A DNA stretch of 64,000 bases from Bordetella bronchialis (GTDB taxonomy: Bacteria; Pseudomonadota; Gammaproteobacteria; Burkholderiales; Burkholderiaceae_B): assembly GCF_001676705.1 (NCBI RefSeq), contig NZ_CP016170.1:2976001-3040000 (forward strand). The letters run 5' to 3'. Both the position numbers and the translations under genes were made by a program. The notes under the pieces were generated by a model. It was not told the origin of the DNA and made no database searches. It saw only the letters and a program-made list of their open reading frames with translations. Positions 1-64,000 of this stretch are shown here, piece after piece; positions within the stretch are counted from its first letter, which is position 1; every line of letters begins with the position of its first letter.

Positions 1-658
1 CCAGCGGTCCTCGGACTTTCACGGTTTCAGCATGGGCGCCAGACTGCAAGTGCCAGGTGCCGAAGGTCTCGTCGCTTTCCTGGATGAACAGGCAGGCATG
101 CTGGGCCAGCTCGCGCGGCGTTGCGGGATGGCCGCGCTTGGACAGGTAGGTTCTCGACGCCGCAAGGACGCGGCGATTGTGCGCCAGCAGCCGCGCGGTC
201 AGCGTGGAATCCGGCAATTCACCCAGCCGGATCTGCAGGTCGTAGCCTTGCTCGATGACATTGACCGGACGGTCGGTCAAGGTCAGACGCGCTTCGACCT
301 CCGGGTGGCGCAGGGCGAACGCCGACAGCGCCGGCGATATGTGCCGCCGGCCGAACCCGAGCGTGGAAACGATGCGCAGCAGGCCGCGTGGCGCGGCATG
401 GGATCCGGCGACCTTGCGTTCCAGTGCCTCCAGCTCCTCCAGCACCCGGGCGCCGTCCAGCAAGTAGGTTTCGCCTTCCGGCGTCAGGCTGGCGCGCCGG
501 GTCGTGCGGTGCAGAAGGCGCACGCCCAGCCGGCGCTCGATCGCGGACAGCCGCTTGCTGACCGCCGGCGGCGTAATCCCCAGCTGCCGCGCGGCTTCGC
601 GCAGGCTGCCGTGCTTGGCCAGGACGGAAAAGAACTCCAGGTCGGATAGGGGGCTCAT
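1..658 (-). CDS. LysR-family regulator, C-terminus beyond window
   Basis: The reverse complement from 658 reads an uninterrupted 219-codon frame starting MSPLSDLEFFSVLAKHGSLR and running off the left edge. Residues about 3-60 form the LysR winged helix-turn-helix (REAARQLGITPPAVSKRLSAI), followed by the start of the substrate-binding domain (TLGFGRRHISPAL). It is divergent from the TctC receptor at 757, with 98 bp between the starts. This is the usual arrangement for a LysR protein controlling a receptor-enzyme module, so it probably regulates 757-3784. The effector is unknown, and roughly the last 80 residues are missing from the window. Confidence 0.9.
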   Translation of the reverse strand, partial: MSPLSDLEFFSVLAKHGSLREAARQLGITPPAVSKRLSAIERRLGVRLLHRTTRRASLTPEGETYLLDGARVLEELEALERKVAGSHAAPRGLLRIVSTLGFGRRHISPALSAFALRHPEVEARLTLTDRPVNVIEQGYDLQIRLGELPDSTLTARLLAHNRRVLAASRTYLSKRGHPATPRELAQHACLFIQESDETFGTWHLQSGAHAETVKVRGPL

Positions 659-756
659 TGTGAACTTTGAAGAAATAAACAACTGAACCGACGGACATTA
701 TCGCAGCGCAATTCACCATTAAGATGTTCCCACAACCACCATAAGAGGAGACATCC

Positions 757-1716
757 ATGTTGCGTCGCATGCTTTTGGCCGTCCTTGCCATGTCCGCGAT
801 CGGCACAGCCGCCCAGGCGCAGTATCCGGAGCGCCCGGTCAAGCTGATCGTGCCCTACGCCCCCGGCGGCAGCGCCGACATCGTCGCCCGCATGATCGGC
901 GACGAGTGGGCCAAGGCGCTGGGAAAGCCGGTCGTCATCGAGAACCGCGGTGGGGCCGGCGGCAACGTGGGCGTCGATGCCGTGGCGAAATCCGCGCCGG
1001 ACGGCTACACCATAGGCCTGCAGACGGTATCGCTGGCGATCAATCCCGCGCTGTTCGCCCACATGCCGTACGACACGCTGAAGGACCTGGCGCCCATCGG
1101 CATGGTGGCCTCTTCGCAGCACGTGCTGGTGGTCAATAACGAGGTGCCGGCCAGAAGCGTGCGGGAACTGATCGCGCTGGCGAAGAAGGAGCCGGGCAAG
1201 CTGAGCTACGGCTCGGCCGGCCCGGGCAGCACCTTCCACATGGCGGCGGAACTGTTCAAGGCCGTCGCCGGTGTCGATATCGCGCATATTCCCTACCGGG
1301 GCGGCGGTCCGGCGCTGATCGACACCATCAGCGGCCAGGTCCAGCTGTGCTTCCCCGTGCTGTCCGCCGCGCGGGGCCAGGTGCAGGCCGGCAAGATCCG
1401 CGCGCTGGGCGTCACCGGGCCGAAGCGTTCGCCGCTGATGCCGGATGTGCCGACCATCGCGGAGGCGGGCCTTCCCAACTACAGCTTCGAAACCTGGTTC
1501 ATCGTGTTCGCGCCCGCCAACACGCCGCAGCCGGTCATCGATACGCTGAATCGCACGTTGAACCAGGTTCTTGCGTCGGCCGCGACGGCGGACCGCATGA
1601 CGCGGGAAGGCTTCGAGGCCATGCCGTCGTCGCCCGCCGATGCACGGGCACGCCTGGAGCGCGAATTGCCGCAGTGGAAGAAGCTTGTGAAGGAAAGCGG
1701 CATCACCATGCAATGA
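757..1716 (+). CDS. Bug/TctC-family periplasmic receptor
   Basis: The 319-residue protein belongs to the tripartite tricarboxylate transporter receptor family. It has a Sec signal peptide ending in AQA at about residue 22, the family opening YPERPVKLIVPYAPGGSADI and the internal YRGGGPALID segment. The start has a strong GAGGAG ribosome site. It would bind an organic acid in the periplasm. Its stop overlaps the region just before the LeuC-type gene, so the two are probably co-transcribed, and the ligand may be the substrate of that isomerase. No TctA/TctB membrane genes are adjacent, so it must borrow a transporter or act in sensing. Confidence 0.93.
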   Translation: MLRRMLLAVLAMSAIGTAAQAQYPERPVKLIVPYAPGGSADIVARMIGDEWAKALGKPVVIENRGGAGGNVGVDAVAKSAPDGYTIGLQTVSLAINPALFAHMPYDTLKDLAPIGMVASSQHVLVVNNEVPARSVRELIALAKKEPGKLSYGSAGPGSTFHMAAELFKAVAGVDIAHIPYRGGGPALIDTISGQVQLCFPVLSAARGQVQAGKIRALGVTGPKRSPLMPDVPTIAEAGLPNYSFETWFIVFAPANTPQPVIDTLNRTLNQVLASAATADRMTREGFEAMPSSPADARARLERELPQWKKLVKESGITMQ

Positions 1717-1727
1717 GGCGACGAAAA

Positions 1728-3143
1728 ATGCCCCCACGTACGCTCTATCGCAAACTCATCGACTCGCATACCGTCGCGTCGCTGGACGAACAGAACATCC
1801 TGCTGTTCTGCGACCTGCACCTGATGAACGAGTACACCAGTCCGCAGGCGTTCGCCGGCCTGTACGAGGAAGGGCGGGGCGTCCCCATGCCCGGCCAGAA
1901 TGTCGCCGTGGTCAGCCACATCATTCCCACCCATCCCGGCAAGATACGCGTCATCGCCGACCCGCCGTCGGCGCTGCAGGCCCGCTACCTGAAGAAGAAC
2001 TGCGACACCTTCGGCATCCCGCTGTTCGATACCAACGATCCGCTGCAGGGCATAGAACACGTGGTGGCGCCCGAGCACGGGATGATCCGACCCGGCATGG
2101 TGGTGATCTGCGGCGACAGCCATACGACCACCTACGGCGCCCTGGGCGCGCTGGGTTTCGGCATCGGCACGACCGAGGTGGAGCACGTACTCGCGACGCA
2201 GACGCTGGTGTACCGCGTCGCCCGGACCATGCATATCCGCGTGGACGGCCAACTGGCCCGTGGCGTGACGGCCAAGGACCTGGTGCTGGCCATCATCGGC
2301 CGCATCGGGGCCCGCGGCGCGCTGGGCTATGTGCTGGAATACAGCGGCAGCGCCATCGATGCGCTTTCCATCGAAGCGCGCTTCACGCTGTGCAACATGA
2401 TCGTGGAAGCCGGCGCGCGGGGCGCCTTGATCGCGCCCGACGACAAGGCCGTCGACTATGTATTGCGCCGTGCGCCCGACCTGGCCGGGCCGCACCGCGC
2501 CGCCGCGCTGCAAGCCTGGCGGGACCTGCGATCGGACGAAGGCGCCGTCTTCGATGCCGTCCACGTGTTCGATGCGTCCATGATCGCCCCCCAGGTGACC
2601 TGGGGCACCAGTCCCGACCAGGTGATCGCCGTGGACCAGCACGTGCCCCGCCTGGACCAGCTGGAAGAGGGCGCCGCGCGCAGCAGCGGCGCGCGCGCGA
2701 TGGAATACGCCAGGCTGGCGGCCGGCACGGCCATCGAGGGCACGCCCATCCAGCATGTGTTCATCGGCTCCTGCACCAACGGCCGTATCGAGGACTTGCG
2801 CGCCGCGGCCGACGTGGTGCGCGGCCGCCATGTCGCGCCCGGCGTGCGGGCCATGGTCGTGCCGGGATCCGGGACGGTGAAGCGGGCCGCGGAAGCCGAG
2901 GGGCTGGACAGGGTATTCATCGACGCCGGCTTCGAATGGCGCAACGCCGGCTGTTCGATGTGCCTGGCGATGAACGACGACGTGCTGGGCGACGGCGTGC
3001 GCTGCGCGTCGACCACCAACCGCAATTTCGAAGGCCGGCAAGGGCGCGGCGCCATCACCCACCTGATGAGTCCCGCCATGGCGGCCGCGGCGGCGACGAC
3101 CGGGTGCATTACCGATATCCGTCGGCTGGAGAGGGCGCAATGA
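1728..3143 (+). CDS. leuC: 3-isopropylmalate dehydratase large subunit-like (LeuC family)
   Basis: The 471-residue protein is a full-length aconitase-superfamily large subunit. Cys349 (GSCTN), Cys409 and Cys412 (GCSMC) match the three [4Fe-4S] ligands of LeuC. The ATG at 1728 is preferred because GAGG lies 9 nt upstream and the N-terminus MPPRTLYRKLIDSHTV matches LeuC starts; an ATG at 1713 overlapping the upstream stop is possible. It pairs with the small subunit at 3140. No LeuB or LeuA gene is nearby, and the small subunit looks divergent. It may therefore be a catabolic hydratase of the same fold (maleate, citramalate or dimethylmalate type) and not the leucine enzyme. That choice is inference. 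Confidence 0.85.
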   Translation: MPPRTLYRKLIDSHTVASLDEQNILLFCDLHLMNEYTSPQAFAGLYEEGRGVPMPGQNVAVVSHIIPTHPGKIRVIADPPSALQARYLKKNCDTFGIPLFDTNDPLQGIEHVVAPEHGMIRPGMVVICGDSHTTTYGALGALGFGIGTTEVEHVLATQTLVYRVARTMHIRVDGQLARGVTAKDLVLAIIGRIGARGALGYVLEYSGSAIDALSIEARFTLCNMIVEAGARGALIAPDDKAVDYVLRRAPDLAGPHRAAALQAWRDLRSDEGAVFDAVHVFDASMIAPQVTWGTSPDQVIAVDQHVPRLDQLEEGAARSSGARAMEYARLAAGTAIEGTPIQHVFIGSCTNGRIEDLRAAADVVRGRHVAPGVRAMVVPGSGTVKRAAEAEGLDRVFIDAGFEWRNAGCSMCLAMNDDVLGDGVRCASTTNRNFEGRQGRGAITHLMSPAMAAAAATTGCITDIRRLERAQ

Positions 3144-3784
3144 CCGACTTCCACTGCATCGAAGGGCGCGCGGCGTCCTTGCCCATCGAGAATCTGGACA
3201 CGGACCAGATCATGCCCAAGCAGTTCCTGCGGGGCATCGATAAATCGGGCTTGAAAGAAGGCTTGCTATACGACCTGCGCTTCGATCCAGCCGGCCGGTC
3301 TTATCCGGATTTCGTCCTTAATCGCCCCGAGTATGCCAAGGTGTCGGTACTGGTGGGCGGCTCGAATTTCGGCTGCGGATCCAGCCGCGAGCACGCCGTC
3401 TGGGGGCTATTGCAGTACGGCATCAAGGCTATCGTCGCTCCCAGCTTCGCGGAGATCTTCTTTTCCAATGCGATGAACAACCGGCTGCTGCTGATCACCT
3501 TGCCGCCGGACGCCATGGCCAGGCTGGCGGAAGATGCCAGCGATCCCGCGCGCAACGCGGTAAAGATCGATGTCATGGCCCAGACCATCCGGAGCCGCGG
3601 CCTGGACGCGCGTTTCGACATGGTGCCGCGCCACCGGAAGATGTTCCTGGAAGGGCTGGACAACATAGGCCTGTCGCTGACCTACCAGGACCAGGTGCGC
3701 GACTTCGCCACGGCGCATTGGCGGCGGCAGCCCTGGCTGAAGGATGTCGCGGCCCTGACACGGGAACGGCTCTCGCGCGGATGA
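3140..3784 (+). CDS. leuD: 3-isopropylmalate dehydratase small subunit-like (LeuD family)
   Basis: The 214-residue swivel-domain subunit starts at an ATG overlapping the LeuC stop (ATGA), so translation is coupled. The LeuD signature segments are present: NLDTDQIMPKQFL near the N-terminus, FGCGSSREHAVWGL around residue 75 and IVAPSFAEIFFSNAMNN around residue 95. With the large subunit it would form a dehydratase/hydratase that moves a hydroxyl between neighbouring carbons of a hydroxy-dicarboxylate. The RGIDKSGLKEGLLYD stretch, where typical LeuD has an RTGFG-type loop, suggests a substrate different from isopropylmalate. Confidence 0.85.
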   Translation: MTDFHCIEGRAASLPIENLDTDQIMPKQFLRGIDKSGLKEGLLYDLRFDPAGRSYPDFVLNRPEYAKVSVLVGGSNFGCGSSREHAVWGLLQYGIKAIVAPSFAEIFFSNAMNNRLLLITLPPDAMARLAEDASDPARNAVKIDVMAQTIRSRGLDARFDMVPRHRKMFLEGLDNIGLSLTYQDQVRDFATAHWRRQPWLKDVAALTRERLSRG

Positions 3785-3918
3785 GGACGGTGCACCGGCA
3801 GGCGCATTCGATATCCGGTGGACCAGGGGACGCGTGGCGGGCGCGCAGCGGTTAAGCTAGGCCGTGGCCGAAGTCGGGATCATCGCGGCCACGCCCATTC
3901 CAATAAGGAGATCAAACC

Positions 3919-4893
3919 ATGCGGTTCACTCTGTTGGCAGCTGCTTGCGCAATCGCGACTTTCGTGGCGGGGACGGCCCATGCCGCCGATTACCCGGAAA
4001 GGCCCGTTACGCTCATCGTGCCTTACCCGGCTGGGGGAACGACGGACATCGCCGCGCGAACCGTCGCCCAGGCGATGGCGCCGTTCCTGGGGCAGCCGCT
4101 GGTGGTGGACAACCGGGCCGGCGCGGGCGGCAATATCGGCATGGGGATGGTCAAGCGGGCGCAGCCGGACGGCTACACGATAGGAATGGGCACCATCGGC
4201 ACCCAGACGATCAACGAGTTCATTTACAAGGACATGCCTTACGACGCGGAGAAAGACTTCACCCCGCTGGCCCTGGTACTGACCACGCCCAACGTGATCG
4301 TGGTGCGCGCCGATTCCCAACTGAAGTCCATGCAGGACCTGGTCGCGTACGCCAAGGGCAGCAAGGGCAAGCCGATGACCTATGGCTCGCCCGGCATCGG
4401 GTCGTCGGTGCATCTGACGGGCGCCTACCTGGAACACATCGCCGGAATAGAGATGCTGCACGTGCCGTTCCGCGGCGTCGCGGCCTCCATGCCCGCCCTG
4501 ATCGGCGGGCAGATCGATGTGCTGCTGGACAACCTGCCCAGCACCCTGGGGCAGCTCAAGGACGGCACACGCGTGCGCGCGCTTGCCGTCACGAGCGCCG
4601 AGCGCTCGCCCTCGCTGCCCGACGTGCCGACGGTGACGGAAAGCGGCATAGGCAAGATGGACGTGACGGCGTGGTTCGCGCTCTACGCGCCCGCGGGCAT
4701 TCCCGGCAACGTACGGGACAAGCTCATCACCGCCGCGCAGCAGGCACTGCGCACGGATGCGGTCCGCGAACAGTTCAAGGCCCTGGGCGCCGTGCCGGGC
4801 AACGCCACGGGCAGGGAACTGGCACGCTTCGAGGAGCAGGAGCGCCAGCGCTGGGGCGATCTGGTCAAGACGCGCAACATCACGGCGAACTAG
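3919..4893 (+). CDS. Bug/TctC-family periplasmic receptor
   Basis: This 324-residue receptor has a signal peptide cleaved after TAHA (about residue 22) and the family motifs YPERPVTLIVPYPAGGTTDI and NRAGAGGNIG. The ribosome site AAGGAG precedes the ATG. It lies 134 bp after the LeuD-like gene, so it may be a second receptor of the same module or a separate unit. Like most Bug genes it has no adjoining membrane components. Ligand unknown. Confidence 0.92.
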   Translation: MRFTLLAAACAIATFVAGTAHAADYPERPVTLIVPYPAGGTTDIAARTVAQAMAPFLGQPLVVDNRAGAGGNIGMGMVKRAQPDGYTIGMGTIGTQTINEFIYKDMPYDAEKDFTPLALVLTTPNVIVVRADSQLKSMQDLVAYAKGSKGKPMTYGSPGIGSSVHLTGAYLEHIAGIEMLHVPFRGVAASMPALIGGQIDVLLDNLPSTLGQLKDGTRVRALAVTSAERSPSLPDVPTVTESGIGKMDVTAWFALYAPAGIPGNVRDKLITAAQQALRTDAVREQFKALGAVPGNATGRELARFEEQERQRWGDLVKTRNITAN

Positions 4894-4908
4894 GCAAGGG
4901 CGCGGCCT

Positions 4909-4950
4909 GGCGTCATGCCTCCGGCGCCGGCGCGCGAGCCGCATGACGCC
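4909..4950 (+). terminator. possible hairpin terminator after TctC
   Basis: A 10-bp perfect stem (GGCGTCATGC, 4909-4918, with its complement at 4941-4950) begins 15 nt after the receptor stop. A short T-run (GTTTT) lies only about 21 nt downstream, at 4971-4975, next to a small GTCTC/GAGAC hairpin. It is therefore not a textbook intrinsic terminator, but it could stop or stabilise the transcript. Confidence 0.35.
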
Positions 4951-5088
4951 GTGGCGCCGGGCCGTGTCTCGTTTTCTGAGACGATCCGCGAAATCTGATC
5001 TGGCGCAACGCGCCCTATGCCGCGAGAATGCCTGGCAGGGGCAAGCGTGTGAGATCAAGGCCCCATAACTATTTTTTGGGGAAAATCC

Positions 5089-5886
5089 ATGGGTCTCTCC
5101 GCTTCTTCTTTTGCGGCGGCGCTGTTGGCCAGCCTGTGCGCCTTGGCGCTCCCGGCAAAGGCCGACCTGCTCGACGACATCACGGCGCGCGGCGTCGTGC
5201 GGGTCGGCATCATGACCGACTATCCGCCATTCGGCAGCGTGGACCAGCAGATGCAGCCGCGCGGCTACGACATCGACATGTCGGCCCTGCTCGCGCAGGC
5301 CTGGCACGTCCGGGTGGAATTCGTTCCGGTGACGGCTCCCAACCGGGTCGCCACCCTGCAGACCGGCAAGGCCGACATCATGTTGAATATCGGCCGCAGT
5401 GAAGAGCGCGCCAAGGCGGTGGACTTCACCCAGCCCTATGCCCCGTATTACATCGGCATCTACGGTAAGCCCGGCAGTCCCGCCATCCATGGCCCGGCCG
5501 ACCTGAAAGGGGTTACCGTGGCGGTGACCAAGGGCGCCATCGAAGAACGCCTGCTGACCGAACAGGCCAAGGACGCCAGGCTCTCGCGCTACGACGACAA
5601 CGCGAGCACCATCGCCGCGTTCTTCAGCGGCCAGGCCAGCACCATGGCCATAGGCAACGTCATCGCCGTGGCGTTACGGCAGAAAGGCTCGCCGGCCTTC
5701 GAGGAAAAACTGATCCTGCTCAATTCGCCGGTGCATGCGGCGGTGCCCAAGGGAGAGAAGCGCCTGCTGGACAAGATGAATGCCTTCCTGTCCGGTATCA
5801 AGGCGGACGGCAGCCTGAACGCGATATCGCGCAAATGGCTGCAGCAGCCGCTATCGCCGGAACTCCTGCAGGCCAACGCGAAATAG
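5089..5886 (+). CDS. ABC transporter substrate-binding protein, family 3
   Basis: The 265-residue periplasmic protein has a signal peptide (about residues 1-25, ending PAKA). It then shows the family-3 polar amino-acid receptor pattern: GVVRVGIMTDYPPFG, GYDIDMSALLA, KADIMLNIGRSEERAKAVDFTQPY. It would bind an amino acid or related compound. There is no ABC permease or ATPase gene beside it, so it is an orphan receptor. It is convergent with the XRE regulator, whose 3' end lies 14 bp away. Confidence 0.9.
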   Translation: MGLSASSFAAALLASLCALALPAKADLLDDITARGVVRVGIMTDYPPFGSVDQQMQPRGYDIDMSALLAQAWHVRVEFVPVTAPNRVATLQTGKADIMLNIGRSEERAKAVDFTQPYAPYYIGIYGKPGSPAIHGPADLKGVTVAVTKGAIEERLLTEQAKDARLSRYDDNASTIAAFFSGQASTMAIGNVIAVALRQKGSPAFEEKLILLNSPVHAAVPKGEKRLLDKMNAFLSGIKADGSLNAISRKWLQQPLSPELLQANAK

Positions 5887-5900
5887 AGACGGCGGGCGGG

Positions 5901-6776
5901 TCAGGCGCGGGCCAGCAGGCGGCGGCGGACGAAATCCGCGGCCCGCTGGCCGGTCACGACCTCCGACCACAACCCGGTGGCAAGCTCGCGATGCAGGCGC
6001 AAGGCCTCCGCATCCTGGGAGATCGTACCGACGCCACGCCACACATTGAGCTGCGGCCCGATGCGAAACGGACTTGTCAGGGAAAACGTGGCATCCGCCT
6101 GGCGAATGACGGAGAAACTGGTCGTGGGCAGCCTGTCGAAAAGTATCCCCACCTGGATGCCCATGGGCGGAGACTCCAGCAATTGCGCCACGCGTTCCAG
6201 CTCATGAAGCACCATTTTTCGATGCGCGACGCGCACGGGCGCGCTGGCGCCCTCGTCCTCCAGGCCCTGTTCGCTGAACTGCACGAGTTCCGGCAACGAC
6301 AGCACGTTGGTGATGGCGGGGCGGCGTTGCAGGTATTGCGCCTTGCGCAGTTTCAGTATCGACATAAGGGCGTCGATGTCGATCCGGGCGCGTGCCGGAC
6401 GCTTCGTCGCCGCGGCGCGGGTGGCCAGGGCCTGGCGCAGCAGGGTGTCGTAGCCATCGGACGTGAGCAGGTAAACGATGGGACCGAAAGCCACGAAAAT
6501 GTGCTCCGCGCGCGCTTCGATCTGCCTGAGCCGCTCGAAGTACGCCAGCGCCGACGCAACGTATTCGACGCCGACGCCAAGCAGGGTTTCCAGCGGTACG
6601 TCCAGCAGCCGCGCGACGCGCAGCAGCACATCCAGCCGGCCTATGCCCTGTGCCTCCATGCGGTAGACGGATGCGCGCGAAACGTTCAGGCGCTCTCCCA
6701 GCGCATCCGCGCTGAGTCCGGCACCGATCCGGTATGCGCGCAGGCGCATGCCGATTTCCAACAACTTCGTATCCAT
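5901..6776 (-). CDS. XRE-family transcriptional regulator
   Basis: The 291-residue protein has an N-terminal helix-turn-helix at about residues 8-62 (LRAYRIGAGLSADALGERLN, then VSRASVYRMEAQGIGR). A long C-terminal region of about 220 residues follows, which I do not assign to a known domain. The ATG at 6776 (MDTKLLEIGMRL) is preferred to an upstream in-frame start at 6821. It is divergent from the amidohydrolase at 6904 with 127 bp between them, and probably controls that pair. HTH proteins of this kind with a large effector domain often sense a small molecule. Confidence 0.82.
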   Translation of the reverse strand: MDTKLLEIGMRLRAYRIGAGLSADALGERLNVSRASVYRMEAQGIGRLDVLLRVARLLDVPLETLLGVGVEYVASALAYFERLRQIEARAEHIFVAFGPIVYLLTSDGYDTLLRQALATRAAATKRPARARIDIDALMSILKLRKAQYLQRRPAITNVLSLPELVQFSEQGLEDEGASAPVRVAHRKMVLHELERVAQLLESPPMGIQVGILFDRLPTTSFSVIRQADATFSLTSPFRIGPQLNVWRGVGTISQDAEALRLHRELATGLWSEVVTGQRAADFVRRRLLARA

Positions 6777-6903
6777 GCTGCGCAACGTCCCCTTGCCGGT
6801 CCCGGGTCGCGGCGATCTCACCGGATGCGACAGGATCGGCTCCGATGCTTATAGAACAGGCCATGTTGAAAGTAAATCCACGTTCATACCGAAAGGGTGC
6901 GCC

Positions 6904-8268
6904 ATGATGGACCTGATCATCGCGGGCGGCCACGCCGTCATCGGCGACGCTGTCGTGCAAGCCGATATCGCCGTCGAAGCGGGACGTATCGTGGCGCTCG
7001 GCGCCTTGACCGGGCTGCCCGGCGCGCGCGAAGTCATCGACGCGGCCGGACTGCATGTGCTGCCCGGCGCCATCGACTGCCATGTGCACTTCCGCGACCC
7101 CGGCTCTACCTACAAGGAAAACTGGCGGACGGGATCCAGCGCCGCCGCGGCCGGAGGCGTGACGACGGTGATGGACATGCCCAATACGGATCCCCCCACC
7201 GCCAGTCCGCGGGCCCTGGCGTGCAAGCGCGAACGGGCAGGGGCCTTGTCGCTGGTCGACTGGGGCCTGTATGGCGTCCTGGACAGCAGCAGCCTGCCGC
7301 ATCTGGAAGCATTGGCCGAGGACGGCATCGGCGGCTTCAAGTGCTTCATGACGGAGAACACGGGGGACCTGGAATCCCCCGACGACGGCGTCATCCATGA
7401 AGGCCTGGAACGCCTCGGCCGGCTGGGCGTGCGTTGCTCCGTCCACGCGGAGAACGCCGCCATCATGCAGCACCGCCGGCGCCGGCTCATGGAGGCCGGC
7501 CGCACGGACCCGCGCGCGCACGAGGAATCCCGGCCCGAGATCTGCGAGGTCGAAGCAATCGGGCGGGTGAGCGCCCTGGCGCGCGCGGCATGCGCCCGCG
7601 TGCATATTGCCCATGTGAGCTCGGCCGGCGGTGTGCAGGCCATTCGTCAGGCGCTGGGGCAGGGGCTGGACATGACGGCCGAGACCTGTCCGCAATACCT
7701 GTTGTTCGGCATGCCGGAGATCGACAGCCTGGCCGGCATGGTCCGGGTCAATCCGCCCATACGAGGCGGCGCGCATGCGGACGCGCTATGGGCGGCCTTG
7801 CTGGACGGCACCATAGGCATGATTGCCACCGACCACGCGCCCCATACCGAAGAAGAGAAGCGCAATCCGGACATCTGGAAATGCTGCCGCGGCATGATCG
7901 GCCTGGAAACGCAGATGCCTGTCATGCTGACCGAATCGCAGCGAGGCCGGATGAGCTTGCCGGAATATGCGCGCTGGAGCGCGCTGGCCCCGGCGCTGGC
8001 CTGGGGACTTTATCCCCGGAAAGGACATATCGGCGTGGGGGCCGATGCCGACTTCGCGATCGTCGATATGGACGGCGCCTATCGGATCGACCAGGCGACA
8101 CTGCATTCGCTCAACCGCATCTCGCCCTGGCACGGGCGGCTGGTGACGGCGCGGCCCGTGCATACCATCGTGCGCGGCAGGGCGGTCATGCGGAACCGGC
8201 GCGTGGTGGGAGAACCCGGCTGGGGCAGGGCCATCGCGCCGGACTGGGGCCGTCCTTCCCATGGATGA
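6904..8268 (+). CDS. cyclic amidohydrolase (allantoinase/hydantoinase/dihydroorotase type)
   Basis: The 454-residue metal-dependent hydrolase carries the complete binuclear site of the family: His60 and His62 (DCHVHFRDPG), Lys146 (GGFKCFM, the carbamylated lysine), His181, His237 (HIAHVSS) and Asp310 (ATDHAPH). It opens a cyclic amide ring such as allantoin, a hydantoin or dihydroorotate. The FKCFM and ATDHAPHT sequences lean towards allantoinase. The start could be either of two adjacent ATGs (6904, 6907). It overlaps the MmgE/PrpD gene by 8 bp, so the two form an operon, probably under the divergent XRE regulator. Confidence 0.88.
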   Translation: MMDLIIAGGHAVIGDAVVQADIAVEAGRIVALGALTGLPGAREVIDAAGLHVLPGAIDCHVHFRDPGSTYKENWRTGSSAAAAGGVTTVMDMPNTDPPTASPRALACKRERAGALSLVDWGLYGVLDSSSLPHLEALAEDGIGGFKCFMTENTGDLESPDDGVIHEGLERLGRLGVRCSVHAENAAIMQHRRRRLMEAGRTDPRAHEESRPEICEVEAIGRVSALARAACARVHIAHVSSAGGVQAIRQALGQGLDMTAETCPQYLLFGMPEIDSLAGMVRVNPPIRGGAHADALWAALLDGTIGMIATDHAPHTEEEKRNPDIWKCCRGMIGLETQMPVMLTESQRGRMSLPEYARWSALAPALAWGLYPRKGHIGVGADADFAIVDMDGAYRIDQATLHSLNRISPWHGRLVTARPVHTIVRGRAVMRNRRVVGEPGWGRAIAPDWGRPSHG

Positions 8269-9610
8269 CCTCGCGCTACGGCACCTGTGCCAATGGGCCG
8301 CCGCCGCGGCGCCGGATGCCGTTCCGGCGGACGTGCTGGCCCGTATCGGGGCGGTTGCCGCCGACACGATCGCTTGCGCGCTGGGCGCGGCCCAGGATGC
8401 GGAACTGTGCGCGTGGACCCGCGATTCCGATCCCGATATCTTCACGGGCGCATGCACCGTGCTGGGGAAGGGCCAGGCGCGCGCATCCCCGGGCATCGCC
8501 GCCCGCCACAACGCGGTCGCCGCCAATTGGTTGCAGCTGGATGAAGGGCATCATCGCCTGATGTGCCATGCCGGCATTTATTGCGTGCCGGCGGCGCTGG
8601 CGGAATGCGAGGCGGCGGACCTGGGCCTGGGACAGTTCCTGCATGCGGTCGCACTGGGCTATGAGATGACCTGCCGCCTGGCCGCGGCCTGGACATTCGG
8701 CGCGGCACCCGTCCACCCGCATTCCCTGTGGAGCACGCTGGGCGCAACCGCGACACTCGGCTTGCTGCGGGCCCTGGACGGCGATACGTTGCACCAGGCC
8801 TTGCTGCATGCGGCTTCCTTTGCTGCGCCCCGGCCGTTCGCCATCGTGGCCGATGGCGGCCTGGCCGCCAATCTATGGGTGGGGAAGGGGGTGGAGCAGG
8901 CCTTTGCCTGCACGGCGCGGGCGGACGGCGGCTTGCCAGCGCCCGCGCAGGCCCTGGCCCGCCTGGGCGAAATGCTGGGCGTACAGACGGATGCCGCGGC
9001 CTGCACGGACGACCTGGGCGGCGCCTGGGCCGTACGCCTGAACTACTTCAAGGTGCTGCCGTGCGCCGGCCAAAGCCACGCCGCGCTGGAGGCATTGCTG
9101 CGGATCCGCGAAGACCTGCTCGCGCAAGGTTGCGAGGTTTTCGATGCCGGGGTGCGCATCGACGCCGAAGTGCACGCCTTTGCCGTCGGCATGGCCCAGC
9201 GCGACGTCCGCACCAGCCTCGCGGCACGGTTTTCCATCCCGCATCTGCTCGCGGTGGCGTGGTTGCATGGCCGCACGGACGCCGATGCACTGGGTGCCGC
9301 ATTCCTGCGGGACGCCCGGGTGGCGCGCTTGCGCGAAGCGATCCGGCTACGCCCGCTGCGGCCTGCGCTGCCGCCGCCGCATCATCGCGCGGCACGGGTC
9401 ACCGTCACGCTGGGCGATGGACGGTCGGGGCAGGCCCAATGCCTGTCGCCGCTGGGAAGCCAGGCAAAGCCTCTCGATAGCGCCGACATCGCCCGAAAGT
9501 GCCTTGCGCTGGCGAGCGGGCGCCATACGACCTTGTTGCGCGCGCTGCTGGATCTGCCCGGGGGCGGCAAGTACCTGGGCGCCATTGGAATTCGCAGCTT
9601 GCTGCGGTAG
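8261..9610 (+). CDS. MmgE/PrpD family protein
   Basis: The 449-residue protein resembles the MmgE/PrpD family (2-methylcitrate dehydratase, cis-aconitate decarboxylase and relatives). It shows the alpha-helical first domain (VAADTIACALGAA, HNAVAANWLQLDEGHH), HPHSLWSTLGATATLGLLR near residue 155 and LNYFKVLPCAGQSHAALEAL near residue 270. Its own start lies inside the end of the amidohydrolase gene, implying translational coupling. The family often accompanies cyclic amidohydrolases and Bug receptors in Bordetella-type genomes. The actual substrate is not known. Confidence 0.85.
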   Translation: MDDLALRHLCQWAAAAAPDAVPADVLARIGAVAADTIACALGAAQDAELCAWTRDSDPDIFTGACTVLGKGQARASPGIAARHNAVAANWLQLDEGHHRLMCHAGIYCVPAALAECEAADLGLGQFLHAVALGYEMTCRLAAAWTFGAAPVHPHSLWSTLGATATLGLLRALDGDTLHQALLHAASFAAPRPFAIVADGGLAANLWVGKGVEQAFACTARADGGLPAPAQALARLGEMLGVQTDAAACTDDLGGAWAVRLNYFKVLPCAGQSHAALEALLRIREDLLAQGCEVFDAGVRIDAEVHAFAVGMAQRDVRTSLAARFSIPHLLAVAWLHGRTDADALGAAFLRDARVARLREAIRLRPLRPALPPPHHRAARVTVTLGDGRSGQAQCLSPLGSQAKPLDSADIARKCLALASGRHTTLLRALLDLPGGGKYLGAIGIRSLLR

Positions 9611-9878
9611 CGCTTGGACCCACGGAAGCGGGTGGTCCGCAAGGACGTGGCATTGCCGCCATCGCCCTGGCGGACACCGCGCGGGGACGCCGGGGCGCGC
9701 GTATCGCCCATATGGCGGACACCCGCCGTGGCATACGCTGCGTGCAAAAGGCGTGGATGGTGCAATACAGTTCGGGATAGCCGCATGTTTGCATCCCCGG
9801 GGACGTCGCCAAGCCGGCTACGGATCCGGGAGCCCGGACCGCCTGCTCATGGCGCCGTACCGCGACTGGAGACCATCC

Positions 9879-10808
9879 ATGCCTTACGCGTATGACTTGA
9901 AGGATTTGCGCCTGTTCAAGGCCGTGGCCCAGGCCCGCAACCTGGCGGCGGGCGCGGCGGCGCTGAACATGACGGCCTCGCTGGCCAGCTACCGCCTGAA
10001 GAACCTGGAGTACACGGCGGGTTGTCCGCTGTTCGTGCGCAGCCCGCGGGGAATGACCTTGACGCCGGCCGGCGACGCCATGGAAAAGCACGTGGATACG
10101 CTGCTCGGCGATTTGAACGCCATGCATGAGGAGCTCAGCACGTATGCCACGGACTTGCATGGCCAGGTAAAGCTGCTGGCCAACAGCAGCGCCCTGCAGG
10201 GCTTTATCGTTCCCAGCGTTGCCCGATTCCTGGCGGCGAATTCGCGGGTCGATGTCGAAATCCAGGAACTGGGCAGCGAGGCGATTCCGGGTTGTATCCG
10301 CGATGGCGAAGCCGATATCGGTGTGTTCGCCGGCCGGGTGGAAGACGCCGACCTGACGTGCGAGCTATACGCGATAGACAGGCTGATCTGCGCCACGCCG
10401 CCGGCCCATCCCCTGGTCCAGCGCTCTCGCGCCAGCCTCAAGGACATTCTGGACAACGATTTCGTCTGTCGCGACACCGCCAGCAGCAATACCCAATTCC
10501 TGTTCCAGCGCGCCCAGGAAATAGGCAAACCCGTGAAAGCCCGCGTGTACGCCCATGACTTCGCGGCGATGATGGACCTGGTGGCGGCGGGCGTGGGTGT
10601 TGCGCTGGTACCGATGAGCGTGGCCGAATCGGCGCTGCGCGACGGGCGGGTGGGCGCGGTCAACCTGCTGGATCGCTGGGCATTCCGGGAACTGCACCTG
10701 GTCATGAAGCGGTCGTCGAGCCAGTCCGACCTGGCTCATCAGTTCGCGACGATATTGATGCATGATCCGCTGGTCGTGGCGACGCGCTCGTCGACACATT
10801 GGGTCTGA
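9879..10808 (+). CDS. LysR-family transcriptional regulator
   Basis: The 309-residue protein begins MPYAYDLKDLRLFKAVAQAR and carries the LysR HTH (residues about 10-65, including NLAAGAAALNMTASLASYRL). The substrate-binding domain follows (GQVKLLANSSALQGFIVPSV). A longer open frame reaches upstream, but this ATG gives the normal LysR N-terminus. The 268 bp before it contain no gene I can support. It runs in the same direction as the amidohydrolase/PrpD pair, so its target is not evident from divergence. Confidence 0.88.
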   Translation: MPYAYDLKDLRLFKAVAQARNLAAGAAALNMTASLASYRLKNLEYTAGCPLFVRSPRGMTLTPAGDAMEKHVDTLLGDLNAMHEELSTYATDLHGQVKLLANSSALQGFIVPSVARFLAANSRVDVEIQELGSEAIPGCIRDGEADIGVFAGRVEDADLTCELYAIDRLICATPPAHPLVQRSRASLKDILDNDFVCRDTASSNTQFLFQRAQEIGKPVKARVYAHDFAAMMDLVAAGVGVALVPMSVAESALRDGRVGAVNLLDRWAFRELHLVMKRSSSQSDLAHQFATILMHDPLVVATRSSTHWV

Positions 10809-10875
10809 CCGCGCGGACGCGCCGGGCAGACGTGTTAAAAAAGCGGGAAATCAAAGCCTGGAAGCACTCGAAATA

Positions 10876-10980
10876 ATGGATTGGGTTCCTATCGTTTTCA
10901 TCACGTTCAAGGTTCTCGTGTTCGGCACGGGCATGTTCTTCGCGATCAAGTGGCATCGCGATCAAGCAAAGAAGAAATGA
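10876..10980 (+). CDS. 34-residue membrane peptide
   Basis: This tiny frame encodes a peptide starting MDWVPIVFITFKVLVFGTGM and ending KWHRDQAKKK. It is one hydrophobic segment of about 20 residues followed by a positively charged tail, so it would sit in the inner membrane with its C-terminus in the cytoplasm. It stands alone between a LysR gene and the toxin-antitoxin pair. The upstream GGAAG is a modest ribosome site, rather far from the ATG. The membrane-protein composition argues for a real small gene, but I cannot name a family. Confidence 0.55.
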   Translation: MDWVPIVFITFKVLVFGTGMFFAIKWHRDQAKKK

Positions 10981-11019
10981 CCGAGGGGCCCGAGCCGGAA
11001 TACGGCGTCCCGGTGGGTG

Positions 11020-11343
11020 CTACTTGGCGATTCCAAGAAAGACCGCCAGGCACCGTTCGACCTCGACGAGGGTTTCCGGCTCGATACGACCGAAAGCCGC
11101 GCCGAGCTTGTCACGCCTTACGGTGACGGCTTTGTCCACCATAATTTGGGAAGGTTGCCGCAGGCGGTTCTGCAGGCTAGGTTTCGCCATTACTCGCAGC
11201 AGCGGCGCTTCGACCAGACTGCTGGTTACCGGAAGGACCGTCACACTGCCATGTTCGCTGAGCAGGTCCGACTGGATCACCAACGCGGGACGAAGCTTTC
11301 CAAAATCCCCTTGGACAGCGACGGTTACCAGATCACCTCGCAT
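11020..11343 (-). CDS. MazF/PemK-type toxin
   Basis: The 107-residue protein has the MazF-fold signature near its N-terminus (MRGDLVTVAVQGDFGKLRPA, LVIQSD) and the later TSSLVEAPLLRV and QIMVDKAVTVRR segments. Members are sequence-specific endoribonucleases inhibited by a partner antitoxin. The start overlaps the antitoxin stop by one base, the standard coupled order with antitoxin first. It borders the arsenic operon, and such pairs are common at the edges of acquired DNA. Confidence 0.9.
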   Translation of the reverse strand: MRGDLVTVAVQGDFGKLRPALVIQSDLLSEHGSVTVLPVTSSLVEAPLLRVMAKPSLQNRLRQPSQIMVDKAVTVRRDKLGAAFGRIEPETLVEVERCLAVFLGIAK

Positions 11344-11567
11344 CAGGCATCCCAGCCGTCTACCTCGGACACGGCCTGGTCCATCAGCCGCTGCATATCG
11401 TCGTCCCTTGAATCGTCACGGCTTGCCAAGACGGATTGGCGACGGCATTCCTCGGCGAAATTCGGCCGGCGCGTATCGGGTACCCAGATTTGCACCGGCC
11501 GCAGCCCTGCCATGCGCAAAGCCGCACGGTGCTTATTCACACGGGCGTTAACGTTGCTTCCCGGCAT
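11343..11567 (-). CDS. MazE-like antitoxin (DUF3018 family)
   Basis: The 74-residue protein contains VNARVNKHRAALRMAGLRPV and QIWVPDTRRPNFAEECRRQS, the conserved core of the DUF3018 antitoxin group that pairs with MazF/PemK toxins. The acidic, flexible C-terminal end (SRDDDMQRLMDQAVSEVDGW) would wrap the toxin. It is the first gene of the pair. An inverted repeat just upstream (11579-11622) is a good candidate for the autoregulatory operator. Confidence 0.87.
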   Translation of the reverse strand: MPGSNVNARVNKHRAALRMAGLRPVQIWVPDTRRPNFAEECRRQSVLASRDDSRDDDMQRLMDQAVSEVDGWDA

Positions 11568-11578
11568 GATGGTCCGCC

Positions 11579-11622
11579 TGTTGCATGTAACAGGCTAGCC
11601 GGCTTACTAGTGGCATGCAACA
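11579..11622. promoter_or_regulatory. inverted repeat upstream of toxin-antitoxin genes
   Basis: TGTTGCATG (11579-11587) and its exact complement CATGCAACA (11614-11622) flank a 26-nt spacer, starting 12 bp before the antitoxin ATG. On the minus strand the outer arm supplies a TTGCAT -35-like hexamer, with TAGCCT 17 nt downstream as a weak -10. A repressor bound here would cover the promoter, as MazEF-type complexes do. A smaller CTGTT/AACAG repeat overlaps the left arm. Confidence 0.45.
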
Positions 11623-11678
11623 TCGCTGATCCGTTTGTTCTAGTTTTGACATTGGCTTGGAATCTGACGCAACGCCGG

Positions 11679-12887
11679 CTACGGGGACACGGTGCTTGGC
11701 CTGGCGACTGGCGAGTTCATGTGCTTCCGAAGCATGACGAGGGCTGCTGAAGAGACCAATCCCAAAGCGGCGGAGACCCACAGGGCGCCGACACCCCAAT
11801 GATCCAGGGCCAGCCCGAACAGCCACGGCGCCAGCGCCTGCGCGATCCGGGCGGGGACCATCAGGATGCCTTGCCTGGCGCCATAACCTTGTGGGCCGAA
11901 CAGGGCCAGCGGCAAGGTCCCCTTGGCGATCGTCAAGATGCCGTTGCCCGCGCCGTGCAGGATCACGAAAGCCGAGGCGGCCGGCGCGCCCAACGCCAAA
12001 AGCGCAACGGCGCCCACGGGGTGCGCGATGGCGGCCAGGCGGGCGGACAGTAAAGGATGCACACGCCGCAGCAGCCCGAATTCCAACAGCCGCGCGCCCA
12101 CCTGGGCCGGCCCGACCAGAGCCCCCGCCGCGACGGCGGCGGCGAAGGTCGCGCCGGCGGCCATCAGCAGGCGGGGCAGATGGGCGGCCATGGCCGTGCT
12201 GATGAACCAGGTGACGGCAAAAACCACGGCCAGAAGGACCGATGCGCGCAGCGATCCGGACGGCGTGGGCTGCATGTCCTGCGTATGCCTCGCGCCCGAC
12301 GGCGAGCCGACGCCCACCGCGGACGGAGGCGATGCGAGCAGCCAGTTCAAGGGCAGTCCCAGGATAAGATGCAGCGCCGCCCACCCGAGGCAGGCGCCGC
12401 GCCAGCCGAAGTGCAGCTCCAGGAAGGTCGAGACGGGCCAACCCACCGTACTGGCAAACCCGGCGATGAGCGTAATGCCGGAAATCGCGCCGCGCGAGTC
12501 ACGGCCGTACAGGCGTACCAGCGAGGCGAAGGCGGCCTCATACAGGCCGCTCCCCATCCCGATACCCAGTACCGCCCAGGCAGCGAACAGACTCCAAAGA
12601 TCATGCGATTGGCTCAGCCAGGCCAGTCCCGCCGCGAACAGCAGGTTGGTGGCTACGAGAACCGGCCTGCCGCCCCAACGGTCAATGGCACGGCCGGCAT
12701 AGGGCCCGAGCAGGGCGGAAATCAGCAGGGCGAAGGAAAAGGCCGCAAAGATCGTGGGCGTACCCACGCCGAGGTCGCGGGCCATTGGCGCGGCCAGCAT
12801 CGCCGGCAGATAGTATGAAGATGCCCACGCGAGTGTTTGCGTCGTCCCCAGAGCCAGCACCACATCGCGACGCCGAGACAGACGCAT
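11679..12887 (-). CDS. MFS transporter of the arsenic operon
   Basis: The 402-residue protein is a twelve-helix major facilitator. The loop after helix 2 reads GRAIDRWGGRPVL, a variant of the MFS motif A, and the hydrophobic segments repeat over the full length. The ATG overlaps the arsH stop (TGATG), so it is the last gene of arsR-arsC-arsH-MFS. No ArsB or Acr3 gene is present, so this carrier may supply the efflux step for arsenite or an organoarsenical, as MFS proteins of the ArsK type do. That role is inferred from position only. Confidence 0.85.
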   Translation of the reverse strand: MRLSRRRDVVLALGTTQTLAWASSYYLPAMLAAPMARDLGVGTPTIFAAFSFALLISALLGPYAGRAIDRWGGRPVLVATNLLFAAGLAWLSQSHDLWSLFAAWAVLGIGMGSGLYEAAFASLVRLYGRDSRGAISGITLIAGFASTVGWPVSTFLELHFGWRGACLGWAALHLILGLPLNWLLASPPSAVGVGSPSGARHTQDMQPTPSGSLRASVLLAVVFAVTWFISTAMAAHLPRLLMAAGATFAAAVAAGALVGPAQVGARLLEFGLLRRVHPLLSARLAAIAHPVGAVALLALGAPAASAFVILHGAGNGILTIAKGTLPLALFGPQGYGARQGILMVPARIAQALAPWLFGLALDHWGVGALWVSAALGLVSSAALVMLRKHMNSPVARPSTVSP

Positions 12888-13603
12888 CAGATGCTTCCTT
12901 GATTGACGCGCCTGGATGTTTGCTCTGCGCTTTCCCGGCGTTCGCTATAGCGGTCCACCAGATAGGGCGCGACATCGCGAGTAAGCAGCGTGAACTTCAC
13001 GAGCTCTTCCATGACATCGACGATGCGGTCGTAGTAGGCCGACGGCCGCATGCGCCCGTGTTCATCGAATTCCTGCCAGGCCTTGGCCACCGACGACTGG
13101 TTGGGGATGGCGATCATCCGCATCCAGCGGCCCAGCACGCGCATCTGGTTCACGGCATTGAAGGACTGCGAGCCGCCGCTGACCTGCATGACGGCGAGCG
13201 TCTTGCCTTGCGTGGGCCGCACCGAACCCAGCGACAGCGGGATCCAGTCGATCTGCGTCTTCATGAGGCCCGTCATGGCGCCGTGCCGTTCCGGCGAACA
13301 CCACACCATGCCCTCGGCCCATTGCACGGCCTCGCGCAGCTCCGCGACCTTCGGGTGGCTTTCCGGCTCGCTGTCCACCAGGGGAAGCCCGGCGGGGCTG
13401 AATAAACGCGTTTGCGCGCCCATCGCACGTAGCAGCCGGGACGCTTCTTCGGCGGCAAAGCGGCTAAACGACCGTTCGCGCAGCGACCCATAGAGCAACA
13501 GGATGCGCGGCGGATGTACGGACCGGGGTGCATCCAGCCGCCGCGCAATGCCGTCGTCAAAGCAGTCCGTCTGTACGTTTGGTAGATCGTCGAGCTTGAC
13601 CAT
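12887..13603 (-). CDS. arsH: ArsH, NADPH-dependent FMN reductase-like organoarsenical oxidase
   Basis: The 238-residue flavoprotein matches ArsH: flavodoxin-like [20 protein letters not shown] near residue 35, [20 protein letters not shown] around residue 105 and [20 protein letters not shown] near residue 145. ArsH enzymes oxidise trivalent methylated or aromatic arsenicals with NADPH and FMN. The ATG at 13603 has a perfect AGGTGA site 8 nt upstream; an in-frame GTG at 13615 is less likely. It lies downstream of arsC and is coupled to the MFS gene. Confidence 0.93.
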
Positions 13604-13754
13604 TGGAACTTTCACCTGAGGCCGCGATCATGGCGCCGAGCTGGCCGCGATGTGGCGCCGATGCCGCCCGCCCAATGCCGGCGGACTTGTCCGGGCGCGC
13701 TTAGAGGGTGCTGGATGGGGAAGGGGAGCCGCGCGCGGGCGGACATGGCTCGCT

Positions 13755-14249
13755 TCATGCCTTGCCGATGCCGTGCAGTTCCCTGTGCAGCGACATCGCA
13801 TCCAGTCGGTCCATCGGCAGGGAAAGGAACAGCTCGATGCGGCGCTTGAGCACCCGCGCGGCGTCCTGGAAGGCCTTGCGCTTTTCGTCATCGGAGCCCT
13901 CTACAGCGGCAGGATCGGGTACGCCCCAATGGGCCGACATCGGTTTGCCCGGCCAGATCGGGCACACTTCGCCGGCCGCGTTGTCGCACACCGTGAAGAT
14001 GAAATCCAACGGCGGTGCATCGGGCAAGGTGAACTCGTCCCAGCTCTTGCTGCGATAGCCGGCCGAGGGCATGCCCAGCTTCTCGAGCGCGGCCAGTGCC
14101 AAGGGATGCACTTCGCCCTTCGGCTGGCTGCCCGCGGAGTACGCGCGAAAGCGTCCCCGCGCCATGCCGTTCAACAATCCCTCTGCCAGAATGGAGCGCG
14201 CGGAATTGCCGGTACAGATAAACAGGGCGTTATAGATTTTCTCTTGCAT
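13755..14249 (-). CDS. arsC: arsenate reductase, low-molecular-weight phosphatase type
   Basis: The 164-residue protein has the CX5R phosphatase loop at Cys12-Arg18 (FICTGNSARS). A second pair of cysteines sits in FTVCDNAAGEVCPIWPG (about residues 86-96), and an Asp-Pro in GVPDPAAVEG acts as general acid, as in the thioredoxin/glutaredoxin-linked ArsC class. It reduces arsenate to arsenite. The ATG at 14249 gives the normal N-terminus MQEKIYNALF; a longer frame to 14300 is probably untranslated. It lies 101 bp after arsR. Confidence 0.93.
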   Translation of the reverse strand: MQEKIYNALFICTGNSARSILAEGLLNGMARGRFRAYSAGSQPKGEVHPLALAALEKLGMPSAGYRSKSWDEFTLPDAPPLDFIFTVCDNAAGEVCPIWPGKPMSAHWGVPDPAAVEGSDDEKRKAFQDAARVLKRRIELFLSLPMDRLDAMSLHRELHGIGKA

Positions 14250-14350
14250 GGGTGTCTCAGCATCAAGGGTTTGGGGGATGGAGATGCCGACGCGCGGCAA
14301 CTCGACGGAGAGCTCGACGCATTGTCAGCCTCGCGGAACACCGGATTCGC

Positions 14351-14677
14351 TCAACACGCCCGGCAGGCGGCGGCCGGACCGGTTTCACAGGCGCCCCCCT
14401 GGCAACAATGTTCGGTCAAGTAGCCGAGCAGGCCATTCATCCGGTCGTAGTTGGCGCGATAGATCAGGTAGCGACCCTGCTGCTCGCTGTGGACCAGGCC
14501 GGCATGCGACAGCTCCTTGAGGTGGAAAGAGAGCGCATTGCGCGCCACGCCCAGATGCTCTGCCAGAACGCTGGGCGCAAGGCCTTCGGGACCGGCCACT
14601 ACAAGCGCACGAAATGCCCTGAGGCGTTGCGGGTGCGCCAACGCCGCCAATGCGAGCACTGCGTCGTTTTCTTCCAC
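14351..14677 (-). CDS. arsR: ArsR-family repressor
   Basis: The 108-residue winged-helix protein carries the ArsR HTH (PSVLAEHLGVARNALSFHLK, residues about 35-54). It ends in cysteine-rich tails (EHCCQGGACETG and ACRAC), which could bind arsenite; the classical CxCxxC in the recognition helix is absent. The frame opens with GTG at 14677, because a stop lies two codons upstream; AGGTGA sits very close to it. It is the first gene of the arsenic operon and would repress it from the two AT-rich repeats upstream. Confidence 0.9.
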   Translation of the reverse strand: MEENDAVLALAALAHPQRLRAFRALVVAGPEGLAPSVLAEHLGVARNALSFHLKELSHAGLVHSEQQGRYLIYRANYDRMNGLLGYLTEHCCQGGACETGPAAACRAC

Positions 14678-14693
14678 GATTCACCTGTACATC

Positions 14694-14821
14694 AATTCAT
14701 GTTTTATTGAACTTTAGCACGAAGATATCACTGGCGTCCTAGGCCAGGTCCGAGGCCAAGCCTGTGTACGTGGAGAAGCCTCCGGCAATAAGATATCTGA
14801 CTTTACATAATATACATTATG
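14694..14821. promoter_or_regulatory. AT-rich inverted repeats upstream of arsR
   Basis: Two palindromic sites lie in the 165-bp gap before arsR. TTCA and TGAA arms occur around 14694-14712 (TTCATGTTTTATTGAA on the plus strand). CATAAT/ATTATG with a 4-nt spacer occurs at 14806-14821. The gap is much richer in A and T than the surrounding genes. ArsR-type repressors bind such AT-rich dyads, so one or both may be the operator. The second lies close to the 3' end of the copper ATPase and could also belong to another regulator. Confidence 0.45.
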
Positions 14822-14842
14822 CGGATCAGACACGGGCCATCA

Positions 14843-17065
14843 CTAGGCTGTGCCTCGCAGCCGCAATGCATTCGTAATCACCGACACGGAGCTCAGGCTC
14901 ATCGCCAAGGCTGCGATCATCGGGGACAGCAATTGCCCCGTGAACGGATATAGCAGCCCGGCCGCGAGCGGAATGCCCAGTGCGTTATAGACAAAGGCAA
15001 AAGCCAGGTTCTGCCGCATATTGCGCACCGTAGCCAGGGACAGCCGGCGGGCCCGCGCAATTCCACGCAGGTCGCCTTTCACCAGGGTCACGTGCGCCGA
15101 ATTGATGGCCACGTCGGTACCCGTGCCCATGGCAATGCCCACGTTCGCCTTGGCCAACGCGGGACTGTCATTGATGCCATCGCCCGCCATCCCGACCGTC
15201 TTGCCTTCTTTCTGCAGCGTTTCGACGAGATCGAGCTTGTCTTTGGGTTTTACCTCTCCGTACACCCGGGAAATGCCAAGCCGCGCCGCGACCGATTTCG
15301 CCGTCGTCACACCGTCGCCGGTGGCCATGATGACCGTGATGCCGGCCGCTTTCAGGGTGTGGAGTGCTTCCGGCGTGGTGGCCTTGACCGGGTCGGATAC
15401 CGCGACCAGGCCGAGCAGCTTGCCGTCCGCGGCCAGGTACATGACGCTGGCGCCTTCGCCCCTGAGAACCTCGGCGTGCTTTTGGAGCGGCGTCCAGTCG
15501 ACCCGTTCCTGCTCCATCAGCGCCGTATTGCCAAAGGCGATCCGTTTGCCGGCGACAATGCCGCGAACCCCGATGCCGCTGGACGATTCGAACGTCTCCG
15601 GCTTATCCAGCGGAATCGATCGCTTGCGTGCCTCGGCGACGATGGCGTGCGCGAGCGGATGTTCGCTGCCCTGGTCGATGCTGGCCGCGATGCGCAGGAC
15701 ATCGTGCTCCGACATACCGGCGGCCGGTACGACCCTGTCGAATGCCGGTCTGCCCTCGGTTAGCGTCCCGGTCTTATCGACGATAAGGGTGTCGACTTTG
15801 CGCAGTTCCTCGATGGCGGCGGCATCACGGAACAGGATGCCTTGGGTAGCGCCCCGCCCGGTTGCCGCCATGATGGACATTGGCGTCGCCAGACCAAGCG
15901 CGCAGGGACAGGCGATGATAAGGACCGAGACCGCGTTCACGAAACCATAGACCCAGCTCGGCTCAGGGCCGAAGAATCCCCAGCCCAGCAGCGTCAGCAC
16001 TGCGATGGCGACAACAATCATGACGAAATAGCCGGCCACGACGTCCGCGAGACGCTGCATCGGGGCGCGCGAACGCTGCGCATGCGCCACCATCTGGACG
16101 ATTTGGGACAGCATCGTCTGGGAGCCCACTTTTTCGGACCTGACAATCAGGCTGCCGTTGGTGTTGATGGCGGCGGCAACCACCTTGTCGCCCGGCCGTT
16201 TGGTGACGGGCACCGGCTCGCCGGTAAGCATGGACTCGTCGACCGCGCTTTCGCCCTCTAGGACAATGCCATCCACAGGGACTTTCTCACCGGGGCGCAC
16301 GCGAAGCGTGTCGCCAATGTGCACGTGCGTCAAGGGAACGTCTTCCTCGGTCCCGTTCGGATCAATGCGACGGGCCGTCTTGGGCGCCAGGCCGAGCAAG
16401 GACTTGATGGCGGCCGACGTCCGCGATCGTGCTTTCAGCTCCAGAATCTGCCCGAGCAGGGTCAAGGAAATGATGACTGCCGCGGCCTCGTAATAGACCC
16501 CAATGCGGCCATGCATGACGAACGTCTCCGGAAATAATCCGGGCGCGACGGTCGCTATCAGACTGTAGCCGTACGCCGCCCCGGTTCCCGTCCCGATAAG
16601 CGTCCACATATTCGGGCTGCGCTGGGCAATGGACCGGGCGCAGCGAACAAAGAACGGCCATCCCGACCACAGTACGACCGGGGTGCTCAGCGCGAGCTCT
16701 ATCCAGCTCTGGTACGGCAATCCCTCGTAAAAGATCTTGTGGGCGGCCATCGCCAGGACCGTGACGATGATGGTCAACGGCAAGGTCCACCAGAAGCGCC
16801 GCCGGAAATCGATCAGTTCGGGATTCTCTTCGTCGTCGAGGGATGGCATGACGGGCTCGAGCGTCATGCCGCAAATCGGGCAATTCCCCGGTTCGTTTTG
16901 CCTGACCTCCGGATGCATCGGGCATGTATAGACAGTGCCGGATTCCGGCGAAGACGTCGCGGAAGCGCCGGCCGGATACCCCTGCCCTGACAAGTCGCCA
17001 GCATGGTGATGGTGTTTCATCTGCGCATCGCCATGCTGGTGATGGCCATTTGCTCGTCTATCCAT
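14843..17065 (-). CDS. copA: copper-translocating P-type ATPase
   Basis: The 740-residue P1B-type ATPase begins with a His-rich tail ([14 protein letters not shown]), then a heavy-metal-binding YHS-like segment ([20 protein letters not shown], about residues 43-62) in place of CxxC domains. It has the CPC metal motif (about residue 385), the phosphorylated Asp in DKTGTLT (about 428), [10 protein letters not shown] and eight predicted helices. This is the pattern of CopA/SilP-type Cu(I) exporters. The ATG at 17065 follows a strong GAGAGGAGGG site; the longer frame to 17383 is the shadow of the next gene. Its first 8 bp overlap the methyltransferase gene. Confidence 0.92.
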
Positions 17066-17711
17066 GCGCCCTCCTCTCCCGATGAAAGGACGGAATAAAA
17101 GCGGCCGTCCGGTCACGATACCGGACATACTCGCTGCCGAAGTCTGCTTCCATGTCGCGTTCCTCGGACTTCGCGAGCCGTACATACACGACGACCAATA
17201 CGGGGAACATGAGTAGCGTGACGATGGTCGGCCACTGCAGCAGGAAGCCGAGCATGACAAGGATGAACGCGACGTATTGCGGATGTCTGATACGCGCATA
17301 GGGGCCGGTAGTCGCCAGACGGTGCGCTGTCTGGGCCTGGTATAGCGCGCGCCATGCCGATGCCAGGAGCCAGAAACCGGCAACGATCAAGGCAATGCCA
17401 GCGATATGGAAGGGGCCGAAGTGTGGATTAACCTTCCAGCCGAACGCCACTTCGAGCAGATGGCCAGCGTCGTGGGACAGGAAGTCGACTCCCGGGAAGC
17501 GTTTCGAGAGCCAGGGCAACAGCAGGTAGATCGTCAACGGGAAGCCATACATCTCGGTGAACAGCGCGACAATAAAGGCCGAAAATGCGCCGAACGAGCG
17601 CCAGTCGCGAGACGTCTTCGGCTTGGTGAAGCTGAAGGCGAAGATGACGAACACCAGCGAGTTCAGAATGACAAGGGACCAGAGGCCATAGGCCGGAGTA
17701 GTGTCATGCAT
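17058..17711 (-). CDS. isoprenylcysteine methyltransferase-like membrane protein
   Basis: The 217-residue integral membrane protein has about five hydrophobic segments. In the second half it has the family signature [20 protein letters not shown], followed by [20 protein letters not shown], as in the ICMT/PEMT group of membrane methyltransferases. Bacterial members of this kind often accompany copper ATPase genes; their substrate is unknown. The ATG at 17711 overlaps the stop of the DUF2933 gene by one base, and the 3' end overlaps copA, so it is tightly coupled within the copper operon. Confidence 0.85.
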
Positions 17712-17965
17712 CACTGTTCTCCCGGTTTCGGCGATTGTCCCGTGCCGCGGCCGGCATCGGGCTGGGAATCCGGTCGATGCTGTCCATGCCCGTGATGGAA
17801 CAGGTGCATCAGCGGGCAGGCCAGAACCAGCAGGTAAGGAAGAAATCCGAGAAGATGGGCGCGGTGTTCGGTCCACAAGAAAAAGGCAGCAACGGCCAGG
17901 AATCCGTACAAAACCCACCTGCCGCGCCGGACGTGGGCTCTCTGGGAAAGGTGCATATCGTCCAT
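17711..17965 (-). CDS. DUF2933-type small membrane protein
   Basis: The 84-residue protein has two hydrophobic stretches (RWVLYGFLAVAAFFLW, LLGFLPYLLVLACPLMHLFH) followed by a His/Gly-rich tail (HHGHGQHRP). The PLMHLFHHGH end is the hallmark of DUF2933 proteins found with copper resistance genes, and its histidines and methionine may bind metal. The ATG at 17965 has GGAG 6 nt upstream; an in-frame TTG at 17977 is less likely. Confidence 0.82.
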   Translation of the reverse strand: MDDMHLSQRAHVRRGRWVLYGFLAVAAFFLWTEHRAHLLGFLPYLLVLACPLMHLFHHGHGQHRPDSQPDAGRGTGQSPKPGEQ

Positions 17966-18044
17966 GGCTATCTCCAATAGCGCCTGTGCGCCGGCGTCAC
18001 CTGGAGCGACGGCACCCAGGGGGGGCGACGTCTCTATCGCCTGG

Positions 18045-18416
18045 CTACTTACATTGCTCGTCCATCATTTGTAAATGCGTCTGCCTGGCGTCCGATGGCA
18101 TTCCCTGCATGCGTTCATCGATGATTCCCTGACGTTCAGCGGGCGATTTCGCGTTCATCATTTGCCGGTGCATATCGCACATCGACTTCTTGTCCATCAT
18201 CATCCCCCCTTGGTTGGCCGCCGCTTGGCTGTTTGGGTCTTTGCTCTCGGATACAGACTTCGGCGTCTTCGTCCCGGCGTCCGGCGCAACGGTTTCGGGC
18301 GTGGGGGCGCCATGATCGTGATCATGCTCGGCCTCCTCGCTGAAAGCGGGAGCAACAAACAGGGCTGTAATAAGGGACGGCACAGCGACGAAGCGCATCC
18401 GGAAACCGTTGTTCAT
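18045..18416 (-). CDS. Met/His-rich periplasmic protein of the copper operon
   Basis: The 123-residue protein has a signal peptide (about residues 1-26, ending APAFS), then a His/Asp stretch (HDHDHG) and a Met-rich part (GGMMMDKKSMCDMHRQMMNA) with two cysteines overall. This composition fits a periplasmic Cu(I) binder. I recognise no named family. GAGGAGG lies just before the ATG at 18416. It is the first gene of the minus-strand run leading to copA, 79 bp ahead of the DUF2933 gene. Confidence 0.75.
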   Translation of the reverse strand: MNNGFRMRFVAVPSLITALFVAPAFSEEAEHDHDHGAPTPETVAPDAGTKTPKSVSESKDPNSQAAANQGGMMMDKKSMCDMHRQMMNAKSPAERQGIIDERMQGMPSDARQTHLQMMDEQCK

Positions 18417-18535
18417 GGGGACCTCCTCAAGCATATGTGAATGTGCGGGACGAGACGCCACGGGCTATCTGAAGGCGCCCCTCCGCGATTCTTTGCATCA
18501 TCCAGACATGCTACGGAGTCCCTGCGGCAATTCGA

Positions 18536-18549
18536 CTGACCTATGTCAA
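18536..18549. promoter_or_regulatory. possible Crp/Fnr-type site upstream of copper operon
   Basis: CTGAC-N4-GTCAA differs at one position from the TTGAC-N4-GTCAA dyad recognised by some Crp/Fnr-family regulators, and lies about 120 bp before the first copper-operon gene. On the minus strand the same bases give TTGACA, a perfect -35 hexamer, though no good -10 is seen at the right distance. The call is tentative. Confidence 0.25.
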
Positions 18550-18676
18550 ATCCGATCGGACCCGAAGAACAGCCCTATTCCGCATGGAAACTATGGATCG
18601 CGCTACAGGGATTTCTTTGCACGGCGGCTTCGGACCCGGCGCGGCGGACCGCCCCGGGACCGCCCCCGGGACCGCA

Positions 18677-20248
18677 TCACGGCTTGTCGTCGCCACGCAC
18701 GAACAGCGCATCGGGCACGTCGTCCAGCGACGATAGCGTCAGCGCCCGGCTGGTGCCGTCCGAACCCAGGACGAAGGTCATGGCGGCGTCCTCCAGCGCG
18801 GGAACGCGGAAGGTATCGCCCTGCCAGTGCTGCAAGGGACGAGGCGCCGCGGCGCCCGCCCGCATCTCCAGCGCGCCGCCTTTGGCCGAGACGACGATAT
18901 CGCCGTAATACGGATGCGAGTAGCGCCCGGCGTAGCGCCTGGCGTCCAGGGCGGTTTGCGCGCCCGCGGGCGGCTGGCCGTGCAGGCGGCCCGGCCGGTC
19001 CAGCAACGACTGCAGGGCTTGCCGCCATTTCTCCGCGAGTTCGGGCCAGGTATCCACATCGGGCCGGTCCTTGAACAGCAAGGTTTGCAGCTTGTACTCC
19101 AGCGCTTCGGGGATGCCCATGGGCGGCGCATTGGTCAGGATGACGATGCCTAGCCGTTCGTCCGGCAGGAAGGCGATGCGCGTATTGATGCCTTCCTCGA
19201 AGCCGCCATTGTGCTCGAGCTCTTTGCGGCCATGGTCGTTGCGCACCTCCAGGCCCAGTCCGTAGTGGATGGGCGGAAAGCCCGCGCTGACGATGGACTG
19301 CGGCGCCTGCGTTTCGCGCAGCGCGCTCTCCGCCACGATCTGCTTGTCCGCGAACTTGCCGCCGTCGATTTCGAAGGCGAGCCAGCGCAGCATGTCGTTG
19401 ACCGTGGACGACACGCCGCCGGCCGGCGCCTGCGCATCGCGCGACGCCAGGGTTTCGGCGCGCGCATGGCCGCCCTCCACCACGTGGGGCGCCACGCGGT
19501 CGGGCAAGGCCATGTATTCCTTGTACGAGGCCACGGTACGCTGCATGCCCAGCGGCTGGATGATCTTCTGGCGCACCAGGTCCTCCCAATGCATGCCGGC
19601 CGACTGCGCCGCGACCTCGCCGGCCAGCGTCAGGTTCCAGTTCGAATACGCGTATTGGGTCCGAAAGGCCGTGGCCGGCGGCAGGTTGCGCAAGCGCCGG
19701 AAAACTTCCTGGCGGCCGTAGCCGAAGACCAGATCCAGGTCCTCTCCATAGAACGGCGCGTAGCCCGTGCGCTGCGCGAGCAGGTCCCGCAGCGTCATCT
19801 CGCTGGTGACGTAGGGATCCTGGAACCGGATGTCGGGCACCAGCGAGGAGACCTTGGCATCCCAATCCAGTTTGCCCTCTCCGACCAGCGCGGCGACCGA
19901 GGCGCCCGCCAGGGCCTTGGAGACGGAAGCCAGGGGGAACACCGTGTCCGCCGTCACCGGCTTGCCCTCGCGCACGTCGCCCACGCCCCAGCCGCGCGCC
20001 AGCACCGTTTTGCCGCCCGCCAGGATGCCGACCGCGATGCCCGGCACGCCGCTGCGCTTCAGCAGGTCCTGCGCATAGGCCTCGAATTGCGGCAGGATGC
20101 GCTCCACATCCTGGGGCGTCACCGCCTGCCGCGACGCCGCGCCGCCGACATCCAGGTTATAGGCCTGCGCGGAAGTAGCGATGCAGGCCGCCGCCATCCA
20201 CGGCAGCAGACGCTTCAATCCCCGTTGGCGCAGTATTCCTTGCTTCAT
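18677..20248 (-). CDS. serine hydrolase, class C beta-lactamase/PBP-like
   Basis: The 523-residue protein has a signal peptide (about residues 1-29, ending SAQA). The catalytic motifs of the beta-lactamase/D,D-peptidase fold are present: SVSK with Ser108 and Lys111, Tyr201-Ser202-Asn203, and an HNGG segment in ELEHNGGF where the third motif is expected. The last 140 residues form a separate lipocalin-like extension (GRYSHPYYGDIVVSAKGG). Such proteins are often esterases, peptidases or amidases and not true beta-lactamases. It is followed after 25 bp by an outer-membrane protein gene on the same strand, which would be transcribed first. Confidence 0.88.
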   Translation of the reverse strand: MKQGILRQRGLKRLLPWMAAACIATSAQAYNLDVGGAASRQAVTPQDVERILPQFEAYAQDLLKRSGVPGIAVGILAGGKTVLARGWGVGDVREGKPVTADTVFPLASVSKALAGASVAALVGEGKLDWDAKVSSLVPDIRFQDPYVTSEMTLRDLLAQRTGYAPFYGEDLDLVFGYGRQEVFRRLRNLPPATAFRTQYAYSNWNLTLAGEVAAQSAGMHWEDLVRQKIIQPLGMQRTVASYKEYMALPDRVAPHVVEGGHARAETLASRDAQAPAGGVSSTVNDMLRWLAFEIDGGKFADKQIVAESALRETQAPQSIVSAGFPPIHYGLGLEVRNDHGRKELEHNGGFEEGINTRIAFLPDERLGIVILTNAPPMGIPEALEYKLQTLLFKDRPDVDTWPELAEKWRQALQSLLDRPGRLHGQPPAGAQTALDARRYAGRYSHPYYGDIVVSAKGGALEMRAGAAAPRPLQHWQGDTFRVPALEDAAMTFVLGSDGTSRALTLSSLDDVPDALFVRGDDKP

Positions 20249-20273
20249 TCCTACCTCCCCGGCTCGGCGGCCG

Positions 20274-21446
20274 CTACAGACTGGTTTGAAAGATGAACCG
20301 CAGCAGGCCCTGGTTGAACGTCACGCCCTGCTCCTGTTGACGCAGCAGTCCCGCCTGGACGATCACGCCGATGTCCGTCTGGTAGGCCACCGTGCCCGAC
20401 ACGCCCCAATCGCGGCTGTCGCTGAATCCCTGAGCGGACAGGGAACCGCTCAGCGCCTGCAGATTCCGTTGGGCCGCGGCGATGGTGTACAGCCAGCGGC
20501 CCGCCGACAGGCTGGCCGCGGCGATCGTATCCGTTGCGGCCGCCTCTCGGCCCAGGAAGCCGCGCATGTGGACGGCTTCCGCGAACAGCCGCAGGCCCAT
20601 GCCGTCGCCCAGCGGCCTTTCGTAGTTGACGTGCGCTTCCAGCGCTGTCTGCGAGCGGGCGTCACCCTGCCCCGCGCCCAGGCGCGCGACGGTGGCGCCG
20701 GCGCGCAAGCCGTCCAGGCCCGGAATGTTGCCGATGTCGTAGGCGATGCCGCCGGACTGCAGGCCGGGCGTGTTGGCGGGCCCGCCGTCCGCGCTATCGG
20801 GCTGCGACGGGTAGTTGTTGAACCAGGTCTGCCCCAGCGTCGTGTTGTCGCGCTTGAACACGATGGCGGTGACCGTATGGCTGGCCGAGTCGGACCGCCG
20901 CAGGCTCCAGCGGGCGCCTGCCCCCAGCGACCCCGGATAGGCGTAGTCCCCCGAGAATCCGCTGTATATGCCGTCCATCGATTCCCAGGCTTCGCCCAGG
21001 CCGACCTCGAACTTGCCGGCGAAGTAGGACACCGCGCCGGCGTCGTAGCTGAGGAACAGGTTGCGCAGCTGTCCGTCCAGGGTCTCGAATGCCCGGTCTC
21101 CCGGGTCATTGCCGAAAGCGCGCAGTTCGGCCAGGCCGGACAGCGTCCAGCGCGGCGACAAGCGGGCGACGGCCGCGCCCTGCAGGAAAGGATCCACGGT
21201 ATGCCATGAAGAAGGCAGGCCTGTGGCGCCGGGTCCCTTCACGCCGAAGAAGTTGGCGTTCTCCACGTAGCCCAGGACACGGCCTTGCACCGATGGATAG
21301 GCCTGCGGCGGCGCCATGCCCTGGGTTTCCGGCGCGGGATCCAGGAATATCTCCGATTGCGAGGCGCTCGCGGCAGTGGGCATCATGGCCAGCAGGACGC
21401 AGGCCATGGCGGCTCGCGGGGAAAGTGCGGTCCTGGCGCGCACCAT
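20274..21446 (-). CDS. outer-membrane beta-barrel protein
   Basis: The 390-residue protein has a signal peptide (ends TAASA at about residue 28), then alternating short amphipathic strands with aromatic girdles (WTLSGLAELRAFG, YFAGKFEVGLGEAWESM, GVIVQAGLLRQQEQGV). These features are typical of a porin-like barrel. I do not recognise the family by name. The ATG at 21446 is chosen for the signal peptide; a frame extends to 21806 but without a plausible start. It is probably co-transcribed with the serine hydrolase 25 bp downstream, which suggests envelope work or uptake of that enzyme's substrate. Confidence 0.78.
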   Translation of the reverse strand: MVRARTALSPRAAMACVLLAMMPTAASASQSEIFLDPAPETQGMAPPQAYPSVQGRVLGYVENANFFGVKGPGATGLPSSWHTVDPFLQGAAVARLSPRWTLSGLAELRAFGNDPGDRAFETLDGQLRNLFLSYDAGAVSYFAGKFEVGLGEAWESMDGIYSGFSGDYAYPGSLGAGARWSLRRSDSASHTVTAIVFKRDNTTLGQTWFNNYPSQPDSADGGPANTPGLQSGGIAYDIGNIPGLDGLRAGATVARLGAGQGDARSQTALEAHVNYERPLGDGMGLRLFAEAVHMRGFLGREAAATDTIAAASLSAGRWLYTIAAAQRNLQALSGSLSAQGFSDSRDWGVSGTVAYQTDIGVIVQAGLLRQQEQGVTFNQGLLRFIFQTSL

Positions 21447-21837
21447 CACGAGGCTCCGGGAAACGGGACGGTCATTGCGGGATGGCGGCGTGGCCGGGGT
21501 GCATGGCGGCATTTCCTGGATCGGTGTGTACAGGCGGCCGCATGCGGTCATCGCGCCCACGGCATCCCGCACGGCGCGGCGGAATGGCAAGCGCATTCTA
21601 GTAATCCACGGTAGAGCCCAAGCGATGGAAAAACGCCGTGAATACCCCGGAATTCGCGTTTGAAGCGGTACCGCGGTCCGGCCGGGCGTGCGCCGCGCGC
21701 GCGCTGGCGGCGCTTGGGCCAGCCGTCCTTGCGCGGGTAAACCACTATAAGAAATCGCCTCCCCGCCCTTCCCACGGCCGCGATCCGCTGCTATGGTATT
21801 TTGCATTCAAAATTCAAGATGCCAGGAGCGAGGCCCC
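21447..21837. promoter_or_regulatory. divergent intergenic region with small dyad
   Basis: These 391 bp separate the outer-membrane protein gene from the aminotransferase gene and hold no credible coding frame. The part nearest the aminotransferase is AT-rich and contains TTTTG-CATT-CAAAA (21799-21812), a 5-bp inverted repeat 25 bp before the ATG. It could be an operator for a GntR-type protein, such as the one encoded at 29722. Confidence 0.4.
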
Positions 21838-23055
21838 ATGCTGCGACTCGACTTCCACCCCGCCGGCCGCCATTTCCTGCAGATCCCCGGTCCCAGCCCC
21901 GTGCCGGACCGCCTGCTGCGGGCCATGAGCTATCCCACCATCGATCATCGCGGGCCGGAGTTCGGCGCGCTGGGCCTGGAAGTCCTGCAAGGCATCAAGA
22001 AAATCTTCAAGACCCAGCATCCCGTGATCATCTACCCGGCTTCCGGCACGGGCGCATGGGAAGCCGCGCTGTCCAATACCATGAGCCCCGGCGATCGCGT
22101 CCTGATGTTCGAGACCGGCCATTTCGCCAGCCTGTGGAAGAAGATGGCCGACGGCCTGGGCCTGCAGACGGAATTCCTGGGCCTGCCCGGCACCGAAGGC
22201 TGGCGCCGCGGTGTGCAGCCGCGGATGATCGAGGATCGCCTGCGCGCGGATACCGGCCACCAGATCAAGGCCGTCTGCGTCGTGCATAACGAAACCTCCA
22301 CCGGCGTCACCTCGGACATCGCCGCCGTGCGCCGCGCCATCGATGCCGCCGGCCACCCCGCCCTGCTGATGGTCGATACGATTTCCGGCCTGGCCTGCGC
22401 CGACTATCGCCACGACGAATGGGGCGTGGACGTCTCGATATCGGGCTCGCAGAAGGGACTGATGCTGCCCCCGGGCATCAGTTTCAACGCGGTGTCGCCC
22501 AAGGCCATCGCGCGCAGCGAGCAAGGCGGCCTGCCGCGCAGCTTCTGGCGCTGGTCGGAGATCCTGGAAAGCAACAAGACGGGCTATTGGCCCTATACCC
22601 CCAGCACCAATCTGCTGTACGCCCTGCGCGAATCGCTGGAGATGATCCTGGCCGAGGGCCTGGACGCGGTCTTCGCGCGCCACCAGCGGCTGGCGCATGC
22701 CTGCCGGGCGGCGGTCCAGGCCTGGGGCCTGGAGATCCAGTGCGTGGAGCCCGAACGCTATTCGCCGGTGCTGACCGGCGTCATGATGCCCGACGGCGTG
22801 GACGCCGACGCGGTGCGCCAGTTGATCTACGAGCGCTTCGACATGTCGCTCGGCACCGGGCTGGGCAAGATCAAGGGCCGCATGTTCCGCATCGGCCACC
22901 TGGGCGATTGCAACGACCTGACCCTGATGGCGACCCTGGCGGGGTGCGAGATGGGCTTGAAGCTTTCCGGCGTCGCGCTGGCCGGCAGCGGCGTACAGGC
23001 GGCGATGGACATCCTGCAGGACAAGGCCCGGGAGCGCCGGGCCAAGGCGGCCTGA
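21838..23055 (+). CDS. class V aminotransferase, serine-glyoxylate type
   Basis: The 405-residue PLP enzyme belongs to the alanine/serine-glyoxylate aminotransferase group. It begins with FLQIPGPSPVPDRLLRAMSY and has YPASGTGAWEAALSN (about 66-80), Asp180 in LLMVDTISGLA, and Lys206 in SGSQKGLMLPPG, which would hold the cofactor. It would transfer an amino group to glyoxylate or a related 2-oxo acid. CAGGAGCGAGG precedes the ATG. It heads a run with tctC, tctB, tctA and a GlcD/GlcF-like oxidase, which suggests catabolism of an imported compound through glyoxylate or a hydroxy acid. Confidence 0.9.
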   Translation: MLRLDFHPAGRHFLQIPGPSPVPDRLLRAMSYPTIDHRGPEFGALGLEVLQGIKKIFKTQHPVIIYPASGTGAWEAALSNTMSPGDRVLMFETGHFASLWKKMADGLGLQTEFLGLPGTEGWRRGVQPRMIEDRLRADTGHQIKAVCVVHNETSTGVTSDIAAVRRAIDAAGHPALLMVDTISGLACADYRHDEWGVDVSISGSQKGLMLPPGISFNAVSPKAIARSEQGGLPRSFWRWSEILESNKTGYWPYTPSTNLLYALRESLEMILAEGLDAVFARHQRLAHACRAAVQAWGLEIQCVEPERYSPVLTGVMMPDGVDADAVRQLIYERFDMSLGTGLGKIKGRMFRIGHLGDCNDLTLMATLAGCEMGLKLSGVALAGSGVQAAMDILQDKARERRAKAA

Positions 23056-23123
23056 CGCCGCGCCGGGCGACCGCCACCCAGAAGGCGACGCCACGTCCGC
23101 GGCCACACACCACGGAGGAGACC

Positions 23124-24104
23124 ATGATGCAGTCAAGCAGAGTGCGCAGCGCGATAGCCCTGGCGATGGCGGCCTTGATGCCGGCGGCGGCGTGGGCCTG
23201 GGAGCCCACCAAGCCGGTGGAAATCATCGTGCCGTTCAGCGCCGGCGGCGCGTCCGACCAGATGGCCCGCACCATCCAGGGCATCGTCGCCAAGCACAAC
23301 CTGATGAAGCAACCCCTGGTTGTCGTGAACAAGGCCGGAGCGTCCGGCGCCGAAGGCCTGATGGACGCCAAGGCGTCCACCGGCGATCCGCACAAGCTGC
23401 TGGTGGCCTCGTCGGCCTTGTACACGGTACCGCTGATCAGCAAGCTGCCGTTCAATTGGCGCGACCTCTCGCCGGTGGCGATGGTGGCGGTGGACGAGTT
23501 CGTGCTGTGGGTCAACGCCAAGTCGCCGTACCAGACGGTGGACCAGTTCATCGCCGCGGCCAAGGCCGGCAAGCTGAAGATGGGCGGCACCAGTTCCAAG
23601 CGCGAGGACCAGATGATTACCGCCATGGTGGAACACGCCACCGGCGCCAGGTTCATCTACGTGCCCTACAAGGGCGGCGGCGAGGCGGCCACGCAGCTGT
23701 CGGGCAACCATATCGATGCCAACGTCAACAACCCGGCGGAGTCCGTCGCGCAATGGCGCGCGGGCGAGCACCGCGCGCTGTGCGTCTTCGCCGAACAGCG
23801 GCTGTCCTATACGCAGAAGGTGACCGAGACGCAGAGCTGGGCCGACATCCCGACCTGCAAGGAAAAGGGCCTGGACGTCCACTACGAGATGCTGCGCATC
23901 TTCCTGCTGCCGGGCAAGGTCGGCGCCGACCAGGTCGCCTACTACGCCGACGTCTTCAAGAAAATCAGCGAGACGCCGGAATGGAAGCAATACCTGGAGC
24001 GATCGGCGCTGAAGCCCGAGCTGCTGACCGGCCCCGCCCTGACCCAGTATCTGGAGAAGGACGAAACCCTGCACAAGGACATCATCAAGTCCGCCGGCTT
24101 CTAG
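23124..24104 (+). CDS. tctC: tripartite tricarboxylate transporter receptor TctC
   Basis: The 326-residue receptor has a signal peptide (cut near AAAWA, residue 25) and the core KPVEIIVPFSAGGASDQMAR, YVPYKGGGEAATQLSG. It is more divergent than the other receptors in the window: it lacks the usual NRAGAGG loop (VNKAGASGAEGLMD instead). It is the only one here followed directly by TctB and TctA, so it is the true receptor of a complete transporter. GGAGGAG lies before the ATG. Confidence 0.93.
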   Translation: MMQSSRVRSAIALAMAALMPAAAWAWEPTKPVEIIVPFSAGGASDQMARTIQGIVAKHNLMKQPLVVVNKAGASGAEGLMDAKASTGDPHKLLVASSALYTVPLISKLPFNWRDLSPVAMVAVDEFVLWVNAKSPYQTVDQFIAAAKAGKLKMGGTSSKREDQMITAMVEHATGARFIYVPYKGGGEAATQLSGNHIDANVNNPAESVAQWRAGEHRALCVFAEQRLSYTQKVTETQSWADIPTCKEKGLDVHYEMLRIFLLPGKVGADQVAYYADVFKKISETPEWKQYLERSALKPELLTGPALTQYLEKDETLHKDIIKSAGF

Positions 24105-24156
24105 ACGGTGCCGGAGCGGCGCGCCGCGCGCGGCGCGCCATGGAAGGAGCACGAAC

Positions 24157-24663
24157 ATGGAGCAAGAGCAAGAGCGGCCCGGGAGCCGCGCCGTGGTGTC
24201 GTACATGGCCATGGAGCTGGCGGTCGCCGTCCTGCTTGCCGCGCTGGCGGCGACGGTGATCTGGAGCAACTACATCATCGGCGCGGGCTGGACGGACGAC
24301 GGGCCGCAGGCGGGCTATTTCCCGATGCGGATCGGCATCATCATCCTGATCGCGACCGCCGCGGTGGCGATACAGGCCCTGCGCAAGCGCGACCGGCGCG
24401 CCTTCGTGCACCTGGACGAACTGCGCCAGGTGGGCGTGGTACTGGTGCCGCTGGTCGTCTACGTCGCCCTGATCCACTTCCTGGGCATCTATGTCGCCTC
24501 CGCGCTCTTCGTCGCGGCCTTCATGCGCTGGGTGGGCAAGTACCCCTTGTGGAAGGGGCTGCCGCTGGCCGTGGCCATCATGATGGTCCTGTTCTGGGTA
24601 TTCGAGATGAAGTTCCTGGTGCCGCTGCCCAAGGGGCCGCTGGAGAACCTGCTGGGCTACTAG
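24157..24663 (+). CDS. tctB: tripartite tricarboxylate transporter small membrane subunit TctB
   Basis: The 168-residue protein has four hydrophobic segments: LAVAVLLAALAATVIW, IGIIILIATAAVAI, VVLVPLVVYVALIHFLGIYV and LPLAVAIMMVLFWVFEM. The family pattern is seen in GPQAGYFPMRIG near residue 50 and in the ending FLVPLPKGPLENLLGY. It forms the small membrane part of the transporter. Its last codon base and stop lie inside the left arm of the 272-bp palindromic element. Confidence 0.92.
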   Translation: MEQEQERPGSRAVVSYMAMELAVAVLLAALAATVIWSNYIIGAGWTDDGPQAGYFPMRIGIIILIATAAVAIQALRKRDRRAFVHLDELRQVGVVLVPLVVYVALIHFLGIYVASALFVAAFMRWVGKYPLWKGLPLAVAIMMVLFWVFEMKFLVPLPKGPLENLLGY

Positions 24664-24931
24664 GGCCTGTTAACGCTAGAAGGAGCCTCGCATGAGTACG
24701 CAAACCGGTGGATGGCAAGGCACGAAGCGCAGTCGTGGTGGTGCCACGGCGAGCATTCGTAACGCGGCCAGGCGCCGGTTTGCGTACTCACCCTACGGGC
24801 TGGCCGAGTCCGGGGCGGCATACGTCGTTACGGACTCCTCACGTGGATTAACCACGCCGCGTCGTCCGCGCCTAGTCTGCCGCCCCGGACTCGGCCAGTG
24901 CGAGGCTCCTTCTAGCGTTAACAGGCCCTAG
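24660..24931. repeat. 272-bp multi-hairpin palindromic element inside the tct operon
   Basis: A perfect 33-bp inverted repeat (24660-24692 with 24899-24931) encloses three further hairpins. Arm A has a 16-bp perfect stem (24693-24708 with 24775-24790). A tiny CCC-TAC-GGG hairpin lies at 24791-24799. Arm B has a 21-bp perfect stem (24800-24820 with 24878-24898). No base is left unpaired at the four-way junction. Both arms end in CGTGG-N5-CCACG hairpins (24734-24748 and 24842-24856). The outer ends read TA-GGGCCTG and CAGGCCC-TA, fitting a 2-bp TA target duplication. It could be a non-autonomous mobile element (MITE-like), a structured RNA or a DNA cruciform. It enlarges the tctB-tctA gap to 365 bp. 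Confidence 0.9.
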
Positions 24932-24955
24932 GACGAGACGGCGCGGCGGCCGGGC

Positions 24956-24983
24956 CGTGCCGGATGCCGCGGATTCCGGCACG
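24956..24983 (+). other. hairpin between palindromic element and tctA
   Basis: CGTGCCGGA (24956-24964) and its complement TCCGGCACG (24975-24983) form a 9-bp stem with a 10-nt loop, 45 bp before tctA. It is separate from the larger element and has no T-run. It may act as an mRNA processing or stability structure in the tctB-tctA leader. Confidence 0.45.
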
Positions 24984-25028
24984 CGAAGCGCGCGGCGACA
25001 GGCGGGCGACACGCCTAGGGAGGACACC

Positions 25029-26549
25029 ATGCAAGAACTATCCGCGCTCTGGGACGGCTTCGGCGTCGTCATGTCCTGGGGCAACGTCGGCCTGATGATG
25101 GTCGGCATCCTGCTGGGCATCGTGGTGGGCGTGCTGCCCGGCCTGGGCGGCCCCAACGGGGTGGCGATCCTGCTGCCCCTGACGTTTTCCATGCATCCGA
25201 CCTCGGCCATCATCCTGCTCTCGTGCATCTACTGGGGCGCGCTGTTCGGGGGCGCCATCACGTCGATCCTGTTCAACATCCCGGGCGAGGCCTGGTCGGT
25301 GGCCACCACCTTCGACGGCTATCCGATGGCCCAGCAGGGGCGCGCCGGACAGGCACTGACCTCGGCCTTCACCGGCTCCTTCTTCGGCGCGCTGGTCGGG
25401 GTGCTGCTGATCACCTTCCTGGCCCCGGCCGTTGCGCGCTTCGCGCTGCGTTTCGGGCCGGCGGAGTTCTTCTCGGTCTACCTGCTGACCTTCTGCAGCT
25501 TCATCGGCATGGGCCGCGAATCCAAGCCCAAGATAATCATCGCCATGGGCATCGGTTTCGCGCTGGCCGCCGTGGGCATGGACACCGTATCGGGCGACCT
25601 GCGCATGACCTTCGGTTCGTCGGAGTTGCTGCGCGGCTTCGACTTCCTGGTGGCGGTGATCGGGCTGTTCGGCATCGGCGAGATCCTGCTGACCATGGAG
25701 GAAGGCGTCGCCTTCAAGGGCAAGAAAGCCGCCATCGACCTGAAGGTGGTGTTCAAGACCTGGGCCGGGCTGCCGCGCTACTGGCTGGTGCTGTTGCGTT
25801 CGGCGGCGATCGGCTGCTGGCTGGGCGTGACGCCGGGCGGCGCCATCGCGGCGTCTTTCATGGGCTATGGCGTCGCGAAGAAATTCGCCAAGGACCCGGA
25901 CTCCTTCGGCAAGGGCAATGTGGAAGGCGTGCTGGCGCCCGAAACGGCGGCGCACGCGGCGGGCACCAGCGCGCTGCTGCCCATGCTGGCCCTGGGCATT
26001 CCAGGTTCCGCGACCGCCGCGGTCCTGCTGGGCGGACTGATGATCTGGGGCCTGCAGCCCGGCCCGCTGCTGTTCGCGGAACAAAAGGAATTCGTGTGGG
26101 GCCTGATCGCCAGTATGTACCTGGGCAACTTGGCGGGACTGTTCGTGGTGCTGTGCACCGTGCCGCTGTTCGCCGCCATCCTGCGCATCCCGTTTTCCAT
26201 CGTCGCGCCGATGATCCTGGTGGTATGCGCCATCGGCGCCTACACCGTGCATAACGCGGGCTTCGATATCTGGCTGATGCTGGTGTTCGGCGTGGTGGGT
26301 TATCTGTTCAAGAAGCTGCAGTACCCCCTGGCCCCGCTGGTGCTGGCCCTGGTGCTGGGCGATCGCGCCGAAGACGCCTTCCGCCAGACCATGCTGATTT
26401 CCTCCGGCAGCCTGAGTGTCTTCTGGTCCAACGGCCTGGTCGGCAGCATCGTCGCCCTGGCTTTGGTCGCCCTGTTCTGGCCGCTGATCTCGGCGGCCTT
26501 CACGCGCCTGCGCAAGCACCGCAGCAACCTGTCGCCACGCTATCCATGA
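25029..26549 (+). CDS. tctA: tripartite tricarboxylate transporter large membrane subunit TctA
   Basis: The 506-residue, roughly twelve-helix protein has the TctA signatures GVLPGLGGPNGVAILLPLTF (about residues 38-57), ILFNIPGEAWSVATTFDGYP (about 88-107) and ALGIPGSATAAVLLGGLMIW (about 325-344). It forms the channel that, with TctB, imports the ligand delivered by TctC in exchange for an ion gradient. GGGAGGAC precedes the ATG at 25029; an in-frame upstream start at 24957 lacks one. The 3' end overlaps the oxidase gene by 4 bp (ATGA). Confidence 0.95.
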   Translation: MQELSALWDGFGVVMSWGNVGLMMVGILLGIVVGVLPGLGGPNGVAILLPLTFSMHPTSAIILLSCIYWGALFGGAITSILFNIPGEAWSVATTFDGYPMAQQGRAGQALTSAFTGSFFGALVGVLLITFLAPAVARFALRFGPAEFFSVYLLTFCSFIGMGRESKPKIIIAMGIGFALAAVGMDTVSGDLRMTFGSSELLRGFDFLVAVIGLFGIGEILLTMEEGVAFKGKKAAIDLKVVFKTWAGLPRYWLVLLRSAAIGCWLGVTPGGAIAASFMGYGVAKKFAKDPDSFGKGNVEGVLAPETAAHAAGTSALLPMLALGIPGSATAAVLLGGLMIWGLQPGPLLFAEQKEFVWGLIASMYLGNLAGLFVVLCTVPLFAAILRIPFSIVAPMILVVCAIGAYTVHNAGFDIWLMLVFGVVGYLFKKLQYPLAPLVLALVLGDRAEDAFRQTMLISSGSLSVFWSNGLVGSIVALALVALFWPLISAAFTRLRKHRSNLSPRYP

Positions 26550-29500
26550 CTACGCCCCCCGCTTCGGTCGCGCCGCGGCCCGTGCGCCTGATGCCCTATG
26601 CCGCAGGCGCGGCCCCTGCCCTGGCCACGCAGTTGCGCAAGGCCTTGCGCGGCGACGTGCTGTTCGACGGCGCCAGCCGCGGCCGCTACGCCACCGACGC
26701 CTCCATTTACCAGATCGCGCCCATCGGGATCGTGGTGCCGCGCGACCAGGCCGACCTGGCCGCCGCCCTGGACGTGGCCCGAGATCAGGACATACCGGTC
26801 CTGGCCCGTGGCGCCGGCACCAGCCAGTGCGGGCAGACGGTGGCCGAGGCGCTGGTCATCGACACCAGCAAATGGCTGAACCAGGTGATCGATTTCGATC
26901 CGGGCGCACGGACGGTGACGGTCGAACCCGGCATCGTCCTGGATCGCCTGAATGCCTGGCTCAAGCCGCATGGCCTGTGGTTTCCGGTGGATGTATCGAC
27001 CTCGGCGCAATGCACGCTGGGCGGCATGGCCGGCAATAACTCCTGCGGGTCGCGCTCCATCGAATACGGCAACATGGTGCACAACGTGCAGTCCATCGAC
27101 GCCATCCTGGCCGACGGCACCGAGGGGACCTTCGGGCCGGTGTCGCGGCTGGCGGCGCACCCGCGCCTGCAAGGCATCCTGGAAGGCGTGCGCGGCATCG
27201 CCCTGCGCGAACGCGACGAGATCGCCGCGCGCACGCCCAAGGTGCTGCGGCGCGTGGCCGGCTACAACATCGATATCTTCGATTGCCAGAATCCGCGCGC
27301 CTATAGCGACGACGGCGAGGCCAACCTGGCCCACCTGCTGGTGGGCTCCGAAGGCACGCTGGCCTTTACGCGGCGGCTGACCCTGAAGCTGTCGCCCCTG
27401 CCCGCCCACAAGGTATTGGGGGTGGTGAATTTCCCCACCTTTTACCAGTCCATGGACACGGCCCAGCACATCGTGCGGCTGGGGCCGGTGGCGGTGGAGC
27501 TGGTGGACCGCACCATGATAGACCTGGCCATGGACAATCCGTCCTTCCGGCCGGTCATCGAACGCGCCCTGGTGGGGCAGCCGCAGGCCATCCTGCTGGT
27601 GGAGTTCGCGGGGGACGACAAGGAAGCGCTGTTGCGGCAGTTGCGCGCCTTGACCGGGATGATCGCCGACCTGGGCCTGCCCGGCGCCGTGGTGGAAATG
27701 GCCGACGCCAATGCGCAGAAGGCACTGTGGGAAGTCCGCAAGGCCGGCCTGAACATCATGATGAGCATGAAAGGCGACGGCAAGCCCGTATCCTTCATCG
27801 AGGACTGCGCCGTGCCGCTGGAGCACCTGGCCGAGTACACGCGCCAGTTGACGGAAGTGTTCCACCGGCACGGCACGGAGGGCACCTGGTATGCCCATGC
27901 AAGCGTCGGCACGCTGCACGTGCGTCCTATCCTGGACATGCGGCGCGACGGGGCGGCGCGCATGCGCGCCATCGCCGAGGAAGCCGCCGAACTGGTGCGC
28001 CGCTACAAGGGCGCCTATTCCGGCGAACACGGCGACGGGCTATGCCGCGGCGAGTGGGTCAGCTGGCAGTACGGCCCGCGCATCAACCAGGCCTTTCGCG
28101 AGATCAAGGCCCTGTTCGATCCCGGCAACCGCTTCAATCCCGACAAGATCGTCAACCCGCCGCGCATGGACGATCCGGCCAATTTCCGCTTCCCGCCCGC
28201 CTACCGCGTCCGGCCCTACGCGCCCGCGCTGGACTGGTCGGCCTGGGACGTGACGCGCGACCCGATGACGGGCCGCGAGTCCGCGCCCGGCAGCGGGGGC
28301 GACCCCGCCGCGGGCCTGGCGAAGGCCGTGGAGATGTGCAACAACAACGGCCATTGCCGCAAGTTCGACGCCGGCACCATGTGCCCCAGCTACCGCGTCA
28401 CCAAGGACGAACAGCACGTGACGCGCGGACGCGCCAATACGCTGCGGCTGGCCCTGAGCGGGCAACTGGGGCTGGACGGACTGGCCAGCCCCGCGGTGAA
28501 AGAGGCGCTGGACCTGTGCGTCTCGTGCAAGGGTTGCCGCCGCGAGTGCCCCACCAGCGTCGATATGGCCAAGCTGAAAATCGAGGCGCGCCGCGCCTGG
28601 ACGCAGGCCCATGGGCTGAGGCTGCGCGACCGCATGATCGCCTTCCTGCCCCGCTATGCGCCGCTGGCCAGCCGCCTGGGCCCCCTGTTGCGGCTGATCG
28701 ACCGCACGCCCGCGCTGGCGCGGCTCGTCAAGCGCGGCCTGGGCGTGGCGGCGCACCGCTCATTGCCGCCGCTGGGCGGATCCTTCCTGCGCGAGGCGGC
28801 CGGCAGGGACCGCCCTGCCCTCGATACGTCCCGGGCCGCCCCTGCTGCCGCCACGGCGGCGGCGCCCGCCCAGGGGGCCGGGCGCCCGGGCGCCGCCCAG
28901 GCCGGCGCCAAGGAAGTCCTGCTGTTCGTCGACACCTTCAACAATTACATGGAAGCCGGCAATGCGCGCGCCGCGCGCCAGGTGCTGGAGGCGGCCGGCT
29001 ACACGGTGCACCTGAATGCGCGTCCGGGCCAGCGGCCGCTGTGCTGCGGCCGGACCTTCCTGGCCGCCGGCCTGGTGGATGAAGCGAAGGCGGAGGCGCG
29101 CCGGCTGCTGGATGCGCTGTCGCCCTATGTGGCGCGCGGCGTGCCCATCGTGGGCCTGGAACCGTCATGCCTGCTGACGCTGCGCGACGAGTGCCTGAAC
29201 TACGGCCACGGCGACGCCGCGATCCGCCTGGCCGAATCGGCCTTCCTGTTCGAGGAATTCCTGGTGCGCGAGCACCAGGCCGGCCGGCTGTCGCTGCCGC
29301 TGGGCACGCCCGCGCGCCGGCGTGCGCTCGTCCATGGCCACTGCCACCAGAAGGCCTTCGACGCGATGCAGCCGGTTCGCACCGTGCTGGGATGGATCCC
29401 CGGACTGGAGGTGTCCGTCATCGAGTCCTCCTGTTGCGGCATGGCCGGCAGTTTCGGCTACGAGGCCGAGCACGACGCCGTATCGCGGGCCATGGCCGAG

Positions 29501-29683
29501 GCCGCCCTGCTGCCGGCCGTGCGCGCCGCGCCGCCGGACAGCTGGATCGTGGCCGACGGCACCAGTTGCCGGCACCAGATCCTGGATGGGGCCGGGGTAG
29601 AATCGCTGCACGTCGCGCAGGTACTGGCGGCGGCGCTCGCCACCGCTTCCCCGCCCCGGGAACAGCAGGACGCGCCCGCCTGA
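26546..29683 (+). CDS. FAD-linked oxidase fused to Fe-S/CCG reductase domain
   Basis: The 1045-residue protein joins two halves normally encoded apart. Residues about 45-250 are an FAD-binding domain (GAGTSQCGQTVAEALVIDTS, GGMAGNNSCGSRS) and about 260-540 the FAD-oxidase C domain (YSGEHGDGLCRGEW). From about 590 come two ferredoxin-type clusters (CNNNGHCRKFDAGTMC, CVSCKGCRREC), and from about 790 a CCG region (CCGRTFL, HGHCHQKAF, ESSCCGMAGSFGYE). It resembles D-2-hydroxyacid dehydrogenases of the YdiJ/GlcD-GlcF type that pass electrons from a D-hydroxy acid to the respiratory chain. It is translationally coupled to tctA, so it likely acts on the imported compound or a product of it. Confidence 0.92.
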   Translation: MTTPPASVAPRPVRLMPYAAGAAPALATQLRKALRGDVLFDGASRGRYATDASIYQIAPIGIVVPRDQADLAAALDVARDQDIPVLARGAGTSQCGQTVAEALVIDTSKWLNQVIDFDPGARTVTVEPGIVLDRLNAWLKPHGLWFPVDVSTSAQCTLGGMAGNNSCGSRSIEYGNMVHNVQSIDAILADGTEGTFGPVSRLAAHPRLQGILEGVRGIALRERDEIAARTPKVLRRVAGYNIDIFDCQNPRAYSDDGEANLAHLLVGSEGTLAFTRRLTLKLSPLPAHKVLGVVNFPTFYQSMDTAQHIVRLGPVAVELVDRTMIDLAMDNPSFRPVIERALVGQPQAILLVEFAGDDKEALLRQLRALTGMIADLGLPGAVVEMADANAQKALWEVRKAGLNIMMSMKGDGKPVSFIEDCAVPLEHLAEYTRQLTEVFHRHGTEGTWYAHASVGTLHVRPILDMRRDGAARMRAIAEEAAELVRRYKGAYSGEHGDGLCRGEWVSWQYGPRINQAFREIKALFDPGNRFNPDKIVNPPRMDDPANFRFPPAYRVRPYAPALDWSAWDVTRDPMTGRESAPGSGGDPAAGLAKAVEMCNNNGHCRKFDAGTMCPSYRVTKDEQHVTRGRANTLRLALSGQLGLDGLASPAVKEALDLCVSCKGCRRECPTSVDMAKLKIEARRAWTQAHGLRLRDRMIAFLPRYAPLASRLGPLLRLIDRTPALARLVKRGLGVAAHRSLPPLGGSFLREAAGRDRPALDTSRAAPAAATAAAPAQGAGRPGAAQAGAKEVLLFVDTFNNYMEAGNARAARQVLEAAGYTVHLNARPGQRPLCCGRTFLAAGLVDEAKAEARRLLDALSPYVARGVPIVGLEPSCLLTLRDECLNYGHGDAAIRLAESAFLFEEFLVREHQAGRLSLPLGTPARRRALVHGHCHQKAFDAMQPVRTVLGWIPGLEVSVIESSCCGMAGSFGYEAEHDAVSRAMAEAALLPAVRAAPPDSWIVADGTSCRHQILDGAGVESLHVAQVLAAALATASPPREQQDAPA

Positions 29684-29721
29684 CCGCCGCCGGCGCGCCT
29701 GCCAGCCGATCCGGATCCGCC

Positions 29722-30414
29722 ATGTATACAGACCAGGAAACCTCTCGCGCCACGCCGCTCCTGACGCCGGTGGAACGGGCGATCCTTCACGATTCGGTCA
29801 CCGAGCACCTGCGCAACTTCATCATCGAGGGCACCCTGGCCCCGGGCATGAAACTGAACGAACGGCAGTTGTGCGAGACCTTGGGAATCTCACGAACGCC
29901 GCTGCGCGAGGCCCTGAAGGTGCTGGCCGCGGAAGGCCTGATCGAGATATCGCCGAACCGCGGCGCCGCCGTGGCGCGCATGTCGGAAGCGGAGATCCGC
30001 GAAGCCTTCGAAGTACTGAGCGGGCTGGAAGCCTTCTCCGGCGAACTGGCCTGCGAACGCATCAGCGACGAGGAAGTCGAACAGATCCGCGCCCTGCACG
30101 CCGCCATGCTGGAGTGCCGTGCGCGCGGCGACCTGCCCGGCTATTACAGCCGCAACCAACAGATCCATGACCGCATCAACCTGGCGGCCCGCAACCAGGT
30201 GCTGCGGCAAACCTATCTGTCGGTGAACCGCCGGGTGCAGGCCCTGCGCCTACGCTCCAACCTGAAGGGCCCCAAATGGGCCAGCGCGATCGAGGACCAC
30301 GAGCAGATGCTGGTGGCGCTGCAGGAACGCGACGGCGCGCGCCTGGCGCGCATCCTGCGCCAGCATCTGCTGGACAAGCGCGACGCCCTGCTGGAGCTGG
30401 GGCTTCCCAGGTAG
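29722..30414 (+). CDS. GntR-family regulator, FCD type
   Basis: The 230-residue protein has a GntR winged HTH (about residues 20-85, with LNERQLCETLGISRTPLREA) and an all-helical FCD effector domain (EAFEVLSGLEAFSGELACER). It follows the oxidase gene on the same strand after 38 bp and is probably the local regulator of the aminotransferase-tctCBA-oxidase operon. The candidate dyad at 21799-21812 is one possible target. FCD proteins usually respond to a carboxylic acid. Confidence 0.9.
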   Translation: MYTDQETSRATPLLTPVERAILHDSVTEHLRNFIIEGTLAPGMKLNERQLCETLGISRTPLREALKVLAAEGLIEISPNRGAAVARMSEAEIREAFEVLSGLEAFSGELACERISDEEVEQIRALHAAMLECRARGDLPGYYSRNQQIHDRINLAARNQVLRQTYLSVNRRVQALRLRSNLKGPKWASAIEDHEQMLVALQERDGARLARILRQHLLDKRDALLELGLPR

Positions 30415-30437
30415 TCCGCGGAGGGCGCGCGCCGGAA

Positions 30438-31673
30438 CTACGCCGCGCCGGCGACTTCGCGCACCACGCCGGCGTCCAGCAGGGCCTGGATGCGCGCGGC
30501 ATCGTAGCCGTGTTCGGCCAGGATGGCGCGGGTGTCTTCGCCCAGGCGCGGCGCGGCGCGATGGTAATGCGCCGGCGTGGCCGAGAACTTCACCGGCATG
30601 CCCACTGTACGGATCTTGCCGGCCTGGGGGTGCTCCTGCTCCACCACCATATCCCTGGCCAGCGTCTGCGGGTGCGAGAGCGCCTCGCCCACCGAATGCA
30701 CCGGGCCCGCCGGCACGCCGGCGCGGTCCAGTTCGGACAGCCAGTGTTCGGCCGGACGTTGCACGAGGATCGCCGATATCAGCCGCGTCAGTTCCTCGCG
30801 ATTGGCCATCCGGTCGCGGTTGAAGGCGAAACGCGGATCCTCTATCCACTGCGGCTGCCCCAGCGTCTGCGCGATGCGCGCCCAGTTCTTTTCATTGGCG
30901 CCGCCGATGATGATCCAGGTGGTGGCCGTGGGGAAAGCCTGGTACGGCGCGGTCAACACGTGCGCGGACCCGCTGGGACCCGGCGACACGCCGGAACCGA
31001 AGTAGATGGCGGCATGCCAGTACAGTTGCTGCAGGCTGGCCTCCAGCAGGGAAGTCTCCACGCGCTGGCCTTCCCCGGTGCGCTGCTTGTGCTGGTACGC
31101 CGCCAGTACGCCGAATGCGGCCAGCAGGCCGGCGTTGATATCGGCCACCGAATTGCCCGTGCGCAAGGGCGGGCCGCCCGGCTCGCCGGTAATGCTCATC
31201 AGCCCGGAGAAGCCCTGGGCGATCAGGTCGAAGCCGCCCTTGTCCGCGTAGGGTCCGGTACTGCCGTAGCCGGACACGCTGCAATAGATCAGGCCCGGGT
31301 TCTCCCGGCGCAGATCCTCGTAGCCCAGGCCGAGCTTTTCCATGGTGCCCTTGCGAAAGTTCTCCGTGATGACGTCCGCATCCCGCAGCAGCCGCATCAG
31401 CACGGCCTTGCCTTCCGGGTGCTTCAGGTCCAGCGCGATCGCGCGCTTGTTGCGGTTGAGCATCAGGAAAGGCATGGACACGCCGTTGACCTGCGGATCG
31501 CGGTACTGGCGCGCGTCGTCGCCGCCGTCCAGCTTTTCCACCTTGATGACATCCGCGCCCAGGTCGGCCAGCATCATGCCGCAGGTCGGGCCGGCCATGA
31601 TCTGCGACAGCTCGATGACCCGCATGCCAGCAAGCGCGCCCTTGCCAGGCGCCGGCGTGTTCCGTTCTTCCAT
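30438..31673 (-). CDS. CaiB/BaiF-type CoA-transferase
   Basis: The 411-residue class III CoA-transferase shows the family N-terminus (GALAGMRVIELSQIMAGPTC, ADLGADVIKVEKLDGGDDAR) and the catalytic aspartate in ADKGGFDLIAQGFSGLMS at about residue 160. It would move CoA to a carboxylic acid. The ATG at 31673 has AGGAG 5 nt upstream and is preferred to the overlapping ATGs at 31676 and 31691. It is the last gene of a minus-strand run TctC - enoyl-CoA hydratase - CoA-transferase, divergent from the GntR gene at 33674. Confidence 0.92.
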   Translation of the reverse strand: MEERNTPAPGKGALAGMRVIELSQIMAGPTCGMMLADLGADVIKVEKLDGGDDARQYRDPQVNGVSMPFLMLNRNKRAIALDLKHPEGKAVLMRLLRDADVITENFRKGTMEKLGLGYEDLRRENPGLIYCSVSGYGSTGPYADKGGFDLIAQGFSGLMSITGEPGGPPLRTGNSVADINAGLLAAFGVLAAYQHKQRTGEGQRVETSLLEASLQQLYWHAAIYFGSGVSPGPSGSAHVLTAPYQAFPTATTWIIIGGANEKNWARIAQTLGQPQWIEDPRFAFNRDRMANREELTRLISAILVQRPAEHWLSELDRAGVPAGPVHSVGEALSHPQTLARDMVVEQEHPQAGKIRTVGMPVKFSATPAHYHRAAPRLGEDTRAILAEHGYDAARIQALLDAGVVREVAGAA

Positions 31674-31715
31674 CATTGCTCCTTCCTTCATCCCGGGTCG
31701 GTCTCCCGGATCGTC

Positions 31716-32516
31716 TCAGCGGCCGTTGAACCGGGGCGTCTGCTTGGCCAGGAAAGCGCGATAGCCGGTCTGGAAGTCTTCCGTATCGAAGCAGGCATAG
31801 GCCTCGTCGCGCTCGGCGTCCGTCAGCTCGCCGCCCTGGACAATGCGGCGCACGAACTTCTTGTGCCAGCGCGCGACCAGCGGCGCGCCGGCGGCGATGC
31901 GCCGTGCGGTGGCCTGCGCCTCGGCCGCCACCTGGTCGTCCGCCACCACGCGCGTCACCACGCCCAGCCGCAGGGCCTCCTGCGCATCGAAGATCGTGCC
32001 TTCCAGCAGCATCGCCAGCGCCGCGTCGGGCCCGACCAGGCGCACCACCGGCGTCAGCTCCGAATAGGACATCACCAGGCCCAGGTTCTTGATCGGCACG
32101 CCGAAGCGCGAACTGGCGCCGCAGATGCGGACGTTCGCCAGGCTGGCGATCTCCATGCCGCCGCCCACGCAGATGCCGTGGATCTGCGCCACGACGGGAT
32201 GGCGGCATCCGCCGATGGCCTCGATCGTGCGCCGCATGATGGCGCCATATTCCCGCGCCTGCCGCGTGTTGGCGCGCGACGTTTCGAACTCCGAGATATC
32301 GTTGCCCGGCGAGAAGGCTTTTTCCCCCGCCCCGCGCAGGATGACGCAGCGCACGTCGTCGTCCGCGGACAGCGCCAGGAAGATATCCCCCAGCAGACGC
32401 CATGCGTCGACGGTCAGCGCGTTCAGCTTGGCGGGACGGTTGAGCGTGACGGTAACGATGGCGTCGTCGCGTTGGGTCAGGATGGGAGATTCGGCCGATG
32501 CCGCGGGTTCGGTCAT
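31716..32516 (-). CDS. enoyl-CoA hydratase/isomerase family protein
   Basis: The 266-residue crotonase-fold protein contains LNRPAKLNALTVDAWRLLGD, the oxyanion-hole segment EKAFSPGNDISEF, and GICVGGGMEIASLANVRICG with the first catalytic-position Glu. The second Glu of true hydratases is missing (FGVPIKNLGL in place of a PE motif), so it may be an isomerase, hydrolase or other crotonase. It lies between the TctC gene and the CoA-transferase and would act on the CoA thioester that enzyme makes. Confidence 0.88.
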   Translation of the reverse strand: MTEPAASAESPILTQRDDAIVTVTLNRPAKLNALTVDAWRLLGDIFLALSADDDVRCVILRGAGEKAFSPGNDISEFETSRANTRQAREYGAIMRRTIEAIGGCRHPVVAQIHGICVGGGMEIASLANVRICGASSRFGVPIKNLGLVMSYSELTPVVRLVGPDAALAMLLEGTIFDAQEALRLGVVTRVVADDQVAAEAQATARRIAAGAPLVARWHKKFVRRIVQGGELTDAERDEAYACFDTEDFQTGYRAFLAKQTPRFNGR

Positions 32517-32541
32517 GATGGGTTTCCTCTTGCTAGGCGAT

Positions 32542-33543
32542 TCACTGTTTGGCGGCGCGGCCGTCGGCCTGTTCCTTGGTCATGCCCAGGCTGCGCGTCA
32601 GCCGTCCGTACTTGGCCCATTCCGCATCCACGTAGGCGCGGAACGCGGCCGGCGTGTCCGGGCCGCCCCCCACGTCCATGCCCTGGTCGGCCAGCTTGGC
32701 CCGCACGGAGGGATCCTTGAGCGTCTCGGCCAGTGCCGCGTCCAGGCGGTCGAGAACCGGCTTGGGCAGCTTGCCGGGCGCGAGCACCGCATACCACTGC
32801 ACTACGTCCACGCCCTTGACGCCCGCCTCGGCCAGCGTGGGCACGTCCGGCAGGCGCGCGCTGCGCTGCGCGCCGGTCACGGCCAGCGGGCGCAGCTTGC
32901 CCGCCTGGATCTGCCCGATGACGCCGGGCAGCGTGTCGAAGTTCAGATCGACCTGGCCGCCCAGGAGATCGGCGACCGCCTGGCCGCTGCCCTTGTACGG
33001 CACGTGGACCATTTCCACCTTTTCGATCTGCGAGAACTGCGCCGCCGTCAGGTGCTGGGGACTGCCCATGCCGGAGGACGCGTAGGTCAGGGCCCCGGGC
33101 TTGGCGCGCGCCGCCTTCACCAGATCCTGCACCGACTTGAAATCGCGGCGGGTGGGATTGATGACCAGCACGTTGGGCACGGTGCCGATATAGCGCACCG
33201 GGGTGAAGTCCTTGATGGGGTCGAACGAGGTGGGCAGCACATACGGAGCCGCCACCGTGGATTGCATATTGGCCAGCAGCAGCGTGTAGCCGTCCGGCTC
33301 CGCCTTCGCCACCATGTCCGCCGCGATCAGTCCCGACGCGCCGGGCTTGTTTTCGATGACGATCTGCTGTTTCAGGATGGTCGACAGCTTTTGCGCGACG
33401 ATGCGCGCCGATACGTCGGTGCCGCCGCCCGGCACGAAGCCCACGTACAGGTGTATCGGCTTATCGGGGTATTCGGCGGCGGCGGGGGATGCCTGTAACA
33501 GCAGCAGCGTGCCGGCAAGCGCGGCGAGGGTTTCCTTCCACAT
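32542..33543 (-). CDS. Bug/TctC-family periplasmic receptor
   Basis: The 333-residue receptor has a signal peptide (ends SPAAA, about residue 24) and then YPDKPIHLYVGFVPGGGTDV and ENKPGASGLIAADMVAKAEP. It is the first gene of the minus-strand run that continues with enoyl-CoA hydratase and CoA-transferase, and it is divergent from the GntR gene. It probably binds the acid that the two enzymes handle. Confidence 0.92.
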   Translation of the reverse strand: MWKETLAALAGTLLLLQASPAAAEYPDKPIHLYVGFVPGGGTDVSARIVAQKLSTILKQQIVIENKPGASGLIAADMVAKAEPDGYTLLLANMQSTVAAPYVLPTSFDPIKDFTPVRYIGTVPNVLVINPTRRDFKSVQDLVKAARAKPGALTYASSGMGSPQHLTAAQFSQIEKVEMVHVPYKGSGQAVADLLGGQVDLNFDTLPGVIGQIQAGKLRPLAVTGAQRSARLPDVPTLAEAGVKGVDVVQWYAVLAPGKLPKPVLDRLDAALAETLKDPSVRAKLADQGMDVGGGPDTPAAFRAYVDAEWAKYGRLTRSLGMTKEQADGRAAKQ

Positions 33544-33626
33544 GACGGTCTCCTTTGGGGTGCGCCGCCCATGACAGCCTGGTCTATGATTCGGGCAGAG
33601 CTGGTATTTTTCTGGAATTTGATATT

Positions 33627-33636
33627 TGGTATACCA
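33627..33636. promoter_or_regulatory. TGGTATACCA operator between GntR and TctC genes
   Basis: TGGTATACCA is a perfect 10-bp palindrome of the kind bound by FCD-type GntR proteins. It lies 38 bp before the GntR ATG and 84 bp before the divergent TctC start. A CTGGTAT copy at 33601-33607 pairs with ATACCAG at 33631-33637, giving a second half-site. It likely mediates autoregulation and control of the divergent run. Confidence 0.65.
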
Positions 33637-33673
33637 GACACCAGCCTACCGTCTAACCTGGCGATGTACACCT

Positions 33674-34360
33674 ATGGCAAACCCTGATTCCGCGCTCGCG
33701 ACCGTCCCGGTGCCCCCCGAAGGCCTGGCGATCCACCACCCCACCCTGCCCGCGGTCGTCGCCGACCGGCTGCGGCAACTCATCGTCAACGGGACCTTGC
33801 GGCCCGGCACGTGGCTGAACGAGCGCGATCTCTGCGACCTGCTGAAGGTTTCGCGCACCCCCTTGCGGGAGGCCTATCGCATCCTGGCGTCGGACGGCCT
33901 GCTCAGCATCCAGCCCAAGCGCGGCGCCATGGTGGTGGAGCTTTCGCGCGAGGACATCGAGAACACCTTCGACGTGCTCAGCGTACTGGAGGGCCTGGCG
34001 GTGCGGCAGGCCGCGCAGCGCGCCACCGAGGCGGAGATGGCGCACATCGCCGACCTGCACCAACGCATGCTGCGTGGCTACGAGGCGCGCAATATCGCCG
34101 CCTATTTCGAGGCCAGCATGGGCACCCACATCGCCATCAGCCGCGCCGCCCACAACCCCGCGCTGGTGTCCAGCTACGACCGCCTGAACCTGCAGGTGCA
34201 GGCGCTGCGCTACAAGTCCAACCTGGACCCGGATGAATGGGCATCCGGCGTCGCCGACCACGAAGGCATCGTGCAGGCGCTGCTGGCACGCGACGGCGAA
34301 CGCGCCGAGCAATTGATGCGCGCGCACCTGTATAGCAAAAAGGCCTACAACCTGCGGTAG
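33674..34360 (+). CDS. GntR-family regulator, FCD type
   Basis: The 228-residue protein has a GntR HTH (LNERDLCDLLKVSRTPLREA, about residues 50-70) and a helical FCD domain with effector-site residues (NTFDVLSVLEGLAVRQAAQR). It is 33% or so similar by eye to the regulator at 29722, not a recent copy. Divergent from tctC-echA-CoA-transferase, it almost certainly regulates that run through the TGGTATACCA site. Confidence 0.9.
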   Translation: MANPDSALATVPVPPEGLAIHHPTLPAVVADRLRQLIVNGTLRPGTWLNERDLCDLLKVSRTPLREAYRILASDGLLSIQPKRGAMVVELSREDIENTFDVLSVLEGLAVRQAAQRATEAEMAHIADLHQRMLRGYEARNIAAYFEASMGTHIAISRAAHNPALVSSYDRLNLQVQALRYKSNLDPDEWASGVADHEGIVQALLARDGERAEQLMRAHLYSKKAYNLR

Positions 34361-34556
34361 CCGGGCCGGCGGGGCGCGAACGGCTTCGGCCTATGCTGCG
34401 CATCCTGCCCGTCCGTCGCGCCGCTTTGCCCGGTCACTGGCCGGTGCGCCGGCCGGCACGCGCATTGCTGAAGAAGGCACTTGTGCCCATACGCCGCGCC
34501 GCTCCCGTGCGCGGCCCTGGGTTTCCAATGAACCCACATGGACAAGGAGAGCCACT

Positions 34557-34808
34557 ATGCTGGAAAAAACCGAAGGTACCGCTGAAAAATGGGCCGGCAA
34601 GGCGCAAGACGCCATTGGCGAAATGACGGGCGATACCGGCACGCAAATCAAGGGCAAGGCACGCGAACTGACGGGACGCGCCCAGGAGTCCTATGGCGAT
34701 GCCCTGAATATGGTGCGCGATTGCGCGACCAATAATCCGCTGGCCACCGTGGCCGTCGCGGTCGGCGCGGGCCTGCTGCTGGGCGCCCTGCTTTCGTCGC
34801 GGCGCTGA
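34557..34808 (+). CDS. CsbD-family stress protein with C-terminal membrane helix
   Basis: The 83-residue protein begins with the CsbD pattern (EGTAEKWAGKAQDAIGEMTG, TQIKGKARELTGRAQESYGD) and ends with a hydrophobic helix (LATVAVAVGAGLLLGALLSS) and two arginines. This hybrid of a CsbD repeat and a DUF883-like anchor is common in Burkholderiales general-stress genes. AAGGAG lies upstream of the ATG. It stands alone; the 196 bp before it show no gene. Confidence 0.85.
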   Translation: MLEKTEGTAEKWAGKAQDAIGEMTGDTGTQIKGKARELTGRAQESYGDALNMVRDCATNNPLATVAVAVGAGLLLGALLSSRR

Positions 34809-34965
34809 CCGCGGCCTTCCATCGCGAAGCCGGCGCGCGGGCCCTGTGCGGCCCGCGCGTCTTGCCCATCCGCGCGGGCGGTCGCCGCACGCGGATCGCC
34901 GGCCCCGCCTCGGGAGCGGGCAGGATGATGTATCTTCGACATCCCTGCCGCAGCCGCGCCTTCGA

Positions 34966-35931
34966 ATGGAACTCCGCCAGCTTCGCTATTTCGTCCGCAT
35001 CGTCGAACTGGGCTCGATGAGCCGCGCCGCCATCGAGCTAGATATGGCGCAGTCCGCGCTCAGCCAGCAGATCAGCCGCCTGGAGGGCGAACTCAGCACC
35101 CGGCTGCTCAAGCGCAACCCACGGGGCGTCGAACCCACCGAAGCAGGCGCCGCCTTCTTTCGCGAGGCCAAGCTCACCCTGCGCCATGCGGAACAAGCGG
35201 TGCGCAGCGCCCAGCAGTCGCGCCTGACCGGCTCCGTCAGCATAGGGCTTCCGGCCACCACCGAATCCATCCTGGGACTGCCCCTGATCACCGCCATGCG
35301 CAGCCGCTATCCGGACGTGCGCCTGCACATGGTCGGCGGCATGTCCGGCAATCTGGGCGACATGCTGAACGCCCGGGAATTGGACATGGCGATACTCTTC
35401 GACCAGCGCCTGTCCGGCCGCCAGAACATCTATGCCGGGCGGCGCTGGATGGTACTACCGCTGTTCGAGGAACAGCTCTTCCTGATCCGCGCGCGCGACG
35501 CCACGCCGCGGCGGGCGCTTCCCGCCGAGACCACCCTGGCCGCATTGGCGGCGGAGCCGCTCATCCTGCCCACGGCAAGGCATGGGCTGCGCACCATCCT
35601 CGACGCCGCCTTCACGCATGCCAATATCCCGCCCCGCATCGCGCTCGAGATCGACTCGCAGCCGATGACGATGGCGGCGCTGGAGGCCGGCCTTGCGTCC
35701 ATGATCCAGCCCTGGGCCGCGATGGGCAGCGTCAAGGACGCGAGCCGCCGTTTCGAATGGGCCCTGGTCAAGGACCCGCACGCGGTGCGGATCAACCTGC
35801 TCTGCAGCCTGAACGACGATGAACTGTCGCCGGCGGCCCTGGCGGCGCGCACGGTACTCAGGAGCTGTGTCCGTCAGCTGATCGCCGATGGCACCTGGCA
35901 AGGCGTCAAGCCGATCCATCACGAAAACTGA
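34966..35931 (+). CDS. LysR-family transcriptional regulator
   Basis: The 321-residue protein starts MELRQLRYFVRIVELGSMSR, the usual LysR N-terminus, with HTH residues to about 60 (LDMAQSALSQQISRLE). The binding domain (SVSIGLPATTESILGLPLIT) resembles the nitrogen-assimilation-control subgroup. It precedes the cupin-TctC-SDR set on the same strand by 89 bp and may regulate it. Confidence 0.9.
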   Translation: MELRQLRYFVRIVELGSMSRAAIELDMAQSALSQQISRLEGELSTRLLKRNPRGVEPTEAGAAFFREAKLTLRHAEQAVRSAQQSRLTGSVSIGLPATTESILGLPLITAMRSRYPDVRLHMVGGMSGNLGDMLNARELDMAILFDQRLSGRQNIYAGRRWMVLPLFEEQLFLIRARDATPRRALPAETTLAALAAEPLILPTARHGLRTILDAAFTHANIPPRIALEIDSQPMTMAALEAGLASMIQPWAAMGSVKDASRRFEWALVKDPHAVRINLLCSLNDDELSPAALAARTVLRSCVRQLIADGTWQGVKPIHHEN

Positions 35932-36020
35932 TGGCGCCATTCCCCGGCGGGGATACATCGAAAAAGCGCGCCCCCCTACACTTCCGGCTCCGTAGATCGA
36001 TGCCGCAAGAGAAGGGAACC

Positions 36021-36530
36021 GTGGATCAATTGAAACCGTATGCCGGACCGCAAGAGCGTCACATGCTGCCCGAACTTTTCGTGCCCGATGTCCTGTCGGC
36101 CGACGACGAAAGGCTATGGGTGCCGAATGGCGAGAACAGGTGGTCCAGGCCGCTCTGCCTGAATGTCTCGCAGGGCTATTGGGTGCACCTCACCCGCTTC
36201 CGCGGCAAGGGTTTCCTGTCGCGGCACCGGCATCCCGCGCCCGTCCATGCCTATGTGATCAAGGGCTCGTGGCGATACCTGGAACGCGATTGGGTCGCGC
36301 GGCCGGGCTCCTACCTGTTCGAGACGCCCGGCGACATCCACACCCTGGTGGTCGACGAAGACCAGGACGAGATGATCACGCTCTTCCAGAACCATGGCGC
36401 CATCACCTACTACCGGGAAGACGGCAGCATCGACAAAGTCATCGACACCTTCTACTACATCAACCTGGCCGAAGCGCATTTCGAGAAAGTCGGCCTGGGC
36501 AAGGACTTCGTAAAGCACTTCATCCGCTAG
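36021..36530 (+). CDS. cupin dioxygenase-like protein (2,4'-dihydroxyacetophenone dioxygenase family)
   Basis: The 169-residue single-domain cupin has metal-ligand histidines in [17 protein letters not shown] and in [19 protein letters not shown]. The [20 protein letters not shown] opening is shared with 2,4'-dihydroxyacetophenone dioxygenase-type proteins that cleave a C-C bond with Fe(II) and O2. The GTG at 36021 is chosen because AAGGGAA lies just upstream; an in-frame ATG at 36000 has no ribosome site. TctC follows after 23 bp, so the substrate is probably an imported acid. Confidence 0.8.
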
Positions 36531-36553
36531 ACCATAAAAAATCAGGAGACAAC

Positions 36554-37507
36554 ATGAAAACCATCATCAGGGGATTGCTGGCCAGCGCCTGCCTGGCCTT
36601 TTCGGCCCACGCGGCGTATCCCGAAGCGCCCATCAAGCTCATCGTTCCCTTTCCCCCCGGACAAACGACGGACATCATCGCCAGGGCCTTCGCCGAAGAG
36701 ATGCAGAAGGACTTGAAGCAGCCCGTCATCGTGGAGAACAAGGCTGGCGCGGGGGGCATCATCGGCACCGAGGCCGCGAAGCGATCTCCCAACGATGGCT
36801 ATACCATCCTGTTCACCTCCAGCGGGCCGGCCTCTATCAACGAGAGCCTGTACAAGTCCATCCCGTACCACACGCTGCGGGACTTCGATCCCATCGCCGT
36901 CCTCTACGAAATGGCGCAGGTCCTGGTCACCCGCACCGACATGCCGGCCAACCGGGTGGACGAACTGGTGGCTTACCTGAAGAAGAAGCCGGGCACCAAC
37001 TACGCGTCGGGCGGCATCGGGCTGACCAACCATCTGACGATGGAAATGTTCAAGCGCTATGCCGGGGTGGACGTGGTGCACATTCCCTACAAAGGCGCGA
37101 CCGCGGCGCTCAGCGGCTTGATCGGCGGCGACGTGGACCTGATGGTCGAATCGCTGCCGGCCGCCATGCCGCATATCCAGTCCGGACGGCTGAAGATGAT
37201 CGCCACCGGCTCCGCGAAAGGCCTGCCCGGCTACCCCGAGGTCGAGTCCATCGCGAAATACTATCCCGGCTTCAATGCCACCACCTGGGTGGCGCTGATG
37301 ACGCCCAAGGGCGTACCGCCGGCGATTCTCGACCAGCTCAACAAGACGACGCAGGCCGTCATCAAGACGGAACGGCTGCAGAAACTGTTCCGGGAAAATG
37401 CCGCGCTGCCCATGGCGCAGACCCGGCAGCAGGCGCAGGAGTACATCGGCGCCGAAGTCGCCAAATGGAAGGTCATCGTGACGGAAGGCAATATTTCCGC
37501 CGACTAA
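36554..37507 (+). CDS. Bug/TctC-family periplasmic receptor
   Basis: The 317-residue receptor has a signal peptide ([20 protein letters not shown]) and family motifs [20 protein letters not shown] and [28 protein letters not shown] precedes the ATG. It sits between the cupin and the SDR gene, 23 bp and 42 bp away, in a compact three-gene run. Confidence 0.93.
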
Positions 37508-37549
37508 GGACCTTGCAGGAATCCACTCGCATCGGCGTACAGGAACACC

Positions 37550-38281
37550 ATGGATGAGTTCACCGGAAAAGTCGTAGTCGTTACCGGCGCCGCGCAGGGC
37601 CAGGGGCTGCTGGAAGCCCGGCTCCTTGTGGAGCGGGGCGCCCGCGTGGTGCTATGCGACATATTGCAGGAGGCAGGCCGCGAGGCGGCGCGAGCCCTGG
37701 GCGAAATGGCCAGGTTCGTGCCCATGGACGTCAGCCGGGAAGCGGACTGGCGGCAGGCGCTGGCGGTGGCGATGGACATGGGCGAGGTCCACGGCCTGGT
37801 CAATAACGCGGGAATCTACGACCCCGCACCGATCGGCGAGACATCGGCCGAGAACTTCGACAGGCACTACCGCGTGAACCAGCTGGGTCCCTTCCTGGGC
37901 ATGAAAGTGTTTGTCGCCCACCTGTGCGCCAGGAAGAACGGCAGCATCGTCAACATAGGCTCCGCGGCGGGCATGCGCGGTTCGCCGAATTCGTTCTCGT
38001 ACTGCGCCACCAAATGGGCATTGCGCGGCATGACCAAGGCCCTGGCCGCGGACGTGGGCAAGCACAATGTGCGCGTCAACTATGTCGCGCCCGGGCCGGT
38101 CAATACATCGATGATCCATTTCCGGGGCGATGAGGAAAACCAAAGGCGCGCCGGCATGGTGCCGCTGGGCCGGCTGGCCGACCCGGAGGACGTCGCGCCC
38201 ATGGTCCTGTTCCTGCTCTCCGACGCCGGCAAGTACATCACCGGGGCGGAGATCATGATAGACGGCGGTCTTTATCTTTAA
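37550..38281 (+). CDS. short-chain dehydrogenase/reductase
   Basis: The 243-residue SDR has the nucleotide motif TGAAQGQG (residues 12-19), NNAG (85-88) and the catalytic Ser138, Tyr151 and Lys155 (YCATK). The aspartate after strand 2 (VLCDILQEAG) favours NAD(H). It oxidises or reduces a secondary alcohol. It is the third gene after the cupin and TctC, and is convergent with the MarR gene, whose stop lies 32 bp away. Confidence 0.9.
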   Translation: MDEFTGKVVVVTGAAQGQGLLEARLLVERGARVVLCDILQEAGREAARALGEMARFVPMDVSREADWRQALAVAMDMGEVHGLVNNAGIYDPAPIGETSAENFDRHYRVNQLGPFLGMKVFVAHLCARKNGSIVNIGSAAGMRGSPNSFSYCATKWALRGMTKALAADVGKHNVRVNYVAPGPVNTSMIHFRGDEENQRRAGMVPLGRLADPEDVAPMVLFLLSDAGKYITGAEIMIDGGLYL

Positions 38282-38313
38282 GGCTTCAAGCGGATGCCGT
38301 GGACAAGGCGCGG

Positions 38314-38871
38314 TCACGGCGTGCCCGGCTTCGCCCGGCCTTGCCGCCCGGCCGCCTGGCGCGACTTCGCCAGGGTTTCCTGCGCGTGGCGTGTCAGGAC
38401 ATCCAGCGCGCGGTCCAGTACCGCGCGTTCTTCCTCGCTGAGCACGGACAGCAGTTCCTCGTTGCGCTTGACGGCGCGCGGAAACACTTTGCGGTACAGC
38501 GCCTTGCCTTGTGCCGTCAGGCTCAGTTGCACGCCGCGGCCGTCGCTTTCGTCCGAGTCCCGCTGCAACAGGCCCCGTTCGATCATGTCCGACACCGTGC
38601 GGCTGGCCTGGCTTTTGTCCAGGTTGACCTCGCGGGCCAGGCCCTGCAGGGACATCGGCGCGAAGGCGCCCAACATGCCGACGATGCGCCACTCGCGCGG
38701 ATCCAGGCCGAAGTCCCGCTGATTGGATTCGGCCGCCAGCCGGCTCCAGGTGCTGGCCAGGATGTTCAGGCGAAAGGAAATCAGCTCCTTGAAATTGCGC
38801 GCCGGGGCAGCGGCCGGCGGCGACTGGGATGCCGAGGGCGTTTTCGTGCGGCTAAGGGTTCCGGTGTTCAT
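38314..38871 (-). CDS. MarR-family transcriptional regulator
   Basis: The 185-residue protein has a MarR winged helix (residues about 55-125: WRIVGMLGAFAPMSLQGLAR, NLDKSQASRTVSDMIERGLL, DGRGVQLSLTAQGKALY). It ends in a Lys/Arg-rich tail. The ATG at 38871 is the first plausible start. It lies just downstream of the HMG-CoA-lyase-like gene on the same strand, as the last gene of the acyl-CoA run, and may repress it in the absence of a CoA ester or aromatic acid. Confidence 0.88.
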   Translation of the reverse strand: MNTGTLSRTKTPSASQSPPAAAPARNFKELISFRLNILASTWSRLAAESNQRDFGLDPREWRIVGMLGAFAPMSLQGLAREVNLDKSQASRTVSDMIERGLLQRDSDESDGRGVQLSLTAQGKALYRKVFPRAVKRNEELLSVLSEEERAVLDRALDVLTRHAQETLAKSRQAAGRQGRAKPGTP

Positions 38872-38914
38872 GGTGTGGCGAAGTCTAATGGATAGTCGAT
38901 CGGGCTCAAACCCG

Positions 38915-39913
38915 TCATGCGGGGCCCGCGGGCGCATGCGCGGCGGTGCGCAGGGGATTGAGGCCGCTGCGGGCCACCCTGCCCTGCAAGGTCCGGCCCA
39001 GCGCCTGTTCGCAGGCCTCGACGGTGGACACGAGCCGGTCCAGGTCGATACCCGTCCTGACGCCCATGTTCTCGAAAAGGTCCACCAGGTCTTCGGTGCA
39101 GACATTGCCGGTGTGCCCGCCGCCATACCGCACCTTGGCCGGATGGCCGCCCACGCCGCCAAAGGCGCAATCGAAGTGCCGCACGCCGGCCTCCAGCGCC
39201 GCGACGTAATTGGCCAGGCCCGTGCCCCGCGTGTCGTGGAAATGCGCGATGGGCACCACGTCCGGGTATTCCGCCATCATCAGGCGGAACAGCGCGCGCG
39301 TGGTGACCGGCGTCGCCGTGCCGGTGGTATCGCCCAGGGCCACGTGGCGCACGCCGGCATCGCGCATGCGGCCGACGTCCTCGATCACGGTCTGCGCGTC
39401 CACATGGCCTTCGAAGGAACAACCGAAGGCCATGGAGATCGTGCCGATCAGCCGGAAGCGGCCGCCGGCGGCCATGGCCATCTGCCGGATATTGGCCCAT
39501 TGGTCCGCCCGGCTGCGCGCCAGGTTCTTCATCGAGTGCGATTCGGTCGCCGATACCAGCAGGCTGATTTCGTTGGCGCCGATGCCGGCCTGGGCGTCGG
39601 CCACGGCGCGCTCGACGGCGCGCACGTTGGCGCAGGTAGCCTTGTAGAAGACGCCCGGCCGGCGCGGCAGGGCCCGCAGCAGCTCGGTGGCGTCGGAGAA
39701 CTGCGGCACCACCTTGGGATTGCTGTACGAGGTGGCCTCCACGCGCGCGAACCCCATCTCGGCGAATTGCCGCACCAGGGCCACCTTGGTGGCGGTGGGC
39801 AGGAACGCCGGTTCATGCTGCAGGCCGTCGCGGGCAAAGCACTCGCACAGCACGACGTCGCGGCCGTCCTGTTCCAGCATGGCCATGTCGTCCATTCGAT
39901 TGCCGCCGCTCAT
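38915..39913 (-). CDS. HMG-CoA lyase-like DRE-TIM protein, catalytic Cys replaced
   Basis: The 332-residue TIM-barrel protein resembles hydroxymethylglutaryl-CoA lyase: Arg28-Asp29 in FARDGLQHE, DTTGTATP (195-202), metal-site His224 and His226 in HFHDTRGTG, and Asn270. In the signature loop normally written GGxGGCP the cysteine is His257 (FGGVGGHPAKVRYGGGHTGN). That cysteine supports catalysis in HMG-CoA lyase, so the reaction may differ. The ATG at 39913 overlaps the ligase stop (ATGA). It is downstream of ligase, hydratase and CoA-transferase genes. Confidence 0.85.
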   Translation of the reverse strand: MSGGNRMDDMAMLEQDGRDVVLCECFARDGLQHEPAFLPTATKVALVRQFAEMGFARVEATSYSNPKVVPQFSDATELLRALPRRPGVFYKATCANVRAVERAVADAQAGIGANEISLLVSATESHSMKNLARSRADQWANIRQMAMAAGGRFRLIGTISMAFGCSFEGHVDAQTVIEDVGRMRDAGVRHVALGDTTGTATPVTTRALFRLMMAEYPDVVPIAHFHDTRGTGLANYVAALEAGVRHFDCAFGGVGGHPAKVRYGGGHTGNVCTEDLVDLFENMGVRTGIDLDRLVSTVEACEQALGRTLQGRVARSGLNPLRTAAHAPAGPA

Positions 39914-41571
39914 GAGGCCACCGTATCGCGTTCGATTTTCCAAAGCTCGATCGCGTAGTCGCGCAGCTTGTTCTTCTGGACCTTGCTGCTGCCCGTCATG
40001 CCGATGTTCTCGAAGGTGTCCACCAGCGCCATATAGCGCGGCACCTTGAAGTTGGCGCAACGCGCCTTGCACCACGCCAGGAGTTCCTCGCGGCTGCTTT
40101 GCTGGCCGGGCTTCAGCAGGATGAAGGCGCCCGCCACTTCGCCCAGCCGGGCGTCCGGCACGCCCACCACTTGCGCCATCTGCACCGCGGGATGGCCATG
40201 CAGGACTTCCTCGACTTCCGCAGGCGCGACATTTTCGCCCCCGACGCGGAACAGGTCCTTCAGCCGGCCGACCATGCGCATGCGGCCGTCGGCGCGCTGT
40301 TCGCCCATGTCGCCGGTGCGCAGCCAGCCGTCCGCCGTGAAGGCGCGTTCGGTGGCGTCCGGCAGGTTGTAATAGCCCCGCATGACATTCCAGCCGCGCA
40401 CCTGGATTTCGCCCTGTCCGGCGCCGGGCGCGATGACCGCGCCTGTGTCGGGGTCCGCCAGGCGTACCTCCACGCCGGGGTGCGGCAACATGTAGCCGTC
40501 GCGGCGCAGTTCGAAGGCGTCCTCCCGATCGCTGACCAGCACATTGGGCGAGGCCTCGGACTGCCCATAGGCGTTGCAGACATACGGCACGCGCATGACG
40601 TCGCGGATCTTCTGCATGACTTCCGGTCCGGCCGCCGCCCAGCCGCCTTGCAGGAACAGGCGCCCGGGATCGAAGTCCGCGTGGCCCATCATCATCAGGA
40701 AGATGGTGTCATTGCCCGAGGTCAGGGTGCAGCGCTCGGTTTCCAGCACATCCAGCGTCCGGGCGACATCGAACTTGGGCAGGCTCAACAGGCAGCAGCC
40801 CGTCGCCAGGGCCACGAGCACCGACAAGGTGCTGCCGGCCACGTGATAGAACGGGCGGATACTGAAATAGCGGTCCTCGGGCGTGACGCCCAGCCGCCGC
40901 GCCACGGCGGCCGCGTCGCCCAGCATATTGCGGTGGCTCAGCATGACGCCCTTGGGGAAGGACGTCGTGCCGGAGGTGTACTGGATCAGCAGTACATCGC
41001 CGGGCGCCACCGCGTCGGCCAGCCGGTCCAGTTGCGCGTCCGGGACCGCCTGGCCGGCCGACAGGAAATCGTCCAGCGTGCGCACGCCGGCCGGCGCGGC
41101 GCCGTCGCCCACCATGATGGCCGCGCATAGCCGGGGCAGCGCGTCGCCGGGCAATGCGCGGTCGATGGCCGGCTCCACCTGGCGCAGCAGGCTGGTGAAG
41201 TCTATGCCCAGGAAGGTATCCGCGTACAAGAGCAGCTTTACATCGGCCTGCTTCAGGCAGAACTGCAATTCCTCGATCCGGAAGCGCGTGTTGACCGGCA
41301 CCGTGACCGCGCCGATGGATGCGCACGCGAAGAAGGCCGCGATCCACAGCCCCGAATTGCCCAGCATCAGGCCGACATGGTCGCCCTTGCCTATGCCCGC
41401 CTGGTGCAGCGCGGCCGCCAGGCGCCGGCTTTGCTCGCGCAAGGCGTCCCATGTCAGCCGTTCGCCCGGCCCCACGTAGGCCTCGCGCCCGGCCCGCTCG
41501 CGCGCCGTCGCGTCCAGCACCCGCGGCAGCGTGATGGGCAGGGGGATCCCGCGATCGTCAAGAAGCCGCAT
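39910..41571 (-). CDS. AMP-forming acyl-CoA ligase
   Basis: The 553-residue ANL-family enzyme has the P-loop YTSGTTSFPKG (residues 198-208), YGQSEASP near residue 333, WLRTGDMG and RLKDLFRVGGENVAPAEVEE further on, and a C-terminal lysine in SSKVQKNKLRDY. It activates a carboxylic acid to its CoA thioester with ATP. The ATG at 41571 overlaps the hydratase gene by 14 bp, and the 3' end overlaps the lyase gene, so all three are coupled. The acid cannot be named, but the run suggests a branched or dicarboxylic acid. Confidence 0.93.
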   Translation of the reverse strand: MRLLDDRGIPLPITLPRVLDATARERAGREAYVGPGERLTWDALREQSRRLAAALHQAGIGKGDHVGLMLGNSGLWIAAFFACASIGAVTVPVNTRFRIEELQFCLKQADVKLLLYADTFLGIDFTSLLRQVEPAIDRALPGDALPRLCAAIMVGDGAAPAGVRTLDDFLSAGQAVPDAQLDRLADAVAPGDVLLIQYTSGTTSFPKGVMLSHRNMLGDAAAVARRLGVTPEDRYFSIRPFYHVAGSTLSVLVALATGCCLLSLPKFDVARTLDVLETERCTLTSGNDTIFLMMMGHADFDPGRLFLQGGWAAAGPEVMQKIRDVMRVPYVCNAYGQSEASPNVLVSDREDAFELRRDGYMLPHPGVEVRLADPDTGAVIAPGAGQGEIQVRGWNVMRGYYNLPDATERAFTADGWLRTGDMGEQRADGRMRMVGRLKDLFRVGGENVAPAEVEEVLHGHPAVQMAQVVGVPDARLGEVAGAFILLKPGQQSSREELLAWCKARCANFKVPRYMALVDTFENIGMTGSSKVQKNKLRDYAIELWKIERDTVAS

Positions 41572-42340
41572 CGCCCTTCTCCTTCTTGCCGAAGCCGGCG
41601 ATCGCCTGCTGCCAATCGCTATGCCGCAGATTGCGCTGGATGGCCACCAGTTCGATGGCCATGGCGCCTTCGCGCGTGGTGTCCAGGCCATCGTCGATGC
41701 ATTGCTTGGTCAGTTGCACGGTCAGCGGGTTGGCCGCCGCGATCCGCCCGGCCATGTCGGCGATGGCCGCGTCGAATTCCGCGGGCTCGTAGACGTGGTT
41801 GACCAGTCCCAGCTCGCGCGCTTCGCGCGCGTCCACCACCCTGCCCGTGAAAAGCAGCTCCTTGGCCATGCGGCGGCCGACGATGCGTGGCAGGCGCTGG
41901 GTGGCGCCGACGGTGCCCCAGCCCACTTCGGGATACTTGAATGCCGCGTCGGCGGTCGCCAGGACGAAATCGCAGGCGGCGGCGATCTCGCAGCCGGAGC
42001 CGAAGGCCGCCCCGTGCACGGCGGCGATCAGGGGCTTGGACAGGGCCTCCAGGGCGGCATAGGCGGTAAAGCCATCGACCCGGCGCGCCACCATCTCCGC
42101 CGGGCTCATGCCCTGCCGCTCCTTCAGGTCCGCGCCGGCGCAGAAGGCCACGCCGCGCGCCCGCAGCACGACCACGCGGACGGCGTCGTCGGCCTGCAGC
42201 GCCTCGCACGCAGCGGTGATCTCGTGGCACATGCGCAGGTTCAGCGCATTCCGGCTGTCCGGACGATTCAGCCACAGCGTGGCAATTCCCGCGCCGTCGG
42301 CGTCGAGCTGCAAGGTTTCGTATTGGGGTAGCGTGGGCAT
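41558..42340 (-). CDS. enoyl-CoA hydratase
   Basis: The 260-residue crotonase has both catalytic glutamates: one in HGAAFGSGCEIAAACDFVLA and one in FKYPEVGWGTVGATQRLPRI. It also has the oxyanion segment VAFCAGADLKER, so it should hydrate an enoyl-CoA. It follows the TctC gene by 9 bp and overlaps the ligase gene by 14 bp. In this run it would act after the acyl-CoA ligase or CoA-transferase and before the lyase. Confidence 0.92.
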   Translation of the reverse strand: MPTLPQYETLQLDADGAGIATLWLNRPDSRNALNLRMCHEITAACEALQADDAVRVVVLRARGVAFCAGADLKERQGMSPAEMVARRVDGFTAYAALEALSKPLIAAVHGAAFGSGCEIAAACDFVLATADAAFKYPEVGWGTVGATQRLPRIVGRRMAKELLFTGRVVDAREARELGLVNHVYEPAEFDAAIADMAGRIAAANPLTVQLTKQCIDDGLDTTREGAMAIELVAIQRNLRHSDWQQAIAGFGKKEKGDAAS

Positions 42341-42349
42341 TGCGGTCCT

Positions 42350-43321
42350 TCAGTCCTGTAGTTTCATGCCGGTGGCCTTGACCAGTTCGGCCAGGCGGGC
42401 GCCATCGGTACGGATGTATTCGGTGGCCTGCTCTTTCCGCTGAGGCATCGCGATGGCGTTCTGTGCCGCCAGGATCTTCTTGAAGGCCGGCCGCTCCTGC
42501 ACCGTCTTCAGGGCGGCGGCCAGTTTGTCGACGACGGCCGCCGGCGTGCCGGCGGGAACCGCCAGGCTGTACCAGCTGCCCGACACCATGTCGGGCAGGC
42601 CCGATTCGGCGAAGGTGGGCACGTCGGGCAGGTCCGGCGAGCGCTCCGTGTTGGCGTAGGCCAGCGCCCGCAGCTTGCCCGATTTGATGAAGGGCAGTAC
42701 CGCCGAAATATTGAGCAGGCCGACGGGCACGGTCCCCGCCACCATATCGTTGACCGCCGGCGCCGCGCCCTTGTAGGGCACGTGCACCAGGTCTACCTTG
42801 GCGTAGTACTTGAACATCTCCGCCGCGATATGCGGGGAGCTGCCCATGCCGGCCGAGGCGTAGTTCAGCTTGCCGGGCTGCGATCCGGCCAGGGCGATGA
42901 AGGACTTCAGGTCCTGCGCGGGAACGGACGGGTAGACGGTCAGGATGTTGGGCACGTTGGCCACCATGCCGACGAAACTGAAGTCCTCGATGCCTTTATA
43001 GGGGACCTTGGTCGCCGCCGGCGTGACCGTGTGGGCGGCCGCGGTGCCCAGCAGCAAGGTATAGCCGTCGGGCGCGGCCTTGGCGACGTAGGCCGCGCCG
43101 ATGCTGGCGCCGCCGCCCGGCTTGTTCTCCACGATGACGGACTGCCCCAGGATTTCTCCCAGCTCCTTGGCCAGCGCGCGTCCCAGCAGGTCGGCCGGAC
43201 CGCCCACCGCATAGGGGTTGACCAGCACGATGGGATGCGAGGGATAGGCATCCGCGGCCATCGCCGGGGGCAGCACCGCGCAGAGCCCGGCCGCCAGCAG
43301 GATACGGCGCAAGGGTTTCAT
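42350..43321 (-). CDS. Bug/TctC-family periplasmic receptor
   Basis: The 323-residue receptor has a signal peptide (LAAGLCAVLPPAMA, ending near residue 22) and family motifs YPSHPIVLVNPYAVGGPADL and ENKPGGGASIGAAYVAKAAP. It is embedded between the CoA-transferase and the hydratase genes of the minus-strand acyl-CoA run. It therefore probably delivers the substrate of that pathway. GGAGGAGAC lies before the ATG. Confidence 0.92.
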   Translation of the reverse strand: MKPLRRILLAAGLCAVLPPAMAADAYPSHPIVLVNPYAVGGPADLLGRALAKELGEILGQSVIVENKPGGGASIGAAYVAKAAPDGYTLLLGTAAAHTVTPAATKVPYKGIEDFSFVGMVANVPNILTVYPSVPAQDLKSFIALAGSQPGKLNYASAGMGSSPHIAAEMFKYYAKVDLVHVPYKGAAPAVNDMVAGTVPVGLLNISAVLPFIKSGKLRALAYANTERSPDLPDVPTFAESGLPDMVSGSWYSLAVPAGTPAAVVDKLAAALKTVQERPAFKKILAAQNAIAMPQRKEQATEYIRTDGARLAELVKATGMKLQD

Positions 43322-43365
43322 ATTCTGTCTCCTCCTTGTTGTCGGCGCGCTCCGCGCCCCGGTAT

Positions 43366-44562
43366 CTAGACGGCGCCGGCGCGGCGCAGGCTGGCGATCC
43401 CGGCGTCGTCCAGGCCCAGCTTGTCGCGCAGGACCTCGTCCGTGTGTTCGCCCAGCAGGGGCGGCCTGCCCACCCGCGGGTCGTCCATGCCGTCGAAACG
43501 CAGCGGCACCCGCAGGGCCGGGAAGCGGCCGACCAGCGGATGCTCGAAGTCCGCCACCATGCCGCGCGCGGCCACGTGTTCATTGGCCAGCACTTCATCC
43601 ACCTGCAGGATGGGCCCGGCCGGTACGCCGGCCGCGTCGCAGAGTCGGCACAATTCGTCGCGCGCCAGGCGGCCTATGGCCTGCTGCAGGCCAGCCATGA
43701 TTTCCTCGCGCCGCGCCAGGCGGTCGGCGTTACGGGCCAGGCCCGGATCGGCGCCCCAGCCTTCCAGGCCCAGCAGATTGCAGAGCGGCGCCCAATGCTG
43801 GTCGCTGCCCGTGATCTGCACCCACTTGCCGTCGGCGCACAGGAAGGCGGCCGATGGAATGCGGCCCGGATGCTCGGTGCCCAGGCGTTCGGGGACTTCC
43901 TTCAGCGTGAACCAGCGGGCGGCGGCCAGCGACAGCAACCCCACTTGCCCGTCGAACATGGAGAAGTCCACGTGGCAGCCCCGGCCGGTCTTCTCGCGCC
44001 CCGCCAGGGCCGACAGGATGGCGATGCATACCCACAGGCCGGAACTCAGGTCCGCCACCGGCAGGCCGGGCTTGACCGGGCCGCCACCGCGTTCTCCCGT
44101 CAGGCTCATGATGCCGCACATGGCCTGGAAGACCGTGTCGTAGCCCTTGCGCCCGGCATAGGGCCCCGTCATGCCGAAGCCCGTGCAGCTGACGTGGACC
44201 AGGCGGCTGTTCAAGGCGGACATCGCGGCATAGTCCAGCCCGTACTTCTTCAAGGTGCCGACCGGGAAGTTCTCCAGCAGGACATCGGCCTGGGCCGCCA
44301 GGCGGCGCACCACGTCCTGGCCCTGCGGCGAACGCAGGTTGACCGTGATGGACCGCTTGCTGCGATTGAAGGCCATGTAGTAGGCCGACACGCTGCCCTT
44401 CTCCCCTTGCACGACCGGCTCGAAATCCCGCGTTTCGTCGCCGGTGCCCGGCTGCTCCACCTTGATGACCTCGGCGCCGAGCTCGGCCAGGATCATGGAT
44501 GCGAAGGGGCAGGCCAGGACCCGCGACAGGTCCAGGATCGTGATGCCTTCCAGCGGCCTCAT
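43366..44562 (-). CDS. CaiB/BaiF-type CoA-transferase
   Basis: The 398-residue class III CoA-transferase starts MRPLEGITILDLSRVLACPF and has the catalytic aspartate in AGRKGYDTVFQAMCGIMS (about residue 160). The ATG overlaps the stop of the upstream enoyl-CoA hydratase (ATGA). Together with the acyl-CoA ligase in the same run it gives two ways to make CoA esters. The transferase may use succinyl-CoA or acetyl-CoA as donor. Confidence 0.93.
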   Translation of the reverse strand: MRPLEGITILDLSRVLACPFASMILAELGAEVIKVEQPGTGDETRDFEPVVQGEKGSVSAYYMAFNRSKRSITVNLRSPQGQDVVRRLAAQADVLLENFPVGTLKKYGLDYAAMSALNSRLVHVSCTGFGMTGPYAGRKGYDTVFQAMCGIMSLTGERGGGPVKPGLPVADLSSGLWVCIAILSALAGREKTGRGCHVDFSMFDGQVGLLSLAAARWFTLKEVPERLGTEHPGRIPSAAFLCADGKWVQITGSDQHWAPLCNLLGLEGWGADPGLARNADRLARREEIMAGLQQAIGRLARDELCRLCDAAGVPAGPILQVDEVLANEHVAARGMVADFEHPLVGRFPALRVPLRFDGMDDPRVGRPPLLGEHTDEVLRDKLGLDDAGIASLRRAGAV

Positions 44563-45290
44563 GCCTTGTCCTTGCGGAAGCCGCGCATCATGACGTTGGC
44601 ATCGCGGCCGACTTCCAGCGCCTGGGCCAGGCCCAGGTCCGCCGCGCGGTGGAAGGCGCGCTTGGTCGTCGCCATGGCGATGGGGCTCCAGCCGGCGATT
44701 CTGTCGGCCAGGGCGAGCGCCGTCTCCAGTACCTGTTCGTCCGGCGCGACGCGGTTGCACAGGCCCCATGCCCGGGCGGCGTGGCCATCCAGGGGCTCGG
44801 CCAGGGCCACGAGCTCGAAGGCCTGCTTGCGGCCGAGCTGGCGGACCAGATTGGCCATCACGACCGCGGCGACGATGCCGTGCCGCAGTTCCGGATAGCC
44901 GAAGCGCACGGTCTCGGACATCACGCACAAGTCGCAGGCGATGGCCAGCCCGGCGCCGCCGCCCAGCGCGTTGCCCCGCACGGCGGAAATCACCGGCTTG
45001 TTCATTTGGGAGAACACCAGGTGCAGGCTGGTGGTCAGGTCCGCGCGGGCGCTGACCGCTTGCGGGTCCTGTGGTGTCAGCGCGGAAAATTCCGTGGTGT
45101 CGGCGCCCGCGCAAAAGGACTTGCCGGCGCCCGTCAGCACCACGGCGTTGATGCCGTCGGCCCGGTCGGCCTCGCGCAGGCTGTCCAGCAGTTCCTGCGT
45201 CAGGCGCGTGTTCAAGGCATTGTGCTTTTCGGGCCGGTTCAGGGTCAGGATGCGGACGGCGCCGCGGTCTTCGATGAGCAGGTGTTCCAT
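44559..45290 (-). CDS. enoyl-CoA hydratase/isomerase family protein
   Basis: The 243-residue crotonase-fold protein starts MEHLLIEDRGAVRILTLNRP and has KSFCAGADTTEF and YPELRHGIVAAVV with one glutamate. The first catalytic Glu is replaced (LGGGAGLAIACD has Gly there). It may be an isomerase or have another crotonase reaction. It precedes the CoA-transferase with an ATGA overlap. The ATG at 45290 gives the normal N-terminus; a longer frame is a shadow. Confidence 0.87.
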   Translation of the reverse strand: MEHLLIEDRGAVRILTLNRPEKHNALNTRLTQELLDSLREADRADGINAVVLTGAGKSFCAGADTTEFSALTPQDPQAVSARADLTTSLHLVFSQMNKPVISAVRGNALGGGAGLAIACDLCVMSETVRFGYPELRHGIVAAVVMANLVRQLGRKQAFELVALAEPLDGHAARAWGLCNRVAPDEQVLETALALADRIAGWSPIAMATTKRAFHRAADLGLAQALEVGRDANVMMRGFRKDKA

Positions 45291-45325
45291 GGCGTTCGCA
45301 AGTCGAGGAAGGAATCGTGCGCGCC

Positions 45326-46276
45326 TCAGCCGGCCATTGCCCGCAGCCGGCCCGTGGCCTGGTCCAGCTCGCGGACCAGCCGCTCCATCACGGCCGCGGC
45401 CGGCTCGATGCGGGAAATCAGGCCGGCGGACTGGCCCAGCTCCACCCTGCCCCATTCCACGTCGCCGTCCAGCGCGGCCTGCCTGAGCGTGCTTTTCTTG
45501 AACAGGGCCAGGTATTCGTCCTGGCCCACCTGATCGCGTTCGGCGTCGAAGACCGCCTGCGCGAAGGCGTTGCGCAACCCGCGTATGGGCAGGTCGCGGC
45601 GTCCCACCAGGGCGGTGTCCTGGACGTCCGCGGCCAGGACCGCGGCCTTGTAGTTGGCATGCACGGTGGCCTCTTCCGTCAGCAGGAAGCGGGTTCCCAG
45701 CTGCACGGCATCGGCGCCCAGCGCCAGCAAGGCGGCGATGCCCCAGCCGTCGGCCACGCCGCCACTGGCGATGACGGGGATGGACACTTCCTGCAGGACG
45801 CGCCGCACCGTCACCAGGGTGGTGACCTCGCTGGCCGGTGGATGGCCGCCCGCTTCCGTGCCCACGACCACGAGCGCGTCGACGCCCGCCGCCGCGGCCT
45901 TGCGGGCATGTTCCAGGGTGGCGACGACCTGTATCCATATCGTGCCGATGTCGCGGAAGCGGGCCAGGTGCGCCTTGGGACTGCCTTGGGAGGCAATCAC
46001 CACCGGTACCCGCTGGCCATGCATGGCATCCAGGATCTCGGCGGCGCCGGCGCGATACAGCGGGATATTCACGGCGTAGGGCCTGTCGGTGGCCCGGGCC
46101 AGTTCGCCCAGGATGCGCACGAAGTCCTGCTGCCGCAAGGGGCCGGCGGCCAGCACGCCCAGTCCGCCGGCATTGGAAACGGCCGCGGGCAGCGCCGCGC
46201 TGGACGAGGCCCAGCTCATTCCCGCCTGCACGATGGGATGCTCGATACCGAGCATGGTGGTGATCCGTGTACGCAT
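45326..46276 (-). CDS. nitronate monooxygenase-like FMN protein (2-nitropropane dioxygenase family)
   Basis: The 316-residue TIM-barrel flavoprotein starts with the family line IEHPIVQAGMSWASSSAALP. It has the FMN-site segment ALVVVGTEAGGHPP near residue 145 and PVIASGGVADGWGIAALLAL near 180 with ADAVQLGTRFLLTEEA. Members oxidise alkyl nitronates or reduce acyl or enoyl compounds such as trans-2-enoyl-ACP (FabK-like). It is the first gene of the minus-strand acyl-CoA run and is divergent from a CoA-transferase with 63 bp between the starts. Confidence 0.88.
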   Translation of the reverse strand: MRTRITTMLGIEHPIVQAGMSWASSSAALPAAVSNAGGLGVLAAGPLRQQDFVRILGELARATDRPYAVNIPLYRAGAAEILDAMHGQRVPVVIASQGSPKAHLARFRDIGTIWIQVVATLEHARKAAAAGVDALVVVGTEAGGHPPASEVTTLVTVRRVLQEVSIPVIASGGVADGWGIAALLALGADAVQLGTRFLLTEEATVHANYKAAVLAADVQDTALVGRRDLPIRGLRNAFAQAVFDAERDQVGQDEYLALFKKSTLRQAALDGDVEWGRVELGQSAGLISRIEPAAAVMERLVRELDQATGRLRAMAG

Positions 46277-46296
46277 GGCCCTGGCGACTGGTGAAA

Positions 46297-46338
46297 GTAG
46301 TTGATAAACTAAACTATCTAGTGGACGAAATCAACTAC
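46297..46338. promoter_or_regulatory. divergent operator: GTAGTTGAT inverted repeat
   Basis: GTAGTTGAT (46297-46305) and its exact complement ATCAACTAC (46330-46338) flank a 24-nt AT-rich spacer in the 63-bp gap between two divergent genes. The right arm ends one base before the CoA-transferase ATG at 46340, so a bound repressor would block initiation there and transcription the other way. The MarR protein encoded at 38314 is the natural candidate. Confidence 0.55.
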
Positions 46339-46339
46339 T

Positions 46340-47593
46340 ATGAAAAACACGGAGACAGCGGCGGCGCCCGCCGATATGGCGATGCCCTTGGCCGGCATAC
46401 GGGTGGTGGACCTGACCTCGGCGGTGGTGGGGCCCTATTGCACGCAGGTGCTGGCGGACTACGGCGCTGACGTCATCAAGCTGGAGGAAAAATCCGGCGA
46501 CGTCATCCGCTGGATTTCCGGGCGCTCCAGGACACCCGGCATGTCCGGAAAGTTCATGCATATGAACCGCAACAAGCGCAGCATCTCGCTGGATCTCAAG
46601 CAGCCGGCGGGACGCGAAGCGCTGCTGAAGCTGGTGGACAGCGCCGACGTGTTCCTGCACAACATGCGCAACGCCGCGGTAGGCAGGCTGGGCCTGGACG
46701 GGACAAGCCTGATGGCGCGCCGCCCCGGTCTGCTGTATTGCGGCATCGTCGGTTTCGGCAGCGACGGCCGGTACGCGGGGCGTCCCGCCTACGACTCCAT
46801 CCTGCAGGGCGGTACCGCCTTGGCGAGCCTGCTGGCCGGCGCGGATGGCCAGCCGCGCTATGTGCCTTATGTGGTGATCGACCGCACCGCCGGTCTGATG
46901 GTGGCGCACGCGGTACTGGCCGCCCTTTTCGCGCGCCAACGGGATGGCCGGGGCCGGGAGATCGAAGTTCCCATGTTCGAAAGCTACGCCGGCCTGCTAT
47001 TGAGCGAACATCTGTACGGCCACAGTTTCGAGCCGCCCACCGACCGCCTGGGCGACCGCCGCTTGCTGGACGCCAACGCCCGGCCCGTGCGCACCCGTGA
47101 CGGCCACGTCTGCATCACGACCAATACCGACGCGCAGGTGCACAAGCTATTCATCGCGCTGGGCCGGCCGGACCTGGCGGCCGACGCGCGCTTCGCCACG
47201 TCGCTGGCGCGCATCGAACATATCGCCGAGTTCTTCGCGCTGCGCGCCGAATTGCTGGCGCAGCGCGCGACCGGCGACATCGTCGACCTGCTTCTGCGTC
47301 ACGACATTCCTTGCATGCCCTGCCACACGCTGGAGTCATTGCTGGCGGATCCCCACCTGGGCGACGTGGGACTGGTGCAAGCCGCCCGGCATCCGACACA
47401 GGGCGAGATCCGCCAGATCCGCCCGGCCATCCGCATGACGGGTTTCGATCCCGCCGTGCGCCGGCCGGCGCCCCATATCGGCCAGCACACCCGCGAGGTA
47501 CTGGGCGAACTGGGTTATGCGCCTGAGCGCATCGCGGAGCTGTTCGACAGCGGGGCCGCCTACACCGCCGCGGATGCTCCCCCACATGCATAG
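46340..47593 (+). CDS. CaiB/BaiF-type CoA-transferase
   Basis: The 417-residue class III CoA-transferase has ADYGADVIKLEEKSGDVIRW near the N-terminus and the catalytic aspartate in GRPAYDSILQGGTALASLLA near residue 152. It has a poor ribosome site (GTGGA) because the operator overlaps the start. It is divergent from the nitronate monooxygenase-like gene and followed after 57 bp by a TctC receptor. Confidence 0.92.
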   Translation: MKNTETAAAPADMAMPLAGIRVVDLTSAVVGPYCTQVLADYGADVIKLEEKSGDVIRWISGRSRTPGMSGKFMHMNRNKRSISLDLKQPAGREALLKLVDSADVFLHNMRNAAVGRLGLDGTSLMARRPGLLYCGIVGFGSDGRYAGRPAYDSILQGGTALASLLAGADGQPRYVPYVVIDRTAGLMVAHAVLAALFARQRDGRGREIEVPMFESYAGLLLSEHLYGHSFEPPTDRLGDRRLLDANARPVRTRDGHVCITTNTDAQVHKLFIALGRPDLAADARFATSLARIEHIAEFFALRAELLAQRATGDIVDLLLRHDIPCMPCHTLESLLADPHLGDVGLVQAARHPTQGEIRQIRPAIRMTGFDPAVRRPAPHIGQHTREVLGELGYAPERIAELFDSGAAYTAADAPPHA

Positions 47594-47650
47594 CAAGGCG
47601 GCATGAACCCTCGAAAACCCATCGAGCCATCATCGGACGGAGACAAACCC

Positions 47651-48658
47651 ATGACAGACCTACAACGCCGCAGGCTGTTGGCCGCCGCCGCCCTGGCCGG
47701 CATCGCATCCGGGGCCAGGGCCCAGGGCGGCTCGCCGCGGGCCGACGCGCCCGCGGCGGGCTTTCCCGACCGTCCGCCGCGGCTCATCGTCGGCTTCGCG
47801 CCCGGCGGCGGCAGCGATTTCATCGCGCGTGCCCTGGCCTCGGAGATCGCCGGCCCCTTGGGGCAGCCGTTTATCGTCGAGAACCGCCCCGGCGCCGGCG
47901 GCGCCATTGCGGCGCGCGCCGCCGCCACGAGCGCGCCGAACGGCTATACGTTGTTCCTGGGTAGCGCGGCGACGTTCGTGATCAACCCGGTGCTGATGAC
48001 CGACCTGCCTTACGATGCCGAGAAGGACTTCGTCCCGGTGGGATCGGTGGCGCGGTTCGAGTACGTGCTGATGACCCGTCCCGATCTGCCGTACAGGACG
48101 GTGGCCGATCTGGTCACGCACGCGAGACAAAAGCCGGGCGAGCTCACCATCGGCTCGGCGGGCAACGGCTCGAACACCCACCTGGCGGCAGCGGCCTTCC
48201 AGCGGGCAGCGGGCATACAGCTGCGCCACATTCCCTACAAGGGCACGACGCCGGCCTTGACCGACCTGGCCGGCGGCAATATCGACCTGCTGTTCGACTC
48301 CGTGCCCACGGTGCTGAGCCTGGTCAAGGCGGGCAAGGTAAAAGCGCTGGCGACCACGGGCAATGCAAGGGAAGCCCTGCTGCCGGACCTGCCCACGGTC
48401 ATCGAGGCCGGGGTGCCGGGTTTCACCGCAAGCAACTGGTTCGCGGTGTTCGCCCCCGCACGCACGCCGCCCGGGATCGTCGACCGTATCAATGCGGCGA
48501 TGCAGAAGGCGCTGACGGGCGAGGCCTTGCGCGCGCAATTGACCTCGACGGGCAACGTCCCGCTACCGGGCGGCCCGCGCGACTTGCAGGTGCTGGTGAG
48601 CGAGGAGCGCGCCGCCTATACCAGGCTGATCCAGTCGTCGGGCATAAAGATCGAGTGA
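47651..48658 (+). CDS. Bug/TctC-family periplasmic receptor with Arg-rich signal peptide
   Basis: The 335-residue receptor starts MTDLQRRRLLAAAALAGIAS, so its signal peptide has three arginines before the hydrophobic core. It may use the twin-arginine route, although the RRxFLK pattern is incomplete. FPDRPPRLIVGFAPGGGSDF and ENRPGAGGAIAARAAATSAP identify the family. CGGAGAC lies before the ATG; an in-frame start at 47603 adds 16 residues and is less likely. It is convergent with the TetR gene, 27 bp apart. Confidence 0.9.
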   Translation: MTDLQRRRLLAAAALAGIASGARAQGGSPRADAPAAGFPDRPPRLIVGFAPGGGSDFIARALASEIAGPLGQPFIVENRPGAGGAIAARAAATSAPNGYTLFLGSAATFVINPVLMTDLPYDAEKDFVPVGSVARFEYVLMTRPDLPYRTVADLVTHARQKPGELTIGSAGNGSNTHLAAAAFQRAAGIQLRHIPYKGTTPALTDLAGGNIDLLFDSVPTVLSLVKAGKVKALATTGNAREALLPDLPTVIEAGVPGFTASNWFAVFAPARTPPGIVDRINAAMQKALTGEALRAQLTSTGNVPLPGGPRDLQVLVSEERAAYTRLIQSSGIKIE

Positions 48659-48685
48659 TGCGCCGGTACGCGCCGTCACGCGCCG

Positions 48686-49258
48686 TCACGCCTTCGCCAG
48701 GCTCAGCGCGGCCTGCACGCCTTCTTCCAGGATCTGCTCGGCCAGCGCCGGATCGGCCACGGCGCGCGCGAGTTGCAGCGTACCGACCATCAGGCCAAAA
48801 ATGGCGGTCGCGCGCCGCCGCGCCTGCGCGGATTTCGGCTTGGGAAGCAGCGTCGCGAGTTGCGCGACATAGGCCAGGAGCCCGTCCTGGTAGGCCTGTC
48901 GCGTGGGCGCCGGTTGCCGGCCGATTTCAGGCAGCAAGGCGGCCGACGGGCAGCCCTGTTCGCATCCTTGAAGATGGGACATGCTCAGGTAGTCACGGAT
49001 GGCCCCTTCGATGCCGGCGGCCGCTTCACCGCCGTTCGCCAGCCGCGCGGCCTGGTCGCTCAGGGCGCTGGAGACAGCCTCGCGGACCAGGGTTTCCTTG
49101 GAATCGAAATGGGGATAGAACGCCCCGTTGGTCAGCCCGGATTCCGCCATGATGCCGGCCAGGCCGGATGCGGAAATCCCGTCTTTCCTGAAACGCCGCG
49201 ACGCGACATCGATGATGCGCCGCCGCGTGTTCTCTTTGTGTCCTTTCTCGAAACGCAT
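48686..49258 (-). CDS. TetR-family transcriptional regulator
   Basis: The 190-residue protein starts MRFEKGHKENTRRRIIDVAS and has the TetR HTH (ISASGLAGIMAESGLTNGAF, about residues 27-46, YPHFDSKETLVREAV). The ligand domain has two close cysteines (LQGCEQGCPSA). The ATG at 49258 fits the family start better than one at 49369. A 14-bp perfect palindrome about 100 bp upstream is a likely operator, though I cannot tell which neighbour it controls. Confidence 0.9.
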   Translation of the reverse strand: MRFEKGHKENTRRRIIDVASRRFRKDGISASGLAGIMAESGLTNGAFYPHFDSKETLVREAVSSALSDQAARLANGGEAAAGIEGAIRDYLSMSHLQGCEQGCPSAALLPEIGRQPAPTRQAYQDGLLAYVAQLATLLPKPKSAQARRRATAIFGLMVGTLQLARAVADPALAEQILEEGVQAALSLAKA

Positions 49259-49358
49259 TTTTGAATCCGCCTGTCTTCGTACACCTTGACTACCCACCGC
49301 GGACTCCATCCGGCGTGTCGGCAACGCTTTGTACTTTGTATTATGACCGTGATGTTGG

Positions 49359-49372
49359 ATTATGATCATAAT
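49359..49372. promoter_or_regulatory. 14-bp palindrome ATTATGATCATAAT
   Basis: ATTATGATCATAAT is a perfect palindrome in an AT-rich patch between the TetR gene and the small membrane protein gene. The related TATTATGACC lies at about 49340-49349, giving a second imperfect half-site. It is a good TetR-type operator candidate, probably for autoregulation of the gene starting at 49258. Confidence 0.5.
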
Positions 49373-49426
49373 TACAATCGGCCCCAGCCGGCAAGCCCCG
49401 GCATGCAGGCCAGGTACCGGAATCGG

Positions 49427-49681
49427 TCAAGGTGCTTGTTCGGCGGCAGGCGCGGTCTTGAACAGCCCCCGGATGTTGGTCGCCGCCAGTCCCAGTTGCA
49501 GGGCGATCAGGGCGTAGGCGTCGTCGTGCCAGCCCCAGGCTATCCACAGCACGTTGCTCAACAGGAATACCCAGAATCCGGCATTGCGCCGGTGCTTGCG
49601 TGTCGATGCCACCAGCCATGCGGCGGCGAGCGACGCCGCCATGGCGGGCCATTGCAGCAGGTCCAGAACTTCCGCTTCCAT
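49427..49681 (-). CDS. small membrane protein, three helices
   Basis: The 84-residue protein has three hydrophobic segments (WPAMAASLAAAWLVAS, AGFWVFLLSNVLWIAWGWHD, YALIALQLGLAATNIRGLFK). It resembles the small bacterial membrane proteins annotated as YgjV/PnuC-like or hypothetical. The NVLWIAWG and NIRGL patterns are conserved in that group, but no function is known. It lies upstream of the TetR gene on the same strand. Confidence 0.75.
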   Translation of the reverse strand: MEAEVLDLLQWPAMAASLAAAWLVASTRKHRRNAGFWVFLLSNVLWIAWGWHDDAYALIALQLGLAATNIRGLFKTAPAAEQAP

Positions 49682-49780
49682 ACTTGTCGCCCTCGATGAT
49701 CCGGGGCGATGCGCCCCTTGCGGGCGTCGGCAGGCAAGTAGCGATCCGCGCCAAGGCGGCCGATCGTGAGCCCTGCCGGC

Positions 49781-50485
49781 TCATCGGGGCAAGGCGCCGG
49801 CCTCGGTCAGGATGGCCATCACATTGCGCCCGGTCCGTTCCAGATGGCGGGTCAGTATCTCTGCCGCGCGCGCCGCATCGCGGGCCATCGCCGCCTCGAA
49901 GATCGCCAGATGTTCATCGGGCACGTCGGCGTCCGGCGCATGCCGCACCAGGAACAGGCGGCGATAGCGGTCGCTCAGGTCGTGCAGCGTGCCGCAAAAG
50001 CGCAATAGCAAGGGCATGCCGCAGGCGGCGAACAGCGTCAGGTGGAAGGCGCGATGCGCCTTCTCCCACCTTTCGTCGCGCCTGCCCTCGCGTTCCAGGC
50101 GGCTCAAGCGGTGATAGGCCGCCACCAGGCTGTCTTCCCAGCGGTCGTCGCCCTGGGCCAGGGATTCGGTCAAGGCCATGACCTCCAGCTGCGTGCGCAG
50201 CTTCGTGACTTCGCGCAGGTTGTCCGCCGACACCGGCGCCACCCGGTAGCCGCGCTGGTCGGTGATCTGTACCAGGCCCTCCGCCGCCAGGCGGGTCAGG
50301 GCCTCGCGCAGCGGGCTGAGGCTGACGCCGTATTCCACGCGCAAGTCGTCCAGGCGCAGTTTGGCGCCGGGCGCGTAGATGCCTTGCAGGATGGCCGCGC
50401 GCACCTGGATGGCGACGGCCGCGGTCAGCGATGCGCCGGTTTCGGGCGTGCCGTCCGCCGCGAGCGCTTCCAGGAAATTATTCAT
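49781..50485 (-). CDS. GntR-family regulator, FCD type
   Basis: The 234-residue protein has a GntR HTH (LRLDDLRVEYGVSLSPLREA near residue 43) and an FCD effector domain (EDSLVAAYHRLSRLEREGRR, HRAFHLTLFAACGMPLLLRF). It is divergent from the carboxymuconolactone-decarboxylase-like gene with 153 bp between the starts. The ATCGAT-centred palindromes there are almost certainly its operators. Confidence 0.9.
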   Translation of the reverse strand: MNNFLEALAADGTPETGASLTAAVAIQVRAAILQGIYAPGAKLRLDDLRVEYGVSLSPLREALTRLAAEGLVQITDQRGYRVAPVSADNLREVTKLRTQLEVMALTESLAQGDDRWEDSLVAAYHRLSRLEREGRRDERWEKAHRAFHLTLFAACGMPLLLRFCGTLHDLSDRYRRLFLVRHAPDADVPDEHLAIFEAAMARDAARAAEILTRHLERTGRNVMAILTEAGALPR

Positions 50486-50535
50486 GCCTATGGGTCCGCC
50501 TGTGCATGGGCGGATTCTACCTCGCCCGGCGCTTT

Positions 50536-50582
50536 AATCGATTCAACCACAGAAAATCGATTTTTCTGTTGACTTCGATTAT
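50536..50582. promoter_or_regulatory. ATCGAT-centred operator cluster
   Basis: Three copies of an ATCGAT-type site lie in 47 bp of the gap: AATCGATT at 50536-50543, AAAATCGATTTT at 50553-50564 (with flanking ACAG/CTGT extending the dyad imperfectly), and a TCGATTATC half-site to about 50582. The surrounding DNA is markedly AT-rich. The spacing of about 18 to 20 bp between centres fits cooperative binding by a GntR dimer on one face of the helix. Confidence 0.6.
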
Positions 50583-50638
50583 CTCTTGGCGAAAGATAGC
50601 CGCTCCTGGCGCCCGCCGCCGCCCGTACAAGGAACCAC

Positions 50639-51073
50639 ATGTCCGCAGCCCGTATCGACCGAGACATCGCCCGCAACGCCATGGGACAGCCGCACGAAAG
50701 CATGCGGGCCCTGGGCGACTCGTACCGCGACCTGCTCGGCTATCTGCCGCCCCGCGTGGAGTCCCGACTGCTGGTCACCGGCGCGCTGGATCCCGAACTG
50801 GTGCGCCTGCAGGAAGAGGTGCGCGCGCACGCCATGAACCCCAAGTGCTTCGACACCAAGACCGCCCAGTTGATGATCTTCGGCATGCTGGTGGTGGAAC
50901 TGAGCGACGCCGCCGTCATCCACGGCATCGCCGCGCGCCGCGCGGGCGCCACCTGGGAAGAAATGCAGGCGGTGGTCAGCATGGCCTACATCTTCCGCGG
51001 CGTGTCCGCTGCCAATCGCGGCGCCGAAATGCTGGCGCGCATCGCCGAACGCGAGGCCGCCGGCGGGCAGTAG
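50639..51073 (+). CDS. carboxymuconolactone decarboxylase-like protein
   Basis: The 144-residue helical protein shares the CMD/AhpD-like pattern (KTAQLMIFGMLVVELSDAAV, HGIAARRAGATWEEMQAVVS). The family's CxxC or E-x-x-C-x-x-H residues are missing; only one Cys remains, in NPKCFDTK. It could be a decarboxylase relative without the redox activity. It starts the plus-strand run regulated by the divergent GntR protein, followed by an amidohydrolase and a TctC receptor. Confidence 0.82.
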   Translation: MSAARIDRDIARNAMGQPHESMRALGDSYRDLLGYLPPRVESRLLVTGALDPELVRLQEEVRAHAMNPKCFDTKTAQLMIFGMLVVELSDAAVIHGIAARRAGATWEEMQAVVSMAYIFRGVSAANRGAEMLARIAEREAAGGQ

Positions 51074-51151
51074 GCAGCCCGCCGCGCCCGCCCATTCCCA
51101 TACCGACAAAGCGCCGGCGCATCGCCAAGCCGGCCGACAAAGGAGACGCCC

Positions 51152-52012
51152 ATGCACGCCTGCCCCGGTCCCGACCGCAATACCCGCACGCCGCGCTTCA
51201 GGATGCCGGCGGGCGCCTGCGATTGCCACGCGCATGTCTTCGGCCCGGCCCATCGCTTTCCCTACTCCCCGGACCGCAGCTACACGCCGGAGGACTGCAC
51301 CGTGGAGGACTACGAGCGCTTGCTGGCGACGCTGGGCATAGACCGCTGCGTCATCGTCCACGGCGGCGCGCACGGCACCGATAACGCCGCGACGCTGGAT
51401 GCCCTGCGCCGCATGGGACCGCGGGCCCGCGGCGTGGCGGTCATCCCGCCGGGCCGCCCCCTGGCCGAGCGCGAGGCCATGCATGCGCTGGGCATGCGGG
51501 GGTATCGCATGTCCACCGTCGTGGGCGGCGGCGTGGGCTTCGACGCGTTCGACGCCTTGGCGGCCGAGGCGCGCGAAATGGGCTGGCACCTGGTGCTGCA
51601 TTTCAAGAAGTCGGCCGAACTGGTCGAGCTGGCGCCCCGCCTGCGCGCGCGGCACGTCGATGTCGTGCTGGACCACCTGGCGCGCATCCGCGCCGACGAG
51701 GGCGTGGACAGCCCGGCGTTCCGCGCGCTATCCGGATTGATGGACACCGGCCGCGTGTGGATCAAGCTGGCCAGCCTGTACCGGCTATCCAGCCAACCCT
51801 ACCCGCACGAGGACATGCTGCCGATGATCCACGAGGCGGCGCGCCGCTGGCCGGACCGCCTGATCTGGGGCAGCAATTGGCCGCATCCCATCTGCGATGT
51901 GCCCATGCCCAATGACGGCGATCTGGTGGACCTGATCCCCCTGTGGATACCGGATCCCTCGGTGCAACAGCGGATGCTGGTGGCCAACCCGGCGGCGTTG
52001 TACGGATTCTGA
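51152..52012 (+). CDS. amidohydrolase 2 family hydrolase (2-pyrone-4,6-dicarboxylate lactonase-like)
   Basis: The 286-residue TIM-barrel hydrolase has the metal motif DCHAHVFGP near residue 24, and LVLHFK, VVLDHLAR and WGSNWPHP further on. This pattern matches the LigI-like lactonases that open a pyrone or lactone ring. GGAGAC lies before the ATG. With the CMD-like protein and TctC it suggests breakdown of a cyclic dicarboxylate or lactone. Confidence 0.87.
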   Translation: MHACPGPDRNTRTPRFRMPAGACDCHAHVFGPAHRFPYSPDRSYTPEDCTVEDYERLLATLGIDRCVIVHGGAHGTDNAATLDALRRMGPRARGVAVIPPGRPLAEREAMHALGMRGYRMSTVVGGGVGFDAFDALAAEAREMGWHLVLHFKKSAELVELAPRLRARHVDVVLDHLARIRADEGVDSPAFRALSGLMDTGRVWIKLASLYRLSSQPYPHEDMLPMIHEAARRWPDRLIWGSNWPHPICDVPMPNDGDLVDLIPLWIPDPSVQQRMLVANPAALYGF

Positions 52013-52128
52013 AGCACCGGCCACGGCCGCGCGCGAGCGGACGCTCATGGCGCGCCGCGCCCGCCCCGGCCCGGCCATCCCGACCGAAGCCCGACACGAA
52101 TAACGACATTCCACGACGGAGACAAACC

Positions 52129-53106
52129 ATGTTCGTACAGCTGCGGCGCGCCGTGACGGCGGCGGCCATCGTCCTTGCCTTGCCCGCCGGCCCGGCCCTG
52201 GCCGCCGATGCCTGGCCCGCGCAACCCATCAACATCGTCGTCCCCTTCCCGCCCGGCGGCACGACCGACGTGGTGGCGCGCGTCCTGGCCGAGAAGCTGG
52301 GCCCGATCCTGAAGCAGTCGGTGATCGTGGAGAATCGCCAGGGGGCCGGCGGCAATGTAGGCGCGGCCTATGTGGCGCGCGCCAGGCCGGATGGCTATAC
52401 GCTGCTGGTCTCCAGCGCGGGCCCCTTGAGCATCAATCAGCAGCTGTATGCCGCGCCGGGCTACGATCCCTTGAAGGACTTCACGCCCGTGTCGATGCTG
52501 GCCTCGGTGCCCATCATGCTGGTCTCCAATACGAAGGCCCCGTTCAAGACCGTGCCGGAGCTGATCGCCTACGCCAAGGCGCATCCGGGCCGGGTGGCCT
52601 ACGGTTCGCAAGGCAGCGGCACGACCAGCCACCTGACCATGGAGCTGCTGAAGCTGGACGCCGGCATCGACCTGCAGCACATTCCCTATCGCGGCAGCGC
52701 CCCGGCCGCCACCGACCTGATCGGCGGGCAGATCCAGGTCATGTTCGACAATTCGCCCACCACCTATCCGCAGGTCCAGGCCGGCACCATGCGCCCGCTG
52801 GGCGTGGCGTCCAGCCATCGCCTGCCCAGCATGCAGGACATTCCCGCGATCGCCGAGACCGTGCCGGGTTTCGAATCCGACGCCTGGTTCGGACTGGTGG
52901 CGCCCGCCCATACGCCGCCCGACATCGTGAGCCGGCTGAACGCGGCGGTCCGGCAGGTATTGGCCGATCCCGCCGTCATCGCCAAATTCAAGGCCACGGG
53001 CGTCGATCTGGTCGGCGATACCCCACAGGAATTCCAGCGCTTCATCCAGTCGGAAACGGAAAAGTGGGGCAAGATCATCAAGGCGACGAATCTCAAGCTG
53101 GGGTAG
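52129..53106 (+). CDS. Bug/TctC-family periplasmic receptor
   Basis: The 325-residue receptor has a signal peptide (ends GPALA, about residue 25) and family motifs WPAQPINIVVPFPPGGTTDV and ENRQGAGGNVGAAYVARARP. CGGAGAC precedes the ATG. It ends the run that starts with the CMD-like protein and probably delivers the compound those enzymes use. Its 3' end overlaps the convergent aldo/keto reductase gene by 14 bp. Confidence 0.92.
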   Translation: MFVQLRRAVTAAAIVLALPAGPALAADAWPAQPINIVVPFPPGGTTDVVARVLAEKLGPILKQSVIVENRQGAGGNVGAAYVARARPDGYTLLVSSAGPLSINQQLYAAPGYDPLKDFTPVSMLASVPIMLVSNTKAPFKTVPELIAYAKAHPGRVAYGSQGSGTTSHLTMELLKLDAGIDLQHIPYRGSAPAATDLIGGQIQVMFDNSPTTYPQVQAGTMRPLGVASSHRLPSMQDIPAIAETVPGFESDAWFGLVAPAHTPPDIVSRLNAAVRQVLADPAVIAKFKATGVDLVGDTPQEFQRFIQSETEKWGKIIKATNLKLG

Positions 53107-54154
53107 AACGCCGCCGCGCCCACAGGTCCACCGGGCCGTGCCGGTCGGCCCCCTGGGTGTCCAGCATCCAGCCCGGGTACTCGGGCGGCAATGCGCTGAC
53201 GGCATCCAGGGTTTTGAGCTCGTCCTCGGAAAGCACGATATCCATGGCCCCCAGGTTGTCCTGCAACTGGGCGAGCCGCTTGGCCCCCACGATGACCGAG
53301 GTCACCACGGGCCTGGACAACAGCCATGCCAGCGCGATGCGGGCGGGACTGCATCCATGGGCCCGGGCGATGGGCGCGATGGCATCCAGGATATTCCAGG
53401 CGCGGTCCTTGTCGACGATGGGAAAGTCGAATCCGGAGCGGCGCGATCCGGCCGGGTTCTGGTTATCGCGGCTGAACTTGCCCGACAGCAGGCCGCCCGC
53501 CAGGGGGCTCCAGACCAGCAGGCCCAGTTTCTCGTGCGCCATCATGGGCGCCAGTTCCCGCTCCAGGTCGCGGCCGGCGATCGAGTAATAGGCCTGCACC
53601 GTGGCGAAGCGCTCGTAGTTCCTGGCGTTGGCGATGCCCAGGGCCGTGGCGATGCGCCACGCGGCCCAGTTCGATACGCCGATGTAGCGGACCTTGCCCT
53701 GCCGCACCATGTCGTCCAAGGCGCGCAGCGTCTCGTCCAGCGGCGTCAGTACGTCGGTCGCGTGGACCTGGTACAGGTCGATGTGATCGGTCTGCAACCG
53801 GCGCAGGCTGGCCTCGACCGCATCCATCAGGTGGCCGCGCGAGGCGCCCACGTCGTTGCGGCCGCTGCCCATCCGGCTGTAGCCCTTGGTGGCAAGCACG
53901 ACCTCGTGGCGCGCCACGCCCAGATTGCGGAAGGACTGCCCCAGGGTCTGCTCGCTCTCGCCGGCGGAATACACGTCCGCCGTGTCGAAAAAGTTGATGC
54001 CGGCCTCGATGCTGGCCTTGACGAGGGCGTCGGCATCGGCCTGGCCCACGTCCCCGATGTGCTGGTAGATGCCCTGGCCGCCGCTGAAGGTCATGGTGCC
54101 CAGGCACAGCCGGGACACCAGCAGGCCGGTATTGCCCAATGGCGTGTATTGCAT
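53093..54154 (-). CDS. aldo/keto reductase
   Basis: The 353-residue AKR has the full catalytic tetrad: Asp57, Tyr62 (FFDTADVYSAG), Lys90 (ATKGYSR) and His131 (YQVHATDVL). NADPH-site residues follow in WLLSRPVVTSVIVGAKRLAQ. It reduces aldehydes or ketones. GGAGG lies 6 nt before the ATG. It is divergent from the LysR gene at 54315, whose product may regulate it. Confidence 0.93.
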   Translation of the reverse strand: MQYTPLGNTGLLVSRLCLGTMTFSGGQGIYQHIGDVGQADADALVKASIEAGINFFDTADVYSAGESEQTLGQSFRNLGVARHEVVLATKGYSRMGSGRNDVGASRGHLMDAVEASLRRLQTDHIDLYQVHATDVLTPLDETLRALDDMVRQGKVRYIGVSNWAAWRIATALGIANARNYERFATVQAYYSIAGRDLERELAPMMAHEKLGLLVWSPLAGGLLSGKFSRDNQNPAGSRRSGFDFPIVDKDRAWNILDAIAPIARAHGCSPARIALAWLLSRPVVTSVIVGAKRLAQLQDNLGAMDIVLSEDELKTLDAVSALPPEYPGWMLDTQGADRHGPVDLWARRRSTPA

Positions 54155-54314
54155 GGATTACCTCCAAAAATGAAAAATCGCGTACACGGCCTGAAACCAG
54201 GGATCGAATGCCGCATCCGCTGGTTTTTCACCGTTCCAAGCAAATGCTACGGCTTGCCCGGGCCGATGAAAACGGACAACATTGGCATATCGTTTTTCAT
54301 TTCCGCAAAACCAT

Positions 54315-55217
54315 ATGGACTGGAACGACCTGCGGTACTTCGTGTCTGTCGCGCGGACCGCCAGCCTGACGCGTACCGCCGCCGATTTGCGCGTCAGCCC
54401 TTCGACGGTGGCGCGGCGTATCGCGGAACTGGAATCCGGCCTGGGCGCCACCCTGTTCATGCATAGCCAGGCCGGCTATTTCCTGACCGACGAAGGCCGC
54501 GCCATGCTGGAGCGGGCCGAGGCCGTGGAAGAACAGATGCTGGCCTTCGAGCGCGAGGCCGCCGGCCGCGGGGGCAGTGTCGCCGGCACGGTGCGGCTGG
54601 CCACGTCGGAGAACTTCGCGACCGACCTGGTCATTCCCGCCCTGCCGGGCTTCGCCGCGCGGCACCCCGACCTGCGGCTGGAGATCGTCACCGACACCGC
54701 CACGGCGCAGCTCGCGCGGCGCGAGGCCGACCTGGCCCTGCGCGTGGTGCGGCCGACGGCGGGCAATGTCAAGCTGCGCAAGGTGGGCGTGATGACTTAC
54801 TCGGTCTACGGTTCGCGCCAGTATCTGAAGCGGCACCCCGCCCGCGGCGGCGATCCGCTGGCCGGACGCGCTTTCATCACCTGGGACGACAACCGGGCCC
54901 ACCTGCCGGCCGCGCGCTGGTTCGCCGCGCGTTCGCAAGGGATCCGGCTGGCGCTGTCGACTTCCAGCCTGCCCACGCAGATCGCGGCCGTGCGCGCCGG
55001 ACTGGGGCTGGCCGTGTTGCCGGACTTCCTGGCCAGGGACAAGGATCTGGTCGCGGTCATGCCGCCCGCAGCGGTCTTCAGCAACGACATCTGGGTCGTG
55101 ATGCACGCCGACCTGGGCGGATCGGCCCGGGTGCGGGCCGTGGCGCAGTTCCTGGCGGATACCGTGGGCGCGCATCCGCTGCTGGGCGCGGGGCCGCCGC
55201 CGCGGCCGCGCGCCTGA
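54315..55217 (+). CDS. LysR-family transcriptional regulator
   Basis: The 300-residue protein starts MDWNDLRYFVSVARTASLTR with a LysR HTH (AADLRVSPSTVARRIAELES). The C-terminal domain (GSVAGTVRLATSENFATDLV) resembles the CrgA/DsdC-like group. It is divergent from the aldo/keto reductase with 160 bp between the starts and probably controls it. An AT-rich stretch just before the ATG may hold the promoter. Confidence 0.9.
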   Translation: MDWNDLRYFVSVARTASLTRTAADLRVSPSTVARRIAELESGLGATLFMHSQAGYFLTDEGRAMLERAEAVEEQMLAFEREAAGRGGSVAGTVRLATSENFATDLVIPALPGFAARHPDLRLEIVTDTATAQLARREADLALRVVRPTAGNVKLRKVGVMTYSVYGSRQYLKRHPARGGDPLAGRAFITWDDNRAHLPAARWFAARSQGIRLALSTSSLPTQIAAVRAGLGLAVLPDFLARDKDLVAVMPPAAVFSNDIWVVMHADLGGSARVRAVAQFLADTVGAHPLLGAGPPPRPRA

Positions 55218-55237
55218 GCGGCGCGTACGCAACCGGC

Positions 55238-56479
55238 TCAGGTCCGGAAACGCGTCATCGCGAATGGCGCCGGATCCACCAGGGTTTCCGCGCCGGTCAT
55301 CATCTCGGCCAGCAGCCGCCCCGTCACCGGGCCCAGCGTCAGCCCGTGGTGCGCATGTCCGCAGGCGAACCACAGATTGCCATGGCGCGGCGCGGGCCCC
55401 ACGATAGGCATCATGTCCGGCGTACAGGGCCGCGCGCCCATCCACGCCTGGGTGTCGACCGGTTCGCCCAGCGGAAAGATGGCCCGCGCCAGGGGCTCCA
55501 CGGCGGCCAGTTGTACCGGCGTACGCCGCGCGTCGCGCAAGGCGAATTCGGCGCCCGTGGTCAGCCGTATGCCTTGCGCCATGGGCGCCAGCAGGAACCC
55601 GTTGTCCGCGTCCAGGACCGGATGGCGCAAGCCGGTGCCCGCCTGCGCCTTGTAATGCATGTGATAGCCGCGCTTGACCGCGAGCGGCAGCCGGTAACCC
55701 AGGCGCCGGCCCAGGTCGCCCGACCAGGGCCCCAGCGCCACGACCGCCGCGCGTCCCTGCACCGGCCCGGCGTCGGTATCGACGCTCCAGCCCGGCTCCA
55801 GCGACATGGCGTCGCCCACCAGCAGCTGTCCGCCCAGCCGCTGGAAGTAGCGGGCGTAGGCCTGCGTCAGCCCCCGGGGATCGCCGACCGTATCGGCGTC
55901 GACGTAGCGCAGCGCGCCGACCAGGCCCGAGAGATGCGGTTCGATCGCGCGCAGGCTGGCCGCGTCATGGGCTTCGTAGGCCACGCCGTATTCGCGCCGC
56001 CATTGTTCCGACTGCCGCAGTTCCCGGTCTTGCGAGGCCGCGTCGCGAAAGACTTTCAGCCACCCGGACGGCCGGATCATGTCCGCCACGCCGGCCATGC
56101 GGGCCAGCACGCGGTGCTCCGCGACGCAATGCTCGATCAAGGTGGCGTAGCGGCGGGCGATGGCCGCATGGCTGCGCGGCGCCGAATGCCACCAGTACCG
56201 TGCCAGGAACGGCGCCACGCGCGGCAAGGCGGTGGCGTGGTAGCGCACGTCCGGGGCGCGATTGCCGGCGTACTTGAACAGCGCGCGCAGGCTGCGCGGG
56301 AAGGCATAGGGGTAGACGCCCTCGCGCTGTATCAGGCCGCCATTGCCGTGCGACGTCTCCTGCCCGGGCGCACGGCGGTCGATAAGCGCCACGCTGTGGC
56401 CGCGGGCCTGCAGATGCACGGCGACGGATACGCCGACGATGCCGGCGCCCAGTACCAAGGTGTCGAAACGATGCGTCAT
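55238..56479 (-). CDS. FAD-dependent D-amino-acid dehydrogenase (DadA-like)
   Basis: The 413-residue flavoprotein has the Rossmann motif VLGAGIVGVSVAVHLQARGH, then GQETSHGNGGLIQREGVYPY as in DadA. The C-terminal pattern PCTPDMMPIVGPAPRHGNLW and GHAHHGLTLGPVTGRLLAEM is that of the DAO fold. It deaminates D-amino acids into the respiratory chain. The ATG at 56479 is preferred to one at 56521. It is the last gene of the dsdA-tctC-amidase-dadA-like run, 38 bp after the amidase. Confidence 0.9.
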   Translation of the reverse strand: MTHRFDTLVLGAGIVGVSVAVHLQARGHSVALIDRRAPGQETSHGNGGLIQREGVYPYAFPRSLRALFKYAGNRAPDVRYHATALPRVAPFLARYWWHSAPRSHAAIARRYATLIEHCVAEHRVLARMAGVADMIRPSGWLKVFRDAASQDRELRQSEQWRREYGVAYEAHDAASLRAIEPHLSGLVGALRYVDADTVGDPRGLTQAYARYFQRLGGQLLVGDAMSLEPGWSVDTDAGPVQGRAAVVALGPWSGDLGRRLGYRLPLAVKRGYHMHYKAQAGTGLRHPVLDADNGFLLAPMAQGIRLTTGAEFALRDARRTPVQLAAVEPLARAIFPLGEPVDTQAWMGARPCTPDMMPIVGPAPRHGNLWFACGHAHHGLTLGPVTGRLLAEMMTGAETLVDPAPFAMTRFRT

Positions 56480-56517
56480 GCTGTCGCGCCGGGCTCGCGG
56501 CCCGACGCCCTCTTCAT

Positions 56518-58041
56518 TCAAACCGCGGAGGTCGCCGCCCCGCCCTGCCGCCCACCCAGGATGGGCGGATGGGTCACGATGGACGTCAGCGCGGGGACGG
56601 CCGCCGGCATGTGCGACAGGTCCGGACGCGGACGCGCCAGCGCCGGCACGCCGGCGAATGCCTGCTCCATGGCCCGCGCGGCGGCGAGCAGCGCGTGGTC
56701 GCCACGGAAACGGCCCACCACCTGCAAGCCGAAGGGCATGCCCTGGCGATCGCGGCCGCAGGGCAGCGAGATGGCCGGATGGGTCGTGAGCGTGATGACA
56801 TAGGTCAGCGCCAGCCAGCGGTAGTAATTCTCTTGCCGCTGGCCATTGATGGTCTCGGCGTAAAGCTGCGTCCAGGGAAAAGGCGAGACGGGCGTGGTGG
56901 GCGACAGGACCAGGTCGTAATCGGCATAGACGGTCTGGAAACGCTTGACCAGGCGGGTCTGTTCGGCATGGGCCCAGGCGCTGTCCTTCAGGCTCATGGC
57001 CGCGCCCATTTCGTAGTTGGCGCGGGTGTTCGGCCCCAGGCTGGCGGGATCGTTTTCATAGGCTTCTCCCATGCCGGCCACGAAGGACTCCGCGCGCAGC
57101 ACGTCGAAGCAGCGGTGCGCCTGCCCCATATCGAAGTCCACCGCGTCGCAGGCCGCGAACAGATGGCGCATGGCGGCGATTTTTTCGCGGAAGACGGCGC
57201 GTATGCCGTCATCGACCGCGCAGATCCCGAAATCCTCGGTATAGGCGACACGCAGGTTTCCCAAGTCGGCCCTGCCGGGCCGCAGGAAGGACAGCGGATC
57301 CAGCGGGTAGCTGAGCGGATCGCCCGCATCCATGCCCGCGCTCGCGGCAAGTTGCAGGCAGGCGTCGGCCACGGTACGCCCCATGGGTCCCACCACGGAA
57401 ATCGGCGTCCAGCCCAGCAACTTGCGCACGCTGGGCACCACGCCCGGGGACGGCCGGAAACCGACGACGCCGCACTTGGCCGCCGGTATCCGCAGCGAGC
57501 CGCCGGTATCGGAACCCGTGCACACCGGCAGCATGTCGCAGGCCAGCGCCGCGGCCGAGCCGCCGGACGATCCGCCCGCGTTCAGATTGGGGTTGAAGGG
57601 ATTGCCCGTGGCGCCCCACACGGTGTTGCGCGAATTCGCGCCGGCGCCCATCTCCGGCACATTGGTCTTGGCGGTAACGATCGCGCCGGCACGCCGCAAT
57701 CGCGCGACCAGTTCGACATCCTGCCCGGGCACATTGGCCCGGTGGATTTCGGATCCATACGTGGTCAGCAATCCCGCCGTCGGTTCGAGGTCCTTCACGC
57801 CCAGCGGCAGCCCGTGCAGCAGGCCGAGCTCCTCGCCGCGCATGACGGCCTGTTCGGCGGCACGGGCCTCCGCGCGGGCCCGCTCGTAGGCCGTTGCCGT
57901 GATCGCGTTCACATACGGATTGATGGCGGCGATGCGGTCGATGCAGGCCTCCAGCAGTTCGACCGGCGAGATTTGCCGGGTGCCGATCAAGCGCCGCAGT
58001 TCCACGGCATCCAGGGATACGAGAGAAGAATTCGATGGCAT
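56518..58041 (-). CDS. amidase signature family hydrolase
   Basis: The 507-residue protein has the Ser-cisSer-Lys triad: Lys in LGVKDLEP near residue 82, GGSSGGSAAALACDM near 158 and GSDTGGSLRIPAAKCG near 180. It hydrolyses amides to acids and ammonia. It stands between a TctC receptor and a DadA-like dehydrogenase. A D-amino-acid amide would be a natural substrate in that context, but this is inferred. Confidence 0.92.
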   Translation of the reverse strand: MPSNSSLVSLDAVELRRLIGTRQISPVELLEACIDRIAAINPYVNAITATAYERARAEARAAEQAVMRGEELGLLHGLPLGVKDLEPTAGLLTTYGSEIHRANVPGQDVELVARLRRAGAIVTAKTNVPEMGAGANSRNTVWGATGNPFNPNLNAGGSSGGSAAALACDMLPVCTGSDTGGSLRIPAAKCGVVGFRPSPGVVPSVRKLLGWTPISVVGPMGRTVADACLQLAASAGMDAGDPLSYPLDPLSFLRPGRADLGNLRVAYTEDFGICAVDDGIRAVFREKIAAMRHLFAACDAVDFDMGQAHRCFDVLRAESFVAGMGEAYENDPASLGPNTRANYEMGAAMSLKDSAWAHAEQTRLVKRFQTVYADYDLVLSPTTPVSPFPWTQLYAETINGQRQENYYRWLALTYVITLTTHPAISLPCGRDRQGMPFGLQVVGRFRGDHALLAAARAMEQAFAGVPALARPRPDLSHMPAAVPALTSIVTHPPILGGRQGGAATSAV

Positions 58042-58051
58042 GGAAGGTCTC

Positions 58052-58090
58052 TTGCTGCTTGTCTTTTGCTGCTTGTCTTGCTGCTTGTCT
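58052..58090. repeat. three copies of TTGCTGCTTGTCT
   Basis: The 13-bp unit occurs at 58052-58064, 58066-58078 and 58078-58090, immediately before the amidase ATG (minus strand). The variable spacing of 14 and 12 bp and the repeated unit suggest slipped-strand change, so copy number may vary and affect the amidase leader. Confidence 0.6.
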
Positions 58091-58152
58091 CTTGCGGCCT
58101 GGCTCTCGCGCGCGGGGCGGCGGGCAAGGCAGGCCCCGCCCAAGGGCCGCGG

Positions 58153-59133
58153 TCATTCCACCTTGATGTGGGCGCGCTGGGCGATTTCATGCATCTGCGG
58201 CAATTCCTTCGCGATCAGCGCCGAGCCGGCGGCAGCGTCCTGGAAACCCACTTCGAAGCCTTGCGCCTGCAGGCTCTGGCGTGCGTCCGGATCGGCCACG
58301 ACGGCGGCGAGCGCCGTCTCCAGCCGGCTCTTGACGCCGTCCGGGATGCCGCGCGGCGCGGCCACCATCAGCCAGGTGTCCATGGCGATCTGCGGATAGC
58401 CCTGGTCGGCGAAGGTCGGCACATCCGGCAGGAAGCTGGAGCGCCGCGGGCTGGACACCGCGACCGGCTTGACCTTGCCGCTCTTGATCTGCGGCAGCGC
58501 GGCGGCGACCGTGTCGACCGAAAATGGAATCTGGCCCCCGATCAGGTCGGCCATCGCCGGCGAGCTGCCCTTGTACGGCACATGGGTCAGCTGGATGCCG
58601 GCGGCGGCCGCGAAGGCCTCGCCCACGAAATTGGCGGTGGTGCCGCTGCCGAAGGAACCATAGGGGGTGGCCGGGTGGGCCGGGTCCTTCACATAGGCCA
58701 GGAAAGAAGGGATGTCATGCACGGGCACCTTGGGATTGGCCAGCAGGATCAGGCCGGTGCGCGCGACGATGCCCAGGGGCTGGAAGCTCTTGACCGGGTC
58801 ATAGGGCAGATCGCCGCGCACCGCCGGGTTGATGGTGAAGGTAGTGCCGGAGCTGACCAGCAGCGTGTAGCCGTCCGGCGCGGAGCGCGCCACGTAGGAG
58901 GCGCCGATCACGGTGCCCGCGCCGGCGCGGTTCTCGACGATCACGTTCTGGCCCAGCTGTTTCGTCAGGCCCTGGGCCAGCACGCGGCCCGCCACGTCGG
59001 TGGCGCCGCCCGGGGGAAACGGGATCACCAGCGTAATGGGACGCGCGGGATAGCTGTCCGCGGCGAGGGCCGGCGCGGCGGCGACGCAGGCGGCTGCAAG
59101 GCCGGTGGCGGCGATCAAGGCATGGATTTTCAT
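58153..59133 (-). CDS. Bug/TctC-family periplasmic receptor
   Basis: The 326-residue receptor has a signal peptide (ends APALAA, about residue 25) and YPARPITLVIPFPPGGATDV and ENRAGAGTVIGASYVARSAP. It lies between dsdA and the amidase on the minus strand, 55 bp after dsdA. It would feed the D-amino-acid or amide pathway. Confidence 0.92.
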   Translation of the reverse strand: MKIHALIAATGLAAACVAAAPALAADSYPARPITLVIPFPPGGATDVAGRVLAQGLTKQLGQNVIVENRAGAGTVIGASYVARSAPDGYTLLVSSGTTFTINPAVRGDLPYDPVKSFQPLGIVARTGLILLANPKVPVHDIPSFLAYVKDPAHPATPYGSFGSGTTANFVGEAFAAAAGIQLTHVPYKGSSPAMADLIGGQIPFSVDTVAAALPQIKSGKVKPVAVSSPRRSSFLPDVPTFADQGYPQIAMDTWLMVAAPRGIPDGVKSRLETALAAVVADPDARQSLQAQGFEVGFQDAAAGSALIAKELPQMHEIAQRAHIKVE

Positions 59134-59188
59134 GATGGATAAGGAAGTGCGAGGGTTCTGGTGGATGGGAGGCCCTGTCGCGAGCCTT

Positions 59189-60607
59189 TCAAGGATTGGC
59201 CGCGCTGGACCTGCCGCGGCTCAGGAACTGGTCGAATTCTTCGGCGGGCACGAACCGGCCGCCCGTGGTCCAGGCCAGATGCGTGGCGCCGGCCATGCGG
59301 GATTCCAGGCCGTGCTCGCGCAAGTAACGGGTGCCGGCCGCGCTGCCGCACACGCGCTCGGGGCCGCTGAACCCCGCGGCCGCCGAGGGCTCGATGCGCA
59401 GCCCTTCGCTTTCGTACAGGCGGGCCAGGTCGGCGAACAGGCGATCGTCGCTGACCGTGTACACCCCGGACAGCCGTGTGGCCATCGCGCCCAGCGCCAG
59501 CTCCGACGCACGCGGCACCGCCAGCCCGTCCGCCTCGGTGCGATTCTCCAGGCCCAGGTCGTAGACCGACGGCAGCGCCGGCAGGCCCGGGATTTCCCCG
59601 CCCTGGGCCATCATTCCCACCAGAAAGCATGGCGACTGCACCGGCTCCGCGAAGAAGCAATGGACGTCCGCGCCGAACAGCATCTTCAGGCCATAGGCGA
59701 TGCCACCGGGCGCCCCGCCCACGCCGCAAGGCAGATAGACGAACAAGGGATGCTCGCGGTCGACCTGGATGCCGGCGGACCGCAGTTGGTCCCGCAGGTG
59801 CAGCGCCGCCGCCGCGTAGCCGGCGAACAGGGCCACGGAGCGTTCGTCGTCCACGAAATACGCCAGGGGATCCGCGGCGGCGCTGCCGCGGCCGGCCGCC
59901 ACCGCGCGTTCGTAGTCGCCGGTATGTTCGATGACCTTGACGCCATGGGCGCGCAGCCGCGCCTTCTTCCAGGGCTTGGCGTCCGCCGACATGTGCACCT
60001 CCGCCTGGAAGCCCAATAGCGCGGCGATGATGCCTATGGACATGCCCAGGTTGCCGGTGGAGCCCACGGCGATGCGATGGCGGGCGAAGCGGGCGCGCGC
60101 CGCATCGCCGCCCAATGCGCGGTAATCGTCCCGAGCCCCGAGCAGGCCTTCGCGCATGGCCAGGCTTTCGGCGAACTGCAGCACCTCATGGATACCGCCG
60201 CGCGCCTTGATGGAGCCGGCCACCGCCAGTCCATGGTCCGCCTTGATATACAAGCTGCCCTGGTTTGGCGCCAGGCCCAGCGCCTGCCGCATGCGTGGCG
60301 CCGGCAGCAAGGGCGACTCGATGATGCCACCCGTGGCGGCGGTCTCGGGGGCGAGGTCGGCGAGCAAGGGGGCGAAGCGCTGGAAGCGGGCTTGCGCCTG
60401 CGCCACGAGCGCCGGGTCGACAACGGGATCGCCGCCGGGGGCCGCGCGGGACGCCGACGTACGCAACCAAAGCAAGGGCCGCGCGGATCGCAGCGCGGCC
60501 AGGGCCTCCGCGCCGGGGCCCGCATCGACGCCCATGGCGGCGGAAGATGGCCGGGTACCGGCGCTCGTCGCGCCGGTCGCGGAAAGGTCGGCAAGGCTGG
60601 GCGTCAT
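59189..60607 (-). CDS. dsdA: D-serine ammonia-lyase
   Basis: The 472-residue PLP enzyme has the cofactor lysine in [20 protein letters not shown] (Lys134) and the substrate-loop residues of DsdA ([40 protein letters not shown]). It converts D-serine to pyruvate and ammonia. It is a little longer than E. coli DsdA at the N-terminus. The frame to 60640 opens with TTG, so the ATG at 60607 is chosen. It is divergent from a LysR gene, as dsdA is from dsdC in enterobacteria. Confidence 0.93.
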
Positions 60608-60851
60608 GGCGGGTCGGGGCGGAATCGTCAAGGCGGTCAAGGCAGTGGAGGCGGTCGAGGAAGCGATCGTTCAGCGCAATGCTAGGAACGCTCTCCCTGT
60701 ACAACAAGCTCAACGGGTAGAATTCATCGTTGCCGAACCGGCAACGCACTCCGTGGCGGCCAGCCGGGTGTGGGGAATACCCTGACACCCTCCCGCGCCG
60801 AATTTCCGCCTCTTACCGCCCCATGCCTGCACCTGCCTGCCGGCGCATTCC

Positions 60852-61754
60852 ATGATGAACACTCCCGCCCTGCAAAGCCCTGCCCTGCGCTACTTCCTGG
60901 AAGTCGTCCGCTGCGGATCCGTCACGGACGCCGCCGAACGCCTGGAGGTCGCGCCCTCCGCCGTCAGCCGCCAGATCGCGCGCCTGGAACGGGAGATGGA
61001 CACGCTGCTGTTCGAACGGCGCGCGCGCGGCATGGTGCCCAACGCGGCGGGCGAGCTGCTGGCCGCGCATGCCAAGCGCGTCCGCCAGGACCTGGACCGC
61101 CTGGGCAGCGATATCCTGGCCCTGCGCGGGGTACGCCAGGGGCAGATCCGCCTGGTCGGCACCGAAGGGTATGCCTTCGGTTTCATCCCCGCGCTGATCG
61201 CCTCCTTCCGGCGCGAATACACAGGCATCCGCTTCTCGCTGGAGGCCGTGTCGCAGCAGGACATCCCGCGCCGCATCCGCGACGGCGAGGCGGACATCGG
61301 CCTGACCTTGAGCCTGACTTCCGAACGCGACATCCGTGTGGAGCTGCGCACGCCCGCCCCCGTCATGGCCGTGCTGGCGCCGGATCATCCCCTGGCCGGC
61401 AAACGTACGCTGTCGCTGGCGCAACTGGTCCCCTACCCGCTGGCGCTGCCGGACCGCGCCTCGACCCTGCGCCAATTGCTGGAGATCTCCTGCAGCCGCC
61501 AGCAACTGGTCTACGAGCCGGCCTTCACCAGCCGCCACCTGGATGCGCTGATCACCTTCGCGGCGGAATCCGGCGGCGTAACCTTTTGCGGGGAGCTCGC
61601 GGTACGCGGCCGCCTCAAGCGCGGCGAGGTCGTATGCGTGCCGCTGCGCGACCGCGAAATGAACGAGCGGCACTTCGAAGTCCAGACCCTAGCCGGCCGC
61701 CCGCTGCCGGAGGCCTGCAAGGCCTTCATTGCCCACCTGAAGAAGGTGATATAA
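60852..61754 (+). CDS. LysR-family regulator, DsdC-like position
   Basis: The 300-residue protein begins MMNTPALQSPALRYFLEVVR and has the LysR HTH (AAERLEVAPSAVSRQIARLE). The binding domain (GQIRLVGTEGYAFGFIPALI, GELAVRGRLKRGEVVCVPLR) looks like the CysB/CbbR-type fold. The 244-bp gap to the divergent dsdA start suits a LysR regulator of the D-serine run, though sequence alone does not show orthology to DsdC. Confidence 0.9.
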   Translation: MMNTPALQSPALRYFLEVVRCGSVTDAAERLEVAPSAVSRQIARLEREMDTLLFERRARGMVPNAAGELLAAHAKRVRQDLDRLGSDILALRGVRQGQIRLVGTEGYAFGFIPALIASFRREYTGIRFSLEAVSQQDIPRRIRDGEADIGLTLSLTSERDIRVELRTPAPVMAVLAPDHPLAGKRTLSLAQLVPYPLALPDRASTLRQLLEISCSRQQLVYEPAFTSRHLDALITFAAESGGVTFCGELAVRGRLKRGEVVCVPLRDREMNERHFEVQTLAGRPLPEACKAFIAHLKKVI

Positions 61755-61757
61755 GAC

Positions 61758-61812
61758 GGGGCCCGACGGCATCGGCCCCCACCGGCCAAGACAGGGGCCG
61801 GCCCCCCCTGGA
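61758..61812. terminator. GC-rich dyads in convergent gap
   Basis: GGGGCC-N10-GGCCCC (61758-61779) and a perfect GGGGCCGGCCCC palindrome (61794-61805) lie in the gap between the convergent LysR and ChrB-type genes. They may act as a bidirectional transcription stop, but there is no T-run. Confidence 0.35.
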
Positions 61813-61864
61813 AGCGCGCCCGGGCGCTGACGCAGCGTTCGGCTCGGCGCCCGGCCGCGCGCCG

Positions 61865-62320
61865 CTACATTCTGGGCGGCCAGGCGTGCGTCTCGTCCTG
61901 GCAGGACCTGCACCAGGCATAGAGCGCGTCGTACATCACCATGCCGTGGTCGAGCATCTCGCGGTCGTCCGCATACAGGTGCGAAAGGCCCAGCGAGATC
62001 GCATACAGCCCTCCCGATTGGGGCGTCAGGTCCAGGCGCGAAGTATCCGCGCCCCGGACGATGCCGGCCAGCCGCTGCAAGGCGGGATCGTCGCCCAGGC
62101 CGTATTTGCGCAGGAAGGCGTCGAAGCTGCATTGCTCGCCCACGTGGGTGAGCTCCACGCCGGGAATGTCGTAGGGAATCGCGCCGGTCTCCTCGGCGAT
62201 GCGCAGTACGTCAGGCGGTGCAACGTAAAGGAATTCGGGCGTGTCGTCGACGAAGCGCGCGATCAGCCAGGGGCAGGCGATACGGTCGATCTTGGGATGT
62301 TCCCTTGTGATCCATTTCAT
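61865..62320 (-). CDS. ChrB-type chromate resistance protein
   Basis: The 151-residue protein matches the ChrB C-terminal domain: WITREHPKIDRIACPWLIAR, FLYVAPPDVLRIAEETGAIP, GVELTHVGEQCSFDAFLRKY. GGAGG precedes the ATG at 62320; an in-frame TTG at 62332 is unlikely. The family is associated with chromate sensing and resistance. It is the last gene of the chr run, 27 bp after chrA. Confidence 0.88.
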   Translation of the reverse strand: MKWITREHPKIDRIACPWLIARFVDDTPEFLYVAPPDVLRIAEETGAIPYDIPGVELTHVGEQCSFDAFLRKYGLGDDPALQRLAGIVRGADTSRLDLTPQSGGLYAISLGLSHLYADDREMLDHGMVMYDALYAWCRSCQDETHAWPPRM

Positions 62321-62347
62321 GATGACCTCCAATGGGTCGAACGCGGC

Positions 62348-63544
62348 TCAACGATGCAGCAGCGGGTAGGCGATCAGGCCGATCGCCGCGGCGGCAAGCA
62401 CGATGACCGGCTCCGGCAGCTTGAATCGCATCAGGACCGCGGCCGTTCCCACGGCCAGCAGGCCGGTGGGCAGGTCGACGATCGAACGCTGCGCCAGGAC
62501 GATGACCGCGCCGGTAATCGCGCCGACGGCGGCCGCGGTAACGCCGTCGACGAAGGCAAGAATGGCGGGCCGTTTGCCATACTTCTTGAAATACGGCGCC
62601 GGCAGGATGGTGAAGAGATAGCAAGGCAGGAAGGTGGCGGCCGCGGCGACGCAGGCGCCCGGAAATCCGGCGACTAGGTAGCCGATAAAGCCGACGGTGA
62701 TCACCACGGGACCCGGCGTGATCATGGCCACGGCCACCGCGTCGACGAACTGCTTGTCGTTGAGCCAATGCAGCTCCGTCACCACGCCGCCGTAGAGAAA
62801 CGGCACGATGGCCAGCCCCGAGCCGAACACGAAGGCCCCGGCCTTGGCGAAGAACACGCCGATCTGGGCCAGCAGCGGCCAATCGATCATGCCGACGGTG
62901 GCGCCGGCCGCGGGCAGGGAAACGGCCGCCATCATGGGCAACCTGCCTTGCCGCAGCCATTTCGGCGGCGCCCGCCATAGCCAGGCCAGCACGCCGGCGG
63001 CCAGGAACAGCCAGGCCATCTCCGATTCCGTGATGACGGTCACAACGGCCAGCACGAGATAGACGATCCGGAGCAGCCAGTCCTTGCCGACGCTCTTGGT
63101 GGTGAGCCTATAGGCGCTGATCGCGATGATGCCGATGACGGCGGCGCCTACCCCGTAGAACACCGATTGCATCCACGCCAGGCCGCCGTAGCGCACGTAG
63201 GCCCATCCCAGCGCGACGACCATCGCGAAGGATGGCAGCACGAAGGCGATGCCGACCATGGTCGCGCCGGCGACCCGGTAATGCACATAGCCCAGATAGA
63301 TCGCCAATTGCGCGGCCAGCGGACCGGGCGCGAGTTGCGCCAGCGCCAGTCCTTCCTTGTAGTCGGCGTCGCCGATCCACTTGCGCGATTCGACCAGGTC
63401 CCGGTGCATATAGCCGGCCAAGGCGACCGGCCCGCCGAAACCCATCGCGCCCAGGCGGAGAAAGTACCGGACGAGCTGCCATAGGGTGTAGCCGGCGCCG
63501 TCTTGCGGGGCCGTCTCGCCGGCCCTTGTGGAAGTGGGGTTCAT
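62348..63544 (-). CDS. chrA: ChrA chromate transporter
   Basis: The 398-residue membrane protein has two homologous CHR halves. The first contains FLRLGAMGFGGPVALAGYMH and LALAQLAPGPLAAQLAIYLG; the second FAKAGAFVFGSGLAIVPFLY and AVAMITPGPVVITVGFIGYL. This is the arrangement of two-domain ChrA efflux pumps that export chromate. The ATG at 63544 is preferred; a longer frame upstream overlaps the next gene. It stands between two ChrB-type genes. Confidence 0.94.
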   Translation of the reverse strand: MNPTSTRAGETAPQDGAGYTLWQLVRYFLRLGAMGFGGPVALAGYMHRDLVESRKWIGDADYKEGLALAQLAPGPLAAQLAIYLGYVHYRVAGATMVGIAFVLPSFAMVVALGWAYVRYGGLAWMQSVFYGVGAAVIGIIAISAYRLTTKSVGKDWLLRIVYLVLAVVTVITESEMAWLFLAAGVLAWLWRAPPKWLRQGRLPMMAAVSLPAAGATVGMIDWPLLAQIGVFFAKAGAFVFGSGLAIVPFLYGGVVTELHWLNDKQFVDAVAVAMITPGPVVITVGFIGYLVAGFPGACVAAAATFLPCYLFTILPAPYFKKYGKRPAILAFVDGVTAAAVGAITGAVIVLAQRSIVDLPTGLLAVGTAAVLMRFKLPEPVIVLAAAAIGLIAYPLLHR

Positions 63545-63602
63545 GGGGTGCTCGTCCAAGCGTCGGGTGGGCCGTTCGGGATGCGCCTTTGCCGTTCGCC
63601 GC

Positions 63603-64000
63603 CTAGGGTTTGCGGCCACCGGAGAAGTGCGCATGAAGGGAATCGAGTACCTTGCCGACCTCGGCCAGCAAGGCGTCGTCGTCCTGCAGGCGCTTGCGCG
63701 CGCCGGCCAGCATGGCTTCGAAGCCGGCGGCTTCGGGCACGGGCGCCCCGCCGACATCCAGCACGTGGACCAGGGTGGCCAGATGCGCCAGGCCACGGTC
63801 TTCGCACAAGCCGAAGCTGGCCAACAGGACCTCGAAAGACACGCGATCTCCCACGTGGGTGAAGGTGGCGCCGTCGAAATCGAAGCCCAGCGCATCGTCC
63901 GGGCAGCCGCGCGGGTCATCGAGCCACAGAAAGCGGGCGGCCGGGTCGATGAAGCGCTGTATCAGCCAGGCGCAGGCCACGCGATCCACCCACAGATGTT
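63603..64000 (-). CDS. ChrB-type protein, 5' end beyond window
   Basis: The frame runs from the window edge to a stop at 63603 without interruption. The first visible residues (HLWVDRVACAWLIQRFIDPA) match the ChrB C-terminal domain and its WVDRxACxWLIxRF core, and THVGDRVSFEVLLASFGL follows. A GTG at 63989 could be mistaken for the start, but the match extends upstream of it, so the gene continues past 64000. It precedes chrA by 58 bp and may hold the N-terminal regulatory half of a full ChrB. Confidence 0.85.
   Translation of the reverse strand, partial: HLWVDRVACAWLIQRFIDPAARFLWLDDPRGCPDDALGFDFDGATFTHVGDRVSFEVLLASFGLCEDRGLAHLATLVHVLDVGGAPVPEAAGFEAMLAGARKRLQDDDALLAEVGKVLDSLHAHFSGGRKP

Follow-up and report, generated by a model that had tools for sequence, protein, structure and literature searches.

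The closest described counterparts of the element reported here are bacterial MITEs such as Correia/NEMIS, RUP, and ERIC, which the part of PMC2229807 available to us describes as small, non-coding, dispersed, and stably folded sequences with terminal inverted repeats and TA ends, all of them traits that our element shares. For the IS427 group of IS5-family insertion sequences (ISs), the accessible part of PMC3281130 lists members measuring 832-865 bp, whose duplications are 2 bp long except for one of 4 bp; some of these members have two overlapping frames. REP sequences are palindromes of 20-40 bp according to the portion of PMC3733652 at hand. Here, we describe an element located between tctB and tctA in a 64,000-nucleotide stretch of the Bordetella bronchialis contig NZ_CP016170.1 (hereafter, the window), where a first-pass annotation had pointed to a fully paired, cloverleaf-like structure. 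A long ORF (22419-24104) upstream of tctB has a later part that we take to resemble a TctC-type receptor, and the ORF list also holds a longer tctA frame starting with GTG at 24957.

The element is a mobile insert with a target duplication. The two closest relatives found, G048 and G007 (tctB identity of 89 and 83%, respectively), both offered empty sites, reading GGCTATTAGGTATGACGG in G048 and GGCTATTAGCACG in G007, relative to which the window carries an additional 266 bp plus an exact second copy of the TA in the stop codon of tctB. At the insertion, the window reads GGCTACTA, the 266 bp, and then TAGGACGAGACGG, with TAGG at the right junction, where the G048 counterpart reads GGCTATTAGG. 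Because the element starts with a G, insertion at the TA of the TAG regenerates the stop codon and the C-terminal GY of TctB is kept. Seven more distant tctB loci lacked the element, and none of the nine tctB loci examined held a match to the element end when up to 3 mismatches in 16 bases were allowed. A solo end in the Alcaligenaceae genome CAII-53 (L001:508-532) lies again at a TAC TAG stop codon, like the window element.

Table 1. Features at the tctB-tctA insertion, in window coordinates.
Feature	Position	Strand	Basis or remark
tctB	24157..24663	+	PF07331, ORF; stop codon made up of the left TA and the G that begins the element
Terminal stem, left half, 33 bp, contains end GGGCCTGTTAACGCTAGAAGG	24660..24692	+	repeat check, fold
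Left target duplication TA (first two bases of the tctB stop TAG)	24661..24662	.	empty-site comparison
Mobile element, 266 bp	24663..24928	.	empty sites in G048 and G007; 13 of 16 listed end pairs span 266/267 bp
Arm A, 98-nt hairpin	24693..24790	+	repeat check, fold
Core in arm A, GGCAAGGC...GTAACGC, bulged hairpin	24712..24770	+	model R2 (both window cores are among the 32 rows that built it), 71.0 bits
Central mini-hairpin CCC-TAC-GGG	24791..24799	.	repeat check, extracted elements, fold
Arm B, 99-nt hairpin	24800..24898	.	repeat check, fold
Core in arm B, inverted relative to core A	24820..24879	-	model R2, 57.8 bits
Terminal stem, right half, 33 bp	24899..24931	-	repeat check, fold
Right target duplication TA	24929..24930	.	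empty-site comparison
tctA	25030..26549	+	PF01970; ATG start by comparison with kin

The 33-bp inverted repeat, the two arms, and the mini-hairpin all lie where the first-pass annotation had placed them, and the closed four-stem junction that it claimed was recovered in the minimum-energy fold (RNA parameters), whose parts add up without any unpaired junction base (33+98+9+99+33 = 272). The outermost 16 bp of arm A pair perfectly, as does a 21-bp stem in arm B, and a DNA fold of positions 24640-24950 reached -130.4 kcal/mol (z = -15.8), a value equaled by 0 of 100 shuffles. The paired structure does span the 272 bp that had been proposed as the unit, but the mobile part extends from G24663 to C24928, so that the outer CTA/TAG of each 33-bp repeat falls outside. 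Similarly, the CGTGG-N5-CCACG tips to which attention had been drawn are present in both arms (24734-24748 and 24842-24856) but are altered in several of 15 aligned copies; the conserved part is the core around the arm tips, CAAGGCGC...GCAACG, as seen in the 15-copy alignment and later core comparisons. No core copy beyond those in arms A and B was found in the window at E values up to 0.001. A long hairpin pairing one half of the element with the other was also considered and rejected, as it was weaker than the best fold in 15 of 15 copies with RNA and DNA parameters alike.

The element is short, contains no transposase gene within its 266 bp, and is bounded by terminal inverted repeats (a property of the window element, since the extracted set discussed below was selected for them), and it belongs to a family with multiple dispersed copies. 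When genome contigs were scanned with the 20-base end, two records matched, CAII-53 (G001) and Olivibacter; the Olivibacter 20-mer (L002), a lone end with no partner, was read as chance. CAII-53 displayed 39 end matches at up to 3 mismatches versus 0 for the reversed pattern, and 17 of 200 kin genomes contained the end when a single mismatch was allowed (0 for the reversed control). Among the matches listed for CAII-53 and for the kin genomes, 13 of 16 facing end pairs span 266 or 267 bp, the other three being short (47, 128, and 169 bp). Further copies are solo ends or tiny hairpins, whose appearance suggests internal deletion at short homologies (e.g., GGCC), with one frequent solo form in 6 of 30 loci. 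The original suggestion of a MITE with a TA duplication is thus borne out by the empty sites, the TA flanks, and the dispersed copies. Searches of plasmids, phages, E. coli, and viral contigs with the window element or its end yielded no relative; the nine plasmid matches of the element covered 9-16% of the query and none was convincing. At four CAII-53 loci (L012, L015, L021, and L024), another repeat, GGGGTCAGACCCC...GGGGTCTGACCCC, adjoins element ends.

The ends of the element resemble those of IS5-family ISs of the IS427 group. A likeness to IS5-type ends had been suspected at the outset and is supported by the IS ends in G001 and G070, by a 15-base match in G625, and by the TA duplication. 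PF13340 transposases occur in three of seven copy-bearing kin genomes and in none of the other four. At the PF13340 loci of G001 and G070, we found ISs of 823-824 bp with ends such as TTAGGGCGTGTTAACACTAAT; one G001 copy (L082) has two reading frames, and the G070 IS is flanked by CA, not TA. The PF13340 locus of G068 displayed no end of that type, and PF13340 was absent from 15 of 19 wider genomes. Among 12 wider genomes with 39 PF13340/PF01609 loci, the end of the genome's own element was matched at such a locus in two. One of these, G634, carries an IS5-type transposase (PF05598, PF01609) with ends AAGGGAAACACTGATCAA next to an element with ends CTAGGGGAACACTGATTAG. The other, G625, has a truncated IS427-type IS (L241:1501-1664), in which a PF13340 fragment scoring short of the curated cut-off (E = 2e-5) adjoins the end CTAGGGCCTGTTAACACTGATAG; the outer end of this IS, GGGCCTGTTAACACT, is identical in 15 of 15 bases to element ends in G091 and G036 and matches both the window's end and G625's own element in 14 of 15. 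A complete copy of the G625 IS, if present elsewhere, would be the best mobilizer candidate; at the PF13340 and PF01609 loci that we looked at, no complete autonomous IS carrying the element's own ends was found. From these matches, confined to G634 and G625 among the 39 loci, we infer that an IS5-family transposase, of the IS427 group in these hosts, mobilizes the element in trans.

The stems of the element covary, so that this check proposed in the first-pass annotation, like those for dispersed copies and empty sites, turned out positive. Of the 1634 pair cells in 15 distinct full-length copies, 95.3% hold standard pairs, and 48 of 109 pairs have changed on both sides. Such both-sided changes amount to 203 cells, compared to a mean of 61 for shuffled and at most 24 for slid versions, in a set of 15 related rows, one of which supplied the reference structure. 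Two copies in G068 differ by an inversion of the arm B interior, which is a DNA-level event.

The two arms are inverted copies of each other, given that a model of arm A finds arm B on the opposite strand of the same elements (in G044, with 58.9 bits and E = 3.5e-9). In plain alignments, arm A scored higher against the reversed than against the direct arm B in 13 of 15 copies; in 7 of 15, this score failed to exceed the maximum of 500 nulls, and the covariance model settled the question. What the arms have in common is a 59-nt bulged hairpin, the core, which occurs under many different terminal repeats; the arm A model additionally picks up single-arm elements (~160 bp) bounded by other ends. 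At E values up to 1e-4, a core model, scored on at most 15 or 18 candidates per genome (a number that several genomes reached), detected the core in 72 of the 369 genomes that make up a class sample, presumably Gammaproteobacteria in the GTDB sense in view of the Alcaligenaceae start, and in 37 of 299 genomes of a phylum sample. The gapped pattern GCAAGGCGCN{32,42}GCAACGCC yielded 329 matches in 60 of the 369 genomes, as compared to 5 when reversed, and some of the single matches, in coding sequence, look like chance. The class consensus reads GCAAGGCGC - stem - CGCAGG - stem/loop - TCAAG - stem - GCAACGCCGC, its middle being less conserved. For 28 core loci with full flanks (among them L190, a kin locus whose core is in the model; the edge-cut L208 and L210 were left out), flanking stems beat all 300 shuffles in 23, and a CCC-N3/4-GGG lies 17-20 nt past the core in 15.

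Several further forms were observed. A single-arm form of 161-169 bp with ends like AGGGAAGCTCTGAACAAG occurs at L148-L154, and loci L193, L195, L198, L205, and L218 represent a class of ~240 bp, with ends such as AACCTAAAAACGGCAGTTG, in which the core is differently arranged. The core pattern matched 2 viral contigs, L189 (4781-4837 and 7214-7270) and L188 (5108-5166), in single-arm forms, one L189 copy having paired ends TTAAGGAACCTCTGAACAATTCC. The G070 single-arm form matched 10 plasmid records, from Cupriavidus, Diaphorobacter, Comamonas, and others, with no listed feature at these places in a gene table that is incomplete, and the L148-L154 form is related to these plasmid stretches; the L212 and L203 forms had no plasmid match.

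The genes around 47 core loci are ordinary chromosomal ones, with no transposase among the 25 commonest of the 136 Pfam families found in 129 neighboring ORFs; LptF/LptG accounted for 4 of the 129 neighbor proteins across all core loci. These surroundings bear on an early remark, prompted by the closed junction, that the element resembles the terminal hairpins of some replicons, and on the reading that such a hairpin was captured in the chromosome. Some replicon ends, parvovirus-like or telomere-like, form T-shaped closed junctions, and this likeness is what speaks for such an origin. The element, however, lies in the interior of the window rather than at a molecule end, its relatives are dispersed copies with target duplications among ordinary genes, and plasmids and phages held no convincing match; given the empty sites on top of this, we regard such an origin as hardly credible.

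The same two-arm plan recurs widely. We assembled 49 different two-arm elements, of which the window and kin loci contributed 27 and another 22 genomes the remaining 22, drawing on the window, L060-L072, and L155-L237 (among L191-L237, 22 of 47 loci yielded an element) and leaving out the CAII-53 full copies L004 and L010. As extraction required an enclosing repeat of 245-290 bp, the terminal stem and the total length do not count as independent evidence. A mini-hairpin near the center was present in 48 of 49 elements, the fold had a terminal stem with three branches in 47 of 49, and the junction was free of unpaired bases in 45 of 49. In the 47 folded elements, arms measured 79-104 nt, mostly 97-101 nt, and the core started 21-25 nt from the junction (median, 23 nt) in 43 of 47 first and 36 of 47 last arms, counting those with a readable motif. 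The ends of the 49 elements comprised 28 different 12-base strings, some of them mere register or single-base variants, and 28 of 49 elements were flanked by TA left and right, compared to 8 of 2695 shifted positions.

The conserved core, an imperfect hairpin with unpaired bases of which some hosts hold many copies, is reminiscent of REP/BIME repeats, where a RAYT (Y1) transposase would read the bulged hairpin as single-stranded DNA. We consider this very improbable, as the TA duplication and the long terminal repeats are marks of the DDE type and the 266-bp element far exceeds a REP palindrome in length.

Whether the fold acts as DNA or RNA can be judged from the mismatches that it tolerates, since stems selected as RNA should tolerate G.U more than A.C. 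Over 2930 stem positions in 47 elements, counted without regard to orientation, G.U and A.C occurred 78 and 76 times (31 and 28 in the terminal stems; 47 and 48 in the arm stems). Because a G.U on one strand is an A.C on the other, we repeated the test in two orientations, and with related rows, small numbers, and crude gene calls, the counts were 58 versus 45 when oriented by core A (p = 0.24, 31 elements) and 23 versus 23 when oriented by co-directional neighbor genes (19 elements). As G.U is no commoner than A.C, DNA is favored over RNA; the equality lends no support to RNA-level selection and fits DNA, either selected or repaired. Rfam 15 gave no match at gathering score in the window or in 20 loci, and, at E values up to 1 in 5 loci, a single one, mir-1227, with 25.3 bits against a cut-off of 70. 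The idea of a structured RNA, which had been raised from the sequence, therefore found no support in the G.U test or in Rfam. On this view, the element, transcribed as part of an operon, would fold and be cut by RNase III or tune the mRNA, a role proposed for the NEMIS repeats of Neisseria. The position between tctB and tctA and the stable RNA fold would suit such a role, and the part of PMC2229807 at hand reports long stem-loop transcripts, and their processing by RNase III, for MITEs of bacteria. The flanking genes, by contrast, are co-directional in 21 of 37 elements and opposed in the other 16 (crude longest-ORF calls), and together with the G.U counts in both orientations and the Rfam result, this makes an RNA function improbable.

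The balance of G.U and A.C in stems that are mostly Watson-Crick would also be expected of a passive product, that is, an ordinary MITE whose arms are kept perfect by template-switch (quasi-palindrome) repair, with its structure unselected. Template-switch correction could yield paired changes without selection, and the inverted arm interior in G068 and the solo ends with their common form, resembling deletions at short homologies, agree with such a history. Simple repair, however, should smooth away unpaired bases, and the constancy of the core's unpaired bases, and of its distance from the junction, in many genomes counts against it; we hold a passive product to be unlikely, though not implausible.

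Taken together, we consider it probable that the locus harbors a 266-bp, TA-inserted MITE that is moved in trans by an IS5-family transposase and whose covarying two-core cloverleaf acts as DNA and serves the element. The element inserted at the TA within the tctB stop codon with duplication of the TA; an IS5-family transposase would bind the GGGCCTGTTAACRCT-type ends and move the element in trans. The cloverleaf would extrude as a cruciform from supercoiled DNA or, alternatively, fold as a hairpin where replication or excision leaves the DNA single-stranded. Judging from its conservation, the core would be a putative protein docking site, located about two helical turns from the junction, and a docked protein might conceivably synapse the ends or shield the palindrome from host nucleases. 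The fold would thereby benefit the element, by aiding its movement or survival, rather than the host gene. Since the same four-armed fold is found across many bacteria despite sequence change, the folded DNA probably does something.

We accordingly regard the family as a superfamily of MITEs whose architecture is conserved and new, with a putative core function. More tentatively, and with somewhat less than even confidence, we propose phylum-wide, structure-defined cloverleaf transposons in which one protein, of the host or of a transposon, reads the core, present as two inverted copies at a constant spacing from a four-way DNA junction, while the ends are swapped to fit the local IS5-like transposase; if true, bacteria would have an equivalent of the core domains common to SINEs, one that acts as folded DNA. 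A gene-free element that holds an exact folded plan across many bacteria as its sequence turns over provides many natural variants with which to test directly what folded DNA does in transposition or in the survival of an element, and the core model can be used to annotate a repeat that had no listed feature at the 10 plasmid matches. The open-access literature yielded no description of the cloverleaf, and, as far as that search extends, a two-core cloverleaf under many ends is new; ISfinder was beyond its scope, and individual members may thus have been named earlier.

Compared to the IS427 group, as far as the accessible part of PMC3281130 represents it, the ISs found here share GGGCCTGTTAAC/GGGCGTGTTAAC-type ends, and the listed members, but for one with 4 bp, have 2-bp duplications as the element does; the ISs found here measure 823-824 bp against the listed 832-865 bp, and the element itself differs in having no transposase or visible internal IS sequence. 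The CIR repeats of Caulobacter, in the part of PMC2229807 available, are similar in that a long stem-loop of its own arises from each of their 5' and 3' sections, and unlike the element in being without terminal repeats, a comparison made at the level of description. The bacterial MITEs presented in the same part of PMC2229807 are, at ~100-200 bp and in particular host groups, smaller and narrower in range. The element stands apart from them by its two inverted cores, its mini-hairpin, its fixed junction, its many ends, and its occurrence in both the class and the phylum samples. Eukaryotic SINEs, which are retroposons copied via RNA, have a shared conserved central domain with different ends, and, by analogy only, the element likewise keeps a conserved center under differing ends.
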